NCBI GenBank assembly: GCA_022844125.1
Contig: JALHMI010000012.1
Location: 124,001 to 188,000 of the forward strand
Source of the DNA: Pirellulales bacterium
GTDB taxonomy: Bacteria; Planctomycetota; Planctomycetia; Pirellulales; PALSA-1355
Length of the DNA stretch: 64,000 nucleotides
Reading direction: 5' to 3'
Shown here: piece by piece, positions 1 through 64,000 of the stretch
Layout: each line of letters begins with the position of its first letter
Position numbering within the stretch: the stretch's first letter is position 1
Position numbers and translations under genes: made by a program
The notes under the pieces: model-generated
What the model saw: only the letters and a program-made list of their open reading frames with translations
What the model was told of the DNA's origin: nothing
Databases searched by the model: none

Positions 1-2
1 GC

Positions 3-284
3 GACGAGGGGTGGCGCGTACGGCTGGTGTTCTATCTATGCGCGGCGGCGCTGCTCTTCATCCATGCGGCCGGCGTTTCCCCCAAACACATGCAGAGCAT
101 GCTGCGGTACGCGTACCCCGTGCACTTGCTATTGCTCCTGGCGCTGGCTCAGTGGGCCGGCAGCAAGTCGATCGACCTGCGCGGCTGGTTCGGCTCACGG
201 CGACTGGCAGTCGGGCTCACGCTCCTGGGGTTGCTGCAACTTGTACTCGCGTATCGCTACTTTCAGGGAGGCTGGGTGGCATGA
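3..284 (+). CDS. C-terminal end of a PIG-V-like membrane glycosyltransferase (5' end outside window)
   Basis: The reading frame is open from the left edge and ends in TGA at 282-284, so only about 93 C-terminal residues are visible. They contain two hydrophobic segments and the motif HAAGVSP, and end in GGWVA. The next gene ends in the same way (HAAGVSP, then NEWVA), so the two are tandem paralogues. The stop overlaps the next start (ATGA at 281-284), which suggests translational coupling. By analogy with the complete neighbour, it probably encodes a polytopic membrane transferase using a lipid-linked sugar donor. The active-site region is not in the window, so activity is inferred. Confidence 0.7.
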   Translation, partial: DEGWRVRLVFYLCAAALLFIHAAGVSPKHMQSMLRYAYPVHLLLLLALAQWAGSKSIDLRGWFGSRRLAVGLTLLGLLQLVLAYRYFQGGWVA

Positions 285-1627
285 GCTACGCCGCGGAGCA
301 TGCAGCGCAAGATGCCACCTTGTCGCCGGCCTGGCAAGCGGCCGACACGCGCGCAGGCTTGGTTCGGGCCATGCTCGTCGCACTGGCGATCGTGCTGCTG
401 CAGATCTTGTTTCTCGAGATCATCTCGCTGGCGGCGGGCGCCGATCGTGTGCGCGGGCTATACGACTCGTTCTGTCGCTGGGACGGTAACTTGTACGTGC
501 AGATCACTGAGCGCGGGTTTCACGGCGACCTGCCAGGAAGCCCGGTAAACTTTCAGAAGTCGAACGTGGCGTTCTTCCCGGGCTATCCGCTTGCTGCTCG
601 CTGGTTGCACGATGTGTTGGGCGGCGCGATCTCGTATCGCGCGGCCATGGTGGTTACGGCGCAAGCGGCGGCCTGGGGCTTCTGGACCTATTGGCTGCTA
701 TTCCTCGGGCGGTGGGGAACACCGTCGCGGCTGGCGGCGCTCGTGACCGTGGTTCTGTCGCTGCACCCGGCAGCGTTCTTCCTGGTCGTGGCCTATAGTG
801 AGTCGTTGTTTCTGGTGGCGGCACTTGGCTTCCTCTACTGGGTGACCAGTTCCAGCGGCATGCGGTGGCCGCTCGCCGCTGCACACGGATTCGTCATGAC
901 GGCCACGCGGATGGGCGGCGTACCGGTTGCCCTGGCGCCACTGGGCGCAGCGATTTTCTGCGACGCCGTAGGCATGGGTCCGCCGGTGTATGGAAGCGCC
1001 TTCGACTTAAAGCAGCTCGCTCGAACGCTCGTCGCCGACCGACGGCGTCTGGTGTCGCTCATAGCGCTGGCCGGATTCGCTTCGCTGGGTGTGGTGAGCT
1101 TCTTCGCCTGGTGCCAGTGGCAGTTCGGGGCGTGGAACCTCTACATGCTGACGCAAAAGGCCGGCTGGAACCTCTCGGCCGACTGGCTGTGGTGGTTGCG
1201 CCCGGTGAACTACGTGTTCCTGGGGTCGACGTGGCATCCAAACGTGGTTTGGCCGGACGATCTCAGCCGATTCACGGTGCTGGCCACACTGGTTGGGTTC
1301 GGGCTGATCGCACGCTGTGAAGTGCGCCTGGCACGCACCGGCGATCGCGGCTGGCAGAGACGGCTCTTGTTTTATCTGGCGGCCGCGGGGCTGTTCTTTC
1401 TGCACGCGGCGGGCGTCTCGCCAATTCTGATGAAAAGCCTGATCCGCTACTCGTTCGGCGTACACGCGCTGCTGCTGTTGGCGCTGGTGCACCTGGCGAT
1501 TGACCGGCAGCTGCCGCTGGCCTTCTCGCGCCGCCAACTGTGGTGGCTCGTGGTGGGCCTCGTCGCGCTCGGCGGCATTCAAACCGCGATCGCCTGGCGG
1601 TTCTTCGTCAACGAGTGGGTGGCCTGA
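281..1627 (+). CDS. PIG-V-like integral membrane mannosyltransferase
   Basis: The product is about 448 residues with roughly ten hydrophobic segments. Near residues 60-110 it has the signature of the PIG-V/Mannosyl_trans2 group: a WDGNLYVQI motif followed by FFPGYPLAARW. The first Asp there is the expected catalytic residue of GT-C enzymes. Such proteins transfer a sugar, usually mannose from a polyprenyl-phosphate donor, at the outer face of the cytoplasmic membrane. I chose the ATG at 281 because it overlaps the preceding stop in an ATGA arrangement; the frame is open further upstream, but that stretch encodes the other gene. The acceptor is unknown. Family assignment is firm; the sugar is inferred. 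Confidence 0.8.
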   Translation: MSYAAEHAAQDATLSPAWQAADTRAGLVRAMLVALAIVLLQILFLEIISLAAGADRVRGLYDSFCRWDGNLYVQITERGFHGDLPGSPVNFQKSNVAFFPGYPLAARWLHDVLGGAISYRAAMVVTAQAAAWGFWTYWLLFLGRWGTPSRLAALVTVVLSLHPAAFFLVVAYSESLFLVAALGFLYWVTSSSGMRWPLAAAHGFVMTATRMGGVPVALAPLGAAIFCDAVGMGPPVYGSAFDLKQLARTLVADRRRLVSLIALAGFASLGVVSFFAWCQWQFGAWNLYMLTQKAGWNLSADWLWWLRPVNYVFLGSTWHPNVVWPDDLSRFTVLATLVGFGLIARCEVRLARTGDRGWQRRLLFYLAAAGLFFLHAAGVSPILMKSLIRYSFGVHALLLLALVHLAIDRQLPLAFSRRQLWWLVVGLVALGGIQTAIAWRFFVNEWVA

Positions 1628-1727
1628 CCTGGCGTGCGAGCTGCGTACCTGGTTGCCTAATCAGGCGACTCCTCCTATAAAGAGCGCTGCGGCGAATTGG
1701 CCCAGGTTGCTTCAGGAGGTGCAAGCG

Positions 1728-2993
1728 ATGAACGCGCGATGGCTGGCCAGCGTAACGGCAATGGGAGTTTCGGTCGCGAGTCTCGGGCTACAGGTTGCTT
1801 CGGCAGCCGATTGGGCGCAGTGGCGCGGGCCGCAGCGGACCGGCATCTCGGCCGAAACGGGTTTGCTCAGCGAGTGGCCTGAGGGTGGGCCGCCGCTCGT
1901 GTGGCACGCCAAGGAGATTGGCGACGGCTACTCGACGCCGGCCGTAGTCGGCGATCGGATCTACCTGATCAGCAACCAGGGCATGGACGACGAGTATGTG
2001 CAGGCGTTGAGCGCGACCGACGCGAAGCAAATCTGGCGAACCCGGCTCGGCAAGGTGGGACCAAACCAAGGGCCGCAGTATCCCGGCTCGCGAGGCACCA
2101 CCACGGTCGACGGCAAGCTGCTGTATGCGCTCGGTTCGGATGGCGACCTGGCGTGCATTGAAACCGAGGACGGCAAAGTTCGCTGGACAAAGAATCTGCG
2201 CAGCGACTTCGGCGGCGTGCCAGGCAAATGGGCTTACTCCGAATCGCCGCTGGTCGACGGCAACAAGCTGCTCGTAACGCCCGGCGGGGCGGAGGCCACG
2301 ATCGTGGCACTCGACAAGCGGACTGGCGAAACAATCTGGAAGTGTGCGACGCCTGAGGCCGATGAAGCGGGCTACGCCTCGATCATCACCGTGAACGCCG
2401 GCGGGAAGAAACAGTATGTGCAGTTTCTGGCCAAGGGACTGGTGGGCGTTGACGCCGAGAGCGGCAAGCTGCTGTGGCGCTACGATCGCACGGCCCAGGG
2501 GAGTCCCGCGAATATTCCGACGCCCGTGGCGGCCGACGAGCTGATCTACAGCGCTGCCGGCCGCAGCGGCGGCGGACTTGTGAAGCTCGACGTCGACGGC
2601 GATGCGATCAAGGCCGACCAGGTGTACTTCGAACCGAAGATGCCCTCGAGCATTGGCGGCTCGGTTAAGGTGGGCGATTATCTGTACGGCACGAACAGCC
2701 AGGGGCTGATGTGCGTGAAGTTCGACACCGGCGAAGTGAAGTGGCAGAACCGCAGTGTGGGAGCGGCCTCGGTGTTGGCGGCCGATGGACGGCTGTACGT
2801 CAACGGCGACACGGGCGACGTGGCGCTGGTCGAGCTTACGCCGGACGAGTATCGTGAGAAGGGGAAGTTCACGCTGCCAGATCAGCCTGAACGAGGTCGC
2901 TCGAAGGCCTGGGCCTACCCGGTACTGGCGGATGGGAAGCTGTATCTGCGCGACCTGGGAAGCCTGTGGTGCTACGACGTGTCGAAGAAGTAG
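1728..2993 (+). CDS. Exported PQQ-like beta-propeller repeat protein
   Basis: The product is about 421 residues. A strong ribosome binding site (AGGAGGT at 1714-1720) lies 7 nt before the ATG, which fixes the start. Residues 1-26 form a Sec signal peptide ending near ASA. The mature protein opens with the planctomycete motif WAQWRGPQRTG and TGLLSEWPEGGPP. It then has repeated blades of the type LYALGSDGDLACIE and W-K/R-x-x, typical of PQQ-like eight-bladed propellers (YfgL/BamB type). No catalytic dehydrogenase residues are recognisable, so a periplasmic binding or scaffold role is as likely as an enzyme. It may be expressed alone. Its stop lies 3 bp from the end of the convergent minus-strand gene. 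Confidence 0.85.
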   Translation: MNARWLASVTAMGVSVASLGLQVASAADWAQWRGPQRTGISAETGLLSEWPEGGPPLVWHAKEIGDGYSTPAVVGDRIYLISNQGMDDEYVQALSATDAKQIWRTRLGKVGPNQGPQYPGSRGTTTVDGKLLYALGSDGDLACIETEDGKVRWTKNLRSDFGGVPGKWAYSESPLVDGNKLLVTPGGAEATIVALDKRTGETIWKCATPEADEAGYASIITVNAGGKKQYVQFLAKGLVGVDAESGKLLWRYDRTAQGSPANIPTPVAADELIYSAAGRSGGGLVKLDVDGDAIKADQVYFEPKMPSSIGGSVKVGDYLYGTNSQGLMCVKFDTGEVKWQNRSVGAASVLAADGRLYVNGDTGDVALVELTPDEYREKGKFTLPDQPERGRSKAWAYPVLADGKLYLRDLGSLWCYDVSKK

Positions 2994-2996
2994 GAA

Positions 2997-3974
2997 CTAC
3001 TTCAGCGATGCGCTGATGGCGCCAAAGATGGTCGTGATCGCCGAGAGCAACTTTTCCTGATCGGCCTTGCCGGCGGGGTTGTTGTAGAAGATCTCAAGCG
3101 TGTACCAGCGGCCGCTCTGGTGCTTGAGCAGCCAGTTGCCGGCAAGGAGCTGATCTTCGGAGCCGCCCTTGAAGCCGATGTACGGCCACTGGGTCGGATC
3201 GTGCGGCATCTTGGGATCGATCGCCAGGATGTCGCGGAGCGGGTTGGCGGGCTGATCGTCCTCCGTATGCTGCTGCAGCCAGGCCAAGGCATGGGCCATG
3301 TCCAGCGGCGTCGCGTACCACTCGGCGACGTTGTAAGCCGCGGTGTCGAAGTCGAGCGATTCGTAGTCGGGGACGCCTGCATCGAGCTTGGCCAGAAACG
3401 CCCGTTTAGCAGGCACGTCGAGCTTGCCATAGGCAATGCCGGGCAAGTCTGGCTTCTTGTCGCGGAGCATGGTCATCTCGCGCGTGTTCAGCAGTGGAAT
3501 GTTCCAGTCGGCGTGCGCGCCAATCATCGTGCGCATTTGATGTTCGATTCGCTTGCGGCCGAGCAGGTAGTGTAGGTGATCGGTTGCCGTGTTGTCGCTG
3601 ATCGAAATCATCTTGAGTGCGAGCGTGTTGATCGTGACCGGCGAGCCGACGGGCCAATCGGCCAGTTCGCTGTGCGGCGGACCGACCAGATCGGTTTCCA
3701 GACGCATGATGTTCGCCAGGTCGCGGCGATGTTCGTTCACGTCTTTGGCGAGCGTTCCCAGGATGAACAGTTTGAAACTCGACCCTACGGCGAAGCGTTC
3801 GTCCTGCCGGACGCCGTCGAGCAGTCGGGGGCCGTCCTCAGTCAGTTCGCAGAAGGCGAAGCCGGTGTGTCCCGTAAGTGTGGCAAGTTCGCGATCGGCA
3901 ACGGCCGTGACGCTGAATTCCGGGCGGGCGGCCAAGATGGTGAGCGAAAGCGAGAGCAACAACGAGGCAAACAT
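2997..3974 (-). CDS. Class A beta-lactamase-like serine hydrolase, exported
   Basis: The product is about 325 residues with an N-terminal hydrophobic signal (FASLLLSLSLTILAA). It has the three motifs of the class A beta-lactamase/PBP fold: SSFK near residue 68 (the SxxK nucleophile), ISDNTATD near residue 148 (the SDN box), and FKGGSED near residue 270 (the KTG-like box). It could be a beta-lactamase or a peptidoglycan or other serine hydrolase. The omega-loop glutamate of true class A enzymes cannot be placed with certainty, so antibiotic hydrolysis is not established. A GGAGAAG ribosome binding site precedes the ATG. The gene is divergent from the oxygenase gene at 4263. Confidence 0.8.
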   Translation of the reverse strand: MFASLLLSLSLTILAARPEFSVTAVADRELATLTGHTGFAFCELTEDGPRLLDGVRQDERFAVGSSFKLFILGTLAKDVNEHRRDLANIMRLETDLVGPPHSELADWPVGSPVTINTLALKMISISDNTATDHLHYLLGRKRIEHQMRTMIGAHADWNIPLLNTREMTMLRDKKPDLPGIAYGKLDVPAKRAFLAKLDAGVPDYESLDFDTAAYNVAEWYATPLDMAHALAWLQQHTEDDQPANPLRDILAIDPKMPHDPTQWPYIGFKGGSEDQLLAGNWLLKHQSGRWYTLEIFYNNPAGKADQEKLLSAITTIFGAISASLK

Positions 3975-4262
3975 CGGGACTTCTCCAATCTCGGGCGCCA
4001 GGGACGAAACACCGCCTGTGCACGAGCTTTCGCGGGCGGCTGCGCAGCAACTTTACGCTTTGCCCCCTTGGCGTGCCGCGCAATCGAATGGCAATCGCGC
4101 GGTCGCGCGGCCGGAAATACCAGTTGCGCGCATTGTAACGACCGGCCTCACGGCGAGGTAATCCGCGGGCAAACACCCCTGTAAACCGCGTGACATATGC
4201 TTCCGTAGGTAACCGAATCGGCCGCTGAGTACTTCCCAACCCACGCGAGGTCTGAGCCTGTC

Positions 4263-5243
4263 ATGCCCCCACGTTTTCTGCCCGACTGGACCAACGAACA
4301 ATATCGCGCGCTCGAAGACGACATCCTGCTTGCACCGCACCTGTTGCACGAGTCGGGCTTGTTTGACGATGACAACCTGATTCGATTGCTCGACACGCAC
4401 CCGCTCCGCGATCTGGGCATCAACACGATGGGCTACAGCCACACGGAGTTCGAGTGGCGCGAGGGGGATCGCAACGGCGTACCGAGCGACGTGCTACTCG
4501 ACCTCGTGAAGCGCGGCCGGCTGTGGATCAACTTGCGGAAGGTTCTGGTCCATCATCCGGATGTGAAAGCGGCGGTCGACTCGATCTACGACGAGCTGGA
4601 ACAGAAGGCCCCGCCGTTCAAGGCCGAACAGCGTTCGGCGAACCTGCTGATTTCCTCGCCGGGCGCGCTGGTGCACTATCACCTGGACACGCCCGTGAAC
4701 ATGCTCTGGCACATTCGCGGCATGAAGCGGGTCTGGGTCTACTCGCTCGATCCAAAGCTCGTCTCGCAACAGAACATCGAAGGCATCTTCTCCGGAGAGT
4801 TTGCCGAAGATCTGCCGTACGAGAACTGGTACGACGACTACGCCCGGGTGTTCGACGTGAGGCCGGGCCAGATGCTCACCTGGCCGCAGAACACGCCGCA
4901 TCGCGTGACGAACCTGGAAGGGATGAACGTCTCGCTCTCGACCGAACACAAGAATGCCCGGGCCTTGCGGCGCGGAAACGTGCACCTGGCGAACCAGTTT
5001 CTGCGACGGAACTTCGGATTGCCGTGCCGGTCGATGGAAGTCGATGGGCTGGCAGCACACCTCAAACAGGCCGTGATTCGCGTCGCGCGCCGGCTCCCCG
5101 GTGCAAAGACCGAGCCCAAGAAACGCGGCATCGATTACCCCGTCTCGTTCCGGGTCGATCCGGATGCGCCGCTGGGCTTCACGCTGCTGGACGGCAGTGG
5201 TGAGCATCTGGAACAGGTTCTCGAGGAACCGGTCGGCGCTTAG
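4263..5243 (+). CDS. JmjC/cupin-like Fe(II)/2-oxoglutarate oxygenase family protein
   Basis: The product is about 326 residues. It has a double-stranded beta-helix oxygenase pattern: VHYHLDTPVNMLWHIRG near residues 138-154 supplies the HxD metal pair, and WPQNTPHRV near residue 212 supplies the distal His. This fits the cupin-like/JmjC hydroxylases that act on proteins or small metabolites. The protein is soluble and has no signal peptide. It heads a series of plus-strand genes (two acyltransferases 54 and 9 bp apart, then a ligase and an amidohydrolase), which suggests a shared substrate. The C-terminal 60 residues are not assignable. Family assignment is fairly secure; the hydroxylation target is unknown. 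Confidence 0.7.
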   Translation: MPPRFLPDWTNEQYRALEDDILLAPHLLHESGLFDDDNLIRLLDTHPLRDLGINTMGYSHTEFEWREGDRNGVPSDVLLDLVKRGRLWINLRKVLVHHPDVKAAVDSIYDELEQKAPPFKAEQRSANLLISSPGALVHYHLDTPVNMLWHIRGMKRVWVYSLDPKLVSQQNIEGIFSGEFAEDLPYENWYDDYARVFDVRPGQMLTWPQNTPHRVTNLEGMNVSLSTEHKNARALRRGNVHLANQFLRRNFGLPCRSMEVDGLAAHLKQAVIRVARRLPGAKTEPKKRGIDYPVSFRVDPDAPLGFTLLDGSGEHLEQVLEEPVGA

Positions 5244-5297
5244 GTTACGAGTTGCGCCGGCGTTTGCTTTCCGTAGGAATCGAGTGAGACTCAGGCC

Positions 5298-6035
5298 ATG
5301 CACGCGTCCGACAGTAGTTTGCGGAAACGTGCGCTGGCGCGGCTGTATCGGGTGACCCAGCATCTCATCACCTGCGACGTTTCGCGGCTGATGGTGCTCG
5401 ACCGCGACGAGATGCGCGAGATCTCGGTCGACTCGGAAGCCCGGTATCGGTTCCTTTCGCCGAGCGACGTGGAAGCGTTCGCCGACGATCCGGCCAATGA
5501 GCTCTCGAGCGAGTTCTCCTGCCGCCTGGCAGCCGGTCGCGACCGGTGCTACGCGGCATTGCTGCGCGGCAGACTGGCGGCGTACATCTGGCTGGCGACG
5601 GGTTCTATCGAGGCGGAACACAATCGTGGACGCACGGCGGCGAGCGGCGTGCCGATCTCGTTTCCTGCGGATGCCGTGTTCGTTTACAAGGCATTTACGC
5701 GAAGCGAATTTCGAGGTCGACGGTTGTACGCCGCGCTACTGGCAGGCGCGATGCAGGAACTCGCCTCCGAAGGGGTCGCGCGACTGATCACGACCGCCGA
5801 TTGGACCAACGACGCTGCTGTGGCGGCCTGCCGCCGGCTGGGTTTCCGGGAACTGGGCAAGATTGGCCGCTATGCGTGCTGTGGATGCTCGCTGACCACG
5901 AAGCCACCGGCAGCACTCGCTCTTAAAATTCGGATCGGACGTAAAGCTCAGGTCGATCCCCGCGGAATCGTCCGGCTAAGTTCATGCTCAGACACTTTTG
6001 ACCATCGCGAAGATGCTCCCCTTACTGCCGTTTGA
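5298..6035 (+). CDS. GNAT-family N-acetyltransferase
   Basis: The product is about 245 residues. The GNAT core lies near residues 60-200. It includes the strand FVYKAFTRSEFRGRRLY with an R-x-x-G-R acetyl-CoA pyrophosphate loop, then an amphipathic helix, and the typical end motif AAVAACRRLGFRELGKIGRY. The N-terminal 55 residues and the C-terminal tail are outside the fold. The start is 54 bp after the oxygenase gene, and the stop is 9 bp before the CelD-like gene, so the three are probably co-transcribed. The acceptor amine is not predictable from sequence. Confidence 0.75.
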   Translation: MHASDSSLRKRALARLYRVTQHLITCDVSRLMVLDRDEMREISVDSEARYRFLSPSDVEAFADDPANELSSEFSCRLAAGRDRCYAALLRGRLAAYIWLATGSIEAEHNRGRTAASGVPISFPADAVFVYKAFTRSEFRGRRLYAALLAGAMQELASEGVARLITTADWTNDAAVAACRRLGFRELGKIGRYACCGCSLTTKPPAALALKIRIGRKAQVDPRGIVRLSSCSDTFDHREDAPLTAV

Positions 6036-6044
6036 CGAGAATCT

Positions 6045-7184
6045 ATGCGCATCGACTTAATCACTTCCGGCGCGGAACTGCAACGTGTGGCTGAAGACTG
6101 GCGCCGCCTGGCGGGTGAGGCGGTGTTCGCCGGTCCCGATTGGCTCATTCCCTGGTGGCTGCACCTGGGTTCGCGCGCCAAGCACGACGGGCGTTCGCCG
6201 CGTCTTGCCACGCTGGCTCTTCGTGATGAGCGCGGCGAACTCATCGCCATCGCGCCCTGGTACCTGGAGGAATCTCGCCTGCACGGATCCACCCTGCGGC
6301 TCTTGGGCTCGGGCAGCGCATGCACGGACTATCTGACGATCCCGTGCCAGGCCGGGCACGAATCAGAGGTTACCGCAGGCATTGCGGATTGGCTGTTGGA
6401 GAATCAACGGCGGGCGGACTTCGGCTGGGATTTGCTCTCGCTCGAAGCGATCGATCTGAGGGATCCACTCTACTCGCGGCTGCTCGAAACTCTCGACGAG
6501 CACGGGGCGATCAACAGCCTCCGACCGGCGGGCAACTGCTGGCGTGTGCCGCTTGCGGGGACGTGGGAAGAGTACGTGGCGACGCTTTCAAAAACGAATC
6601 GCAAACGCGTCCGCAGGCTCGATCGCAGTTACTTGCAGACTGGCCGCGCGAAGATGATGCTCACTACCACGCCCGATGAGCTGTCCGCGGCATTCGACTT
6701 GCTCGTGGAGTTGCACACCAAGCGCTGGCGGTCGCGCGGTGAAGCGGGCATTTTCGCCGAACCCGGCGTGCCGGAGTTTCACCGCGACGCAATGAGCCGC
6801 CTGCTGGCCGCGGGGCAATTGCGGCTGGCAGCGCTCGAGATCGACGGGCGGCCGGTAGCCTCGGAGTACTGCATCGGCGGAGGCAGGGTGCTGTATTCCT
6901 ACCAATCGGGACTCGATCCGGAGATGATCTCACACGAGCCGGGAGCGATCCTGGTTGTGGCCACGGTGCAGGAATTGCTCGTGCAGGGCTGCACAGGGCT
7001 GGATTTTCTGCGCGGCGACGAGCCCTATAAGCTCGACTGGCGGGCCGTTTCGCGGCCGATCCACGACGTGCGTGTGCTGCCCGGCAGTTGGAACGGTCGG
7101 TTGCGCCAGTCGCTGTGGCAAGCGGCTACCAGCGCCAAAGACCTGTTGCGCGCTGGACGCGATGCTGTGCTGAGCGGTAAGTAG
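6045..7184 (+). CDS. CelD/FemAB-like GNAT acyltransferase
   Basis: The product is about 379 residues and matches the Acetyltransf_6 (CelD/BcsL) architecture. An N-terminal GNAT-like half contains FAGPDWLIPWWLHLG. A middle region rich in basic residues (KTNRKRVRRLDR) follows, then the core ELHTKRWRSRG, SEYCIGGGRVLYSYQSG and GLDFLRGDEPYKLDW. Relatives occur in exopolysaccharide and cell-surface clusters, where they transfer acyl or aminoacyl groups. It lies 9 bp after another GNAT gene and in the same direction as an oxygenase gene upstream and an amide ligase gene downstream. The substrate is unknown. Confidence 0.78.
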   Translation: MRIDLITSGAELQRVAEDWRRLAGEAVFAGPDWLIPWWLHLGSRAKHDGRSPRLATLALRDERGELIAIAPWYLEESRLHGSTLRLLGSGSACTDYLTIPCQAGHESEVTAGIADWLLENQRRADFGWDLLSLEAIDLRDPLYSRLLETLDEHGAINSLRPAGNCWRVPLAGTWEEYVATLSKTNRKRVRRLDRSYLQTGRAKMMLTTTPDELSAAFDLLVELHTKRWRSRGEAGIFAEPGVPEFHRDAMSRLLAAGQLRLAALEIDGRPVASEYCIGGGRVLYSYQSGLDPEMISHEPGAILVVATVQELLVQGCTGLDFLRGDEPYKLDWRAVSRPIHDVRVLPGSWNGRLRQSLWQAATSAKDLLRAGRDAVLSGK

Positions 7185-7290
7185 CGGTAAGTAAGCGCCG
7201 CGGACGATTTGGCACACTCGCCTCACCGCGGCACTCCGCTAGAATGACAGCGGCCAGCCGATTGCCAACCGCCAGGAGCAGCGAGCCGTC

Positions 7291-8436
7291 ATGGAACCAA
7301 TTCATTTCAACGCGAACGCCGCGCCAACCATCGGCATCGAAATCGAGCTGGGCCTCGTCGATGCGGAGACGATGGCCCTGAGCAGTTCGATCGAGCAAGT
7401 TCTGGAACGCGTTCCGCCGGCGGTAGCTGGAAACATCAAGCCGGAGCTGATGCAGTCCTACGTCGAAATCAACACGGGCGTTTGCCACACCGTGGACGAA
7501 GCTCAAGAAGATCTCCGTGAGAAGCTGGTCGCTCTTGAGCAAGTTACGGACAGCCTGGGCCTGCGGCTGTATTGGTCAGCGACGCACCCGTTCTCGCACT
7601 GGCAAGACCAGCAGATTTCGCCCTCGGAGCGCTATCACCGGCTGGTCGACATGCTACAGGACATGGCTCGGCAGTTGGTCTGCTTTGGGCTGCACGTGCA
7701 CGTCGGCGTGGACTCGGGCGACAAGGCCGTGATGATCTGCGATCGGATCATGCGCCATCTGCCGCTGCTGCTGGCATTGAGCTCGAACAGTCCCTGGTGG
7801 GAAGGTCGCGTGTCGGGGCTGCGATCGCACCGGGCGAAGATCATGGAAGGCCTGCCAACGGCGGGTCTGCCGCCCCTGATGCGCAACTGGAGCGAGTACA
7901 TCTGGCTCGTGCGGCATTTAATCGAGACGGGATTTATCGATTCGATTCGCGAGATCTGGTGGGATGTTCGCCCGCACCACAACTTCGGCACGGTGGAAGT
8001 GCGGATGTGCGACGTGCCGGGCAACCTGGAAGACAGCCTGGCGCTTGCCGCGCTGGTGCAATGTCTGGTGAAGGCGCTCTCGGACGAGATCGATCGCGGC
8101 ACCTATCAGCACGACTGCCATCCCATGATGGTGCGCCAGAATAAATGGCGCGCGAGCCGTTACGGCCTCGATGCGTTGTTGATCGATCCACTCACGTTCG
8201 AGCCGCAGAGCGTGCAGCGGATCACGGAAAATCTGGTGCAGCGGCTGCGACCCATCGCCGAAGAGCTGCAGTGCTCGCACTGGCTCGACCGTTCGATCAA
8301 GCTCTCGCAGGGACCCGGCTGGGCGGATCGACAACTCGCGGCACTGCACCAGGCGGCGTCGCCCGCGGACGTCGTGCGCCAATTCACGGCCGAGTCGCGA
8401 ATCAGCCCGGCGCCAGCGCGTTCAACTACCCCTTAA
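7291..8436 (+). CDS. YbdK-type carboxylate-amine ligase (GCS2 family)
   Basis: The product is about 381 residues, the usual length for GCS2-family glutamate-cysteine ligase-like enzymes. Visible signatures are TIGIEIELGLVD at the N terminus, KPELMQSYVEINTGVC near residue 50, FGLHVHVGV near residue 130, and RPHHNFGTVEVRMCD near residue 230. These enzymes form an amide bond between a carboxylate (often the gamma-carboxyl of glutamate) and an amine, using ATP. The stop is 16 bp before an M20D amidohydrolase gene in the same direction, so the pair may make and trim the same amide compounds. Whether it makes gamma-glutamylcysteine is not known; many YbdK homologues do so poorly. Confidence 0.85.
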   Translation: MEPIHFNANAAPTIGIEIELGLVDAETMALSSSIEQVLERVPPAVAGNIKPELMQSYVEINTGVCHTVDEAQEDLREKLVALEQVTDSLGLRLYWSATHPFSHWQDQQISPSERYHRLVDMLQDMARQLVCFGLHVHVGVDSGDKAVMICDRIMRHLPLLLALSSNSPWWEGRVSGLRSHRAKIMEGLPTAGLPPLMRNWSEYIWLVRHLIETGFIDSIREIWWDVRPHHNFGTVEVRMCDVPGNLEDSLALAALVQCLVKALSDEIDRGTYQHDCHPMMVRQNKWRASRYGLDALLIDPLTFEPQSVQRITENLVQRLRPIAEELQCSHWLDRSIKLSQGPGWADRQLAALHQAASPADVVRQFTAESRISPAPARSTTP

Positions 8437-8452
8437 TTCCACGACACGACCG

Positions 8453-9628
8453 ATGTTTCAAGACGCATCGCAGATTCAAGACTCGCCGCTGTTCGCCGAA
8501 CTGGTCGCCATCCGGCGCGATCTGCACGCGCACCCCGAACTGAGCTGGCACGAACAACGTACCGCAGCGCAGGTGCGAGCCTGGCTGGACCGGCTGGGGA
8601 TTCCCCATCGCCACGGCATCGCGGGGACCGGCATCATCGCCGACTTGCCGGGCGGCAATGGGCCACGCGTTGCCCTGCGAGCGGATATGGATGCGCTGCC
8701 TGTGCAGGAAGAAACGGGCGTGCCGTTCGCATCGCAGACGCCGGGGGTGATGCACGCTTGTGGACACGATGCGCATACCACGATGCTGCTGGGCGCCGCG
8801 GCCTTGCTCGTCGAAGACCGGGAGCTGCCCGCGCCGGTGCGACTGATCTTTCAGCCCGCCGAAGAAGCAGGCGCCGGTGCTTCGGCGATGATGGCCGAGG
8901 GCGCGCTGGATGGCGTGGCGATGATTTTTGGCGGACATGTCGACCGGCACTTCGCCGCCGGCACGATCGCCGTGACCGACGGGCCGGTGAACGCTTCGAG
9001 CGACAGCTTCACGATTCGGATCACGGGGCGGGGTGGGCATGCGGCGCGGCCCCATGAAACGGTCGACGCCGTCGTGGTCGGCTCGCTGCTGGTGATGGCG
9101 CTGCAGACGATCGTCTCGCGCGAGGTGAATCCGGCTTCACCCTCGGTCGTGACGGTCGGACGCTTTGACGCCGGCAGCGCACACAACGTGATCGCGGGCC
9201 AGGCCATGCTCGAGGGTTCGATTCGCGCGCAGGACGCCACGGTGCGGGTGGCGCTGCAGAAGTCGGTGGAACGGATCGCCCGCTCGATCGGTCAGTTGCA
9301 CGGCGCGCAGATCGAGTTTTCGATCGGGCAGGGGACGCCACCCTTGGTAAATCCGCCCGAGTGCACCGCGATTGCCCGGCGGGCCGCGGCGGCCGCCGTG
9401 GGTCTCGAACGCGTCACGCGTATGGACCTGGCCAGCATGGGCGGCGAAGACTTCAGCTACTTTCTGGAACAGGTGCCGGGCTGTTATGTGCGGTTCGGAA
9501 CAGCGACCGAGGGCGTCGAGCAGTTTCCGGCGCACTCCAGCAAGTTTAACATTGACGAGCAAGCGCTAGCCGTGGGCGCGGCGTTCTTTCACGCGGTCGC
9601 TCGGGCAGCCGGCCAGGCGACAATCTAA
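8453..9628 (+). CDS. M20D-family N-acyl amino acid amidohydrolase
   Basis: The product is about 391 residues. It shows the M20D pattern: RRDLHAHPELSWHEQRT near residue 21, ALRADMDALPVQEETG, MHACGHDAHTTMLLGAA with metal-binding Cys and His, and FQPAEEAGAGA with the catalytic Glu pair. A dimerisation or lid domain (SDSFTIRITGRGGHA) follows, and GGEDFSYFL lies near the C terminus. Relatives hydrolyse N-acyl amino acids, hippurate or auxin conjugates in the cytoplasm. The start ATG at 8453 is 16 bp after the ligase stop. It is the last gene of the plus-strand run, meeting the minus-strand TolC-like gene. Confidence 0.88.
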   Translation: MFQDASQIQDSPLFAELVAIRRDLHAHPELSWHEQRTAAQVRAWLDRLGIPHRHGIAGTGIIADLPGGNGPRVALRADMDALPVQEETGVPFASQTPGVMHACGHDAHTTMLLGAAALLVEDRELPAPVRLIFQPAEEAGAGASAMMAEGALDGVAMIFGGHVDRHFAAGTIAVTDGPVNASSDSFTIRITGRGGHAARPHETVDAVVVGSLLVMALQTIVSREVNPASPSVVTVGRFDAGSAHNVIAGQAMLEGSIRAQDATVRVALQKSVERIARSIGQLHGAQIEFSIGQGTPPLVNPPECTAIARRAAAAAVGLERVTRMDLASMGGEDFSYFLEQVPGCYVRFGTATEGVEQFPAHSSKFNIDEQALAVGAAFFHAVARAAGQATI

Positions 9629-9658
9629 GTCGCGAAAAAAGTTTCTGGCGCCGTGTTC

Positions 9659-11134
9659 TTAGTGGCCTAAGAGCGGGTTAAGCTGCAGTTGCGACGGCGG
9701 CGCGACACCCGGCGTATCGGGAATCTGCATTGGCCCGGTTTGCAGGCTGTCTTTGAGGAGCAGGCCGTCGATCGAGATGGCGGACTCCCACAGGTCGCGC
9801 TGGGCTTCGAGCCCGGCCAGCACGGTGAAGAAGTACGTGCGCTGAGCATTTAAGAGTACGAGAAAGCTCGACTCGCCCTGTTTGTAAGCGTTCCCCACGA
9901 GTTCGAGCGCTTGGCGCGCGTCCGGCATGATCTCGTCGCGATACTGGGCGTACTGGGTGAGCGCGTTGTTGTAGCGTTCAAATTCCGTTGCCAGTTGCGA
10001 CGTGAGCAACAGTTCGTGACGGGCGACCGCCGACCGCGCGCCGCGCAACTCGGCCTCGGCCTTGCGAATGTTGCCTTGGTTGTAATCAAACAGGGGCACC
10101 GGCACGAGCACGCTGACGTTCGTGATGGCGTGGTTCGATCCTAGATCGTACTGCGGGCCGGCTTGCACCGTGAGATTTGGCACCGGTTCGACGCGGGCAC
10201 GGCGCAACGCGTCGGTCGCTCGGCCCACATTAGTGCGCGAGGCCGCCAGCTCGGGACTCTCCTGCAGAATGCGGGCGATCGACTCTTCCCAGGTGAACTC
10301 AGGCATGTCCTCTTCCAAGTTGCCTACGAGCTTTTGTGGCTGCATGCCGGGCACTGCTGCGACTGCCGCCAGTTGTCGCCACGACGCGCTCAACCGATTG
10401 CGGGCACTGGTCACTCGAATGTTTGCATTCGAGGCCTCGATCCTCGCTTGCAGCACGTCAACCTTACCCACTTGCTGGGCATTGAAGAGCTGATCGGCCA
10501 CGCCGAGGGCTCGCTTGCCGATCGCCTCCATGTCGCCCGTGATTTCCAGCATTCGCTGGGCGATGAGCGTGTTGTAGAAGTGGATCCGAACGTCGTTGAC
10601 GACGCGCTGCCGCTGGGCTGCAAAGTTCTGCCGGGCGATCACGATTTCGCGCTCGGCGACCTCGCGATTGAGCCCAAGTTTACCTCCGCGTACGAACTCC
10701 TGTTGAAAGTAAGCGCCTTGCTGGCCGGCGCGGCCGGACTGGCCAATTTCGTTGCCCAGGTACGCGATGCCGGGATTGGGATAGAGACCGACTTGCACCC
10801 AGTTGCCTTGCGCGGCCTCGAGCGCGGCGCCCGCCTGGCGCACCGTCGGGTTGTTGGAGAGCGCGATGCCGATCAATTGATCGCAAGTCATCCCCGCCTG
10901 GTCGGGCGGCGAGGGTTCAGGCAATGGCGCGGGTAGCGTTTCGGCGGGGACGGGCTGCTGGTGGTTCACAGCGCGCACGGCCGGCATCTCGCGCGGCCAG
11001 CGACTGTATTGCGGAGCACCCTCGGCAGCGGCGGAGTCCGCCGATGACGCCGCCATCGTCGCCGCAACAACAGCGGCAAACGCCAATCGCGCGGCGCGCG
11101 AGCGTGTGTTGACCAGGTGCGAAAGCGTGAACAT
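9659..11134 (-). CDS. TolC/CzcC-like outer membrane efflux protein
   Basis: The product is about 491 residues. I start it at the ATG at 11134, where a signal peptide follows (RLAFAAVVAATMAASSADS) and GGAAGG lies 5 nt upstream; the frame is open about 45 codons further but without protein-like character. Two repeated outer-membrane-efflux halves are visible: one from MTCDQLIGIALSNNPTVRQA near residue 85, one from FTWEESIARILQESPELAASR near residue 285. The long coiled-coil helices contain VLQARIEASNANI and YNNALTQYAQYRDE. Such proteins form the outer membrane channel of tripartite efflux systems. No membrane-fusion or RND partner is present nearby. Confidence 0.85.
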   Translation of the reverse strand: MFTLSHLVNTRSRAARLAFAAVVAATMAASSADSAAAEGAPQYSRWPREMPAVRAVNHQQPVPAETLPAPLPEPSPPDQAGMTCDQLIGIALSNNPTVRQAGAALEAAQGNWVQVGLYPNPGIAYLGNEIGQSGRAGQQGAYFQQEFVRGGKLGLNREVAEREIVIARQNFAAQRQRVVNDVRIHFYNTLIAQRMLEITGDMEAIGKRALGVADQLFNAQQVGKVDVLQARIEASNANIRVTSARNRLSASWRQLAAVAAVPGMQPQKLVGNLEEDMPEFTWEESIARILQESPELAASRTNVGRATDALRRARVEPVPNLTVQAGPQYDLGSNHAITNVSVLVPVPLFDYNQGNIRKAEAELRGARSAVARHELLLTSQLATEFERYNNALTQYAQYRDEIMPDARQALELVGNAYKQGESSFLVLLNAQRTYFFTVLAGLEAQRDLWESAISIDGLLLKDSLQTGPMQIPDTPGVAPPSQLQLNPLLGH

Positions 11135-11671
11135 GAATGCCTTCCGCGCCGCGCAGAAACTCGTACGCGGCAACTGGCAAAGGGCCGGCGGAGCGGTTCG
11201 ATCAACCGAGCCGTCGTGCGGGAATGGAACTGTGCGGGAATCCAGGGGGGGAGACGTGACCGACGGCATTCATCGAGAACGCAGCTCGGCTGTGGTGTGG
11301 TTAGCGAAGTGCGCGGCAGGCGCGCTAGCGCCGTCATTCGTATCGTCAAACGCGGCCTGACGACTTGAGCCGGGCGGGGCGCGAGGGGCTGGTGATCGCA
11401 CCATAGCACGACGCCGCTGCTGGCAGCGCCAGCGGTCGACCCGGTAAAACCTGCCCGGGATTGGTGGTTGGCGCTCATGGCCAAATCGATCGCCCGACAA
11501 GCCGCCGAGGTCGGCGGTGAATGCAGGCGGCACGTGTCGCACGGGACAAAAACGGCCAATCACGCGAGGTTATGCCCCGGGGTGCTCTGCGCGTGCAATG
11601 CACGACCGGTGGCGTTACGCTAGTATCGGTCACCTGCCTGCTCCACCCGCCCGCCGCAAGGAGATTTTACG
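11135..11671 (+). other. Divergent intergenic region without a recognisable gene
   Basis: This 537-bp stretch separates the minus-strand TolC-like gene and the plus-strand cysteine hydrolase gene, so both promoters should lie here. I see no convincing coding sequence on either strand and no clear consensus promoter. A ribosome binding site (AAGGAG, near 11656) belongs to the plus-strand gene. Confidence 0.5.
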
Positions 11672-12766
11672 ATGCACCGGCTGCAATTTTCCGTCGCCGT
11701 GATACTGGCAATGTTGTCGGCAGCGAACCTCGTGTCGGCCGAAGTTGCGTCGCCCGCGGCTAGCGGCCAACGGACGTACGACAACCGACTGACGCCGATT
11801 GCCAATCCCGCGCCGCTGCTGGCCGATCAGCCCGACTTTGTCGAACCGCTACGTGAGACGAAACGTTTCGAGGCGGCGGCCGTGGTGGATGACCCCGGCG
11901 CCGATCTATCGGTCCGAGCTTGGCGATTTTCGTATAACGCGCGCGGGATCGTGGAGTTTCCTAATCGTCTAACGGCCAGGCACACGGCGATCGTGGTCGT
12001 GCATCCCTGGGGCATTGACGACGCGAACGGCTGGAAGTCGCCGGAACCCGCTGGCGTCGCGTTATGCTGTACGCCCGAAAAAAATCGAATCTACAACCGG
12101 CACGTGGCCGAAGTGGTGAATCCGTTCCTGAAGAAGTATCGTTCGCTGGTTGGCATCGTCGGCTTTAGCCTACCGAACTCGGAGGATCCGATTCGCAAGC
12201 AGTTGTATCGTTCGGTGCGTGGAACACCGTCGGACTCCGATCGCGAAGCGGGGAAGAAGGCGATCCAGGAGCGACTGGCGAGTTTCAAGTATGGGGCTAA
12301 CCCTGTCGAGTCGACGCTGCTGATCGACGCCAGCCATCCGGCTCGAGACTACATGGCCAAATTTCCCGGCATCGACTCGAGCGCGAAGTTCAATGGCGAG
12401 GGCTTCTGGCAACTGCCGATTCCGGTGGCGTCGGCTATCAAAGTCGCGCCGAGTGATGTGGTGTTCTATGACGCCGAGGGGTATCCACTGCTGCGCGACT
12501 TCCTGAAACAGCAGGGGATCCGCCATGTACTGCTCTGCGGGTACAACACCGACATGTGCGTCTGTTCGACGACCGCAGGTTACGAGAACCTGTCGCGCGA
12601 CTTTAACGTGTTTCTGGTGGGCGACGCCACGATTGCCACGTTCCCGGCCGTCGATACGCCGAAATTCGCGACCCAAACGGCGCTGGCCAAAGCCTCGCTG
12701 ACACAACTCGTCACGCAGATATCGTGGGTTGAGAAGTTGGAAACGACGACGGACGATAGCCAATGA
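11672..12766 (+). CDS. Exported isochorismatase-like cysteine hydrolase
   Basis: The product is about 364 residues with a Sec signal peptide (FSVAVILAMLSAANLVSA). The C-terminal part carries the isochorismatase-fold motif: LLCGYNTDMCVCSTTAGYE with the nucleophilic Cys, followed by FLVGDATIATFP. An early strand, TAIVVVHPWG, holds the position of the usual catalytic Asp strand, but no Asp is seen there. The region between about residues 125 and 250 is an insertion relative to the compact 200-residue family. Its stop overlaps the next start (ATGA at 12763-12766), so it is translationally coupled to the deacetylase gene. The substrate is unknown. Confidence 0.7.
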   Translation: MHRLQFSVAVILAMLSAANLVSAEVASPAASGQRTYDNRLTPIANPAPLLADQPDFVEPLRETKRFEAAAVVDDPGADLSVRAWRFSYNARGIVEFPNRLTARHTAIVVVHPWGIDDANGWKSPEPAGVALCCTPEKNRIYNRHVAEVVNPFLKKYRSLVGIVGFSLPNSEDPIRKQLYRSVRGTPSDSDREAGKKAIQERLASFKYGANPVESTLLIDASHPARDYMAKFPGIDSSAKFNGEGFWQLPIPVASAIKVAPSDVVFYDAEGYPLLRDFLKQQGIRHVLLCGYNTDMCVCSTTAGYENLSRDFNVFLVGDATIATFPAVDTPKFATQTALAKASLTQLVTQISWVEKLETTTDDSQ

Positions 12767-13782
12767 GCGCTTACCTGCAAATGACGGCCATTTCACGGCG
12801 AGCTTTCCTCCGGGTATCCACCGCGTCGGCGATTGGAACGGCGCTGGCAGGTCGAGCGAATGCTGCTCCAGACAAGCCCGCGCAGATTGCGATCACGCTC
12901 GACCTGGAGATGTCGCGCCATTTTCCGGCGTGGGAGGATACGCACTGGGACTACGAGAAGGGGAACCTCGACGAACCGACGAAGCGATACGCCGTTGAGG
13001 CGGCGCGCCGTGTCAAAGCTCACGGGGGGCGAGTTCACTTCTTTGCCCTGGGCCGCACAATGGAGCAGCCCAGCGTTGAGTGGCTGCAAGGGATCGCGGC
13101 CGAGGGTCATCCCATCGGTAATCACACCTACGACCACGTTTACGTCTTGGCTCAGAAGCCAGAGGACATCCAGTTTCGCTTTCAGCGCGCGCCGTGGCTG
13201 ATTGCCGGACGCGACGTATCCGAGGTGATCGCCGAGAACATTCGCTTGGGTGAGATTGCGATCCGCGATCGGGTGGGCATGCCCGTGCAGGGCTTCCGCA
13301 CGCCCGGCGGGTTCGATAACGGCATCTCCGCACGAGCTGACCTTCAACAACTGCTGCTTGCGCAGGGCTACAAGTGGGTTAGCAGCCGTTATCCGCAGCA
13401 CCAGAGCACGCAGCCGGGCGAGCCGGTCACCGAGGAAGTGTTTGCCGACATTGTGCGGGCCCAGCAGGACGCCCAGCCGTTCGTCTATCCCACGGGGCTG
13501 ATCGAAATTCCCATGAGCCCGATCAGCGACGTCGGGGCGTTGCGATCGGGCCGCTGGAAGCTGGACGATTTTCTGACCGCGATCCGCAGGGCGGTTACCT
13601 GGACCATCGACAACGGCAAAGTGTACGATTTCCTTGCCCATCCGTCTTGCCTGGTGGTGGCCGACCCGAAGTTCCAGGCGATCGACCTGATCTGCGAGCT
13701 GGTCGATAAGTCCCAGGGTCGCGCTCAGCTCGTCACGCTCAACCAGGTTGCCGAGTCCGTTCGCCCGCAGGCTGATTCATGA
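12763..13782 (+). CDS. Tat-exported polysaccharide deacetylase-like protein
   Basis: The product is about 339 residues with a Tat signal (ISRRAFLRVSTASAIG). The NodB-like barrel begins at IAITLDLEMSRHF near residue 43 and continues with GGRVHFFALG. The second metal motif is GNHTYDHVYV near residue 115, an HxxxH pair. Motif 1, normally TFDDG, reads TLDLE, so the second Asp (the usual metal ligand) is replaced. A later motif, GFRTPGGFDNG, fits the family. It could deacetylate surface glycans or be an altered-specificity relative. Its start overlaps the upstream stop and its stop overlaps the next start (13779), making a tightly coupled trio. Confidence 0.75.
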   Translation: MSAYLQMTAISRRAFLRVSTASAIGTALAGRANAAPDKPAQIAITLDLEMSRHFPAWEDTHWDYEKGNLDEPTKRYAVEAARRVKAHGGRVHFFALGRTMEQPSVEWLQGIAAEGHPIGNHTYDHVYVLAQKPEDIQFRFQRAPWLIAGRDVSEVIAENIRLGEIAIRDRVGMPVQGFRTPGGFDNGISARADLQQLLLAQGYKWVSSRYPQHQSTQPGEPVTEEVFADIVRAQQDAQPFVYPTGLIEIPMSPISDVGALRSGRWKLDDFLTAIRRAVTWTIDNGKVYDFLAHPSCLVVADPKFQAIDLICELVDKSQGRAQLVTLNQVAESVRPQADS

Positions 13783-16745
13783 TGGTGTCTTCGAGGATTC
13801 GCTGCTGGGCCAAGCTGGCGCTGCTGGTGGGTTGCGTCGCGTCGATGAACGAGACAGCGCAGGGTCAGGGCTATTCGCCCGCTGAGGCCGCGCGGAAGAT
13901 GACGGTAGCCGACGGACTCGAGGTGCAATTGGTCGCGCACGAGCCGATGGTGCGCCAGCCCGTGGCCATGACGTTCGACGAGCGCGGCCGCCTGTGGGTG
14001 ATTCAGTATCTGCAGTACCCAAATCCGGCGGGACTCAAGCGGGTGACCGTCGATCGCTACTCGCGGACTGAATACGACCGGGTGCCCGAACCCCCGCCAC
14101 ATGGTCCGCGTGGCGCCGATCGGATCACGATTCTCGAAGACACCGATGGTGACGGCGCGGCGGATACTGCGAAGGATTTTGTCAGCGGATTGAACATCGC
14201 CAGCGGAATGCTGCATGGCCACGGAGGACTGTACGTGCTGCAATCGCCGTATCTGCTCTTTTATCCTGATCGCAATCGCGACGACGTGCCCGATGGCGAT
14301 CCCGAAGTCCTGCTCAAGGGGTTCGGGTTGCAAGACGCCCACGCGGTGGCGAACTCGCTAGCCTGGGGTCCGGACGGCTGGCTTTATGGCGCGCAAGGGA
14401 GCACCGTGACAGCGAACATTCGCGGCATCAGCTTCCAGCAGGGCATCTGGCGATATCATCCCACGACGCGCGAGTTTGAGCTGTTTGCCGAAGGAGGCGG
14501 CAACACGTGGGGTGTCGATTTCGATCGCACCGGTCAATTGATCGCAGGCACCAACGTCGGTCCCAATGCGATGTTGCACCAGGTGCAAGGCGGGTACTAC
14601 TGGAAAAGCTTTGGCAAGCACGGCGAGCTGCACAATCCTTATGCGTTCGGTTATCTGGAACACGTGCCGTACGCCGACTTTCGCGGCGGTCACGTGACCT
14701 GCGGCGGAATCGTATACAGCGGCAATTCGCTGCCCGCGCACTTCAAGGATGGCTACATCGCGGCGAATTTGCTCTCGCACGCAGTGTATTGGCATGAGCT
14801 TTCGCCACAGGGTTCGAGCTTCACCGCGAAATTCGGCGGTGAACTGTTGGTGGCGAATGACGATTGGTTTGCGCCCGTCGACGTCACGCCTGCGCCAGAC
14901 GGTGCGGTGCTCATTGCCGATTGGCACGACCAGCGCACGGCGCATCCCGATCCGGACGCCCAGTGGGATCGCTCGAATGGGCGGATCTATCGCGTGCAGG
15001 CGAAGGGCGCTAAACGGCTGCGGACATTCGACTTGGCGAAGCTCTCGACCCAACAGCTCGTGGCGCTGCTGGACTCGCCGAGCGGTTGGCATCGTACGAC
15101 CGCGCGGCGGCTGTTGGTGGAGCGCGGCGACTCGACAGCAGTTGGCCTGGTGGAAAAACGGTTGCAAGTAGATCCGCCTTCAACGGCGCTCGAAAGCCTG
15201 TGGACGCTGGCCAGCATGAACGCCGTGGACGAGACACTGCTGAGCGAGTTGCTCGACCATCAGGACGCTGCCGTGCGGGCGTGGGCGGTCCGCTTGCTGG
15301 GGGACAATCAGGAGGTCGTGCCCGACGTCGCCGCGAAGCTTGTCAGCCTGGCCGCAGACGACAGCCCCGCGGTGCGAAACCAACTGGCTTGCACCGCGCA
15401 GCGTCTGCCGGCCGAACGCGGACTGCCGATTGTGTTTGCGCTCGCGCGAAAAGACGCCGACGCGACCGATCCACAGATTCCGCTGCTGCTGTGGTGGGCG
15501 CTCGAGCGACACGCCGATCGTCGTGACGAAATTCTCAATTGGCTTTCAGACAAGGCCACGTGGCAGCAGCAACTGGTGCGCGAGCATCTGGTTGAGCGTC
15601 TTGCCCGGCGCTATGCGGCTCGCGGCGAACCGGACGATCTGAACGCCGTGGCGAGCTTGTTATCGCAGGCGCCGGACAGCGGTGGCCGCGAGCTGATCCT
15701 CCGCGGGATCAATCTCGGTTTGCGAGGACGAAGGCTGCCCCGAGCACCCGGAGTTCTCTCCGCGGCAGTTGGCACGCTGAAGAACGAAGCCCACTCTCCC
15801 GGGGTCCTGGAGTTCGGCCTGCGTGTCGGCGAAGGCGACGCCCTGAAGCGATCTCTCGCACTGCTTGCCTCGACAGACCTGACCGTCAACGAGCGCACGC
15901 ATTTGATTGCCGTGCTCGGAGATACGTCCCTCGAAGCGGCCGCGCCGCACCTGCTCGCTCTTCTGAAGTCCGGAGAAGCGCCCGAGCCCGTTCGCCTGGC
16001 AGCGCTCGCGGCGCTTGGTCGCACGGAAAATCCGCAGGTCAGCGATGCGATCCTCAGTTGCTACGCAGAACTGCCCGAGAAGCTTAAGGCTGGCGCGATC
16101 GGGGTGCTGGTCGCGCGGCCGTCGAGCGCGGCGAAGCTCGTTGACGCTGTGCGCTCAGGAGCGATCTCGCAGGGTGATGTGTCGACCGATCACCTGCGGC
16201 AGCTCGCCGCTCATGACGATGCAAAGCTGGAAACCGCCGTCACGAACCTGTGGGGCAAAGTCCGCGCGGCGACGCCCGAGGAACGCCTGGCCGTCGTGCG
16301 GCGTTTGAACAACGACCTGCGAGCGGCAAGTGGCGATATTGCCGCGGGCAAGACGCTGTTCACCGAGCACTGCGCGAAGTGCCATAAGTTGCACGGCGAA
16401 GGCAACCTGGTCGGTCCGGATCTGACTACCGCCAACCGCAGCGATCGAGATTTTCTGCTGGTCAGTATGGTCGATCCCAGCGCGAGTGTTCGTAAAGAGT
16501 ATCTCAGCCACGTGGCACAAACCACGGATGGCCGCGTGCTCACGGGGATCGTGGTCGAAGAGACCGACGCTGAACTGACGCTGCTGGACGCGAACAATCA
16601 GCGGCAGCGGCTCGCTAAGGCCGACCTCGAACTCCTGCAGCCGGCCGAGGTCTCGCTGATGCCCGAGGGACTTTTAGAAAAGCTGACGCCCGGGCAATTG
16701 CGGGATCTATTCAGCTATTTGCAGAGTTCCGCGGGAGCGAAGTAG
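13779..16745 (+). CDS. PVC-type heme-binding protein: beta-propeller, HEAT-like repeats, CxxCH domain
   Basis: The product is about 988 residues. It has an N-terminal signal sequence, then a membrane-bound-dehydrogenase-type propeller (residues about 35-410) with GLEVQLVAHEP, DERGRLWVIQYLQYP, ILEDTDGDG and APDGAVLIADWHD. A helical HEAT-like region follows at about 440-830. The C-terminal domain has the single c-heme motif CAKCH in FTEHCAKCHKLHGEGN, followed by VGPDLT and LVSMVDPSASVRKEY. Such proteins are abundant in planctomycetes and are assigned to periplasmic oxidation of sugars or glycans. Translation is coupled to the deacetylase gene; an alternative ATG lies one codon later. Confidence 0.87.
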   Translation: MMVSSRIRCWAKLALLVGCVASMNETAQGQGYSPAEAARKMTVADGLEVQLVAHEPMVRQPVAMTFDERGRLWVIQYLQYPNPAGLKRVTVDRYSRTEYDRVPEPPPHGPRGADRITILEDTDGDGAADTAKDFVSGLNIASGMLHGHGGLYVLQSPYLLFYPDRNRDDVPDGDPEVLLKGFGLQDAHAVANSLAWGPDGWLYGAQGSTVTANIRGISFQQGIWRYHPTTREFELFAEGGGNTWGVDFDRTGQLIAGTNVGPNAMLHQVQGGYYWKSFGKHGELHNPYAFGYLEHVPYADFRGGHVTCGGIVYSGNSLPAHFKDGYIAANLLSHAVYWHELSPQGSSFTAKFGGELLVANDDWFAPVDVTPAPDGAVLIADWHDQRTAHPDPDAQWDRSNGRIYRVQAKGAKRLRTFDLAKLSTQQLVALLDSPSGWHRTTARRLLVERGDSTAVGLVEKRLQVDPPSTALESLWTLASMNAVDETLLSELLDHQDAAVRAWAVRLLGDNQEVVPDVAAKLVSLAADDSPAVRNQLACTAQRLPAERGLPIVFALARKDADATDPQIPLLLWWALERHADRRDEILNWLSDKATWQQQLVREHLVERLARRYAARGEPDDLNAVASLLSQAPDSGGRELILRGINLGLRGRRLPRAPGVLSAAVGTLKNEAHSPGVLEFGLRVGEGDALKRSLALLASTDLTVNERTHLIAVLGDTSLEAAAPHLLALLKSGEAPEPVRLAALAALGRTENPQVSDAILSCYAELPEKLKAGAIGVLVARPSSAAKLVDAVRSGAISQGDVSTDHLRQLAAHDDAKLETAVTNLWGKVRAATPEERLAVVRRLNNDLRAASGDIAAGKTLFTEHCAKCHKLHGEGNLVGPDLTTANRSDRDFLLVSMVDPSASVRKEYLSHVAQTTDGRVLTGIVVEETDAELTLLDANNQRQRLAKADLELLQPAEVSLMPEGLLEKLTPGQLRDLFSYLQSSAGAK

Positions 16746-16861
16746 CCCGTTTCGCGGGGCCGCTGGGGAGCCTACAATAGTCGTCTCGTTGCCCCGCCTC
16801 CCGCCGTGACGTATCCCTTGAACTGCGACGTTACTCTCCATTGATCCGAAGGTACCTCTCC

Positions 16862-18121
16862 ATGAGCTTTGCCGCCTCGCTGCGTACGCTTGCCAGCCTG
16901 ACTTTCCTTGCGTTTTCGACTGCCGCGTGTTGCGCTGCGGAACTCGACACCAGGCCGCTCGCGCTTTCGGTCGAACCCGTGTTTACGGATGTGAAATGGC
17001 CCGGCTGGGAGAGCATCGAAGAGACAGGCGTCGACATGCCGCTGCGGATCATCCTGATCGCGAATGCGGGCGACGGCTCGGGCCGCATCTTTGCACCCAC
17101 GCAGCAGGGCGTGATTTATTCGCTTGCGGGCTCAGATGCGAAGCAAGCTGAAGTGTTCCTCGACATGCGGGACAAGGTGGCCTACAGCGACAAGACGAAT
17201 GAGGAAGGGTTCCTGGGCCTGGCGTTCCACCCGAAGTTCAAGGAGAACGGCGAGCTGTTCGTCTATTACACCAATAAGAAGTCGCCGCATCAGAACGTGA
17301 TCTCGCGGTTTCGCGTAAGCAAGGATGATCCCAAGAAGGCCGATCCGGAGAGCGAAGAGATCTTGATGGTGCTCGACAAGCCGTTCTGGAACCATGACGG
17401 CGGCACCTTGGCTTTCGGACCCGACGGCTACCTGTACATCGCGGTGGGCGATGGCGGCCTGGCGAACGATCCGTTCGGCAACGGCCAGAATCTTTCCAAG
17501 CTATTGGGCAAAATTTTGCGGATCGACGTCGACAACAAGAGCGGTGATCTGCCGTATGCGATTCCGGCCGATAATCCGTTCGTCGACAAGACCGGCGCGC
17601 GGCCCGAGATTTGGGCCTACGGGCTGCGCAACGTGTGGCGGATGGCGTTCGATCCGAAGACCGGCGTGCTGTGGGCCGGTGACGTGGGCCAGGACGTGTG
17701 GGAAGAGATCGATCTGATCGAGAAAGGGGGCAACTACGGCTGGAACGTCCGCGAAGGCTTCCACCCGTTCGTGAGGAAAGGAGCTCCGGCCGTTGCGGAC
17801 ACGAAGGGCCCCGAGGGAATGATCGATCCGATTTTCGAGTACCACCACGACATCGGCAAGTCGATCACCGGAGGCAACGTCTATCGCGGCAAGGCGATTC
17901 CCGAGCTCGACGGAGCGTATCTTTACGCGGATTACGTGTCGAACAAGGTCTGGGCCTTGTGGTACGACGCCGACAAGAAGCAGGTGATCGCCAACCGCGA
18001 GATCCCGACGCCCAAGCCGATTCCGGTAATGTCCTTTGGCGAGGACGAGAACGGCGAAACGTATCTTACAACGTATGCTTCGGATGGCCAGGCGATCTAT
18101 AAGATCAAGCCGGCGAAGTAG
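16862..18121 (+). CDS. PQQ-dependent sugar dehydrogenase-like propeller (GSDH/sorbosone type)
   Basis: The product is about 419 residues from the ATG at 16862 with a signal peptide (SFAASLRTLASLTFLAF). The GSDH fold is visible in GFLGLAFHPKF, LFVYYTN, NHDGGTLAFGPDGYLYIAVGDGG, LGKILRIDVD, ARPEIWAYGLRNVWRMAFDP and LWAGDVGQDVWEEIDLI. It also has GGNYGWNVREG and the closing GAYLYADYVSNKVWAL. These are the canonical motifs of soluble PQQ-dependent aldose/sorbosone dehydrogenases acting in the periplasm. An upstream TTG at 16841 is possible but less likely. It stands beside a heme protein that could accept its electrons, which is an inference. Confidence 0.9.
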   Translation: MSFAASLRTLASLTFLAFSTAACCAAELDTRPLALSVEPVFTDVKWPGWESIEETGVDMPLRIILIANAGDGSGRIFAPTQQGVIYSLAGSDAKQAEVFLDMRDKVAYSDKTNEEGFLGLAFHPKFKENGELFVYYTNKKSPHQNVISRFRVSKDDPKKADPESEEILMVLDKPFWNHDGGTLAFGPDGYLYIAVGDGGLANDPFGNGQNLSKLLGKILRIDVDNKSGDLPYAIPADNPFVDKTGARPEIWAYGLRNVWRMAFDPKTGVLWAGDVGQDVWEEIDLIEKGGNYGWNVREGFHPFVRKGAPAVADTKGPEGMIDPIFEYHHDIGKSITGGNVYRGKAIPELDGAYLYADYVSNKVWALWYDADKKQVIANREIPTPKPIPVMSFGEDENGETYLTTYASDGQAIYKIKPAK

Positions 18122-18127
18122 CGAGTC

Positions 18128-18337
18128 CTAATCCACGCCGAGCATGACATCCGAGGCTTTGACCACGGCGTAGGCCTGCTTGCCCACGGCCAGGCCAAGT
18201 CGTTCGGCCGAATGTTTCGTGATGATCGAAACGAGCTGTTGCCCGCCGGGAAGCTCGATCGTGACTTCGGCGTTCACGGCCCCGAGTTCGACTTTGACGA
18301 CTTGGCCTTGGAGGACGTTACGCGCGCTGATCTTCAC
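18128..18337 (-). CDS. Mop/TOBE molybdate-binding protein (molbindin)
   Basis: The product is 69 residues if translation starts at GTG 18337, where AGGAG lies 8 nt upstream and the protein begins VKISARNVLQGQVVKVE. This length and N terminus match single-domain molbindins; a longer frame to 18388 is unlikely. The motif ISARN, then GAVNAEVTIEL and KASDVMLGVD, is the TOBE/Mop fold that binds molybdate or tungstate. It probably stores or buffers the oxyanion in the cytoplasm. A molybdopterin-binding oxidoreductase domain occurs elsewhere in the window (46589), but no Mo transporter is adjacent. It converges with the sugar dehydrogenase gene. Confidence 0.85.
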   Translation of the reverse strand: MKISARNVLQGQVVKVELGAVNAEVTIELPGGQQLVSIITKHSAERLGLAVGKQAYAVVKASDVMLGVD

Positions 18338-18504
18338 GGCGATTTCTCCTGATGGGAGTTCACGTTTGCTGAAGCGGCGATTATACACGCCGGCCGCACC
18401 AGATGCGTAGGTCGACCCGTACCCGCTGGCAACCGCTCGGTTCGTGGTATACTGACCACACCCGCAGATTTTCCCACCCCCATCCTCGGCCGAGGCGTAA
18501 TGCC

Positions 18505-20874
18505 ATGGCTCGCAGCCTACCGAGCACGAGCATCGCTTGGATCGTTTTGCTGTCGACGAGCGCGCTGGCCGCGCCGCCCGAGCAGAACAGCGACGAGCTG
18601 TTCGAACTGCACATTCGTCCGGTGCTGGCTGGCATGTGCTTCAAGTGCCACGGCGGAGAGTCGACCGGTGGCGGTTTGCGCGTCGATTCGCGCGAGTCGC
18701 TGGTCAAGGGTGGCGAGCGAGGACCCGCCGTCGTACCCGGCAAACCGCAGGAAAGCCTGCTTGTGCGGGCGCTCAGCCATGCTGACGACAGCGTGCAGAT
18801 GCCGCCGGACGAGCCGCTACCCGCAGAATCTCTCGTTGCGTTCAAGGCTTGGATCGAAGGGGGCGCCGAGTGGCCGGCGAGCGTCGCCGGGGCTCCGTTT
18901 GCCGCCGAGCGGCACTGGGCGTTTCGACCGCTCACGAAGCCTGCGCCGCCAACAGTCGCGGCCGCGCCTGGTCTCTCGCCGATCGATAGGTTCCTGCAAG
19001 CGCGGCTCGAAGCGGAAGGCTTGCAGCCCGTGGAACCTGCGAATCGCGCCGCACTGCTTCGCCGGGCATGGTTCGATCTCGTCGGATTGCCGCCTCCGCC
19101 GGGAGAGCTCGAAAAGTTCCAGACCGATTCCGCGCCCGATGCATCTGCGCGCGCGGTGGAGTCGCTGCTCGCTTCGCCACAGTATGGCGAACGCTGGGGC
19201 AGGCACTGGCTCGATGTTGTCCGCTACGCCGACACAGCCGGTGACAATGCCGATTACCCCGTGCCCGAGGCCCGGCTGTATCGCGACTACGTAATCGATG
19301 CGTTCAACGCGGACAAGCCGTTCGACGAGTTCGTGCAGGAACAGCTGGCGGGCGACGTGCTTGCCGCGCTCCATCCGGCGGGACAGGAGCGCGACAACGA
19401 GCGTGTGATCGCGACCGGCTATCTGGCGCTGTCGCGCCGCTTTGCCACGGCGCCGTATGAACTGTGGCATCTCACCCTGGAAGACGCGATCGATACCACG
19501 GGCCGCGCGTTTCTTGGCCTGACGATGCGCTGCGCTCGCTGCCACGATCACAAGTTCGATCCCGTGACGCAGGAAGACTACTACGCGTTGTACGGCATCT
19601 TCGCGAGCACGCAGTTTCCCTGGGCCGGCGGCGAGGAGTTCCAATCAAAGCAGACGCCGCGACAGCATTTCATTCCCCTCGTGCCTGCCGCGGACGCTGC
19701 CAGCGCGCAGCAAAGGATGCAATCGGAAATCGAGCGCCTGGAGGCGGCGCTCAAGGCGGCCGAGCAGCTCAAAGACGAAACGGCAGTGAAGTCGCTGCTC
19801 AAAGAACTGGCGCCGTGGCAGGCAGCGCTGAAGCTCGATGCGCCGCAGGGCGTGCCGGTGGCCTACGCGGTGCGTGAAGGCGTCGCCGCGGACGTGCCGG
19901 TTCAGTTGCGGGGCGAGCCGGAGAACGCGGGCGCCGTTGTGCCGCGCGGCGTGCCGAAGTTCCTGGCAGGCGAGCACCCACCGACGATTACGGAAGGCTC
20001 CAGCGGCCGCTTGCAGTTGGCCCAATGGCTCACCGATCCGCAGAACCCGCTGACGGCCAGGGTGATAGTCAACCGCGTCTGGCAGTGGCATTTCGGTCGC
20101 GGCCTGGCGGCGACTCCGTCGAACTTTGGGCTGCGTGGCGCGGCGCCCGATCACCCGGAGCTACTCGACTACCTGGCGAGCCGGCTGGTGGAAAGTGGCT
20201 GGTCGCTCAAAGCGTTGCATCGCGAGATCATGACTTCCCGGGCGTACGCGCTAGCCAGTAGCGGCAACCCGGTAAATGCGGCCCGCGATCCTGACAATCG
20301 CTTTTATTGGCGGTTCGATCGCCGCCGTCTGGACGCCGAGTCGATCCGCGACGCGATGCTGGCGGTCAGCGGGCAGTTAGCGGAGGAGCGGGGCGGAGAG
20401 CATCCGTTTCCGCCAGTGAGCAAATGGAAGTGGACGCAGCACTCGCCGTTCAAGGCGAACTACGCTTCGCGGCATCGCAGCGTGTATCTCATGACGCAGC
20501 GAATTCAGCGGCATCCGTACCTGTCGCTGTTCGATGGTCCGGACACGAATATGTCGACCGATGTGCGCACCAGCGCGACGGTCCCCTCGCAGGCGCTGTT
20601 CCTGATGAACAATCCGTTTGTCACCGAGCAGGCCGCCGCGCTCGCCGAGCGTTTGCTGCAAGCGGACGATGATGAGCGCGAACGGGTCAGTCTGGCTGGA
20701 CGGTTATGCTGGTCGCGCGAAATGACGGCGGATGAAGTTGACCGAGCGGTGAGTTTCTTGAGCGCTACCCGGCAAGCGGCAGGGCAGGGGAGTGTTGCTG
20801 AAGCGGATCGCGCGGCGTGGACCAGCTTCGCCCGGGTCGTATTGGCGTCGAACGAGTTCTGTTACGTGGATTGA
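18505..20874 (+). CDS. Planctomycete cytochrome c / DUF1549 / DUF1553 protein
   Basis: The product is about 789 residues from the ATG at 18505 (MARS), with a signal peptide ending ALAAP. The PSCyt1 domain (about residues 30-125) has CFKCHGGESTGGGLRVD, a CxxCH heme site, and RGPAVVPGKPQESLL. DUF1549 (about 155-360) contains RRAWFDLVGLPPPP, YGERWGRHWLD and ARCHDHKFDPV. DUF1553 (about 510-760) contains LADWL-like LAQWLTDPQNPLTARV, NRVWQWHFGRGL and LDAESIRDAML. The trio of domains is near-diagnostic for Planctomycetota and thought to act extracytoplasmically. The following DUF1501 gene starts 6 bp later, the standard partner. Confidence 0.92.
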   Translation: MARSLPSTSIAWIVLLSTSALAAPPEQNSDELFELHIRPVLAGMCFKCHGGESTGGGLRVDSRESLVKGGERGPAVVPGKPQESLLVRALSHADDSVQMPPDEPLPAESLVAFKAWIEGGAEWPASVAGAPFAAERHWAFRPLTKPAPPTVAAAPGLSPIDRFLQARLEAEGLQPVEPANRAALLRRAWFDLVGLPPPPGELEKFQTDSAPDASARAVESLLASPQYGERWGRHWLDVVRYADTAGDNADYPVPEARLYRDYVIDAFNADKPFDEFVQEQLAGDVLAALHPAGQERDNERVIATGYLALSRRFATAPYELWHLTLEDAIDTTGRAFLGLTMRCARCHDHKFDPVTQEDYYALYGIFASTQFPWAGGEEFQSKQTPRQHFIPLVPAADAASAQQRMQSEIERLEAALKAAEQLKDETAVKSLLKELAPWQAALKLDAPQGVPVAYAVREGVAADVPVQLRGEPENAGAVVPRGVPKFLAGEHPPTITEGSSGRLQLAQWLTDPQNPLTARVIVNRVWQWHFGRGLAATPSNFGLRGAAPDHPELLDYLASRLVESGWSLKALHREIMTSRAYALASSGNPVNAARDPDNRFYWRFDRRRLDAESIRDAMLAVSGQLAEERGGEHPFPPVSKWKWTQHSPFKANYASRHRSVYLMTQRIQRHPYLSLFDGPDTNMSTDVRTSATVPSQALFLMNNPFVTEQAAALAERLLQADDDERERVSLAGRLCWSREMTADEVDRAVSFLSATRQAAGQGSVAEADRAAWTSFARVVLASNEFCYVD

Positions 20875-20880
20875 GCACGC

Positions 20881-22269
20881 ATGGCAGGTCACTGGCCCAT
20901 CGATCGGAGGCGCTTTCTAACTGGCTCGGCCACGCTGGCCGCCGGTGCGCTCGGCCTGCGACGGCAGTTGGCGTTCGCAGCACAATTGAACGGCGGCGGA
21001 GTTGTGGCGCCGCAAATGGGACATCATCCGGCGAAAGCGCAGCGGTTGCTGTTTATTTTTCTCACCGGAGGCTTCTCGCACGTCGACACGTTTGATCCCA
21101 AGCCGCGACTGGCCATGGATCAGGGACGGGAGCTGGCCACGCGGCAACTGCGTGCTTCACCGAATGCAAAGCTGATGCCTTCGCCGTTCAAATTCACGTC
21201 GCACGGGCAATCGGGCCTGCCATTCAGCGAGCTGTTCGAGCAGCTCGGTTCCGTGGCCGACGACCTGTGTGTGATCCGCAGCATGCACACCGACATCGTT
21301 GAGCACTTTCAGGCGACGCTCGCGATGCACACCGGTTCCTCGACGGTCCCCATGCCGAGCATTGGCTCCTGGGTCAGCTACGCGTTGGGCACGTTCAATC
21401 CGAACCTGCCGCCGTACGTGGTGCTCTGCGAGCACTTGCCGTATGCCGGCGCCCAGGTGTTCGACAGCAACTTTTTGCCGCCAGTGCATCAAGGTGTGCG
21501 GATCGTGCCGGGCGACGAGCCGATTCCCGACCTCAAATCGCCAATCGCGTCGGGCACGCTTGCCCAGCTCGAACAGCGGATGCTCGACGATGTCAATCGT
21601 GCGCATGCGGAGCTGCGACCGGACGACTTGAACCTGACGGCTCGCTCGGCCAGCTTTGCGACGGCGCGGGGGATGATGCAGGCCGCGCCCGAAGTGTTTG
21701 ATCTGGGCCGCGAAACGCCGGAGACGCTTGCGCTGTACGGAGCCGAGCCGGGCGATAACAAATCATTTGCCGCGCAGTGCCTCGTCGCCAGGCGACTGCT
21801 GGAGCGCGGCGTGCGGACGGTCGAGCTGATCGACACTGGCTCGGGCAACAACTGGGACGCTCACGGCGACATGCAGGATCATCGGCCGAAAGCCGCGCGT
21901 GTGGACCGTGCGCTCGCAGGCCTAATTCATGATCTGAAGCGGCGCGGCCTCTTGGACGACACGTTAGTGGCCATCTGCACTGAGTTTGGCCGGACGCCGA
22001 CCACGTTCAACGGCAAGGGACGCGAGCACTTTATCGATGCGTTCAGTTGCCTGCTGGCCGGGGGTGGCGTGCGAGGCGGGATGGGCTACGGCGAGACCGA
22101 CGAGTATGGCATGCAAGTCGTTCGCGACGGATGCCACGTGCATGATTACCACGCCACGATCCTGCACCTGTTGGGGCTCGATCACACGCGTGTTACCTAT
22201 CGCTACGCCGGCCGCGACTTCCGCCTGACCGACGTCCACGGCCGGGTGCTCGACGCTATCCTTGCGTGA
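20881..22269 (+). CDS. Tat-exported DUF1501 protein
   Basis: The product is about 462 residues with a Tat signal (DRRRFLTGSATLAAGALGL). DUF1501 motifs include FIFLTGGFSHVDTFDPKP, MPSPFKFTSHGQSG, ICTEFGRTPTTF and GREHFIDAFSCLLAGGGV. The family is related to alkaline-phosphatase/sulfatase-fold proteins. It nearly always follows a DUF1549/DUF1553 partner, here 6 bp upstream. The reaction is not established. The GGVRGGMGYGETDEYG segment near the C terminus is also typical. Confidence 0.92.
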   Translation: MAGHWPIDRRRFLTGSATLAAGALGLRRQLAFAAQLNGGGVVAPQMGHHPAKAQRLLFIFLTGGFSHVDTFDPKPRLAMDQGRELATRQLRASPNAKLMPSPFKFTSHGQSGLPFSELFEQLGSVADDLCVIRSMHTDIVEHFQATLAMHTGSSTVPMPSIGSWVSYALGTFNPNLPPYVVLCEHLPYAGAQVFDSNFLPPVHQGVRIVPGDEPIPDLKSPIASGTLAQLEQRMLDDVNRAHAELRPDDLNLTARSASFATARGMMQAAPEVFDLGRETPETLALYGAEPGDNKSFAAQCLVARRLLERGVRTVELIDTGSGNNWDAHGDMQDHRPKAARVDRALAGLIHDLKRRGLLDDTLVAICTEFGRTPTTFNGKGREHFIDAFSCLLAGGGVRGGMGYGETDEYGMQVVRDGCHVHDYHATILHLLGLDHTRVTYRYAGRDFRLTDVHGRVLDAILA

Positions 22270-22286
22270 TTACCGGAGCGTCGCCG

Positions 22287-22706
22287 TCAGCTTGAAACGT
22301 AACGGGCGGCCAGGGCCTTCAGCCCCTCGCGATAAATGCCGCCGAAGAGTTCGCACACCTGCTCGTCACTCACGCCCTGCGGCGTGAAGACACCCGACCA
22401 GTCGACGCGAGCGCCCCGACCACTGGCGCTTGGACTTACTGTCAGAGTGGCGCGGTAGCTTGAAATCGGAAACGGCGATTGCAGGATTGAATAGCTGTAC
22501 GTGCGGGCAGCGTTGTCGTAATGCTCCAGCCGCTCAATGATCGCTTCGCCGCCGGGATTGGCCAGGTGCCGAAGACGTCCTCCATCGGTCAGTTTGCTCT
22601 CGGGTATGTAGGGCAGCCAATCCGGCAAGGATCCATATCCGCCGATCAGCGTCCACACCTCGTCCGGCGACGCCGGCAGTTCAACTGTGGCCGATGCCTG
22701 GGCCAT
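22287..22706 (-). CDS. SRPBCC/polyketide cyclase-like ligand-binding protein
   Basis: The product is about 139 residues from the ATG at 22706, where the protein begins [18 protein letters not shown], the normal SRPBCC opening. A GAGG motif lies about 8 nt upstream. The START-like fold is seen in [42 protein letters not shown] and [11 protein letters not shown]. It resembles the PYR/PYL-like or polyketide_cyc2 group that binds a hydrophobic ligand. It is convergent with the DUF1501 gene and divergent from the catalase gene. The ligand is unknown. Confidence 0.78.
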
Positions 22707-22925
22707 TGTTGCCATCCTCGGGTGAGCAAAATGAGTGGTTTCGGATATCTTGCGAGATCGAGTAGGGACGGTCAAGAACCAACCGCGTCCGCGCGCTGTA
22801 TTTCGAACGTTTGCGGAAGTCGCCCCTGGTTTTTGTTGGCAAGATTTGGCCTAATCACAGAGTGCGGGCGCGAACCCCTGTTCGCTTCGCCGCGGTTGAT
22901 TGCAGAAAGTCAGGAGTATCGAACC

Positions 22926-24377
22926 ATGGCTGAGAAGAAAGTCCCGCCGACCACCACGGATGCCGGCATCCCCGTTTCGAGCGACGAGCACTCGCTGACC
23001 ATCGGCCCGAATGGGCCGATCCAACTGCACGACAACTACCTGATCGAGCAGATGGCCAATTTCAATCGCGAGCGAATCGCGGAGCGGCAGCCGCACGCCA
23101 AGGGCGGAGGCGCTTTCGGCTTCTTTCAGGTCACGCACGATGTGAGCAAGTACACCAAGGCGGCGGTGTTTCAGCCCGGCGTGAAGACCGACACGCTGAT
23201 TCGCTTCTCAACCGTTGCCGGCGAGCGCGGGAGCCCCGACACCTGGCGCGATCCACGCGGGTTCGCGCTCAAGTTCTATACCACTGAAGGCAACTACGAC
23301 ATGGTGGGGAACAACACGCCCGTGTTCTTCATCCGCGATCCGATGAAGTTCCAGCACTTCATTCGCTCGCAAAAGCGCCGGGCGGATAACAATCTGCGCG
23401 ACAACGACATGCAGTGGGACTTCTGGACGCTGTCGCCCGAGTCGGCCCACCAGGTCACCTGGCTGATGGGCGACCGCGGCATTCCCAAGAACTGGCGGCA
23501 CATGAACGGCTATAGCAGCCATACCTACATGTGGGTCAATGCCAAGGCCGAGAAGTTCTGGGTCAAGTACCACTTCAAGACCGACCAGGGCATCGACTTC
23601 CTCACCCAGCAGGAAGCCGACGATCTGGCTGGCAAGGATGTCGACTACCACGTGCGCGACCTGTTCGATGCGATCAAGCGCGGCGACCACCCGAGTTGGA
23701 CGCTGCACATGCAGATCATGCCCTTCGCCGAAGCCGAGACCTATCGCTACAACCCGTTTGACCTGACCAAGGTCTGGCCGCACGGCGATTACCCGCTGAT
23801 TCCTGTGGGCAAGCTGACGCTGAACCGCAATCCGACGGACTATCACACCGAGATCGAACAGGCCGCCTTCGAACCGAACAACCTGGTGCCGGGCATCGGC
23901 GCGAGCCCCGACAAAATGCTGCTGGGACGGATGTTCGCTTATGCAGACGCCCATCGCGCGCGGCTCGGGGTGAACTACAAGCAGATTCCGGTGAACTCGC
24001 CGAAGAGTCCCGTGCACAGCTACAGCAAAGACGGCGCGATGCGCGTGCAAAACGTTTCGGACCCGGTTTACGCGCCGAACTCCAAGGGTGGCCCGGCGGC
24101 GGACAGCGAACGTTATCCGGAAGTGGCCACCTGGTCGGCCGACGGCGACATGGTTCGCTCGGCCTACACGCTGCGCAAAGACGACGACGACTTCGGCCAG
24201 CCGCACACGCTGATCAACCAGGTGATGGATCAGGCGTCTCGCGACCGGCTGGTTTCGAACGTGGTCGGTCACCTGAAGAACGGCGTTTCCAAACCGGTGC
24301 TCGAACGGGCATTCCAGTACTGGCGGAACATCGATAAGACGATCGGCGACCGGATTGCCAAGGGTGTGGGTGGATAG
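22926..24377 (+). CDS. katA: Monofunctional heme catalase
   Basis: The product is about 483 residues, the size of small-subunit (clade 3) catalases. The start ATG at 22926 gives [10 protein letters not shown]. Catalytic motifs are [21 protein letters not shown] (distal heme region), [11 protein letters not shown], and the proximal motif [14 protein letters not shown] with the Tyr heme ligand. The distal His lies in [14 protein letters not shown]. It converts hydrogen peroxide to water and oxygen in the cytoplasm. The frame is open to 22521 upstream, but that part has no catalase similarity and overlaps the antisense SRPBCC gene. Confidence 0.95.
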
Positions 24378-24625
24378 TCGGACATCGTTGAAGCACCACG
24401 GTTTGCTCAACTCTACGTGCCGCCGCCGGCCGTAAGGGGTTTGCGCGCCTGGGCCCAAGTCACCTCTTGAGCGGCGCCTTCGCGGTGCCTGACTGCGGTT
24501 CTTCCGCTTCCGCAGCCCCTGCAAACACCAGGCAGCGTCGCCAGGCGATCCCGGTCGTCGACTTCATCGTAGCTTCTACCTCGCCTCGCAGCCACGCGGC
24601 TGACAAGTAGGTAACGCGTTGCATC

Positions 24626-26164
24626 CTAGGGAACCAGGAATGCCTGCAGGGCGGATACGTCGACTGGTTTCACAAGGTGATGATTGAAGCCGGCCTCGGC
24701 TGTACGGCGTCTGTCATCCTCTTGTCCCCATCCGGTTAACGCGATTAACACGACCTCAGCGCACTCGGGCCGCATGCGCACTCGTTTGGCAACCTCGAAA
24801 CCGTCCATTCCCGGCATTCCAATGTCGAGGAATACAACCTCGGGCTGATGGCTTGCGACGGTGGCCAATGCCGTGGGACCATCGTTCGCCATCTGAACGT
24901 CGGCTCCCAGGTGCCGCAGCAGCGTGGTGAGCGTCGTCGCGGCGTCGAGATTGTCATCAACCACCAGAACGCGCCGCGTCGGACGAGTCGAAGTCAATTG
25001 ATCCGTGGGCCGCAAAAAACCCGCGGCCTGCGCCCCATCAGCGATGGGCAGCCGCACTTGAAACTCGCTCCCTCGTCCTCGACCCTCGCTGTATGCTGCC
25101 ACCGACCCGCCGTGCAGCCCAACCAGGCTGCGCACCAGGGTTAGCCCGATCCCCAGTCCCCCTTGCGAGCGACTGGTTGCCCGGTCAACTTGCATGAACA
25201 TGTCAAATACTCGCGGAAGCATTTCGGTGTCGATGCCGATTCCCGTGTCGCGCACCGAGAGCACAACCTCATTCCCCTCGCACGTTGCCGTGAACCAAAT
25301 TTGCCCGCCTTCGTTCGTATACTTGGCGGCATTGTTCAAAAGATTCGTCAAGACCTGCCCGAGACGCACGAAGTCGCCGACAATCACCACGCGCTCTGGC
25401 GGAAGCGATACCGTCAGTCGCAACCCGGCCGCATCGATCAGCGGGCGGCTGGTTTCGATGGCATTTCGCACGACCGCGGCAAGTTCTACGGGCTCTTTGC
25501 GCAGCTCCACCTTGCCGCGCGTAATGCGCGACATCTCCAGCAGGTCGTCGACTAAACGCACAAGATGATTGACCTGCCGCTCCATCGTGTCGTAGATGGG
25601 CTTGGTCCGGGGATCCTCGGTACTGGTAAGCTGCAGGATGTGCACCGAGCTACGCAAGGGCGCCAGCGGATTGCGCAGCTCGTGCGCAAGCGTCGCCAGG
25701 AACTCATCTTTGCGACGGTCGCCTTCTCGGAGTGCGTCCTCAGCTTGTTGGTGTTTTGCGAGCAGATCGCGGAGCTCGTACTGGTGTCGCCGCAATCTCA
25801 AGGCCGACCGCAGCACACTCAATAACGATCGAACTTTCACTGGCCGCTCAACCAGCGTGGCGTTCATCGACTCGCGCAAATGCTCCTGCTTGCCGTGCTC
25901 CCGCGCCAGAATCACCAGCGGAAAGTCCGACCACGGTGGCTGCTCGGCCAGGGCCGCTTGAATGCAGCCGGCATGTTCGGCGGTCACCGCTTCCTCGGTC
26001 AGGAGCGCCGCCGCCGCCCCCTCCCCGATCTTCCGGCACAAGTCGCACACGTCGCGACACACGGCAAACCCGATTCCGGTCGCCGCCAGCACGCTCTCCA
26101 TTCGTTCGCCGTCGCGCTTGGTCGGCATCAAAAGCAAGACGCGTTGATCCGTGTCGTGTGTCAT
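24626..26164 (-). CDS. Hybrid histidine kinase with N-terminal receiver-like and C-terminal receiver domains
   Basis: The product is about 512 residues, cytoplasmic, with no membrane segment. Residues 1-125 form a divergent receiver-like domain (VLLLMPTKRDGERMESVL) without a clear phospho-acceptor. HisKA lies near 150-215 with the H box FLATLAHELRNPLAP. The ATPase follows with N box LTNLLNNAAKYTNEG, VRDTGIGID, and GGLGIGLTLVRSLVGLHGG. The C-terminal receiver (about 390-512) has VLVVDDNLDAA, VVFLDIGMPGMDGFE and a conserved Lys in HHLVKPVD. The start is 4 bp after the stop of a KaiC-like ATPase gene, so the kinase is probably the output partner of that ATPase. Confidence 0.9.
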   Translation of the reverse strand: MTHDTDQRVLLLMPTKRDGERMESVLAATGIGFAVCRDVCDLCRKIGEGAAAALLTEEAVTAEHAGCIQAALAEQPPWSDFPLVILAREHGKQEHLRESMNATLVERPVKVRSLLSVLRSALRLRRHQYELRDLLAKHQQAEDALREGDRRKDEFLATLAHELRNPLAPLRSSVHILQLTSTEDPRTKPIYDTMERQVNHLVRLVDDLLEMSRITRGKVELRKEPVELAAVVRNAIETSRPLIDAAGLRLTVSLPPERVVIVGDFVRLGQVLTNLLNNAAKYTNEGGQIWFTATCEGNEVVLSVRDTGIGIDTEMLPRVFDMFMQVDRATSRSQGGLGIGLTLVRSLVGLHGGSVAAYSEGRGRGSEFQVRLPIADGAQAAGFLRPTDQLTSTRPTRRVLVVDDNLDAATTLTTLLRHLGADVQMANDGPTALATVASHQPEVVFLDIGMPGMDGFEVAKRVRMRPECAEVVLIALTGWGQEDDRRRTAEAGFNHHLVKPVDVSALQAFLVP

Positions 26165-26168
26165 CGTG

Positions 26169-27671
26169 CTAACTCGGGTTCCCGCCCGCTTGAACTTCGC
26201 CCTGGCTGTCGTACAGCGGTACTCCGGTCATGACCCCGCGAAACTCGCACAAGGGCTCGCCGATAGACACCCCGGCCGAAGTTATTCTCATCTCCCGCAG
26301 CGTGCGCTCGTGGGCGCCGGTGCGCTTCTTGAAAATTCCCAGAGCCTGCCTGATTTCTCCCTCCAATTCGAAATAGCGAAACAGCAACACCGAATCCGCC
26401 AAATAACTCACGTCGACGTCGCCACCCACACCGGCGCCCACAATCATCCCGTGCTGGGCCACCACCATGATCGTCAGCACGCCGTTCTGGTTTAGATAGG
26501 AAAACAACTCGTGCAGGTGCGTCGTCAGGAAGCGCTCCTCGGGCATCGCATTCAAGTATCCGTTCAAGCTGTCGATAACCACGACCCTCGTACCCGCCTC
26601 CACCGCCCGCCGGATCTCGTGGGCAAATTCGCCGGGGCTCATCTCGGCCGGATCAATTTGCTGGGCATGCAACTGGCCGTCATTCATAAACCCTTGCAGG
26701 CCACCCTCCTGCGCCAGACACAGCTTTTCCACGCGTTCGACCAGCGTCGGCAGCACTTCGTCGAACAGGTACACGGCCGCTCGACGTCCCGCTCGCATCG
26801 CAGAGATCACAAACTGCATGGCGATCGTCGATTTGCCCACGCCCGCGGGGCCGATCAACAGCGCGGTTGAACCGGTCGTCAGTCCGCCAGCGAGCATTGC
26901 GTCGAGATTCGCGATGCCACTGGAAACCGTCTCGCGCGCAAAGTGCCCGTGGTGTTCGGCGGCCACGAGCCGCGGATGCACGAACACGCCCCCCTTGGCG
27001 ATCCGATAGTCGTGGTAGCCTTCGCGAAAGTTCGAACCGCGCACCTTCGTCACGTAAGCGCGCCGCCGGGCACTGCCATACTGCGGCAGCGTTCGTTCCA
27101 GCACGATGTTCCCGCCCACCAGGCTCTCCGGCTGGATCTCGCCAAACGGCGACGACCGATCGTCCAGCAGCACGACCGTCGCCTGGCACCTGGCAAAATA
27201 ATCCTTCAGGGCCAGTAACTGCCGGCGATAAATCAGCGGATTGCCCGCCAGCAGCCGCATTTCCGACAGCCCGTCGAACACCACGTGCTTCGGGTGCGCC
27301 TGTTCAACGGCCGCGAAGATCGCCTGCGTCGTCTCACCCAGTTCGACCTCCGAGGGATGAAACACCGAGGCTTCGGGCTCACCGGCCAAGTTTGCCGCGC
27401 TCTTCGTCAGATCGCAGATCTCAAGTCCCTCGAGCGACCAGCCGTGAGATCGAGCCGCGTCCTCCAGGTCCTTCCGCGACTCGGTGAGCGAGATGTACAG
27501 GCACGATTCGCCCGCTGCGAGTCGGGCCAGTACGAACTGCAGGGCCACGGTTGTCTTTCCCGAGCCTGGGTCGCCTTGCACCAGGTAGAACCCCTCGCGC
27601 AAGAAGCCGCCCATCAGCACGTCGTCCAGGCCCGGTACCCCCGTGGGAATGAAAGGCGACTCGCTTAACAT
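26169..27671 (-). CDS. KaiC-like double-domain RecA-fold ATPase
   Basis: The product is about 500 residues from the ATG at 27671 (MLSESPFIPTGVPGLDDVL). It has two RecA/KaiC domains: Walker A GDPGSGKT at residues 33-40, and a second, GPAGVGKS, near residue 290. Catalytic Glu-like residues follow in each half (SLTESRKDLE; YLFDEVLPTL). The C-terminal region KKRTGAHERTLREMRI is the arrangement seen in KaiC, where the autophosphorylation site follows. Without kaiA and kaiB nearby, a clock function is not implied; many KaiC relatives outside cyanobacteria act in signalling. It is followed 4 bp later by a hybrid histidine kinase gene. Confidence 0.88.
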   Translation of the reverse strand: MLSESPFIPTGVPGLDDVLMGGFLREGFYLVQGDPGSGKTTVALQFVLARLAAGESCLYISLTESRKDLEDAARSHGWSLEGLEICDLTKSAANLAGEPEASVFHPSEVELGETTQAIFAAVEQAHPKHVVFDGLSEMRLLAGNPLIYRRQLLALKDYFARCQATVVLLDDRSSPFGEIQPESLVGGNIVLERTLPQYGSARRRAYVTKVRGSNFREGYHDYRIAKGGVFVHPRLVAAEHHGHFARETVSSGIANLDAMLAGGLTTGSTALLIGPAGVGKSTIAMQFVISAMRAGRRAAVYLFDEVLPTLVERVEKLCLAQEGGLQGFMNDGQLHAQQIDPAEMSPGEFAHEIRRAVEAGTRVVVIDSLNGYLNAMPEERFLTTHLHELFSYLNQNGVLTIMVVAQHGMIVGAGVGGDVDVSYLADSVLLFRYFELEGEIRQALGIFKKRTGAHERTLREMRITSAGVSIGEPLCEFRGVMTGVPLYDSQGEVQAGGNPS

Positions 27672-28047
27672 TTCGCCCTGCCTGCCTGCTTGCGAATTCT
27701 GTTTTTCTTCTGTGGCGACGCAGAGCCAGCAGTGCCCCACCGCATCACGTTGCGCACTCGGCCCGCACTTGGAATCGCTACGACAACCGACCGCGACCGA
27801 GCTTTAATTATGCCGAGCTCAACTAACGTCGCAACTTGTTTCGGGATCTTTCTGGTGCGGATTGGGGACTGGGACGGCGAAAAAATCGCCTGCCGAATTC
27901 CGGTCGTGGACGATTGCCGCTCAGCCCGAATGGCATTCTTTCGCAGCCCGGCCGCGGGCGAGGTTCGTCACTGCCAAAACGGCGCTGCTCGGAGCCTTCA
28001 GAACGTCGGACGCGAAGCGGGCAAACAATGCGGTCGGGAGCGTCAAT

Positions 28048-28073
28048 GTAGCAGGCACACGCCCGTGTGCCGT
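28048..28073 (+). repeat. Palindromic intergenic repeat, copy 1
   Basis: The 26-bp sequence contains GGCACACG and CGTGTGCC arms around a CC centre, with GTAGCA before and GT after. Read on the opposite strand, the element at 28159-28183 aligns with it base for base except for a few transitions and one gap, so the two are copies in opposite orientation. Confidence 0.7.
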
Positions 28074-28158
28074 CGCAGCCGCACGCAAGACGCTCGAACG
28101 CAAGCCCGCACGGACCGGAGAACGCGCCCTGGCCGCAAGCCGCTCTCGCGGTTCGGTT

Positions 28159-28183
28159 ACGGCATACGGAGTATGCCTACTAC
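28159..28183 (-). repeat. Palindromic intergenic repeat, copy 2 (inverted)
   Basis: The 25-bp element has GGCATAC and GTATGCC arms around GGA. Its reverse complement begins GTAGTAGGCATAC, matching GTAGCAGGCACAC of copy 1. The compensating C-to-T and G-to-A changes in both arms keep the hairpin intact. Confidence 0.7.
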
Positions 28184-28405
28184 GCTAAGCTCCACCCCTT
28201 CCGATACTTCCGCTTGATAAACTCTTCCGCGCCCGAGTAGTTCACGGCTCGCAGCCCGTCCGCGTCCCACTCTGCGGTTTGGCGTCTTTGCGTTTCCCAG
28301 CCACGCCGTGTGTCTCTGCCACTCTGGGTTGATTCTGCGGCTCAGGGTTGAAATTCAGCCCGGTAGCCTGCGGCCTGACGCCTGCAGCCGGCCGCCAAGC
28401 TATAG

Positions 28406-28435
28406 TTGCGATGGCACCCAGCGAATGCCTATAAT
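28406..28435 (+). promoter_or_regulatory. Probable sigma-70 promoter of metK
   Basis: TTGCGA (28406-28411) and a perfect TATAAT (28430-28435) are separated by 18 bp and lie 67 bp before the metK start. No SAM riboswitch-like structure was recognised between them. Confidence 0.5.
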
Positions 28436-28502
28436 GCCCGATCAATCAGTTTTTAGCGGCTGAACGTCTAGCAGCACTGCCTTGTCATAGGAGATCGCAC
28501 TC

Positions 28503-29687
<1,185 letters not shown>

Positions 29688-29720
29688 GTCGGAGTCGTTA
29701 GAACCCGAGCGAGCGCTTGC

Positions 29721-30632
29721 ATGGATGCGGCCGGCACGAACAGATGGATCGGCGGAAAGTTGCCACTTAGGAAGCAGGCTGGCGGCGCCGGTGCGTTTGA
29801 GACTGCGCGGCTGCTGCGCGTCGCGCTTTCGCTCTGCCTGCTGCTGCTGCTGCTCGGTGGAGTTGTGCTCGTCGGCAGAAGACTGTCCGGCGCGCTGGTT
29901 TCTCCCCCTTCGGCCGCGACGCTGGGGTTCGTCGGTGTGCTGCTCGCCGCCGCGGGGCTCGCGCTGCGGCGGATGCTCGGCGATGCCGCGCCGCTGCCGG
30001 GCGTTCGGCTGGCGGTGATGCTGCTGCCAGGCGTGGTGAGTGGGCTGTGGCTCGCAGCGCTGAGCTTGCCGGAAACGAGCGGCTGGGGCCTGCTGCTGCT
30101 GTTCAGCCCGGTGCTGCTGGCTGAAGGCTGGAGCTGGGGGCGATTCGCCCGGCAAGGAACGGCGCCTCCGGCGAGTTCGGCGTTAACCGTGACGGCTCTT
30201 TCGACAGCAGCGCCGACCACCACAGCGCCGGCTACCACAGCGCCGCCGCACGAGCCCTCCGCGGCGAGTCTCGATGACGACGAGCTTTCTGCAGAGGGCG
30301 GCGACGAGCACACCGAGCGCGACGTCGCCACGCTGCACCAGCAGACTCGCCGCCGCGACGACGACGCCGGCGAGGTCATCGAGGGCTGGGTGCGCGTCGA
30401 CTTTGCCGCCGGTCAGCGGCATGCCGCGGCACACATCGCGATCTGCCCGCCGCTGGAGAAGAATCCCACCTGCTATGCCGAGCCTGCCGTTGGCCCGGAC
30501 GCCAGCGTCAAGATCACGCAGGCGATGAGCTATGGCGTGCGGCTCGAGCTGAAGCTCGACGAAGTTGCCGAGGAGCCGGCCAGCGTGATTGTCGAGTACT
30601 CGATTCTCGAGCATGCGGCCGAAGGCGAGTAG
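29721..30632 (+). CDS. Membrane protein with cytoplasmic C-terminal domain, function unknown
   Basis: The product is about 303 residues. It has four likely transmembrane segments between about residues 30 and 140 (LLRVALSLCLLLLLLGGVVL; FVGVLLAAAGLAL; GVRLAVMLLPGVVSGLWL; LLLLFSPVLLAEG). A Thr/Ala/Pro linker (about 145-180) and an acidic stretch follow. The C-terminal domain contains GWVRVDFAAGQRHAAAHIAI and ends with SVIVEYSILEHA. I do not recognise the family. The C-terminal domain looks like a compact beta-rich fold conserved enough to be functional. The gene starts 33 bp after metK but has no obvious link to it. Confidence 0.6.
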   Translation: MDAAGTNRWIGGKLPLRKQAGGAGAFETARLLRVALSLCLLLLLLGGVVLVGRRLSGALVSPPSAATLGFVGVLLAAAGLALRRMLGDAAPLPGVRLAVMLLPGVVSGLWLAALSLPETSGWGLLLLFSPVLLAEGWSWGRFARQGTAPPASSALTVTALSTAAPTTTAPATTAPPHEPSAASLDDDELSAEGGDEHTERDVATLHQQTRRRDDDAGEVIEGWVRVDFAAGQRHAAAHIAICPPLEKNPTCYAEPAVGPDASVKITQAMSYGVRLELKLDEVAEEPASVIVEYSILEHAAEGE

Positions 30633-30668
30633 CCGCGCACCAGCGCGCGGTTCGCGCCGGATAAGAAC

Positions 30669-30708
30669 AAAAAAAGGGGTCGAGAGCCGTGTGTGGACTC
30701 TCGACCCC
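30669..30708 (-). terminator. Intrinsic terminator of the small secreted protein gene at 30802
   Basis: A perfect 11-bp stem (GGGGTCGAGAG at 30676-30686 and CTCTCGACCCC at 30698-30708) with an 11-nt loop is followed on the minus strand by seven T residues (30669-30675). It lies about 94 bp after the stop of the minus-strand gene. Confidence 0.85.
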
Positions 30709-30801
30709 GGCGCTAGTGACGCTCTGCCGAACTAGCTTGGCTGCGGAGGCCCCCCTCCAGCCGCGCTTTCGGCCGCATCACCGCAGATTGTTCGCTGCCG
30801 C

Positions 30802-31125
30802 TTAGAACGTGTCCAGAATGAAGTGGTGGCCCGAGTGATACAGCCGCCCTTCCGGATAGAAGTTCATCCACTTTTTGTTGTAGACCGGAATCCGCATCTC
30901 CGGCGGATAGCGGTAGTACAGGTCGTTCGAGCTCTGGTAGTACTCGCTCGACCAGAAGTTTTGCGGGTAGTAGACGTACGGATAGTGGTACAGTCGGTTC
31001 CAGTCCTGGGTGCTGTAGCTGCCGCCCCAATTCTGGCCAAAGGCTTGCTGCGCCTGGGCCTCTTCGGCCGCGAGCACACTCAAAGCCGCCGCGCAGCACA
31101 GCGCAAGAAGCATTCGGCGGACCAT
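30802..31125 (-). CDS. Small secreted Tyr-rich protein, planctomycete-type
   Basis: The product is about 107 residues from the ATG at 31125; AGGGGGG lies upstream. Residues 1-25 form a signal peptide (LLALCCAAALSVLAAEEAQA). The mature part is rich in Tyr, Asn and Trp, with FGQNWGGSYSTQDW, YHYPYVYYPQNFWSSEYY, YYRYPPEMRIPVYNKKW and HSGHHFILDTF. I associate it with a conserved planctomycete secreted family whose annotation elsewhere (calmodulin-binding) is probably not informative. The gene has its own strong terminator, suggesting a single-gene, well-expressed unit. A cell envelope role is inferred. Confidence 0.75.
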   Translation of the reverse strand: MVRRMLLALCCAAALSVLAAEEAQAQQAFGQNWGGSYSTQDWNRLYHYPYVYYPQNFWSSEYYQSSNDLYYRYPPEMRIPVYNKKWMNFYPEGRLYHSGHHFILDTF

Positions 31126-31498
31126 CACTCATCCCCCCTGTGTGATTCCGATCGGCCAGTAGCGCGTGTTTCGGGATCGCTGCGACTGGCCCATGTGGGT
31201 CTACAACCATCCATCGGCAAGCCCTACAGCCGGCATTGAGAGAATGTCCGGCAGAACCGGCAAGGTTTCTCAGCCAATCACTTCGAGAGCGAAACAAGGA
31301 CCAGGACTAACCACAGAGGACGCAGAGGTTCACAGAGGGAAGAGCGAGGATCGGAAGAGGATTGGAGACACCGCATGGGTGACAAACAACTCCGTTGCCG
31401 GCTCCCTCCGCCCATGTGGGGAGGGCTGGGGAGGGGGGGACTTGGCGCCTGCTAGCATAATCGCATTATCGAGTGGCAGCCCCTGCTAAAATGCCGGA
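31126..31498. other. Intergenic region with two dispersed repeats
   Basis: No gene is seen. The region holds an AACCACAGAGGACGCAGAGG-type motif at 31309-31340 (inverted relative to a copy at 31915-31937) and a short hairpin/G-tract repeat at 31398-31439. Confidence 0.5.
31398..31439 (+). repeat. Short hairpin/G-tract repeat
   Basis: The element reads CCGGCTCCCTCC, a short spacer, then GTGGGGAGGGCTGGGGAG and a run of G. The CTCCCTCC and GGGGAGGG parts can pair, and the G-runs fit a quadruplex pattern. The same layout occurs on the minus strand at 37120-37160. Confidence 0.65.
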
Positions 31499-31837
31499 AT
31501 GCAGCCCATTCGCGACGAAACCGCACCGCTGGTGACTCGCTTGTCTCCGGCACCGATGCGGCAGGGCGACCTGCTGGCAGTAACCACCTTCTGGCTCGCC
31601 CTGGCGGGGAATCTGACGATTCTCTTCAGCTGGACGCAGCGTTCGCGCACCACGCACGGCCCTGCGATGGCACTCGCCCACGGCTTGTTGAGCGTCGGCG
31701 CAGTGTTTGTCGTCGCGGCGTTCTTGCTGATGCTCCTGCTCGTGGTCAGAACTCGGCGGTCGACCAAGCTCTCGCGAGCGGCGGTCGTGCTGACCCTCGT
31801 GGGGATGATGCTCGCACTGCTCTCACCGGCGATCTAG
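31499..31837 (+). CDS. Small membrane protein of unknown function
   Basis: The product is about 112 residues with three likely transmembrane segments: LLAVTTFWLALAGNLTILFS, LLSVGAVFVVAAFLLMLLLV and AAVVLTLVGMMLALLSPAI. No family is recognised. The start could be the ATG at 31499; there is no strong ribosome binding site. It stands alone between repeats and a convergent gene, so it might also be a chance frame, though the regular membrane topology argues for a real protein. Confidence 0.5.
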   Translation: MQPIRDETAPLVTRLSPAPMRQGDLLAVTTFWLALAGNLTILFSWTQRSRTTHGPAMALAHGLLSVGAVFVVAAFLLMLLLVVRTRRSTKLSRAAVVLTLVGMMLALLSPAI

Positions 31838-31914
31838 GCCGCTAAGCAACTTCACCGCGCGTTCTCGCCGCTCGCGAAACACCGTCGGCGACGCCTCCGG
31901 GCTAAGCGCTGCGA

Positions 31915-31937
31915 TCCTCTGCGTCCTCTGCGGTTAA
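31915..31937 (+). repeat. Dispersed CTCTGCGTCCTCTGCGGTTAA motif
   Basis: Related copies are at 31309-31340 (inverted) and 56561-56593 (direct, with C substitutions). It lies in a noncoding gap between two convergent genes. Confidence 0.5.
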
Positions 31938-31964
31938 GCTCTTCCGCATTAGCCCGTGCCCATT

Positions 31965-32747
31965 TCACTCCGGCAGCTTGCCGCTCGCCAGCTCGGCGTC
32001 CCATTCGTCCATCAGCGGCCAGTCCGCGGCGCAGGTGCCAAAGTCCGCCATGTGCAGATAGCCTTCCAGCCGCTTGATCGCCGCGTCGAGCACGGCGTCG
32101 TCCTTGCGGAAGATCGGACCGTGGCTCGGCAGCAGCCACTCGACGTCGCTTTGGCGGATCCGCTTCAGCGAGCTCACAAACGCCGCAATGTCGCTGCCGT
32201 GATGGGCATCGATGGCGCCCACGCAGCCATCGCGATAGATGTTGTCTCCGCTGAACAGCAGGTTGCCCAGGCGGAACGAAAGCTGGCTGTCGGTGTGCCC
32301 CGGCGTGTGCCAGACCTCCAGCTCCAGGCCACCCAACTTGATTTTGTCCCCTTCGCCAATCAGCTCGTCGAGCTTCACCGGTGGCATCTCCAGATGGATG
32401 TTCTGGGCCGCGATCTCGGCGAACGTTTTGATCCGGTCCCCTTCGGCCAGCGGCGTGGCGGCCAGCTTGTGCCCCACGATCTTGGTCTTCAGCAGCGTGT
32501 TCAGCTTGGCCAGGCCCTGAATGTGGTCCACGTCGGCATGCGTGGCGATCAGCATTTTGCAGTGCGAAAGCGGGAAATCGAGTTGGCGGATCAGCTCCAC
32601 GATTTCGTCGACCGTCTCCTCATAACCGATGTCGATCAGCAGCCACTCGGCCCCGTCGAACACCAGGTAGACGTTGCAGCCCAGCCGCTCGCCGGCCTGG
32701 TAGTTGATCTCGATGACGTGGGGGAAGACGGGTTTCCGCTGCAGCAT
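31965..32747 (-). CDS. Metallo-beta-lactamase-fold hydrolase
   Basis: The product is about 260 residues. The fold is seen in [35 protein letters not shown], the metal motif [11 protein letters not shown] near residue 69, [11 protein letters not shown] near residue 146, [12 protein letters not shown] and LLPSHGP. The usual HxHxDH motif here reads H-A-D-V-D-H, so the second His is Asp. Similar proteins hydrolyse thioesters or lactones, or are oxygenases or phosphodiesterases. It could bind one or two metals, with altered chemistry. No operon partner is evident. Confidence 0.8.
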
Positions 32748-33049
32748 TGCGATTTTGGTCCTTGAAGCGAGCTTTCCTGGGCCGCCGCCCCAATTGTGGA
32801 GCGACAGGAGCGTGGAAAACGTCGAATTTTAAGTCTCCCGCCGAAAGCGGGCAACCCACGGAATCAACCCCTGTGGCGTCTGATCCGAGGCCTGAGGGGA
32901 ATTCTAACACAGAGAATCGAACCCAGAGAAGCCGAGGGGCGGAGCCGCAGGGCGGAACTCCGGAGCATCACAGTGCGCATCCTAACCGGCGGCCGTTGAT
33001 CTCACCCCCGCGGATCGGCGCAAAGCGAGCGGAAGCGTATCCTAGGTAA
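32748..33049. other. Intergenic region, no gene seen
   Basis: The 302-bp gap separates the divergent metallo-hydrolase and TrhO-RluA genes. It carries a weak copy of the ACACAGAGA-type repeat near 32907-32936 and otherwise nothing recognisable. Confidence 0.4.
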
Positions 33050-34927
33050 ATGGCAGCAGTCACCAGCGAAGTCATCAATCTCGCCGCCTACAAGTTCGCC
33101 CCCTTGGCGGATCTGCAAGCTCTGCGTGAGCGCCTGCGCATCCAGTGCAAGCTCTGGAAGCTCCGCGGTACGATCCTGCTCAGTCCCGAGGGAATCAATC
33201 TGTTCGTCGCCGGCGGCCGCCAGGAAGTCGACCTGCTGCTCGCAGAACTGCGCGCGATCCCGGGCCTCGCGGGGCTGGAGCCGAAAGAGAGCGTCAGCCA
33301 GGGGCAACCCTTCAACCGCATGTTGGTTCGCCTCAAGCGCGAGATCATCGCCTTCGGCGTTCCCGGCATCGCGCCCGGCGTGCACACCTCGCCGAAGCTC
33401 GCTCCCCAGGAGCTCAAGCGGTGGCTCGACGAAGGGCGTCCGATCACGCTTCTCGACACGCGAAACGAGTACGAAGTCAAACTCGGCACGTTCAAAAACG
33501 CCGTCACGCTTGGGATCGATCACTTTCGCGATCTCCCTGCCGCGGTCGAGAATCTCCCCGACCAGGTCAAGCACGATCTCAAGCAGCGCCCGCTGGTGAT
33601 GTTCTGCACGGGCGGCATTCGCTGCGAAAAGGCCGGGCCGTACATGGAGCAGGCCGGCTTCGCGCAGGTCTATCAACTCGACGGCGGGATCCTCAAGTAC
33701 TTCGACGACTGTGGCGGCGAGCACTACGACGGTGAGTGCTTTGTCTTCGACCAGCGCGTGGGCCTCGATCCGACACTCGCAGTGACCGGAAACGCCGTCT
33801 GCTTCCGCTGCCTCGCGCCGCTCACCGTGGCCGAGCAGCAGGACCCGCGCTATGTGCCGGAAGAGTCCTGCCCGCATTGCTTTCTCTCCGATGCCGAGCA
33901 GATGGCCCAGACGCTCGCCAAACGCGAGGCGGCCATCCGGCAAGTGACCACGCCGCTGCCGGGCTCCGTGCCGCACGACAACGATCGGCCACTGAAGATT
34001 TCCACCAAACACGACGGCCTGCCACTACTCGACGCGCTGCGCGAGATCCTGCCGCATCTCGCCCGCGAGTATTGGCAAGAGCGTTTCGACCTGCGGCTCG
34101 TGCTGAATGCCAGCGGCCAGGCCGTGACCGCCCAGCAGCGCGTGCGGTCCGGCGAGGTCTATCTGCACCGGACACCCGCCAACATCGAGCCGGACGTCAG
34201 CGCGCAGGTTCGCCTGCTGCACGAGGACGCCGCGCTCGTCGTGGTCGACAAGCCGGCCCCGTTACCGCTGCACCCCTGCGGCCGCTTTAACCGCAACTCG
34301 CTCGAGTGGATTTTGAACCGGGTTTATGCGCCGCAAAAGTTGCGGCCCGTGCATCGGCTCGACGCCAACACGACCGGCGTCGTGGTCTTCGCCCGCACCA
34401 GGCACTTTGCGAGTCAATTGCAACCGCAGTTCGAGGCCGGCGCGGTAGAGAAGCACTACCTGGCGCGAATCCAGGGACGCCCCTCGGAATCGCACTTCGC
34501 TTGCGACGCGCCGATCGGCGTCGAAACCACAGAGCTGGGCGGACGCGCCATCGCCGAGCAGGGCGACGAGCAGGGCGCCAAGAAGGGACTCATCGCGCGC
34601 ACCGAATTTCGCCTGCTTCGCGAATTTAGCGACGGCACCTCGCTGGTCGAGGCCCGGCCGATCACAGGCCGCACCAATCAAATTCGCGTGCACTTGCAGC
34701 ACCTGGGCTTTCCGATCTGCGGCGAGCAAGCGTATCTCGCCAACCACCAGCTCGGCGAGACCCAGACCCACCGCATCACCGACCCACCGCTCTGCCTGCA
34801 CGCGCTGCGCATTTCGCTCGTGCATCCGCTGACGCGAGAGCGCGTCTCGTTCGAAAGCCCCGCCCCAGCATGGGCAGACACGCCGTCGGTAGCCCAAGCG
34901 AGCCGGGCCCCAAGCGTGCTGGGCTGA
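33050..34927 (+). CDS. trhO: Fused TrhO-type tRNA U34 hydroxylase and RluA-family pseudouridine synthase
   Basis: The product is about 625 residues. Residues 1-110 are the acylphosphatase-like N-terminal domain of TrhO/YceA (GTILLSPEGINLFVAG). Residues 125-225 are rhodanese, with the active-site loop MFCTGGIRCEKAGPYM. A Cys-rich zinc-like linker follows (NAVCFRCLAPL and SCPHCF, near 245-280). From about residue 385 an RluA catalytic domain has RPVHRLDANTTGVVVFART with the catalytic Asp, ARPITGRTNQIRVHLQHLGF and LCLHALRISLVHP. TrhO makes 5-hydroxyuridine at tRNA position 34; RluA enzymes make pseudouridine in tRNA or rRNA. The fusion suggests two steps on one RNA. Confidence 0.88.
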   Translation: MAAVTSEVINLAAYKFAPLADLQALRERLRIQCKLWKLRGTILLSPEGINLFVAGGRQEVDLLLAELRAIPGLAGLEPKESVSQGQPFNRMLVRLKREIIAFGVPGIAPGVHTSPKLAPQELKRWLDEGRPITLLDTRNEYEVKLGTFKNAVTLGIDHFRDLPAAVENLPDQVKHDLKQRPLVMFCTGGIRCEKAGPYMEQAGFAQVYQLDGGILKYFDDCGGEHYDGECFVFDQRVGLDPTLAVTGNAVCFRCLAPLTVAEQQDPRYVPEESCPHCFLSDAEQMAQTLAKREAAIRQVTTPLPGSVPHDNDRPLKISTKHDGLPLLDALREILPHLAREYWQERFDLRLVLNASGQAVTAQQRVRSGEVYLHRTPANIEPDVSAQVRLLHEDAALVVVDKPAPLPLHPCGRFNRNSLEWILNRVYAPQKLRPVHRLDANTTGVVVFARTRHFASQLQPQFEAGAVEKHYLARIQGRPSESHFACDAPIGVETTELGGRAIAEQGDEQGAKKGLIARTEFRLLREFSDGTSLVEARPITGRTNQIRVHLQHLGFPICGEQAYLANHQLGETQTHRITDPPLCLHALRISLVHPLTRERVSFESPAPAWADTPSVAQASRAPSVLG

Positions 34928-34997
34928 ACAGCGTACTGGGCTGAACAGCGTACGGGGCTGAACAGCGTACGGGGCTGAACAGCGTACGGGGCTGAAC
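34921..34997 (+). repeat. 17-bp tandem repeat array at the 3' end of the TrhO-RluA gene
   Basis: Four units of GGGCTGAACAGCGTAC(T/G) begin at 34921, 34938, 34955 and 34972, with a fifth partial unit ending at 34997. The TGA stop of the upstream gene lies within unit 1. The bases just before (AAGCGTGCT at the CDS end) resemble a unit, suggesting the array arose by slippage from the coding end. Confidence 0.9.
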
Positions 34998-35161
34998 TAC
35001 TTGCCGCGCGGCAGTTTCGCCATGATCGATTTCACGATGGAAGTGCTCACCGCGGTATAACCCATTCCCTTGGCGAGCTTGGCAATCTCGCTCGGATTCT
35101 TGGCGGGGTATTCCTTGACCAGTTGTGCGATCGCGGCCGGCGTGCTTGCGAGTTTCTTCAT
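34997..35161 (-). CDS. Orphan small protein, possibly a gene remnant
   Basis: A 54-codon frame runs from ATG at 35159-35161 to TAG at 34997-34999. The product is basic, starting MKKLASTPAAIAQLVKEYPA and continuing with NPSEIAKLAKGMGYTAVST, ending KLPRGK. It reads as a helical domain and is more protein-like than chance, but I cannot name a family. An in-frame stop lies shortly upstream, where the sequence becomes repeat-like, so it may be the 3' end of a gene whose 5' part was lost. Its stop abuts the tandem array. Confidence 0.45.
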   Translation of the reverse strand: MKKLASTPAAIAQLVKEYPAKNPSEIAKLAKGMGYTAVSTSIVKSIMAKLPRGK

Positions 35162-35628
35162 CGCCGCATTGTCGCCGTCATAGTCACTCTGTCAATCCAG
35201 CGTGCATCCCGCGAGTCGGGGCCGCTCGGTCTTTATCCCAGTTCTGCTCCCTCCCCCAGTGCCGATCCGTGTCCAGGGACACGCGCCGCCACGGTCACGA
35301 AGCTTCCCGACACGGCTCGGCACGTGTGGGGAGGGTTGGGGAGGGGGCGTCTTCCATTCCTTGGGACACCCTCCACTTCGTTCATCCGATTGCTGCCGTT
35401 CGAATCCGCTCGCCGCACGTGTGCCGGATGTCATCTCAGCTCTGCTACAGCCGAGGCCCCGAAGGATTTTTCATCCGGCTTGCCCAGGAGCTCGGGTAGC
35501 AGCACCCCATATCTCCGTGCGGACGCCACCCTTGCCCAGGTATCATTTCGGTCGGCGCGAGATTATCCTGATACGTCATCGGACTCCTACTCCGCACCGC
35601 CAGGACCTCCGTTTCAAGGAGAATGCTA
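35162..35628. other. Repeat-rich intergenic region before the PEP-CTERM gene
   Basis: No gene is recognised. It contains long hairpin/G-tract repeat copy A (35241-35347) and low-complexity sequence after it. The ribosome binding site of the PEP-CTERM gene (AAGGAG) ends near 35621. Confidence 0.5.
35241..35347 (+). repeat. Long hairpin/G-tract repeat, copy A
   Basis: The element runs from GTTCTGCTCCCTCCCCC to GGGGAGGGTTGGGGAGGGGG. Inside it, GTGCCGATCCGTGTC and GACACGGCTCGGCAC form a 15-bp stem with one mismatch. The flanking C-rich and G-rich tracts extend the pairing. The last 20 bases contain four G-runs of three or more. Confidence 0.85.
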
Positions 35629-36390
35629 ATGTCCGCCACGCGCTTCGGGCTGTTCAGCTTGTGCCTCATGGCCGCCTGTACTTTCGCCGCGCCTGCCAAG
35701 GCCGCGATCATCGTCTATGATCTGGGGCTCGATTTCAGTAACACGCTCAACCCCAACGGCGTCTGGTCGTTCACACGAGGCAGCACGTTGCTTACGCATT
35801 TCCCGGTCGTGCCGACGTCGCTGGCGCCCGCGGTCGCCAATGGCTACTGGGGCACGGACGCCTCGAACCTGAATAGTTCGGTCATGCTGTCCACGGCCGG
35901 CGGCAGCGCAGTGCCGCCTTTGACGAACTTCGACTTCATTGCCGGCGAAGTGCTGGTCGGCACGACCGACGCCTCGACTGGCGGGCCGGTCGACATCCGC
36001 TGGACGGCTCCCAGCAACGGCACGTTCACCTACTCAGGCTGGGTCTGGTATGCCGATCCCACCGCCGGCCCGTTCGGCAACAGCTTTGACATCTCCATCA
36101 ACAATGGGCCCTCGATCGAGTTTCTGACGGCGTCCCTCGGCCAGGACTTTTTCAATTCGGTGCCCATGCTGAACGGCCTGGTACCGTTTGCGGTCACGGC
36201 GGGCGATGTGGTCACGCTCACCGTTTCGCCGCTGGTCCCCGCGCCCACGCCGCTGATCGGCGGCGTAAGCTGGACGATCGACTTCACCCCGGTGCCTGAG
36301 CCATCGAGTTGGCTCCTCCTGGGCGTGGGGCTGATTGCCCTGGCGAGTCATGGCCTGCGTCGGCGCGCCTCGCGTTCCGCCCGCGGATAA
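35629..36390 (+). CDS. PEP-CTERM sorting-signal protein, secreted
   Basis: The product is about 253 residues. Start at ATG 35629, with AAGGAG 7 nt upstream; an ATG at 35623 is also in frame. It has a Sec signal peptide (FGLFSLCLMAACTFAAPAKA). A beta-rich body follows (FDFIAGEVLVGTTDAS; GTFTYSGWVWYADP). The C terminus is a PEP-CTERM motif: VPEPSSWLLLGVGLIALAS, then basic residues RRR. Such proteins are processed by an exosortase and are often surface or exopolysaccharide-associated. No exosortase is in the window. It stands in a repeat-dense region. Confidence 0.88.
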   Translation: MSATRFGLFSLCLMAACTFAAPAKAAIIVYDLGLDFSNTLNPNGVWSFTRGSTLLTHFPVVPTSLAPAVANGYWGTDASNLNSSVMLSTAGGSAVPPLTNFDFIAGEVLVGTTDASTGGPVDIRWTAPSNGTFTYSGWVWYADPTAGPFGNSFDISINNGPSIEFLTASLGQDFFNSVPMLNGLVPFAVTAGDVVTLTVSPLVPAPTPLIGGVSWTIDFTPVPEPSSWLLLGVGLIALASHGLRRRASRSARG

Positions 36391-36414
36391 CGCGCAGGCG
36401 CTCGCCGAGTGCTA

Positions 36415-36466
36415 GGGGACTATCCCAATTTTGCGGCTGCCTTTGGAGCAAAATGGGACTGTCCCC
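36415..36466 (+). repeat. Palindromic GGGACTGTCCC-type intergenic element
   Basis: GGGGACTATCCCAATTTTGC at 36415-36434 and GCAAAATGGGACTGTCCCC at 36448-36466 are near-inverted repeats around a 13-bp spacer. It lies 25 bp after the stop of the PEP-CTERM gene and could also work as a transcription terminator hairpin, though no T-run follows. Confidence 0.65.
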
Positions 36467-36525
36467 GTCCCCGAGTTCATGATCACCGACACAGCGGCGT
36501 TTCCCCCGCCGCCGCGTATTGTCCC

Positions 36526-36634
36526 TTCTGCTCCCTCCCCCCAGTGCCGATCCGTGTCTACTGGCACGCGCCACCCCAACCACGCAGCTTCCCGGACACG
36601 GCTCGGCACGTGTGGGGAGGGTTGGGGAGGGGGC
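36526..36634 (+). repeat. Long hairpin/G-tract repeat, copy B
   Basis: It has the same ends as copy A, with GTGCCGATCCGTGTC and GACACGGCTCGGCAC arms and the GGGGAGGGTTGGGGAGGGGG end. The loop differs from copy A. It lies 115 bp upstream of the DUF559 gene. Confidence 0.85.
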
Positions 36635-36748
36635 TCTTCCTCTGCTTCCTCACCGCAACCCAACGCTTGCTCCCCGCGATTCCGCTCCGCTACCATCAAG
36701 CCATCCTGCGGTGGTAATCCCTCGTGACCCGATCGCCGGCGAATCACC

Positions 36749-37105
36749 ATGGTCCGCGACGACGAGCAGCGCGACTTCGCCCGGGTGCTCCGCACCCACG
36801 CCCAGCCTGCCGAGCGGCGCCTCTGGCAGTACCTCCGCGCCGCGCAGCTCGGCGTGAAGTTTCGCCGCCAGGCCGCGATCGGTCCCTACGTCGTCGACTT
36901 CGTTTGCTTCCCGCGCAAGTTGATCGTCGAGCTCGACGGACCGCAGCATTTCGATCCCGCCGCGCGCGATCACGACGCGCGCCGCACCGCCTGGCTAACC
37001 TTGCAAGGGTTCCGGGTTCTTCGCTTTCGCAATCACCAGCTCGACGAAGACATTCTTGGCGTAGTGCAGAACATCGCGCAAGCGCTCGCCGAGTGCGAAG
37101 CTTGA
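36749..37105 (+). CDS. DUF559 endonuclease-like protein
   Basis: The product is about 118 residues. It matches DUF559 (Vsr/PD-(D/E)xK-like nuclease fold): TPAER-like HAQPAERRLWQYLRA, VKFRRQAAIGPYVVDFVCF, KLIVELDGPQHFD and the final GFRVLRFRN. The Asp in VVDFV and the E-L-D of the next strand are the likely metal-binding residues. It is a small cytoplasmic protein. Copy B of a hairpin repeat lies upstream; an inverted short copy lies 15 bp downstream, then copies C and D. A link between this nuclease and the repeats is inference. Confidence 0.85.
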   Translation: MVRDDEQRDFARVLRTHAQPAERRLWQYLRAAQLGVKFRRQAAIGPYVVDFVCFPRKLIVELDGPQHFDPAARDHDARRTAWLTLQGFRVLRFRNHQLDEDILGVVQNIAQALAECEA

Positions 37106-37119
37106 TTGCCGATTCAAGA

Positions 37120-37160
37120 CCCCCCTCCCCAACCCTCCCCACGGAGTGGGAGGGAGCCGG
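37120..37160 (-). repeat. Short hairpin/G-tract repeat, inverted copy
   Basis: On the minus strand it reads CCGGCTCCCTCCCACTCC, then GTGGGGAGGGTTGGGGAG and a G run, the same design as 31398-31439. It begins 15 bp after the DUF559 stop and faces copy B upstream of that gene. Confidence 0.7.
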
Positions 37161-37222
37161 AAATTTCAGAGACGCGCCGCTGCTGTTCTCTCCCACGCGG
37201 CGACGCCGCCACAGTATTCTTC

Positions 37223-37309
37223 GGTTCTGCTCCCTCCCCCCGTGCCGATCCGTGTCCACAAGCACCCGCGGCCACAACCATGCAGCATCCCGACGCGGCT
37301 CGGCACGTG
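37223..37309 (+). repeat. Long hairpin/G-tract repeat, copy C (lacking the G-tract end)
   Basis: From GGTTCTGCTCCC to CGGCACGTG this 87-bp stretch is identical by eye to 37339-37425. The stem arms are GTGCCGATCCGTGTC and GACGCGGCTCGGCAC. After GCACGTG the G-tract is replaced by CGGGGACGCGG. Confidence 0.8.
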
Positions 37310-37338
37310 CGGGGACGCGGCCGCTCCGTCTTCCCCCC

Positions 37339-37448
37339 GGTTCTGCTCCCTCCCCCCGTGCCGATCCGTGTCCACAAGCACCCGCGGCCACAACCATGCA
37401 GCATCCCGACGCGGCTCGGCACGTGTGGGGAGGGTTGGGGAGGGGGGC
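37339..37448 (+). repeat. Long hairpin/G-tract repeat, copy D
   Basis: A direct duplicate of copy C at an offset of 116 bp, but with the intact GTGTGGGGAGGGTTGGGGAG end. It carries the same stem and loop as copy C, so C and D probably came from one recent duplication. Confidence 0.85.
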
Positions 37449-37709
37449 TGAATTCCTCATCGACAAACGGTGGGCGGTTCAGCTGGCGCCCACTTGATTG
37501 TAAGACCGCTCACTCGTCCTCTTACGAATTACGAATCAGCGTGAAAAAATCACCTCTCGCATCTCCGCAGGCCGACTTTTTGGACCTGTCGCCAGTCCTA
37601 GAAAAAACCGTTGCCAAAACCGCGCATTCTGGTTCCAATAGGTGGCAAGGGAACAACTTACGTCCGGTCGCGCCCCCAGCGCGCGTTTTTCCAGGGGGAA
37701 ACCACCATC

Positions 37710-39518
37710 ATGAAGCGGTCGTTATGGATCGTGCTCGCTGCCGCCACGCTCGTCGCCGGCTCGCAAGCAATTCTCTTAGACAGCGCGGTAGCCAACACTC
37801 CCGATAAAATCGGAGTCGAAGCCAAGGACCTGTCGTTCAAGGACATCCGCTCGCTCAACCGTTCGCTCAGCGACCTGGGCGAAGCCAAGGCCTATGCCCT
37901 GGTGTTCCTGAACACCGATTGCCCGATCGCGCAGCGCTACCTGCCGCGGCTGGAGGAGATGAACAAGAAGTATGCCGCCGCGGGCGTGCAGTTCGTCGCG
38001 GTGTACAACTCGCAAAGTGAAATGCCGCGCGACATCGCGGCCCACGGCCTCGACGCCGGACTGACGTTCCCGCTCGTGTGGGACGAAGGCCAGAAGTGCA
38101 CGCAGGCGCTGGGTGTCGAACGCGTGCCCACCGCCGTGCTGCTCGACGGCGCGACGAAAAAGGTCGTCTACCTCGGACGGATCGACGACCAGTATCGGCC
38201 GGGCGGAGTGCAGCCGAACATCGGCCGTAGCGATCTGACCGAAGCGATTGACGAAGTCCTGGCCGGCAAGCCGGTCTCGGTCGCCACCACGCCCGTTGAC
38301 GGCTGCAAGGTGACCGCCTGGCAGACGCCGAAGTTCGATCACAAGGTGACCTATCACGAACATGTCGAGGCGATCCTGCAGAAGGCTTGCCAGAACTGCC
38401 ATCACGAAGGCACGGCCGCTCCGTTCGGCCTGGTCTCGTTCGAAGAAGCCCAGGATCACGGCGAGATGCTCGCCGAAGTGGTGCGCGACGGCCGGATGCC
38501 ACCGTGGTATGCCCACAAGGAGCACGGCAGCTTCCAGAACGACCCGAGCCTCTCGCGTGAAGAGCGCGAGCTGATCGAAGCCTGGGTGCTGACCGGCATG
38601 GAGAAGGGTGATCCTTCGAAGGCGCCCGCGCCGCTCGAATTCGAAAAGACCGAATGGCGGATCGGCGAGCCCGACCTCGTGCTGACGATGGCCAAGCCGC
38701 AAAAGGTGCAGGCCGAGGGCTTCATTCCCTATCGCTATGTGTTCTTGCAGCCGCCGTTCGAAGACGACACCTACGTCGAATCGATCGAGATCCTGCCGCA
38801 CAACCGGGCGGTGGTGCATCACTGCAATGCGTTCTACGTCGACCCGGTTTCGAAGAAGGCCGGCACGAACACCTTCATCACCGGTTATGTGCCGGGCGGT
38901 GTGCCCTTCACGATGCCGCCGGGCATGGCCCAGAAGATGCCCAAGGGGGCGGTGATCGGCCTGCAGGTGCACCTGGTCACGACGGGCAAAGAAGAAGAAG
39001 TCAAGATTTCGATCGGCTTCAAGTATGCCAAGGGCATCGTCAACAAGACGACGCACTTCATCCTGCTCGATCCGCGCGACATCAAGATTCCGCCCGGCGA
39101 CGCGTTCTACAAGATGGAACAATCTCGCAAGGTGCCGAAAGACGCTACGCTGCTCGGTCTGTTCACGCACATGCATCTGCGCGGGCGCGACATGACCTTC
39201 CTGGCACACTACCCCGACGGCAAGAAAGAGACCTTGCTGCAGATTCCGAACTACAACTTCGAGTGGCAGATCGGTTATGTCTGTCCGCCGGAGAAGAAGA
39301 TTCCCGCTGGCACCGAGCTGCAGGCGATTGCCCACTTCGACAACTCGAAGTTCAATCCCTACAACCCGGACCCGAACTACACGGTCCCGTATGGCGACCA
39401 GTCGTACGACGAGATGTTCAACGGGTTCATCTTCTATGTGCACGACGAGGATCAACTGAACCTGAAGATTGATCCGAAAACGGGGCACGTCGCCAAGGAC
39501 GAGCTGAGCGCGAAATAG
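37710..39518 (+). CDS. Exported redoxin, c-heme and copper monooxygenase-like fusion protein
   Basis: The product is about 602 residues from ATG 37710, with a signal peptide (SLWIVLAAATLVAGSQA). Residues about 45-190 form a thioredoxin/redoxin fold with AYALVFLNTDCPIAQRYLP, where the CxxC pair is reduced to one Cys. Near residue 230 a CQNCHHEG heme motif sits in YHEHVEAILQKACQNCH. The C-terminal 300 residues resemble type II copper monooxygenases of the PHM kind: LPHNRAVVHHCNAF, and FTHMHLRGRDMTF with an HxH copper pair, then AHYPDGKKETLL. It is a periplasmic redox or oxygenase enzyme of unknown substrate. An intrinsic terminator follows. Confidence 0.8.
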   Translation: MKRSLWIVLAAATLVAGSQAILLDSAVANTPDKIGVEAKDLSFKDIRSLNRSLSDLGEAKAYALVFLNTDCPIAQRYLPRLEEMNKKYAAAGVQFVAVYNSQSEMPRDIAAHGLDAGLTFPLVWDEGQKCTQALGVERVPTAVLLDGATKKVVYLGRIDDQYRPGGVQPNIGRSDLTEAIDEVLAGKPVSVATTPVDGCKVTAWQTPKFDHKVTYHEHVEAILQKACQNCHHEGTAAPFGLVSFEEAQDHGEMLAEVVRDGRMPPWYAHKEHGSFQNDPSLSREERELIEAWVLTGMEKGDPSKAPAPLEFEKTEWRIGEPDLVLTMAKPQKVQAEGFIPYRYVFLQPPFEDDTYVESIEILPHNRAVVHHCNAFYVDPVSKKAGTNTFITGYVPGGVPFTMPPGMAQKMPKGAVIGLQVHLVTTGKEEEVKISIGFKYAKGIVNKTTHFILLDPRDIKIPPGDAFYKMEQSRKVPKDATLLGLFTHMHLRGRDMTFLAHYPDGKKETLLQIPNYNFEWQIGYVCPPEKKIPAGTELQAIAHFDNSKFNPYNPDPNYTVPYGDQSYDEMFNGFIFYVHDEDQLNLKIDPKTGHVAKDELSAK

Positions 39519-39542
39519 CGCGAGCTGCTTGACAAGTCGAAC

Positions 39543-39583
39543 AACCCGAGGGCTGGACGCATGGTTCCAGCCCTCGGGTTTTC
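39543..39583 (+). terminator. Intrinsic terminator after the redoxin/heme fusion gene
   Basis: A perfect 15-bp stem (AACCCGAGGGCTGGA at 39543-39557 with TCCAGCCCTCGGGTT at 39566-39580) has an 8-nt loop and ends in TTTTC. It lies 25 bp after the stop and just before the convergent dgkA end, so it may serve both genes. Confidence 0.88.
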
Positions 39584-39589
39584 TATCGA

Positions 39590-39973
39590 CTAGAATCCCA
39601 ATGCCGCGGCGAGCCTGGTCAGCAATAGCAGGCTACCGACCGCGAGCGCGCCGATCGACATAACGAGCACGGCGCCACTGGCGACGTCCAGTGCATTGCG
39701 AATGTGTTCGTTCTCGTCTTCGGTGATCGCCTGAGACAGGTGCTCAAGCGCGGAGTTGAACAGCTCGGCCGAAAGGACCATCGCGATACACACGATCAGG
39801 ATCGCCCATTCGACTTGCGAGACGCCGTGCAGCGTCGCGCCGATGAGCACGGCCACCGCCACCGGCAGGTGCACCCAGAAGCTGCGCTGCGTGCGGAAGG
39901 CGTGCGCCATGCCCCGTCCTGCGTGGCGGAACTTGCGAACCCAGGAATGCGGCTGAGGAACAAATGGGGGCAT
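39590..39973 (-). CDS. dgkA: Diacylglycerol/undecaprenol kinase (DgkA family)
   Basis: The product is about 127 residues with three transmembrane segments. The family motifs are RTQRSFWVHLPVAVAVLIGA, ELFNSALEHLSQAI with the catalytic Glu, and ENEHIRNALDVASGAVL. These small membrane kinases phosphorylate diacylglycerol or undecaprenol with ATP. The N-terminal extension carries KFRHAGRGMAHAFR, also typical. The gene ends against the terminator of its convergent neighbour. Confidence 0.9.
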   Translation of the reverse strand: MPPFVPQPHSWVRKFRHAGRGMAHAFRTQRSFWVHLPVAVAVLIGATLHGVSQVEWAILIVCIAMVLSAELFNSALEHLSQAITEDENEHIRNALDVASGAVLVMSIGALAVGSLLLLTRLAAALGF

Positions 39974-40658
39974 ACTGAAGCAGCAACATCAGGAGACGGC
40001 CGCGGCGAAGGATTTGCTCGCGGTTGGTTATCTTTATGCTAGCACGCAGGTGCAACGGCGCCGCTGGCAGATCCTAACAACTCTCTCGGCACCCGGAAAT
40101 TCAGGGCAATCGAGTTGCAACGCGTCTGCTGTGCACGCTTGCGACGGAACAACGTCACGCGATCCGGAAAGCGTGTCTCGCGAGCGAAGAAACTGCCGTT
40201 GACTCGCATCTCGCGGGCGGGTTAGGTTGCTCAAGTTCGATTGATCGAAGGCGGGACCGAGAGCATCCCACCGGTTGATATCGGGCCGAAATGCTCGCCG
40301 CAGTTCGCAGGACTTGCGAAGCGGAGCGTCGACCCGGTTCTCACGGCATCATCGTCGGTTCGATGACCGCCGAGAAGGTCAGCGAACCGCTAATGCCCCG
40401 GCGCTGTACAAGGTTGGACTGAATAAAACGAATCGCTTCTGGCGAACCACTGCCGTTCGCGGGTGCGAGTCCGGTTCGACCCCGCTTGCACGCCATCTGG
40501 CTGCTTGCCACTTGGTGCCAGACAGCGAACGGCCAGAAGAACTCGCTCCGACAGGTAGGCAGTGAACCGCGGCCCCGGTCACTGCGTACAAGATGCCGGA
40601 GCCACAAAGACATGGTATTAGTCCAGGGAAGCAATGTCGTCAGAATGGAGTCATGAAC
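39974..40658. other. Long intergenic region upstream of csrA
   Basis: No gene, tRNA or repeat is recognised in these 685 bp. Short frames on both strands (for example a 97-codon frame on the minus strand at 40341-40634) lack any known domain and a good start. The csrA promoter should lie here. Confidence 0.4.
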
Positions 40659-40853
40659 ATGTTAGTGCTCAGTCGGAAGAAGAACGAGAAGGTGATCATC
40701 GGAGACAACATCGAAGTCCGCGTGATTGACGTCCGCGGAGACCGCGTGAAACTCGGCTTCATCGGCCCCCAGGATGTGCCGATTCATCGGGAAGAGGTGT
40801 GCCGCCGGATCGACGAGTGGTCGCAGTCGGAGCGCGAAGCCTGCCAGCGATAA
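40659..40853 (+). CDS. csrA: Carbon storage regulator CsrA
   Basis: The product is 64 residues from the ATG at 40659 (MLVLSRKKNEKVIIGDNIEV), with GGAG 8 nt upstream; an ATG two codons earlier is possible. It has the CsrA RNA-binding beta-strand and the HREEV motif (VPIHREEVCRRID). It binds GGA-containing mRNA leaders and alters translation. A stem-loop terminator follows. No flagellar genes are near, which is unlike many csrA contexts. Confidence 0.95.
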   Translation: MLVLSRKKNEKVIIGDNIEVRVIDVRGDRVKLGFIGPQDVPIHREEVCRRIDEWSQSEREACQR

Positions 40854-40899
40854 GCTGCCGGCCGATTCACGAGCAGTTAAGAGACCAAACAAACAGGCA

Positions 40900-40939
40900 C
40901 GGGCCGAGGGAGATCATCTCCGTCGGCCCGCGTTGTTTT
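40900..40939 (+). terminator. Intrinsic terminator of csrA
   Basis: A hairpin with CGGGCCGA and TCGGCCCG arms and an inner GGAGAT/ATCTCC pairing spans 40900-40930, followed by CGTTGTTTT. It lies 47 bp after the csrA stop. Confidence 0.8.
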
Positions 40940-40963
40940 CCACCTCTTGGAGCTCGCGGTCGG

Positions 40964-41980
40964 CTAGAGCGCCGGCCGTTCCGCATCCGCGGCTTGGAAC
41001 ACTTCAGCCATCCTGGTCACGATCTGCGGCGAAGCCAGATCTCGGCGCTCATTGAGCAGATACACGAAGTTGTCGGCCAGCACCTCTTCCGGATGGATAA
41101 TGTACTTCGTGTTGCGGCCAATCTGTTCGTGATAACCAGACACGTTCGCCGGGTCGAGCAGTACCGGTTGACCATTCACCAGCCTGGGCCGGCGCTCGCC
41201 TTCGACGTTCTCCAGTTCCATCAGGCGGAACTGCAAATAGGAGAACAGGTTTCCACCGCTCGCCGCGTTGAACGGCATCTTGGCCACCAGCACCGGCATC
41301 AGTTCCGTCGGCTGCCCGTTCTGGGTGACCGTAATGTAGTGATTGTTTCGCGGCGCGTCGGGGTTCGTGATCTTGAGCGCCGCGAGCGAGGGCGGCAGCG
41401 CCACTTCGTTGCAGGGCTGGAAGCCAATCGTCGCGTAAAGTGCTTTCCGCAGGTCAGGATTCTGATTGCTGAGCACGTGGAACAATTCGTGCGGAAAGAT
41501 ATTGGCCAGCCGGGCCGTGCTGCCTTCGACCATGTTGCGCGGCAAGATGATCGCCGGGCCGCGGCAGTAGGCGGCCGCGCCTTCCTCGCCGCCGGTGGTC
41601 TTGACCAGCAAGATCACGCTCGGCAGTGGTAGCTTCCAGGGCGCGATCTTTCTGGCAATGTCCGCCACCAGCGGCCTCAGCGTCTCCACGTCGCGATCCG
41701 TCCAGGGAATCACGTGCTTCCCCAGGAAAGCCACGAACTCATCCTCGCTGACGGGCTGCGGCGTCCGCGTGCGGACTTGCAAATCGAACGGGCTGAGCTG
41801 CTGGATGTAGTCGTCGCGAACGCCAAGCGCAGCCACGCCCTCGGGCACGTCGGCGAACCGCACGACGGTGCCCTCGGCAATGGGGAGTTCGACCGCGGCC
41901 TCGAGCCGGCCGGCTGAAAAAAATGCGGCCAACAGGACCGCCCCGAGGCAGGACAAGCTGTTGAGTGTGCGAAACGGCAT
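40964..41980 (-). CDS. Exported HExxH zinc metallopeptidase-like protein
   Basis: The product is about 338 residues from the ATG at 41980 (MPFRTLNSLSCLGAVLLAAF, a signal peptide ending SAGRLEAA). The zinc motif FPHELFHVLSNQNP lies near residue 170, with H-E-L-F-H. A candidate third ligand Glu is in HPEEVLADNFVYLLNER near residue 300. This arrangement fits a gluzincin peptidase. The substrate is unknown. The frame is open to 42061 upstream, but that part lacks protein character. Confidence 0.7.
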   Translation of the reverse strand: MPFRTLNSLSCLGAVLLAAFFSAGRLEAAVELPIAEGTVVRFADVPEGVAALGVRDDYIQQLSPFDLQVRTRTPQPVSEDEFVAFLGKHVIPWTDRDVETLRPLVADIARKIAPWKLPLPSVILLVKTTGGEEGAAAYCRGPAIILPRNMVEGSTARLANIFPHELFHVLSNQNPDLRKALYATIGFQPCNEVALPPSLAALKITNPDAPRNNHYITVTQNGQPTELMPVLVAKMPFNAASGGNLFSYLQFRLMELENVEGERRPRLVNGQPVLLDPANVSGYHEQIGRNTKYIIHPEEVLADNFVYLLNERRDLASPQIVTRMAEVFQAADAERPAL

Positions 41981-42179
41981 CGAACGGTTCCGGGCAATGT
42001 GCGTGAGCGGTCCACGACATAAGCTTACACCCCAGCGGCGGCCCAGAAAAACCGCTCCCACGAATTACCCCCGAATTGCAGGCGGCAACAGGCCTTTGCG
42101 GCGTTTCGGCCTGAGCGATAATAGGAGCACGGAGGGCAATCTGCCCGGGCAAGTCTCCTCGTTCACCCCTGGTAGCATC

Positions 42180-42293
42180 ATGGCGCGTTGGCCGAAGCGA
42201 GTATGGACCACGATCATCACCTACGGCATGATCTTCGGCTTGTTTCCGCTACTGTGCGTGCTGGCCTGGGTGTGGGTACGTCGCGGTTTCTAA
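42180..42293 (+). CDS. Possible 37-residue membrane peptide
   Basis: A short frame with ATG at 42180 encodes MARWPKRVWTTIITYG followed by a hydrophobic span MIFGLFPLLCVLAWVWV and ends RRGF. The positive-inside ends and single membrane helix fit a small membrane protein. No ribosome binding site is evident, and it may be chance. It precedes the nucleotidyltransferase gene by 30 bp. Confidence 0.35.
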   Translation: MARWPKRVWTTIITYGMIFGLFPLLCVLAWVWVRRGF

Positions 42294-42323
42294 ATCCGGG
42301 AGTGGAACGGAGAACACTGGAAC

Positions 42324-43733
42324 GTGAAACGTACCCGCGTGGAACTCGAGCGTGAACTTGCGGCGTTCGACCAGCAGCATGTGCTGGCGTTTTGGGACGA
42401 ACTCGACGAATCCGGTTGCGAACGATTAGCCGGCGAACTTGCCCGGCTTGATCTTGCCCAACTGCGCGAGCTGTTTCGCGGCGAAGTAGTGGCCGAGGAT
42501 TGGGCCGAGACGGCCCGCCGTTCGAGTGCTCCGCCGGCGCGGCGACTCTCCGATGCCGACGCGGCCGAAAGTACCGAACGGGCAACCGCCGCCGCCCTCG
42601 AAGCGCTCGCCGCAGGACATGTCGGCGTCGTGATCGTCGCCGGAGGGCAGGGGAGTCGCCTGGGCTTCGAGCACCCCAAGGGGATGTATCCCGTCGGGCC
42701 GATTTCCGGCGCATCGCTGTTTCAGATTCTGCTGGAAAAGATCACGGCCCGGGCGCGTGTGGCCGGCATGCGCATCCCGCTGTATCTGATGACAAGTCCC
42801 GCCACGCACGCCGAAACCGTCGATTACCTGCGCGCGAACGAGCACTTTGGCTTGCCGAGCGAAGACGTGCGGATCTTCTGCCAGGGCACCATGCCGGCCG
42901 TCGACGCGAAGACGGGCCGCCTGCTGCTAGCCGAAAAACATTGCCTGGCGCTCAGCCCGGATGGCCACGGCGGTACGCTCCGCGCGCTGTCCGAAAGTGG
43001 CTGCCTGGCAGACATGCACGCGCGCGGAGTGCGACAGCTCTTCTACTGCCAGATCGACAACCCGCTCGTCGAAATGTGCGACCCCGTGTTCCTGGGCTAC
43101 CACCTGCTGGCCGGTTCTGAGCTCTCAACGGCGGTGGTGTGCAAAAAGCACTCGCGGGAAAAGGTGGGAAACGTCGTCTCGGTTGATGGCCGGCTGCGGA
43201 TTCTGGAGTACAGCGATCTCAATCCTCTGCCCGACGAGATCGTCGAGCGGCGCGGGGCCGACGGCTCGCCTGTGTTCTGGGCGGGTAATACCGCGGTGCA
43301 CGTGTTCGATGTGGCGTTTCTGGAACGCATGGCCGCAAGCGGTACGGCGCTACCCTTCCATGTCGCTCGCAAGGCGGTGGGCCACCTTGACCCGGCCGGC
43401 AACCGCGTCGAGCCGCGCAAACCAAACGCCATCAAGTTCGAACGGTTCATTTTCGATCTGCTGCCCGAGGCGCGGCAAGGGATCGTGGTCGAGGTGGACG
43501 CCCAGCGGACGTTTGCCCCGGTAAAAAACGCTCCTGGCGATCCGACGGATAGCCCCGAGACCGTGCGTGCTCAAATGATAGCACTTTACACGGACTGGCT
43601 GCGGCGGGCCGGCTGCGAAGTGGCTGAAGGCGTGACTGTCGAGATCAGCCCGCTGTTCGCTCAGAACGCCGATGAGCTCGCAGCTCGCATTTCGCCGGGA
43701 CTGACGGTGACGGCCCCGCGGTACTTCTGTTAG
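42324..43733 (+). CDS. UDP-sugar pyrophosphorylase (UDPGP/UAP type 1 family)
   Basis: The product is about 469 residues starting at GTG 42324. The nucleotide-binding motif is VIVAGGQGSRLGFEHPKGMY near residue 95. Further motifs are PLYLMTSPATHAET, FCQGTMPAVD, SPDGHGGTLRAL, FYCQIDNPLVEMCDP and PNAIKFERFIFDLLPEA. These match eukaryote-like UDP-N-acetylglucosamine/UDP-glucose pyrophosphorylases. It makes UDP-sugars from UTP and a sugar-1-phosphate. It lies before a mannose-1-phosphate guanylyltransferase gene, so the two may supply envelope glycan precursors. Substrate choice (GlcNAc versus glucose) is not settled. Confidence 0.88.
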   Translation: MKRTRVELERELAAFDQQHVLAFWDELDESGCERLAGELARLDLAQLRELFRGEVVAEDWAETARRSSAPPARRLSDADAAESTERATAAALEALAAGHVGVVIVAGGQGSRLGFEHPKGMYPVGPISGASLFQILLEKITARARVAGMRIPLYLMTSPATHAETVDYLRANEHFGLPSEDVRIFCQGTMPAVDAKTGRLLLAEKHCLALSPDGHGGTLRALSESGCLADMHARGVRQLFYCQIDNPLVEMCDPVFLGYHLLAGSELSTAVVCKKHSREKVGNVVSVDGRLRILEYSDLNPLPDEIVERRGADGSPVFWAGNTAVHVFDVAFLERMAASGTALPFHVARKAVGHLDPAGNRVEPRKPNAIKFERFIFDLLPEARQGIVVEVDAQRTFAPVKNAPGDPTDSPETVRAQMIALYTDWLRRAGCEVAEGVTVEISPLFAQNADELAARISPGLTVTAPRYFC

Positions 43734-43789
43734 CTTAGTCTTCCTTACTGAATATTGGGTCGACGAAAAGCAAGACGACAAAGGCATCC

Positions 43790-44881
43790 ATGCTGCACGC
43801 GGTGATCATGGCAGGAGGGAGTGGCACGAGGTTCTGGCCGGAGAGCCGATCCCTGCGCCCCAAGCAACTTTTGCAGCTCGTGGCCGAACGGACCATGATC
43901 CAATCGACCGTCGACCGGATTGAGCTCCTGGTACCGCCAGATCGCTTGCTGATCGTCACGAGTAAGTCGCTGGTCGAAGAGATTCGCCAGCAACTTCCCG
44001 AGCTGCCCGAATCTTCCATCCTGGGCGAACCGTGCCGCCGCGACACGGCCCCTTGCATCGGGCTGGCCGCCCTGGAGATCGTCAGGCGTGACCCCGAGGG
44101 CATCATGGCCGTGATGCCGTCCGACCATGTCATCTCTCCGCCGGAAGCGTTCTGCGCGGCAATCGAGCTGGCCGCGCGGCTGGTCGAGCAGTCGCCCGGA
44201 CGGATCGTGACGTTTGGAATTCGACCGACCTACGCGGCGGAGTCATTCGGCTACATCGAACGCGGCGATGCGCTCAGCGCGGAGAAGAAATCCAATCCTG
44301 CCACCGGTGTCTATCGCGTGCGCCAGTTCCGCGAGAAACCCCAGGCCGAAGTGGCCAGGCACTATCTCGAAGCGGGCACGTTTTACTGGAACTCGGGGAT
44401 CTTCGTCTGGAAAGCAAAGACGATCATCGCAGCGCTCGAGGAGCGGCAGCCCGAGATGATGGAACATTTGCGGAAGATCTCGGCCGTGGCCGGTAGTCCT
44501 GAATTTGCAGGCACGCTCGAACGCGAATTCACCGCGATTCGCGGGATCTCGATCGATTACGCGGTAATGGAGCACGCGACAGACGTGGTCGTGATCGAAG
44601 CTCCGTTCGCCTGGGACGACGTGGGAAGCTGGCAAGCGATCGCCAGGCTGCAAGGCCAGGACGAAGCAGGCAACACGATTGCAGGGCAGCACCTGGGGCT
44701 ACGGACCACGGGCACCATCGTCCGCGGACCGGATGGTCACCTGATCGTCACACTAGGGGTCGAGGACCTGATCGTGGTGCACACGCCCGATGCCACGCTG
44801 GTAGCCAAGAAACACGACGAAGAAGCGATTAGAGAGTTGGTAAAGCTGATCGCCGAGCGCGGCTGGCAACAGTACTTGTAG
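43790..44881 (+). CDS. manC: Mannose-1-phosphate guanylyltransferase
   Basis: The product is about 363 residues. It has the nucleotidyltransferase signature GGSGTRFWPESRSLRPKQL, the divalent metal motif AVMPSDHVI, FGIRPTYAAESFGYIE, FREKPQAEVA and GTFYWNSGIFVWKA. It makes GDP-mannose from GTP and mannose-1-phosphate in the cytoplasm. It lacks the C-terminal isomerase of bifunctional ManC enzymes, so it is single-function. The gene lies downstream of a UDP-sugar pyrophosphorylase gene, and the window also has PIG-V-like transferases that could use mannose donors. Confidence 0.9.
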   Translation: MLHAVIMAGGSGTRFWPESRSLRPKQLLQLVAERTMIQSTVDRIELLVPPDRLLIVTSKSLVEEIRQQLPELPESSILGEPCRRDTAPCIGLAALEIVRRDPEGIMAVMPSDHVISPPEAFCAAIELAARLVEQSPGRIVTFGIRPTYAAESFGYIERGDALSAEKKSNPATGVYRVRQFREKPQAEVARHYLEAGTFYWNSGIFVWKAKTIIAALEERQPEMMEHLRKISAVAGSPEFAGTLEREFTAIRGISIDYAVMEHATDVVVIEAPFAWDDVGSWQAIARLQGQDEAGNTIAGQHLGLRTTGTIVRGPDGHLIVTLGVEDLIVVHTPDATLVAKKHDEEAIRELVKLIAERGWQQYL

Positions 44882-44905
44882 AGTATGTGAGGGGGCCGGA
44901 TTGCC

Positions 44906-45937
44906 ATGAATCGCCGCAACTTCACCGCCGCCATGATGTCAGCCCTCGCTTGGCTGGGCACGAAGGTTCACGCGCAAGACAATGGGCAACCGCAGCAGTC
45001 AACCGGGAACTGGAACGCCGTCAGCCCCACGCTCGGCGGCAAGCAGTTTTGGGCCGACGAGCTGTTCTTCCACGATTGGCACATCCAGCGGAACGTGTTC
45101 ACGGGGCACTACCGGCTGCTCGACGGCTACAACCTGCGACACGCCTGGGGCACGTTCGATGAGTGCCGCACGAAGCTGACCGAAATTCGCGAGCGGCGCA
45201 ACCTGCCGCCCATGCGGGGCCGCGCGGTTATCGTGCTTCACGGCCTGTTTCGCAGTCCAGCCGCAATGTACAAGCTCTGCCGCTACCTGGCCGAAGAGGG
45301 CGGCTACACTGTCTTCAACGTTAGCTATCCTACGACGCGCGGCAGCGTTGGCGATCATGCCCGTTCGCTGGACTCGATCATCGACAACCTGGATGGTATC
45401 GATGAAATCAACTTCGTGGGACACAGCCTGGGCAATCTCGTGGTGCGGCATTATTTGGCCGACCACACTCAGCCCGACGCGGGCGTGCAGCCTGACAACC
45501 GGATCAAGCGGATGGTGATGCTCGGTCCGCCGAATCAGGGCACGGAGCTGGCTGAAGCGCTCGATCGCGTGGGCCTGTTCCACGTCGTGGCCGGCTCAGC
45601 CGGCACGCAACTGGCCCACGACTGGGAGCAGCTCGATGCGCGGCTGGCGACTCCGGCGTTCGAGTTCGGCATTTTGGCGGGCGGTCGGGGCAGCGATAAG
45701 GGTTTCAATCCGTGGCTCACGGGCGACGACGACCTGGTCGTGAGTGTCGCCGATACGAAGCTACCCGGGGCGGCGGATTTTGCCGTGCTGCCCGTCCTGC
45801 ACTCGTTTATGATGAACGATCCGGCGGTGATGCAGCAGACGCTGCGGTTCCTCGAGCAGGGGCACTTCACCACCGCGGAAGCGCGCAAACCGATTCCGCG
45901 GGATGGCGATACCGAACTCGCTCGTCGGCGCCGCTAG
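44906..45937 (+). CDS. Exported alpha/beta-hydrolase, lipase-like
   Basis: The product is about 343 residues with a Tat-like signal (MNRRNFTAAMMSALAWLG). The hydrolase core has AVIVLHGLFRSPAAMYKLCR near residue 107, and the nucleophile elbow NFVGHSLGNLVVRHY near residue 172 with Ser. A candidate oxyanion Leu-Phe region (HGLFRS) follows the usual lipase form. Distal Asp and His candidates are in TGDDDLVVSVADT and VLPVLHSFMM. It may be an exported esterase or lipase. It begins 24 bp after manC. Confidence 0.78.
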   Translation: MNRRNFTAAMMSALAWLGTKVHAQDNGQPQQSTGNWNAVSPTLGGKQFWADELFFHDWHIQRNVFTGHYRLLDGYNLRHAWGTFDECRTKLTEIRERRNLPPMRGRAVIVLHGLFRSPAAMYKLCRYLAEEGGYTVFNVSYPTTRGSVGDHARSLDSIIDNLDGIDEINFVGHSLGNLVVRHYLADHTQPDAGVQPDNRIKRMVMLGPPNQGTELAEALDRVGLFHVVAGSAGTQLAHDWEQLDARLATPAFEFGILAGGRGSDKGFNPWLTGDDDLVVSVADTKLPGAADFAVLPVLHSFMMNDPAVMQQTLRFLEQGHFTTAEARKPIPRDGDTELARRRR

Positions 45938-45985
45938 GTCCAAGACGGTTTGCTCCCATCCTAGTCCCTAACCCCCAATCCGTTC

Positions 45986-46453
45986 TTGCCCCCACGCATC
46001 GCTGGTATCGACTACGGCACGCTTCGCGTCGGCATCGCTGTTGCCGATCTGGAGACGATGATCGCCAGTCCGCTGGAGAACTACAATCGGCGCAGCGAGC
46101 CTTTGGATCGGGAGTACTTCGCCCGGCTGGCGAAGGAAGAGCGGCTCGCCCGGTTCGTCGTTGGGCTGCCCGTGCATCTCGATGGTCGCGAGAGTCAGAA
46201 GTCGACCGAAGCTCGCAAGTTTGGCGCCTGGCTGCACGAAGTGACCGGTGTGCCGATCGAGTACTTCGACGAGCGGTTCACGACGCACGAGGCCGAGTTG
46301 GCACTCTCGGGCATGGGGCTCACCAAAAAGAAGCGCAAGGCCCGGCTCGATAAGCTGGCCGCGCAGATCATGCTCACGGGCTATCTGGAGCAGCTGAAAG
46401 CCGGGGGCGATCGACCCTCGGGGGATGAATCGCTGCGGGGGTTGGATGAGTAG
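45986..46453 (+). CDS. ruvX: Putative Holliday junction resolvase RuvX/YqgF
   Basis: The product is about 155 residues starting at TTG 45986 (PPRIAGIDYGTLRVGIAVAD). It has the RNase H-like strand GIDYG with the catalytic Asp, VVGLPVHLDG with the second-strand motif, EYFDERFTTHEAE with the Glu/Asp cluster, and the final KLAAQIMLTGYLE. This is the YqgF family, thought to act in recombination or pre-16S rRNA processing. Family length (about 140-160) fits. Confidence 0.88.
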   Translation: MPPRIAGIDYGTLRVGIAVADLETMIASPLENYNRRSEPLDREYFARLAKEERLARFVVGLPVHLDGRESQKSTEARKFGAWLHEVTGVPIEYFDERFTTHEAELALSGMGLTKKKRKARLDKLAAQIMLTGYLEQLKAGGDRPSGDESLRGLDE

Positions 46454-46458
46454 CGAGT

Positions 46459-46520
46459 GGCGTCGTCCGACCGTTCGTGGTCGCATCGAAGAACCCCGCC
46501 GGCGACGCCTGGGGCTGAAG
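46459..46520 (+). repeat. REP-like hairpin repeat, left copy
   Basis: The sequence begins GGCGTCGTCCGACC and ends GAACCCCGCCGGCGACGCCTGGGGCTGAAG. CCCCGCCGG and the later GGGGC can pair. The copy at 47137-47186 has the same start and end words in the same orientation. Confidence 0.6.
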
Positions 46521-46588
46521 CGGAGCCGCGAACGCCAAGTAGCCCCCCGCTTTGCCGGTGGGATCTTCGTCCTGCAGCGTTGCCCTCG

Positions 46589-47071
46589 CTACTTCGCTTC
46601 CCGCTCGTGCAGCTCGGCATGCTCCTGGGCATCGTGCGGGCGATTGTCCTCGCCCGGTGCGGCGCTGAGCTCGATCCGGTCGACGAACTTCACATTCGCA
46701 CATTCGTCGATCTCGGAAGTGTGGCAAGCGGCGAAGTCGGGAATGTAAAACCGCAGTGGTCCGCCCGCCTTCTGCGAAAGCGGCTCGCCGTTCACGCGAT
46801 AAATCAGGAAGGCCCGTTCGCGCACGGCGTCCAGCGGAATGCTGGCGTGGAAGTCATCGGTCGAGGCGTGCAGCGTGAGGTACTTGGCCGAGGGTTTCGG
46901 CTTCACTCGCTCAAGCAGTCCGGCCAGGGTGACGGCATCTCCCTGCCGCTTGGGATCAATCCGGCTAACGTCGATGATTTGCTGTTCCATCGGGAAAGCC
47001 GCCAGATCAGCGAACGAAAGCGACAACGGCGATGCAACGTCGCCATCAATCGTGAGGAGCGGTTTGGTCAT
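46589..47071 (-). CDS. Molybdopterin-binding oxidoreductase domain protein
   Basis: The product is about 160 residues from the ATG at 47071 (MTKPLLTIDGDVASPLSLSF), a single sulfite-oxidase-type molybdopterin domain. Motifs are LTIDGDVASP, SFADLAAFPM, KRQGDAVTLAGLLE, LTLHASTDDFHASIPL and GGPLRFYIPDFAACH. The invariant Cys of full sulfite oxidases is not seen, and the domain is short. It may need a partner or be a reduced relative. The gene lies between two REP-like repeats in the same orientation. Confidence 0.72.
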   Translation of the reverse strand: MTKPLLTIDGDVASPLSLSFADLAAFPMEQQIIDVSRIDPKRQGDAVTLAGLLERVKPKPSAKYLTLHASTDDFHASIPLDAVRERAFLIYRVNGEPLSQKAGGPLRFYIPDFAACHTSEIDECANVKFVDRIELSAAPGEDNRPHDAQEHAELHEREAK

Positions 47072-47136
47072 GGCAGAGTGCGCGGTTCGTCGTGCGGGTT
47101 GGTGTGTGTTTGTGGTACTCAACGTTACCACAAAAA

Positions 47137-47186
47137 GGCGTCGCTCGGCAGCGCGACGAACCCCGCCGGCAGAGCCGGGGGCTGAA
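47137..47186 (+). repeat. REP-like hairpin repeat, right copy
   Basis: It runs from GGCGTCGCTCGGCAGCGCGAC through GAACCCCGCCGGCAGAGCCGGGGGCTGAAAG. It holds two hairpins: GTCGC/GCGAC, and CCCCGCCGGC/GCCGGGGGC around AGA. The copy at 46459-46520 has the same layout. Confidence 0.6.
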
Positions 47187-47214
47187 AGAGCATGGCAACC
47201 ACTGACCGCCCAAT

Positions 47215-47259
47215 AAAAAACGGGCGCCGCCCCGCGATTGCTCGATGGGACGACGCCCG
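47215..47259 (-). terminator. Intrinsic terminator of nrdJ
   Basis: On the minus strand a CGGGCGTCG/CGGCGCCCG stem (one mismatch) is followed by six T residues (47215-47220). It lies 46 bp after the nrdJ stop. Confidence 0.78.
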
Positions 47260-47304
47260 GTGGTCACCAGTGGGTTGCTCGCGGGCATCCAGCCCGACAC
47301 TCCT

Positions 47305-50343
<3,039 letters not shown>

Positions 50344-50391
50344 AGAGAAAGAGCTCCCTGCTAGAGACGTCCGTGCGTGGGCATCGTGCCA

Positions 50392-50405
50392 TATACAATT
50401 GTATA
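50392..50405. promoter_or_regulatory. Perfect 14-bp palindrome in the nrdJ leader
   Basis: TATACAATTGTATA is a perfect palindrome 49 bp upstream of the nrdJ start, inside the predicted 5' leader. It could be a regulator site. No matching factor is known to me. Confidence 0.4.
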
Positions 50406-50506
50406 CTAGTCTCGGGCTTCCTGGCCACTAAAGCTGAGACGACTTTCCGTGTCTGGCGAGCTTCCTGCTGCGAACCACCCGATGGTGGTAGGATGTGCTG
50501 CTCGGT

Positions 50507-50522
50507 ACACTAGATATTGTAG
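50507..50522 (-). promoter_or_regulatory. NrdR box-like site 1 (over the nrdJ -10 element)
   Basis: ACACTAGATATTGTAG matches the NrdR consensus ACACWATATWTKGTGT at 13 of 16 positions. It contains the -10 TACAAT on the minus strand (50516-50521). Confidence 0.6.
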
Positions 50523-50544
50523 TAGATGCCCTCAATTACCACAA
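50516..50544 (-). promoter_or_regulatory. nrdJ: Predicted nrdJ promoter
   Basis: On the minus strand, TTGTGG (50539-50544) and TACAAT (50516-50521) are separated by 17 bp. Each hexamer falls in one of two NrdR-box-like sites, which suggests repression by NrdR. Confidence 0.55.
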
Positions 50545-50554
50545 TATACGGTGT
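50539..50554 (-). promoter_or_regulatory. NrdR box-like site 2 (over the nrdJ -35 element)
   Basis: CCACAATATACGGTGT matches the NrdR consensus at 14 of 16 positions. The start-to-start distance from site 1 is 32 bp and the gap is 16 bp, as in tandem NrdR boxes elsewhere. Confidence 0.65.
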
Positions 50555-50689
50555 GCACAGGGCCAAATCTTAAGCTTTTTGGGCCTCGCGTCAATCACAC
50601 GCTTCGTCAGCGCCGAAGCGTTTGTGGCGCTGTGAGTTCGGTGCATTTCCCGTCTATCAGGGGGTGCTCCTAACACGCCCCTAAAACAG

Positions 50690-50720
50690 CCAGTTCGCTC
50701 GTAAATTTACGAGGAACTGG
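50690..50720. promoter_or_regulatory. Long palindrome/hairpin in the nrdJ-BlaR1 intergenic region
   Basis: CCAGTTC and GAACTGG flank the perfect palindrome CTCGTAAATTTACGAG, with one unpaired G. It could be a bidirectional terminator or an operator; there is no T-run directly after it on either side. Confidence 0.5.
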
Positions 50721-50918
50721 ACATTCCGCCAGGTGCGACTGGGCGTTGCTAGCAGGCGTCGAAAATTTCGAAAATTTTCGGCCGCCCAAACCCTCAAGTT
50801 GGGAGTTTAGTGAACAGGCGCAAGGGTTGAGTGAAGCTGGATAGCGCCGCTCATATTGCGATAGCGTTTTGGAGCCGTTCCAACATCTAGTGGCGTGCGC
50901 GAAGCTGTGAGCTCCACC

Positions 50919-53651
50919 TCAATCAACTTCCAGGCTGAAGAACCCGACCTCTCCTGTGACCGTCCAATCATTTCCAAAGTCCACCACGCTCTTCAGCGAG
51001 TCCTTACCCGCTTGCGTGATCTTCGTGCCGGCCGCGCGAACTTCACGCAAATGTTTGAGCGGCTTCAGCGCTTCCAGCCCAGCATCGGTGAGTTGGGTCT
51101 GACGCACGTTGAGTCGTTTAAGGTTGGGAAGATTCGCTCCGATGAACTTGAACGCCTTGTCGGTGATCTTGGTGCCGGAGAGATTCAAATCCGACAGGCC
51201 CTTATTCCGCACCAGGATCTCGACGCCCGCGTCGTCCACCGGATTGTTCTCCAGAGAGAGCGATGTGAGCGTTGTGAAGGGAGCAAGTCCCCGGCCTTCG
51301 ATCTTGGCATTGGTGATCACCAGCTTCTGGAGCTTGCTGAACCCGGCCAGGGGAGCCAAACCTGCGTCGGTCACTTGAGGCGAGTTGTACAGGGCCGGCG
51401 ATTCCATGCGCGTCAGTGCCTTCAGCCGCGACAAGCCTTCATTGGTAACGCCCGCGTTACGATCGCCAACCGCGGCGTTACTCAGCGAAAGTTGCTTGAG
51501 CGTGGTGATCGTGCCGAGGTGTGCCATGCCGTCGTCCGTGATCTCTAGCTCCCCGGAGAGGTTCAGCCGCACCAGCGCCGGCAGCTTGCTGAGCTCGCCG
51601 AGGCCCGAGTCGCCAAGCCGACAGTTGAACAGATGCAGAGTCTTCAGTTGCTTGAGCTGGGGTACCCAGCCGGCGACGATTCGATCGCCGACCTCCGCCT
51701 CGCCCGTCGGGTTGCCGCGCGAGAACTTTCCGCTGATCGTCAGATTCACGAGCTTCGTCAGCTTGCCAATCGCCAGCATCCCCTCGGGCGTGACGCGGCT
51801 CGGTTCCTGCGAACTGCTCAGCGTCAGCGTCTTCAGGTTGGCGACTCTGGCCAGATCCGACATGCCCGCGTCGGTGGCCGATGTGAAATCAGTCATCAGA
51901 TGCTCGAGCGCCGAGAGCTTGCCGATCTGGGCAAAGCCTTCGTCGGTCGGTTCGATCCCGCCGGTGACGAACTGCCGCAAACGTGGCTTGTTCTCAAGGC
52001 ACGCCAGATCGAGCTTCGCGAACGGTTTTTCCTGATAGAGCTGCAGCACTTCGAGCTGATTGAGAGGCGCAAGTTCCATCAGGCTGTCATCACTGAAGTT
52101 ACCGAGCAGCGACAGCTCCCGCACGTTCTTCAGTTCCGAGAGCGTGATCTTGCGGCCTGTCTTGCCTCCCATGGGCGGTAGCTCGGTCATCACGCCCAGC
52201 CGCTTGAGATTCGGAATCTCGGCCAGGACATCGAAAGCCGCGCCTTGATCCGGCTTGAAGAAGACGAGCAGGTTCGTCTCCGGACGAAGGTTGCGCACGG
52301 CCTGCAGTCGCGCGATAAGTTGCTCCTCGCTCAAGTTACGGCGGTCGCCAATGGCGATTGACTCCAGTCTCGGCAAGCTTTCCAACGGCAACGGCTCGGC
52401 CAACGGCTGAAAGTTCGCGTCGAAATCGGCGAACAGCTTCCGCTGCCCGTTCACGTTAACCGGAGTGATGCGCAGGCCGAGCTTATCCAGTCGCTCGATG
52501 AGCTGTTGAGTCTGGCCGGAAGTTGCCTCCTGCTTCGCTTGCTCCGGCGGCGCCGCTGTGATGAACCGGCTGCCTGCACCGGGCAGGACGATCACCAGCG
52601 CGAGGGCGGCGATCATCCACGCCGCGAGCGGCGAACGGCGGCGGAAAGATTTGGTTTCCAGCACATGCCGCACGCGAGCCGTGGTGGCCGAGGTGCTGCG
52701 CATGCCAGACCAGAACACGGCCGGAACCGGCGCGCGGCGACTTCGCAGCAGTTCGACCAGCAGCTTGGCGTAGTCCGTGGGCCGGACGTCGACTTGGGCC
52801 AGCACGGCCTCGTCGCATGAGCGCTCGCGCTCGATGCGCACCTGGCGATTCGCCCACCAGACGGCCGGATGCCACCACCACACGCATTGCACGGCCAGTT
52901 GCAGCGTGCCGATGAGCGGATCGCAGCGGCGGAGGTGCACCAGCTCGTGCGCGAAGATCGCGTCGAGTTCCGTGGGTGTCGATTGCTCGATGACGCCATC
53001 TGGTACCAGCACCGTGCCACGCCACCACCCGAGAGCAGCCGGGCCGAGCGACACAGATCTATGGGATTGCCGCGACACCAGCAGCCGGACCGGTCGGCGG
53101 AGGCCGATGCGCTGTTTCACGGCGGCGAACTGCTCGGCGATTGGCGTGTCGGGCTGTTCGCTCGTGCGCCGAATCCGCCGCGCCAGCAGCAGCCAATTGA
53201 CCGTGAGCCACACGCCGAGACCGATGACGCCGGTCGCCCAGGCGATCAGCAGGGCGTCATTCAGCGTGAGAGCACGCCTGGTAGGCGGTAGTGCCTCGGC
53301 GATTGGTGGATTCTCGGGCATGGGATCAGCAGGAACCTGCGCCGGCCGGGTGCTCTCGCTGAACTCGATCGCTGGCAGCGGCGGGGCAGGGGGCGTGAGC
53401 GGCGCGGCCGCGACGACCGGCACGCTCTCTGCCAGCGCCCAACTGAACGCGCCCGTTGGGCTGCTCCACAGCGGCGGCGTGACGGCTTTCACCAGCACCA
53501 GCATCCACAGCAGGTACGCCAGGTGCGGCCGGCGGCGACAGCAGATCGCGGTCACGACGGCAACCAGCACTGCCACGGCGGCGACTTGCCAGATTTGCGT
53601 CCATGCCAACTCGATCACCGCGTCAGTATTGAACCACTCACTTCGAAGCAT
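50919..53651 (-). CDS. M56 (BlaR1-type) membrane peptidase fused to leucine-rich repeats
   Basis: The product is about 910 residues from the ATG at 53651. The N-terminal half has transmembrane segments (IWQVAAVAVLVAVVTAICC; LLWMLVLVKAV; LIAWATGVIGLGVWLTVNW). The M56 zinc motif FAHELVHLRRCDPLIG lies near residue 235, and IERERSCDEAVLAQ supplies further BlaR1-like residues. After a membrane segment near residue 345, about residues 370-900 are leucine-rich repeats of the type LTKLVNLTISG and LKALTRMESP. In classical BlaR1 a penicillin-binding sensor occupies this place. The start overlaps blaI by 14 bp, so the two are coupled. Confidence 0.88.
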   Translation of the reverse strand: MLRSEWFNTDAVIELAWTQIWQVAAVAVLVAVVTAICCRRRPHLAYLLWMLVLVKAVTPPLWSSPTGAFSWALAESVPVVAAAPLTPPAPPLPAIEFSESTRPAQVPADPMPENPPIAEALPPTRRALTLNDALLIAWATGVIGLGVWLTVNWLLLARRIRRTSEQPDTPIAEQFAAVKQRIGLRRPVRLLVSRQSHRSVSLGPAALGWWRGTVLVPDGVIEQSTPTELDAIFAHELVHLRRCDPLIGTLQLAVQCVWWWHPAVWWANRQVRIERERSCDEAVLAQVDVRPTDYAKLLVELLRSRRAPVPAVFWSGMRSTSATTARVRHVLETKSFRRRSPLAAWMIAALALVIVLPGAGSRFITAAPPEQAKQEATSGQTQQLIERLDKLGLRITPVNVNGQRKLFADFDANFQPLAEPLPLESLPRLESIAIGDRRNLSEEQLIARLQAVRNLRPETNLLVFFKPDQGAAFDVLAEIPNLKRLGVMTELPPMGGKTGRKITLSELKNVRELSLLGNFSDDSLMELAPLNQLEVLQLYQEKPFAKLDLACLENKPRLRQFVTGGIEPTDEGFAQIGKLSALEHLMTDFTSATDAGMSDLARVANLKTLTLSSSQEPSRVTPEGMLAIGKLTKLVNLTISGKFSRGNPTGEAEVGDRIVAGWVPQLKQLKTLHLFNCRLGDSGLGELSKLPALVRLNLSGELEITDDGMAHLGTITTLKQLSLSNAAVGDRNAGVTNEGLSRLKALTRMESPALYNSPQVTDAGLAPLAGFSKLQKLVITNAKIEGRGLAPFTTLTSLSLENNPVDDAGVEILVRNKGLSDLNLSGTKITDKAFKFIGANLPNLKRLNVRQTQLTDAGLEALKPLKHLREVRAAGTKITQAGKDSLKSVVDFGNDWTVTGEVGFFSLEVD

Positions 53652-54048
53652 CGTTCTGACCCTCCGATTGCCCGTGCCCTTCAGATTGATCAATCAGTGC
53701 GCGGAGCTTGTCGAGTTCCTCGTCCGAGAGCCGGTGCCTGGCAATCAGATGCTCCATCAGCGGAAGCGGATCGCCACCGAACAGCCGATCGACCAGGTCG
53801 CCGATCGTTTCGCGAATGACCTGAGATGGACGCACGCGCGGCGTGAAGATGCTCGTCTTGCCGTCGAGCCGCGATTGCAGATACCCCTTGGCTTCCAGCC
53901 GCCGCAGGTACGTCTGCACGGTCTTGTAGTCGAGCGCCCGGTCGGCCGGGAGCGCTTCGAGCACCTGGCGGACCGTGGCGCCCTTGAGCTCCCACACCAG
54001 CCGGGCAATTTCCAGTTCGGCCTTCGAGGCCGCGGCACGCTTGGCCAT
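53638..54048 (-). CDS. blaI: BlaI/MecI-family transcriptional repressor
   Basis: The product is about 136 residues from the ATG at 54048, with GGAGGAG 5 nt upstream. The winged helix has ELEIARLVWELKGATVRQVL and YKTVQTYLRRLEAKGYLQSR, the standard BlaI N-terminal domain. The cleavage-prone region and dimerisation helices follow (LIARHRLSDEELDKLRALID). It should repress its own operon until proteolysed by the coupled M56 protein. Two TACA-type operators lie upstream over the promoter. Confidence 0.9.
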   Translation of the reverse strand: MAKRAAASKAELEIARLVWELKGATVRQVLEALPADRALDYKTVQTYLRRLEAKGYLQSRLDGKTSIFTPRVRPSQVIRETIGDLVDRLFGGDPLPLMEHLIARHRLSDEELDKLRALIDQSEGHGQSEGQNDASK

Positions 54049-54088
54049 CGGCACTCCTCCCTATAAAGCAGCAGGGCCATCCGATGTC

Positions 54089-54100
54089 TTACAGTTGAAC
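54089..54100 (-). promoter_or_regulatory. BlaI operator-like site 1, downstream of the -10
   Basis: TTACAGTTGAAC matches TTACANNTGTAA at 10 of 12 positions. It covers the likely transcription start of the blaI operon. Confidence 0.55.
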
Positions 54101-54103
54101 GAC

Positions 54104-54131
54104 ATTGTAGCGTACAAGTGTAAGACGTCAA
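54104..54131 (-). promoter_or_regulatory. Predicted promoter of the blaI-blaR1-LRR operon
   Basis: TTGACG (54126-54131 on the minus strand) and TACAAT (54104-54109) are separated by 16 bp. One BlaI-type site lies in the spacer and one just downstream of the -10, so repression and induction would act here. Confidence 0.65.
54112..54123 (-). promoter_or_regulatory. BlaI operator-like site 2, within the promoter spacer
   Basis: GTACAAGTGTAA matches TTACANNTGTAA at 11 of 12 positions and contains a perfect TACAAGTGTA. Site 1 is 23 bp away. Together the outer bases form GTCTTACA...TGTAAGAC. Confidence 0.65.
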
Positions 54132-54195
54132 GCTGTTTCTTTGCGCTGACGGGCCGGAGCTTCCCCGCGAATCGCTAGTGCCTGTCCGTCTTCTA

Positions 54196-54570
54196 CTATT
54201 TGGTCGCTCGTGACGCGTCAATTGCCGCTGTAAGATCGTCCACCGTGGCACTTGCGCTGAGTAAAAGGTCAAAAGAGTACTGGGTATCAAAAAATCTCAA
54301 ATCCTCGCCAAGCCCACGACGGATGATCAATGCGGCCTCGAGAGCGGTTGTGGAAGTCCAGGACAGTGTTATTGCTGTTGCGTCTTCGCTGACTGCGATT
54401 CTGGTAGAGCGATCCTCGGAACCATATTCGCCTTCAAGCGGACAGCCAGCGGGAAGATTGGTCCTGATGTGTTGAAAGCCAGATTCGGCACGGAAAAGCT
54501 CTTCTAATCGCTTCACGTCAAAAGCGCGAAAATCTGAGTTGACCAAGAAGATGTATTCCATGACGGTCAT
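54196..54570 (-). CDS. Candidate immunity protein paired with the toxin gene
   Basis: The product is about 124 residues, acidic and soluble, with no known family recognised by eye (EYIFLVNSDFRAFDVKRLEE; TRIAVSEDATAITLSWT; FDTQYSFDLLLSASATV). The start overlaps the toxin stop by an ATGA at 54567-54570. That overlap, the small size and the acidity fit an immunity or antitoxin partner. A start three codons later (54561) is possible. Function is inferred from context. Confidence 0.6.
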   Translation of the reverse strand: MTVMEYIFLVNSDFRAFDVKRLEELFRAESGFQHIRTNLPAGCPLEGEYGSEDRSTRIAVSEDATAITLSWTSTTALEAALIIRRGLGEDLRFFDTQYSFDLLLSASATVDDLTAAIDASRATK

Positions 54571-56000
54571 TTCTCCAGTCTTACTGTTCCGGGGACACCA
54601 TACTCATTCAATAACTTCTCGAACGTTGCTTTTGACTCTGGAGTAATTGTGATGATCTCAATTCGACGAAAGGGCGTGTCGCCACTCGCTATGATGATTT
54701 TGGCCCTGCGAATCTCGTCCCGTGGTTTAGCTAGAATCGTCTCCCGAATTTGCGCAGGGATAGACGAACCCGTTACGTACGGACTTATGCTTGGTTTTTC
54801 CACGTACTTTGCCTCCAAAATGGTTGTGCCCAAGTACCCGTCGATGTCAAGCTCTTCACCACCACCCGATACCGTGTGATTGTAAGGCCCAGTGTGCTTG
54901 ATCTCATACTGATTTGCTGCCGTTCTATTTGGCGTGTTCTTCCGTGGCGAGTTGTCAACGAACGTCTTGACCTCTTCAGGCGTTGCCTCCCGCGACAGCT
55001 TTGTCTTCGATCCTGGCTGCGCCTTAGCGAGGTTGCCGATCGAACGGATGTTAGCAGACAGCCCCAGCGCACTAGCCGTGACGCTTGCCGCATTACTTAT
55101 GGAGACCCCGTCCGTTGCGGCGTCCTGGATGCCTTGCACGACACCTACCGCATTGCCGGCCGTGTCGTACACAACCAGGGCTCCGCCGGCCGCCCTGGCG
55201 ACGGTGCCACCCTTGCTGAGTGCGGCACCGACGCCGCCTGTCCCTACCGCGATCAGCACTTCGCCACTTGCCGTTGCGATCGCCACCGCCGTGTCATAGC
55301 CATTGGCGCGGTCTTCGTCAGTGACAGCGATCAGTTCAAGTTGACTGGTGCTCAGGCCGAGCGTCGCGACGTTCTTGATTGCACTTGCACCGCCATTGAT
55401 AAGGGCTTTTTCACCGGTTCTGAGGCCCGCTTCGAATCCCTTGGCAACGTCATGCGCAAGCTCAAGCGTTGCCTTGATCTTCGATCGAACCTTTCGGGGC
55501 GCATCCGCAAGCTCCCGGGCTCGCTTTGTCGCCTTCGTCGGTCCGCCAGTCAGTTCATCAAGCTGACGATTGCGATCGACGATCTTATCGAGCAGTGAGT
55601 TACTTGTGGATGCACTCCTCGTCGTACCGGTGCCTTTATCCGCGAACCAGCCGGCATTTGGTGGTCCGCCACGGCGCGGATGCTTCGATGAATCCCAGTC
55701 TGCTTCGAGCACTAACGCGGCGAATGTGCTCGAGTCGCTGTACTGGGCCGCCTCCTCGGCCAGACGCACTGCGAGTGTCTGCTGATACTCGGCGGACCGC
55801 GAGGGCATGACGGCCATCAGCCAGCGATAATGTTCGATCAATCGAGTTTGCTCAGGCGTTGACGGCTGACTGCAGCCGCCGCCACTCGCGGGCGATTCGG
55901 CACATGTCGTCGTTCTATCCAGCAGCGCGTCCGCAAAGCGCTTCGCGGCACACGGCGAGCTGTCGCTTGGTCGTGCCACTCTCTCCTCCAGTACTCGCAC
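54567..56000 (-). CDS. Probable polymorphic toxin with C-terminal REase-like domain
   Basis: The product is about 477 residues from GTG 56000, where GGGAGG lies 5 nt upstream; an ATG at 56018 is in frame but lacks a ribosome binding site. The N-terminal 110 residues are low in similarity to anything. The middle (about 165-330) is a helical and Gly/Ala-rich region with GGASAIKNVATLGLSTSQL, AIATASGEVLIAVGTGGVGA and AAGGALVVYDTAGNAVGVVQ, a pattern of polymorphic toxin pre-toxin regions. The C-terminal 95 residues read EELDIDGYLGTTILEAKYVE, giving the D...ExK metal site of a restriction-endonuclease fold. No signal peptide is obvious, so the export route is unknown. Confidence 0.7.
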   Translation of the reverse strand: MRVLEERVARPSDSSPCAAKRFADALLDRTTTCAESPASGGGCSQPSTPEQTRLIEHYRWLMAVMPSRSAEYQQTLAVRLAEEAAQYSDSSTFAALVLEADWDSSKHPRRGGPPNAGWFADKGTGTTRSASTSNSLLDKIVDRNRQLDELTGGPTKATKRARELADAPRKVRSKIKATLELAHDVAKGFEAGLRTGEKALINGGASAIKNVATLGLSTSQLELIAVTDEDRANGYDTAVAIATASGEVLIAVGTGGVGAALSKGGTVARAAGGALVVYDTAGNAVGVVQGIQDAATDGVSISNAASVTASALGLSANIRSIGNLAKAQPGSKTKLSREATPEEVKTFVDNSPRKNTPNRTAANQYEIKHTGPYNHTVSGGGEELDIDGYLGTTILEAKYVEKPSISPYVTGSSIPAQIRETILAKPRDEIRRAKIIIASGDTPFRRIEIITITPESKATFEKLLNEYGVPGTVRLEK

Positions 56001-56023
56001 GGCGTCCTCCCTTCGCATGGACC

Positions 56024-56084
56024 AAAAAAAAGAGCCCGCAGCCGCTCCATGCGTTTGAAAACGCACAAGCAGCTACGGGCTCTT
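56024..56084 (-). terminator. Intrinsic terminator just upstream of the toxin gene
   Basis: On the minus strand AAGAGCCCG (56076-56084) pairs with CGGGCTCTT (56030-56038), an inner hairpin TGCGTTT/AAACGCA lies at 56050-56065, and eight T residues follow (56024-56031). The U-tract ends 23 bp before the toxin GTG. It may end a transcript from an upstream unit or be a read-through barrier. Confidence 0.8.
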
Positions 56085-56127
56085 CTAGTCACTCGCCTTG
56101 CTGGCCGAGCTCTTTCGGATACCCCAA

Positions 56128-56328
56128 TCACGACGGGTGATCGTTCTCAGCGCGACGAAAGCGGCTGAGCAAGCGCGAGACTACCAGAAACGCTGGCTCA
56201 CTTTCAACAATCAACTTTGAGATTTCCAGCATGATGGTGGCGGGGTAGATGCGCTGTGTGCGCGCGTGTCGCGGCAAGTCATTGCCACGACTCGCGCTCG
56301 GCGAATCGCAATCCACACTTCGCCTCAT
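56128..56328 (-). CDS. Uncertain small ORF upstream of the toxin terminator
   Basis: A 66-codon frame ends 44 bp before the terminator. Its C-terminal half (MLEISKLIVESEPAFLVV then SRLLSRFRR) looks protein-like, while the N-terminal part does not. It is not assigned to a family and could be a remnant or chance frame. The following terminator is the main reason to list it. Confidence 0.25.
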   Translation of the reverse strand: MRRSVDCDSPSASRGNDLPRHARTQRIYPATIMLEISKLIVESEPAFLVVSRLLSRFRRAENDHPS

Positions 56329-56409
56329 GCGCTTGAAATGTGGCCAGGCTTTGGCGTAGGTTGCGGGTAGACGATCGCGGTCGCACTACCGCAGGGGTCT
56401 CTGAATGCA

Positions 56410-56545
56410 GTCTCCGACGCCGTAGGCGTGCAACATGTCAGTCCAGGGCATCGCCCTGGTGAAACGGTTTCCCTCGAACCCACATAGCCCTGTAGCGGCG
56501 CAACATGCCCTGACGGGAGAAGAGGTTTCGCCCCTGCAGGGCGAC
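56410..56545. repeat. Cluster of small palindromes (REP-like)
   Basis: Palindromes here include ACGCC-GTA-GGCGT (56417-56429), CCAGGGCATCGCCCTGG (56443-56459) and CCCTGCAGGG (56532-56541). They lie in a 280-bp noncoding stretch between the small ORF and the methyltransferase gene. Their density suggests a repeat element rather than a regulatory site. Confidence 0.5.
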
Positions 56546-56560
56546 GAGGCACACGTGTCT

Positions 56561-56593
56561 TCCCTCTGCACACCTCCGCGCCTCCGCGGTTAA
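56561..56593 (+). repeat. Dispersed CTCTGC...CTCCGCGGTTAA motif
   Basis: The sequence CACCTCCGCGCCTCCGCGG ending in TTAA is the C-rich form of the motif at 31915-31937. It lies 20 bp from the end of the methyltransferase gene. Confidence 0.45.
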
Positions 56594-56612
56594 TCCTTCC
56601 TCCTCCGGAAGT

Positions 56613-57305
56613 TCAGGCCGGGCGGCGGAAGGTCACGCGGAAGCGGCGCACCGGACTGGCTTCGCTATCGAAGTAATCTTCGAACGAGACGATCTCCAGG
56701 CCGGCCGCGGTAAACGGAGCAAGCTCCTCGCGCGAGAGCGGCCAGGGCATCTGCTCCAGCGGCTCAGCGTCGTCGCGGCCGCGAGCGACCACCAGCAGCG
56801 TGCCGCCGGGAGCGACGAAGCCGGCGAGCTGCGTCATCGCCTTCTGGCGTAGCGCAACCGGCAGCGACTGCAGCGTGTATGCCTCGAAAATGAAGTCGAA
56901 CGCGCCGGTAACTTCTGCTGGCAGAGCCAGGGTGAACTCGACCGGCGGCGCGAGCAGATCGGCCTGCTGATAGCTCACGCGCGATGCGGGAAAGCGGCGC
57001 CGGCACCAGGCCACGGCTTCGGGCGAGATATCGAACGCCGTGACGTCGAGACCGATCGCGGCCAGATGTTCGGCATCGTCTCCCAGGCCGCAGCCCACGA
57101 CGAGAGCGCGGCGGCCAAGTTCGGCGCGCGGCTTGGTCTCGAGCCACTGCACAAGATGCTCGTTCGCGACCTGATCGGCCCAGGGAATCGCAGAGAGATC
57201 GCCGTCGGCATGGCGATAGAGCACGTCGAACCAGCCCGTGGCATCACCGCGAGCGTTCGATTCGGCGGCGAGGCGGCGAACGAAAGTGCGATCGGGTTCG
57301 GACAT
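56613..57305 (-). CDS. Class I SAM-dependent methyltransferase
   Basis: The product is about 230 residues. The SAM-binding motif I is ALVVGCGLGDDAEHLAAIG near residue 67, followed by VTAFDISPEAVAWCRRRFP and YQQADLLAPP. GGTLLVVARGRDD near residue 170 is the post-motif strand. The overall layout resembles thiopurine/tellurite-type small-molecule methyltransferases. The gene begins 38 bp after rplU. The acceptor is unknown. Confidence 0.82.
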   Translation of the reverse strand: MSEPDRTFVRRLAAESNARGDATGWFDVLYRHADGDLSAIPWADQVANEHLVQWLETKPRAELGRRALVVGCGLGDDAEHLAAIGLDVTAFDISPEAVAWCRRRFPASRVSYQQADLLAPPVEFTLALPAEVTGAFDFIFEAYTLQSLPVALRQKAMTQLAGFVAPGGTLLVVARGRDDAEPLEQMPWPLSREELAPFTAAGLEIVSFEDYFDSEASPVRRFRVTFRRPA

Positions 57306-57343
57306 GCAGGCCCTCGGAGACCGGCACTGCGATTACCAGCAAA

Positions 57344-57655
57344 CTACTTCGCCGAGATCGTTTCGATCTGGACTTTGGTGAAGAGCTGGCGATGGCCGTT
57401 CTTGCGGCGGTAGGTCTTGCGGCGGCGGAACTTCTGGACGATCAGCTTCGGCCCCTGGGTGACTCCCAGCACCTTGGCGGTGACCTTGGCGCCGTCGAGC
57501 GGAGAGCCGAGGTCGAGCTTCGAGCCGTTCGAAAAGGCGATCACGTTGCCGAATTCCAGAGCGTCGCCGCTCGAGGCATCGCGATAGTCGATGACGAGTT
57601 CCTGACCTTCGGTGACTTTATACTGACGGCCGCCGTCGACGATGATTGCGTACAT
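57344..57655 (-). CDS. rplU: 50S ribosomal protein L21
   Basis: The product is 103 residues, the normal length, beginning MYAIIVDGGRQYKVTEGQEL and containing GPKLIVQKFRRRKTYRRKNG followed by HRQ, the basic L21 signature. It binds 23S rRNA in the large subunit. The usual downstream partner rpmA is absent here; a methyltransferase gene follows instead. RNase E/G lies 156 bp upstream, a common association. Confidence 0.95.
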   Translation of the reverse strand: MYAIIVDGGRQYKVTEGQELVIDYRDASSGDALEFGNVIAFSNGSKLDLGSPLDGAKVTAKVLGVTQGPKLIVQKFRRRKTYRRKNGHRQLFTKVQIETISAK

Positions 57656-57811
57656 GATCTTTACTTCCGCCGCTCGAATTCGTTGGTTCGCTATGGGTTG
57701 GCAGCGAACCGGCTCAAACCGAGCCGGTCGCCGATTTTGACTCTGGGAAGCCCTTCAGTTTAGCGGCCTGGGCCGACTTGGTCGAGAGGGGTGTTTTTCT
57801 CGGATTTCGGG

Positions 57812-59482
57812 TTATCCCAACTGAATCTTCAGCTCCCGGCCCTGGGCGTCGTGGCACTCGATCGACAGGTGCTCGGGACTTGCGTCCTCGGCCCCGAAAA
57901 TCTGCACCCAGATCTGGTTTTCCTCTTCCAGGCGGGAGAGTTCCCGACGTTTCTTGTTGTTCAGGTAGGTCGCCACGTCGTCGGCCACGTTCACCGTGAT
58001 CTTCGAGACGTCCGGGTGCTGGGTTGCCAGGATCAACAGCCGTACGACCTCGATCGCCATGCTCTCGGCCGTCTTGACCACGCCGCTGCCATTGCACCCC
58101 GGGCAGTCCTTGTAGACGCTCCGCTTGAGGCTCGGGCGGATCCGCTGGCGAGTCATCTCGATCAGGCCGAAGGGGCTCGTGCGGAGAATCTTCGTCCGAG
58201 CGCGGTCGCGCTTCACGGCGTCTCGCAGGGCCCGCTCGACGTTGCGGCGGTGCTTTTCCTTCCGCATGTCGATGAAGTCGTTCACCACGACGCCGCCCAG
58301 ATCGCGAAGGCGCAATTGCCGGGCGATTTCCCGCGCGGCGAGCAGGTTCATCTGGTAGGCGGTTTCCTCGGCAGAGTCGTCGGCGCGGAAGCTACCGCTG
58401 TTGACGTCGATGGCCACCAGGGCTTCGGTCTGATCGATGACGATCGAACCACCCTGGCGGAGCGGCACTTTGCGCTGATGGATCAGCGCGATCTCGCGGT
58501 CGAGGTTGTACCTGTGGAACAGCGGTTCCTTGCCTTCGTAAAGCTGCAAGCGGCTGACGTAACGCGGCATCACGATCTGCAGAAACTCCTTCGCACGTTC
58601 GTACGCCGACGGTTCATCGATGTAAATCGAATCGACGTCGCCGGTGAAGATGTCGCGAATGGTCCGGATGATCATGTCGCTTTCTTCGTAGATGTCGATC
58701 GGCGCCGGAAACTTCTTGATCCGCCGGACGATGACTTTCCACAACCGCAGCAGGTAGGCCATGTCGCGCGAGAGCTCGCGCTTCGTGCGGTCGATGCCCG
58801 CGGTGCGGACGATGAAACCCAGGCCCTTGGGCGGATTCAGTTCGAGCATTACGTCACGCAGCTTGCGGCGGACGTCGTCGTCTTCAATCTTGCGCGAGAC
58901 GCCCACGCGACCGAGCGCCGGCATCAGCACCAGGTAGCGACCAGGGATGCTGATGTAAGTCGAAAGCGTGGGGCCTTTGGTGCCGATGCCTTCTTTGATG
59001 ACCTGCACCAGGACTTCGTCACCCCGGCGGAGAATGTCTTGAATCGGGGGTTTGATGCGGGGGCGAGCGCCTGGGCGTGCCGTCCGCGGGCGGCGTCCGC
59101 GACCACCTTCGCTGCGTTGGCCTTCGCGCGGCTCATCGCGCTCGCCTGTTTCATCGGCGTCATCGTCATCACCCAGGTCGACATCGGCCCGGCTGCGAGC
59201 GCCGCCAAAGTCGATGGGTTTGCTGGGGTCGAAGCCGCCTTGGGCGTAGTATTGCGGCTCGACGTCGCTGATGTGCAAAAAGCCATTACGGCCGACGCCA
59301 AAGTCGACGAAGGCGGCCTGAATACTCGGCTCGAGATTGACGACCTTTCCCTTGTAGATGTTGCCGACGTAGTTGTCCTGGCTGGTGCGTTCGATGTACA
59401 GCTCTTCCAGGGATCCGTCCTCAACGATCGCGATCCGGCATTCCTCCGGCTGCGCGACGTTGATCAGCATTTCTTGCTTCAT
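57812..59482 (-). CDS. rng: Ribonuclease E/G family endoribonuclease
   Basis: The product is about 556 residues from the ATG at 59482 (MKQEMLINVAQPEECRIAIV). It has the S1 RNA-binding part with NIYKGKVVNLEPSIQAAFVD and FLHISDVEP. An acidic/Arg-rich insertion (about residues 75-130) includes DDDDADETGERDEPREGQRS. The catalytic region has GGSIVIDQTEALVAIDVNSG with metal-binding Asp residues, LRDLGGVVVNDFIDM, and the zinc-link CPGCNGSG. It cleaves RNA in mRNA decay and rRNA processing. The frame is open to 59800, but family similarity starts at 59482. I cannot tell RNase G from E. Confidence 0.9.
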   Translation of the reverse strand: MKQEMLINVAQPEECRIAIVEDGSLEELYIERTSQDNYVGNIYKGKVVNLEPSIQAAFVDFGVGRNGFLHISDVEPQYYAQGGFDPSKPIDFGGARSRADVDLGDDDDADETGERDEPREGQRSEGGRGRRPRTARPGARPRIKPPIQDILRRGDEVLVQVIKEGIGTKGPTLSTYISIPGRYLVLMPALGRVGVSRKIEDDDVRRKLRDVMLELNPPKGLGFIVRTAGIDRTKRELSRDMAYLLRLWKVIVRRIKKFPAPIDIYEESDMIIRTIRDIFTGDVDSIYIDEPSAYERAKEFLQIVMPRYVSRLQLYEGKEPLFHRYNLDREIALIHQRKVPLRQGGSIVIDQTEALVAIDVNSGSFRADDSAEETAYQMNLLAAREIARQLRLRDLGGVVVNDFIDMRKEKHRRNVERALRDAVKRDRARTKILRTSPFGLIEMTRQRIRPSLKRSVYKDCPGCNGSGVVKTAESMAIEVVRLLILATQHPDVSKITVNVADDVATYLNNKKRRELSRLEEENQIWVQIFGAEDASPEHLSIECHDAQGRELKIQLG

Positions 59483-59670
59483 TCTGGAGGGTTCTTTCTG
59501 TGCTCGCGGGCCGCTTCTTCCGGCGATCTTGTCGTGCGCGGGGGCGGCTCGCTCTGGGGTGCGTTGTGAATGGTTCTGCTCGTTACTGCCGTTCAGTCGC
59601 CCGTGCTCCTCTAGAGAGCTCGCGCTGCGGGCGGGTTTTCGAACCGCAGGCGCGACAGGTTCGTTCTGAA

Positions 59671-61407
59671 TCAGGGAACGAGCTCCGGTAAGATCTTTTT
59701 GAGTTCCTCGCGCAAGTAATTCTTGATGTCGCGGGCGTTCTCCAGCGACATCACGTGTTCGGTCACACGCCGGCACTGGTCGATCGTGACCGTGCGGCAA
59801 ACTTTCTTAACTTCGGGAATAGCGCTGGGCGTGACGCTCAAACGCCGCAGGCCCAGGCCCAGGAGCAGCATCGTGTACAACGGACTGCCGCTCATCTGTC
59901 CACAAACATTGACGGGCACCTGTTTGCGCCCGGCTGCTTCGACCGCCATTCGAATCAAGCGCAGCACCGAGGGATCGGCCGAGCTGTAAAGGCTCGCCAC
60001 GTCTTTGTTGCTGCGGTCGGCGGCCAGCGTGTACTGCGTCAGGTCGTTGGTGCCAATCGAGATGAAATCCACTTCGTCGACAAAGTGGTCAATCATGAGT
60101 ACGGCCGCAGGTACTTCGACCATCATGCCCACCGGCAACTCGCGATTGAACGGAATGCCTTCGTCGTCGAGATCCTCCATCACGTCGGCGAGCACCATTT
60201 TGGCTTGCCTCAGTTCGAGGAGCGTGGTGACCAGCGGAAACATCAGCCGCACGTCGCCGATGGCGCTGGCCCTGAGCACCGCGCGAAGCTGCGTGCGAAA
60301 CACCGGCAGATTCTTGAGCGAGAGCCGGATGCTGCGCAGGCCGAGCGTGGGATTCTTGGCCGCTTCCGGATCGAAGCTGACCTTATCCGCCCCGAGGTCG
60401 CAACTGCGAATCACCACCGGCTTGCCTTCCAGCTTTTCAATCACCTCGGCATACGCCCGATAGTGAACCTCCTCGTCGGGTTCACAATCGGCCCCGAGGT
60501 ACAAGAACTCCGTGCGATAGAGGCCGATGCCGTCCGCGCCACGATCAGTGCAGTGCTCGACTTCGGCGGGAAACTCGATGTTGCCCAGCAGTTCCACGCG
60601 AACCTTGTCGGCCGTGAGTGCGGGCAGTTCGCGGAGCTTCGCCAATTGCACGGCGCGCGACTTGTGCTGTTCGACTTCGTAACGGTAGTGGGCGACCGTC
60701 TCTTCGTCCGGCTGGAGAATTACGAGGCCGTGATCGCCATCGATAATCACCAGGTCACCGCCCGAGACATCGGTCAGGAAGTTTCCGACGCCGACCACCG
60801 CCGGAATCTCGAGCCCCTCGGCGACGATCGCGGTATGGCTGCCGGGACCGCCGATCTCGGTGGCAAAGCCGCGGACGAAGGCGCGATTGAGGTTCGCTGT
60901 CTCGCTAGGTGTAAGATTGTGCGCCAACACGATCACCGGCGAGATCAGGTGATCGAGCTCTTCGCGTCGCCGACCAAGCAGGTTGCGAAGCAGGCGTTTT
61001 TCAATGTCGATGACATCATTCGCCCGTTCGGCGAGGTAGCTGCTCTCGATGGTCTGGAAGACCTTGGCATACCGACGTAGGGCCCGGCTGACGGCATACT
61101 CGGGCGAATAGTGTCGCTCGCGGATCATGCCGTCGAGCTCGATGCGGAGCACCGGGTCGCGGAGCATCTGCAGATGCGCGGAGAAGACGGCGCCGTATTG
61201 TTCGCCAAGTTCGCGCGAGACGGCGTCGCGATTACGCTCGATTTCGGTGCCGGCGGCCTTAATCGCTTCGTCAAGACGTTCGAGTTCGTGTTCGACGGCA
61301 TCGCGCGAAACGAACCTGCGAGGGATCCTGAATCCCTCGTTGTCCATTACCAGCGCTTCGCCAACGGCTACGCCGGGCGAAACTGCAATTCCTTGTAGTT
61401 TTTGCAT
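59671..61407 (-). CDS. ptsI: PTS enzyme I (phosphoenolpyruvate-protein phosphotransferase)
   Basis: The product is about 578 residues from the ATG at 61407 (MQKLQGIAVSPGVAVGEALV), the usual EI length. Motifs are GGPGSHTAIVAEGLEIPAV with the active-site His, GIGLYRTEFLYLG, and DEVDFISIGTNDLTQYTLA, plus VNVCGQMSG near the C terminus. It passes the PEP phosphate to HPr. It follows ptsH (248 bp gap) and ptsN, so this is probably a regulatory (nitrogen-type) PTS without sugar permeases. Confidence 0.94.
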   Translation of the reverse strand: MQKLQGIAVSPGVAVGEALVMDNEGFRIPRRFVSRDAVEHELERLDEAIKAAGTEIERNRDAVSRELGEQYGAVFSAHLQMLRDPVLRIELDGMIRERHYSPEYAVSRALRRYAKVFQTIESSYLAERANDVIDIEKRLLRNLLGRRREELDHLISPVIVLAHNLTPSETANLNRAFVRGFATEIGGPGSHTAIVAEGLEIPAVVGVGNFLTDVSGGDLVIIDGDHGLVILQPDEETVAHYRYEVEQHKSRAVQLAKLRELPALTADKVRVELLGNIEFPAEVEHCTDRGADGIGLYRTEFLYLGADCEPDEEVHYRAYAEVIEKLEGKPVVIRSCDLGADKVSFDPEAAKNPTLGLRSIRLSLKNLPVFRTQLRAVLRASAIGDVRLMFPLVTTLLELRQAKMVLADVMEDLDDEGIPFNRELPVGMMVEVPAAVLMIDHFVDEVDFISIGTNDLTQYTLAADRSNKDVASLYSSADPSVLRLIRMAVEAAGRKQVPVNVCGQMSGSPLYTMLLLGLGLRRLSVTPSAIPEVKKVCRTVTIDQCRRVTEHVMSLENARDIKNYLREELKKILPELVP

Positions 61408-61655
61408 GTGACGCTCTACCGGGGGCGCGCTGGTTGCGCCGGGATTGGCGTCCGCGAGCGGAGAACTCAAGAGAAAACGCACCTTGAAGGCGCTCTCGCC
61501 GAGTCTCAACCCGGGGCATCAACCGGCAGCGATCCTGAAGCCTTACGACCCAGAACCGGCAACCGCGCGCCGCGTTTGCGGCGGCTCACCCAGTCGCTTT
61601 TCGGGTCAGCCGGTTCGGGCTTCAAAGGGTGAACCGGCCGGACGAACGGCGACTG

Positions 61656-61949
61656 TTATGATTCCACGTTCTCACTTTCGTCGAAGCTGCGCGCAAACAG
61701 TTCCGACAACGCATTGAGGGCAGCCTCGGCGTCGGGGCCAGTGGCCTCGAGACAGAGCTCAGTACCCTGAACGGCGGCCAGCGTGAGGATGTTCAAGATG
61801 CTCTTGCCATCCACTCGGTAACCGCCCTTATTGACTTCGATCTTGGCCTGGTATTGGCTGGCCGTCTTCACGAATACCTCCGCCGGACGCGCATGCAACC
61901 CTTGGGGATTGCTCACGACGACGATTCGTGTCACGGTCGCTTCAGCCAT
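61656..61949 (-). CDS. ptsH: PTS phosphocarrier HPr
   Basis: The product is about 97 residues. It has the HPr site PQGLHARPAEVFVKTA, with His in GLHARP, and GKSILNILTLAAVQG with the conserved Ser. HPr relays phosphate between EI and EIIA domains. It lies between ptsN and ptsI in the same direction. Confidence 0.94.
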   Translation of the reverse strand: MAEATVTRIVVVSNPQGLHARPAEVFVKTASQYQAKIEVNKGGYRVDGKSILNILTLAAVQGTELCLEATGPDAEAALNALSELFARSFDESENVES

Positions 61950-62122
61950 TTTTTACCACTTACTCGGTTGTCTTGTGGCGTTGGGGACTCTCTGTCGGAA
62001 GGCATCTGCACCGCCGGCAGAGCACCCCCTTCCCAATAGTCGGTTGTTTCGCCAAGTTCTTGCCGCCACGCCGCTTGCCCAGAATTGGCACAATCGGACG
62101 CAATCACCGCCATCCCGACTCG

Positions 62123-62599
62123 CTATGAGGCGAAGCCGTTGTTGTCGGCCTCGTCGAGCAAAAGCCGGATGTCGTCGGCGCTCTTGGCCTGCTTCAGGAA
62201 CTTGCAGAAGGTGTCGTCCCGCAACTGGCTCGATATGTTCTCCAGCGCCCGCAGGTGATCGCCGGGACGATCGGGCGGAGAGATGAGCAAGAAGAAGAGC
62301 TGAACCTTTTCGCCGTCGAGGCTGTTAAAGTCGATCCCGTCACTGCTGACAGCCACGGTTCCGACCAGCCTTTGCACGCTGGGGTGCTTGGCATGGGGCA
62401 CGGCCACGCCGCGTCCAATGCCGGTTGAACCAAGTTCTTCGCGTTTAAGGATTGCCTTGACGATGCTCTCGACTTCATCCGAGGCGATATCCCCGGCTTC
62501 GAGCAGCGCGCCGATCATTTCGCGAATCGCGCTCTCCTTGTCGTCTGCGGCAAGTTGCGCGCGAATCGCGCTGCTGCTCACAAAATCACCAAACTTCAT
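62123..62599 (-). CDS. ptsN: PTS EIIA domain protein, PtsN-like
   Basis: The product is about 158 residues from the ATG at 62599 (MKFGDFVSSSAIRAQL); an ATG three codons earlier is also possible. The site GIGRGVAVPHAKHPSVQRL holds the active His of EIIA domains. The rest, with VSSDGIDFNSLDGEKVQLFF and ENISSQLRDD, fits PtsN. It is probably the EIIA acceptor of the nitrogen-type PTS. An RpoN-linked role is known in other bacteria; rpoN itself is not in the window. Confidence 0.9.
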   Translation of the reverse strand: MKFGDFVSSSAIRAQLAADDKESAIREMIGALLEAGDIASDEVESIVKAILKREELGSTGIGRGVAVPHAKHPSVQRLVGTVAVSSDGIDFNSLDGEKVQLFFLLISPPDRPGDHLRALENISSQLRDDTFCKFLKQAKSADDIRLLLDEADNNGFAS

Positions 62600-62719
62600 A
62601 AAACGCATTTCCTTTCACACCGAGGGACCGCCGCGCTCTTCGAGTCGACCGCACGCGATCGCACCTTGACTGGCCGCAGGGCACGTTCGTGGGGAGTCCG
62701 CTCACAGGGCCGCTTCGAA

Positions 62720-63064
62720 CTAGTCGCCCGCTTCCCCTTCAAACGGAGCCGCTTCGGGACGCGGGGCACGATGGTGGTCCTGAACTTTTTCCTTGTATTT
62801 TCTAAGTTGCTGCTCCAGCTTGTGGGTCACGCCATCGAGCGCCGCCATCAGGCCGTCAGCCTGTTCGGTCGCCACAAAGTCGTGCTTATGTTCGGCCGAG
62901 ATCCGCACATCCACTGCCGGTTTGTCCGCATGTTCCAAGTCGACCGTCACTTCGATCGAGAGCAGCCGGTCAAACAACCGCAGCAGCTTCTCCATTTTCG
63001 CAGTGATCTTTTCCTTCGTGGCTTCACTCAAATGGCCATGGCGGGCCGAGATTTCGACTTGCAC
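62720..63064 (-). CDS. hpf: Ribosome hibernation-promoting factor (HPF/RaiA)
   Basis: The product is about 114 residues, a short HPF. It has SARHGHLSEATKEKITAKME, a conserved hydrophobic/positive surface (FDRLLSIEVTVDLEHADKPA) and ISAEHKHDFVATEQADG. It binds 70S ribosomes in stationary phase. It precedes ptsN by 120 bp in the same direction, a gene order also common in proteobacteria. Confidence 0.92.
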   Translation of the reverse strand: MQVEISARHGHLSEATKEKITAKMEKLLRLFDRLLSIEVTVDLEHADKPAVDVRISAEHKHDFVATEQADGLMAALDGVTHKLEQQLRKYKEKVQDHHRAPRPEAAPFEGEAGD

Positions 63065-63421
63065 GAAAACACGCTCCTTCAGCTAAACCAAAATCGAGCT
63101 TCGGTTTACGGCAAAACTGCCGGCTCGAAAACGGGGCATTCTAACCGCTCTGTGCCAGACGGACAAACGGAGCGAGTGAAATGCCGATCTGCGGGGCGCT
63201 TTTCCGGCCGAACCCGTCGCAGCGGTGTTCAGCACTGCCGACTGCCCCGCCACGAGCCTGCCGCTTCAGAACGCCACCTCTCCCAGTTTAGCCTTTTGTC
63301 CACGTTGAGAAAGGGGGCTTTCGGCCAAGTCGTTCAAGGCTTGCATACGTCAACCGCCAGAATGCCGGGCGAATACCACCGGCGGGGGCGATGTGGATGA
63401 AAAGACGCCTCAGGCGGCCGT
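63065..63421. other. Intergenic region, nothing recognised
   Basis: The 357 bp between hpf and the unfinished minus-strand gene has no clear gene, repeat or terminator. The promoter of the hpf operon should be here. Confidence 0.4.
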
Positions 63422-64000
63422 TCATTTCGTAGCGGCAGGTCGGCCTGTCGTGCCGCGGCGCGGCGTCAGCTTGCCAATCTGCTTATTCCAGGTGCTGAGC
63501 GCCTGCCGACGTTTGCCCTCATTGTCGTCCGCCCGGTAGCCGTGGCTGGCGCCACCTTTGATCTCGATCAGGGCAGCGATTCCCAAAACCCTAAAGTCCA
63601 AGGCGTCGTTGCGCCCAAGGGCGTCAATCAGGTCCCGATCGGAGCCGGTGTTTAGATCGTTGGCCGTATAGCCCCAAAGCATCCGATCGAGCGCCGGACC
63701 ATCGGCCTGACCTCGCTTCTTAATGAATGCAGCTTGCACGCGAGCCGCGGTCTCCGGACTGCGGGCAATGGCCCGCTGCAGTTCGCGGCGGACCTCTGAC
63801 CAGTACAAATTGAGATCCGGTTCGTTGAGGGCGTCGATGCTCGGTTCGAAGCTGTCGAGATACGTCAGGCCTCGAATCGCGGCCGAACGCACGTTGCGCT
63901 TTCGGCCCAACTTGTGCTGGGGATCGTTGACCTCGCGCAGTTGCAAGCCCACGGGCATGTCGGTCGTCAGATACGCTTCGATTTCGCCGGCAGTGTTACG
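63422..64000 (-). CDS. C-terminal part of an unidentified protein (5' end beyond the window)
   Basis: The frame is open from the right edge (encoding NTAGEIEAYLTTD) to the stop at 63422, giving about 192 visible residues. It is helical and basic, with SAAIRGLTYLDSFEPSIDAL, LYWSEVRRELQRAIARSP and LDFRVLGIAALIEIKGG followed by SHGYRADD and a final KLTPRRG. The repeated helix pairs resemble a HEAT-like solenoid, but I do not recognise a family. No signal peptide or catalytic motif can be judged because the N terminus is missing. Confidence 0.6.
   Translation of the reverse strand, partial: RNTAGEIEAYLTTDMPVGLQLREVNDPQHKLGRKRNVRSAAIRGLTYLDSFEPSIDALNEPDLNLYWSEVRRELQRAIARSPETAARVQAAFIKKRGQADGPALDRMLWGYTANDLNTGSDRDLIDALGRNDALDFRVLGIAALIEIKGGASHGYRADDNEGKRRQALSTWNKQIGKLTPRRGTTGRPAATK

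Follow-up and report, generated by a model that had tools for sequence, protein, structure and literature searches.

Short palindromic repeats of bacteria have been described both with and without an enzyme partner. In the available passages of Di Nocera et al. 2013, GTAG REPs occur with RAYT and CGTC REPs are without a known transposase (PMC3733652); the term "DUF" is absent from the text of that paper. Holder et al. 2015 described TMECO, which is the same as BoxC and PIT, as a G/C-rich intrastrand-triplex motif with 3610 copies in 262 proteobacterial genomes. The motif consists of a C-rich arm, a loop, a G-rich arm, a 3-nt spacer, and a second G-rich arm, and its gene contexts, according to the accessible parts of that study, were never associated with mobility functions (PMC4666352).

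On the enzyme side, excerpts of a 2005 survey took YcjD as a known PD-(D/E)XK member and reported that its profile picks up Vsr (PMC1189080). In the portions available of three further papers, Caulobacter VsrA, which has a DUF559 domain, accounted for the SOS response of a methyltransferase mutant (PMC12907096), raised expression was listed for a DUF559 gene of D. radiodurans among repair genes (PMC6712171), and a DUF559 intein gene was termed EDxHD (PMC9403480). Search listings of open-access papers, the scope of our search, gave no link between DUF559 and repeats, with subscription papers and preprints outside that scope.

Results

The DUF559 gene of the window lies between inverted repeat copies

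The window analyzed here is a stretch of 64,000 nucleotides and corresponds to bases 124001-188000 of contig 12 in the 6.44-Mb genome of a Pirellulales bacterium. A gene for a predicted PD-(D/E)XK nuclease of 118 amino acids is located on its plus strand at 36749-37105. The protein matched DUF559 (PF04480) with an E value of 6.2e-37 and 126.2 bits, against a curated cut-off of 20.6, and the gene was the sole PF04480 match of its genome in the profile search. Beyond DUF559, the search returned just MTES_1575 beneath the cut-off, so that no Y1/HUH tyrosine transposase is encoded by this gene. The two neighboring ORFs that were scanned encoded a PEP-CTERM protein and a redoxin-domain protein.

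Upstream of the gene, repeat copy B (36526-36634, plus strand) has a long-loop hairpin and a G-tract tail, and downstream an inverted short copy (37120-37163, minus strand) begins 14 bp past the stop codon; the tails of both flanking copies face the gene. The nearest arms, at 36612-36638 and 37116-37142, are 27 nt long, inverted, and 96% complementary, and they bound a minimal gene unit at 36612-37142, which therefore has terminal inverted repeats like those of an insertion sequence or MITE. Farther downstream, the long-loop copies C (37225-37330, plus strand, without a G-tract tail) and D (37341-37447, plus strand, with a G-tract tail) are arranged in tandem 116 bp apart, indicating that the repeat copies in the window are not all independent events. 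Copy A, also long-loop, lies approximately 1.4 kb upstream of the gene (35242-35348, plus strand), and a distant short copy with one core mismatch is located at 31395-31438 (plus strand). The first-pass annotation had described a DUF559 gene with copy B upstream, an inverted short copy downstream, and copies C and D beyond; the coordinates and the complementary arms confirmed this arrangement, and the repeat-framed nuclease gene is thus a real observation.

With up to three mismatches, the 19-nt core of the repeat had five matches in the window, compared with 0.00 expected from 100 shuffles. In the whole genome, the 18-nt core was present in 7 exact copies and in 16 copies with up to two mismatches, and four of the seven exact copies were within about 1.5 kb of the DUF559 gene. 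The long copies A to D carry an additional palindrome inside the hairpin loop. Compared with shuffled sequences, the DNA fold was stronger for copies A and B (z = -2.9 each) and no stronger for copies C and D (z of about -0.8) or for the two short copies examined (z = -0.40 and -0.02). For the short copies, the "hairpin" label is therefore based on their likeness to repeats at other loci. Elsewhere in the window, about five tandem copies of a 17-nt unit (AGCGTACGGGGCTGAAC) occupy 34913-35014, starting where the ORF at 33050-34927 ends, and the ORF at 40593-40853 resembles the carbon storage regulator CsrA by eye.

The protein resembles homing endonucleases and Vsr in predicted fold

An AlphaFold2 model of the window protein had a pLDDT of 93.8. 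In a Foldseek search with this model, the first structure was 3hrl, an endonuclease-like Neisseria protein and a close sequence homologue of the window protein, followed by I-Bth0305I, a homing endonuclease (TM 0.69/0.81), with Vsr as a weaker match. The sequence profile likewise detected 3hrl and the I-Bth0305I domain 3r3p. Twelve columns were invariant in a 57-row alignment (R15, E22, W26, F38, R40, D50, F51, E61, D63, G64, R79, and R92), among which E22, D50, E61, and D63 are, by analogy, candidate active-site residues. The E. coli ycjD product was 45% identical to the window protein. In a tree of 76 DUF559 domains, the planctomycete label required five changes, compared with a shuffled mean of 24.9; the tree was mostly clade-wise for planctomycetes, with many forks lacking resolution, and the nearest protein of named source to that of the window came from a Planctomycetaceae MAG (L088).

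DUF559 genes are flanked by inverted repeats in many genomes

Because the repeat differs between genomes, the flank test was built without any motif. The 300 nt upstream of each gene was aligned to the reverse complement of the 300 nt downstream, and a score of at least 16 was taken as the threshold. A PF04480 profile search over 297 genomes of the class gave a match in 164, and planctomycete loci were taken in order of E value (all rows to 4.2e-35, then 40 chosen lower ones) rather than at random. Overlapping loci (L041, L045, and L046), loci with a short flank (L096 and L098), and fragments with E values above 1e-20 were left out of the counts, and five near-identical copies in genome G188 were counted as five unflanked domains. 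The threshold was reached by 57 of 76 planctomycete DUF559 domains, compared with 2 of 126 control ORFs and none of 380 shuffles. In a second, lower-scoring planctomycete set, 20/40 domains were flanked, all 20 by hairpin-type repeats. By source, at least one flanked DUF559 gene was present in 49 of 62 planctomycete genomes (60 genomes together with the sources of L088 and L120).

The link extended to other phyla, where 20/32 DUF559 loci reached the threshold, against 2/53 ORFs and 0/160 shuffles; record titles in a set of 36 loci named Omnitrophota, Chloroflexi, Nitrospirae, Proteobacteria, and Doudnabacteria, among others. Among eight plasmid loci, hand-picked from 52 records to span taxa, four were flanked (Deinococcus sp. 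NW-56, D. proteolyticus, Azospirillum lipoferum, and Sinorhizobium meliloti pSymB), and those of Sphingomonas, Photobacterium, Synechocystis, and Shinella were not flanked. Altogether, 39 of 116 planctomycete domains in both sets and 12 of 32 loci of other phyla fell below the threshold, several of them being weaker hairpin pairs. The tails, judged by G/C balance at 75 loci, pointed inward at 52, outward at 5, and unclearly at 18, indicating that their direction is not uniform.

Several individual loci had features of their own. At L052 (G188:C5:326000-343600), five nearly identical DUF559 genes lie on the same strand within about 8 kb, partly at a 1.54-kb spacing and without close flanking repeats. 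Long-loop flanking hairpins with a common CTTGCAA, reminiscent of window copies A to D, were seen at L065, L068, and L072. In S. meliloti pSymB (L215), the DUF559 gene lies between pairs of inverted elements resembling REPIN dimers, and single stretches of similar sequence are present in other rhizobial plasmids.

Vsr and Y1 genes serve as controls

The control ORFs were taken from six frames at a length of at least 100 amino acids in loci of at least 5 kb (38 planctomycete and 22 other). Because these may include spurious ORFs, Vsr and Y1 gene controls were added. Among Vsr genes (PF03852), tested with a downstream window of 450 nt and with L243 dropped for its short flank, only 1 of 29 was flanked, and that one by an unrelated repeat. 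Y1 transposase loci of the same class, tested with the downstream window shifted by 60 nt, had flanking inverted repeats in 19 of 30 cases and thus provided a positive control. Their arms were of another kind: a pyrimidine run followed by a purine run was found in 68 of 75 DUF559 arms and in 0 of 19 Y1 arms, the latter re-tested after being cut at 70 letters. The aligned arm of the window (L001) was among the seven misses because its aligned part lacks the C-rich half. By eye, many of the planctomycete Y1 loci L133-L153 had two-hairpin flanking repeats bearing a TAGCC-like tag. This difference between the arms indicates that two separate repeat-enzyme pairs coexist in the class. The enrichment of DUF559 genes near such repeats, which the first-pass annotation had put forward as a check across genomes, therefore held against ORF, Vsr, and Y1 controls as well as in other phyla. 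These results indicate that the linkage between DUF559 and the repeats is strong and specific and that the unit is laid out like a repeat-enzyme system.

The repeats could instead be moved by another enzyme, such as a Y1 transposase, or by the replication and repair machinery of the host, with the DUF559 gene as cargo. A Y1 match was present in 250 of the 297 genomes, and contig 17 of the window's own genome carries two exact copies of the repeat, with a Y1 gene at distances of approximately 355 and 510 bp. At this place (L008, G000:C17:172858-174065), the two copies are inverted with their tails out, and the adjoining Y1 gene has its own GGGGTCAGAACTATTT ends. A RAYT was rejected as the partner of the window repeat, since the contig-17 Y1 gene has other terminal repeats by eye and the Y1 arms of the class differ, none of the 19 being of the DUF559 type. 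Random cargo would also be expected to differ from place to place, yet members of a single family are found again and again in several phyla, and their repeats co-vary with them, as described below. Repeats that persist without DUF559 fit the cargo explanation, which we consider unlikely overall.

Repeat number and repeat sequence vary with DUF559

We counted one fixed repeat pattern across the class and defined a strong DUF559 match by an E value below 1e-15. At least four pattern matches were found in 46 of 97 genomes with strong DUF559 and in 23 of 200 others (odds ratio, 6.9; P = 4e-11), and a within-family permutation of this link gave a P value of 5e-5. The pattern was absent from 31 of the 97 genomes and misses other repeat types. 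Conversely, G268 (91% complete) had 561 matches without a strong DUF559, and many repeats were likewise present without one in G051 and G016 of the genus g4.

Repeat-arm similarity at 75 flanked loci had a median of 0.77 within a locus and 0.30 between loci, although the former is partly built in because loci were retained for matching arms. Arm similarity also tracked protein similarity (Mantel r = 0.215, P = 0.0005, 2000 permutations, kinship ignored). Repeats and proteins therefore co-vary.

A simpler explanation is that G-rich hairpins are common in these genomes, end transcription, and land near small genes by chance. A reversed control pattern matched in some genomes (for example, G082 and G175) and was mildly enriched with DUF559 (9/97 versus 4/200, P = 0.012), indicating that composition contributes a little to the link. 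In the available text on Enterobacter sp. 638, CCCTCTCCC/GGGAGAGGG repeats were regarded as presumable terminators (PMC2869309). However, the low rates for ORFs of the same loci (2/126), shuffles (0/380), and Vsr genes (1/29) largely contradict this explanation, and PIT elements showed neither promoter nor terminator activity in earlier work cited in the accessible part of Holder et al. (PMC4666352). We therefore regard it as extremely improbable.

The repeats share the layout of BoxC/PIT/TMECO

Judged from the sequences, the window repeats and those of many DUF559 loci share the hairpin and G-rich tail layout of BoxC/PIT/TMECO, with a small second hairpin in place of the plain spacer at some loci (for example, L035, L064, and L267). 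The published E. coli BoxC consensus had no exact match in the window and was found within 400 nt of 16 out of 110 DUF559 domains, on both sides in 10, which makes the exact consensus a minority form. The window motif GGGGAGGGTTGGGGAGGGG was rejected as a general signature because the repeat varies by genome; it is a local variant. The first-pass interpretation was supported in part: of the suggestion that the locus represents a possible new type of repeat-linked mobile unit, the link between nuclease and repeat stood, and the newness of the repeat did not, given the BoxC/PIT/TMECO layout. By its layout, the repeat type itself is known already, and its putative enzyme partner is newly proposed.

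BoxC copies adjoin ycjD in E. coli

The K-12 gene ycjD is annotated as DUF559. In strain FDAARGOS_1289, a consensus-fitting BoxC copy overlaps the 3' end of ycjD with its tail toward the gene, and a second one follows approximately 170 nt further on; in K-12, the second copy is retained and the first is shortened. Published-consensus matches at ycjD numbered one in L154 (K-12) and two in L157. In the strains read, BoxC was present only on the 3' side of ycjD and not on its 5' side.

At least 80% of the fabI-ycjD-sapF stretch was present in 3363 of 5426 E. coli genomes. For the comparison of BoxC-like places elsewhere in the genome, 59 chromosome rows were used from 60 listed out of 5399 matching records (plasmid row H202 was dropped); ycjD status was judged by query coverage, and up to 40 pieces were counted per genome. 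The number of further BoxC-like places had a median of 34 (20 to 36) in 37 genomes with ycjD and 7 (2 to 31) in 22 genomes without it (P = 1.8e-9, kinship ignored). Among the matches listed, at least 20 such places were found in 37/37 genomes with ycjD and in 8/22 without it. Two O157-labelled rows had no ycjD, yet 21 BoxC-like places. Since E. coli strains are related, this association is a correlation between lineages. Genomes without ycjD were rejected as simple empty sites, as an efflux cluster adjoins fabI instead in the two that were examined; an exchange of the ycjD region for an efflux cluster beside fabI is likewise described in the available text of another paper (PMC12817139).

The unit is present or absent at orthologous places

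In the genus g4 (nine genomes), the unit was found at one orthologous place in G090, G230, G292, and G083, of which G083 conserved just the left flank. The gene pointed one way in G090 and G230 and the opposite way in G292 and G083. The same place held a single tail-less hairpin built of the outer arms in G051, G016, and G027 and other sequence without an element in G031; G297 (68% complete) gave no flank match. In the genus g65, with the comparison settled for four genomes and G017 and G068 left out, G040 had the unit, G032 had a single element at that place, and G012 and G060 had none. Within the hpa gene cluster of two Deinococcus species, the unit occupied different intergenic positions, and the oxidoreductase-hpaE junction of D. 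proteolyticus had no unit. A same-species empty site for the S. meliloti unit was not obtained, since coverage of at least 80% was found for a single record among the 150 that matched, namely that of the query itself. Presence and absence of the unit were seen at orthologous sites in the two genera g4 and g65. These orthologous sites show gain or loss of the unit, rather than its direction or mechanism.

Because each hairpin is palindromic, inverted elements are also direct repeats, and a deletion between them leaves a solo hairpin. The solo hairpins at empty sites are equally expected from such plain deletion. Clean single-repeat insertions were sought among G090, G051, and G016 and rejected, as the intergenic regions were too diverged to define ends or duplications. 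Likewise, no target-site duplication was established at the compared occupied and empty sites, whose flanks were too diverged.

These sites bear on two further explanations. In the first, the unit would be a transposon of approximately 500 bp with terminal inverted repeats and DUF559 as its transposase, and the dispersed repeats would be miniature forms, as the 27-nt inverted ends in the window and the differing hpa positions could suggest. PD-(D/E)XK enzymes hydrolyze DNA and are not known to join strands by themselves; TnsA works together with TnsB. With no target-site duplication seen in the diverged flanks and a hairpin kept at three empty sites, an insertion sequence of this kind is very unlikely. 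In the second explanation, DUF559 would be a repair or anti-structure nuclease akin to Vsr that acts on hairpins or triplexes in replication and remains beside its substrate without spreading it. The predicted fold near Vsr and the detection of Vsr by the YcjD profile (PMC1189080) agree with such a role, as do the SOS response attributed to VsrA upon methyltransferase loss (PMC12907096) and the instability of E. coli BoxC loci, where inverted palindromic pairs are reduced to hairpins in some strains (PMC4666352), as given in the accessible parts of these sources. However, maintenance does not predict a gene bounded by inverted elements, a unit that comes and goes, or the differing positions in the two Deinococcus hpa clusters, and we judge it distinctly unlikely.

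Discussion

On balance, we lean toward the reading that gene and flanks together form a single unit of a repeat-nuclease system, analogous but unrelated to REP-RAYT, in which the nuclease probably cuts the folded repeat and copying spreads the element. We infer recognition of the element, cutting, and cut-driven copying to proceed as follows. In the layout of the repeats, a C-rich/G-rich hairpin precedes a G-rich tail that could fold back onto it as a third strand. As a Vsr- and homing-endonuclease-like PD-(D/E)XK enzyme, the DUF559 protein would recognize this folded element in a single-stranded or extruded state and would nick or cut at or near the hairpin. Repair off another copy would then carry single elements, or the gene between an element and its inverted counterpart, to new places, and deletion between the two hairpins would yield the solo form. 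The ties of the Caulobacter and D. radiodurans DUF559 proteins to DNA damage responses, as far as the available text describes them, fit repair as well (PMC12907096, PMC6712171).

DUF559 often lies between mirror-image BoxC-like copies in many bacteria, which points to it as the enzyme behind the repeat. More tentatively, triplex repeats of the BoxC/PIT/TMECO type might be driven in many phyla by DUF559 enzymes that have so far gone unrecognized in this role. This would be another REP-type system, evolved independently of RAYT, that would act by structure-directed homing within the genome, repair copying a bare repeat or the whole unit into the break, with YcjD as its K-12 representative; we regard this wider proposal as possible, though somewhat less likely than not. 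BoxC-type repeats are abundant, are tied to genome instability, and were formerly without a known mobility gene in the available account (PMC4666352), and an enzyme partner existing in E. coli K-12 turns their origin and spread into an experimental question. If the proposal is true, pairings of a dispersed palindromic repeat with a single small enzyme would have originated on at least two occasions and with unrelated chemistries, and a role would be assigned to a nuclease family that is so far chiefly a domain of unknown function.

Comparison with known systems

The first-pass annotation saw in the layout a mirror of REP-RAYT with a nuclease instead, and the analogy is good, the Y1 genes of the class being a positive control with another repeat. 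REP-RAYT systems (REPtrons and TIRtrons) share short dispersed palindromic repeats and a small gene between inverted copies with the DUF559 unit. In contrast, their enzyme is HUH/Y1 rather than a predicted PD-(D/E)XK nuclease, and the DUF559 repeat is a hairpin with a G-tract. CGTC REPs are palindromic like the DUF559 repeats and are said to be without a dedicated transposase in the available text (PMC3733652), but they have another sequence. Vsr, the very-short-patch repair endonuclease, has its superfamily in common with DUF559, and Caulobacter VsrA carries a DUF559 domain according to the excerpts available (PMC12907096), whereas Vsr genes are not repeat-flanked here (1/29). I-Bth0305I and the EDxHD homing endonucleases provide the next solved fold after 3hrl, but no intron or intein was seen at the unit. 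BoxC/PIT/TMECO resembles the DUF559 flanks in its Y-rich arm, loop, R-rich arm, short spacer, and G-rich tail; no mobility gene was reported near the BoxC/PIT/TMECO copies in the accessible text (PMC4666352). Altogether, the layout is RAYT-like, and because the defining enzyme and repeat differ, the unit falls outside REP-RAYT and appears to be a new kind of system, though each component was previously described.
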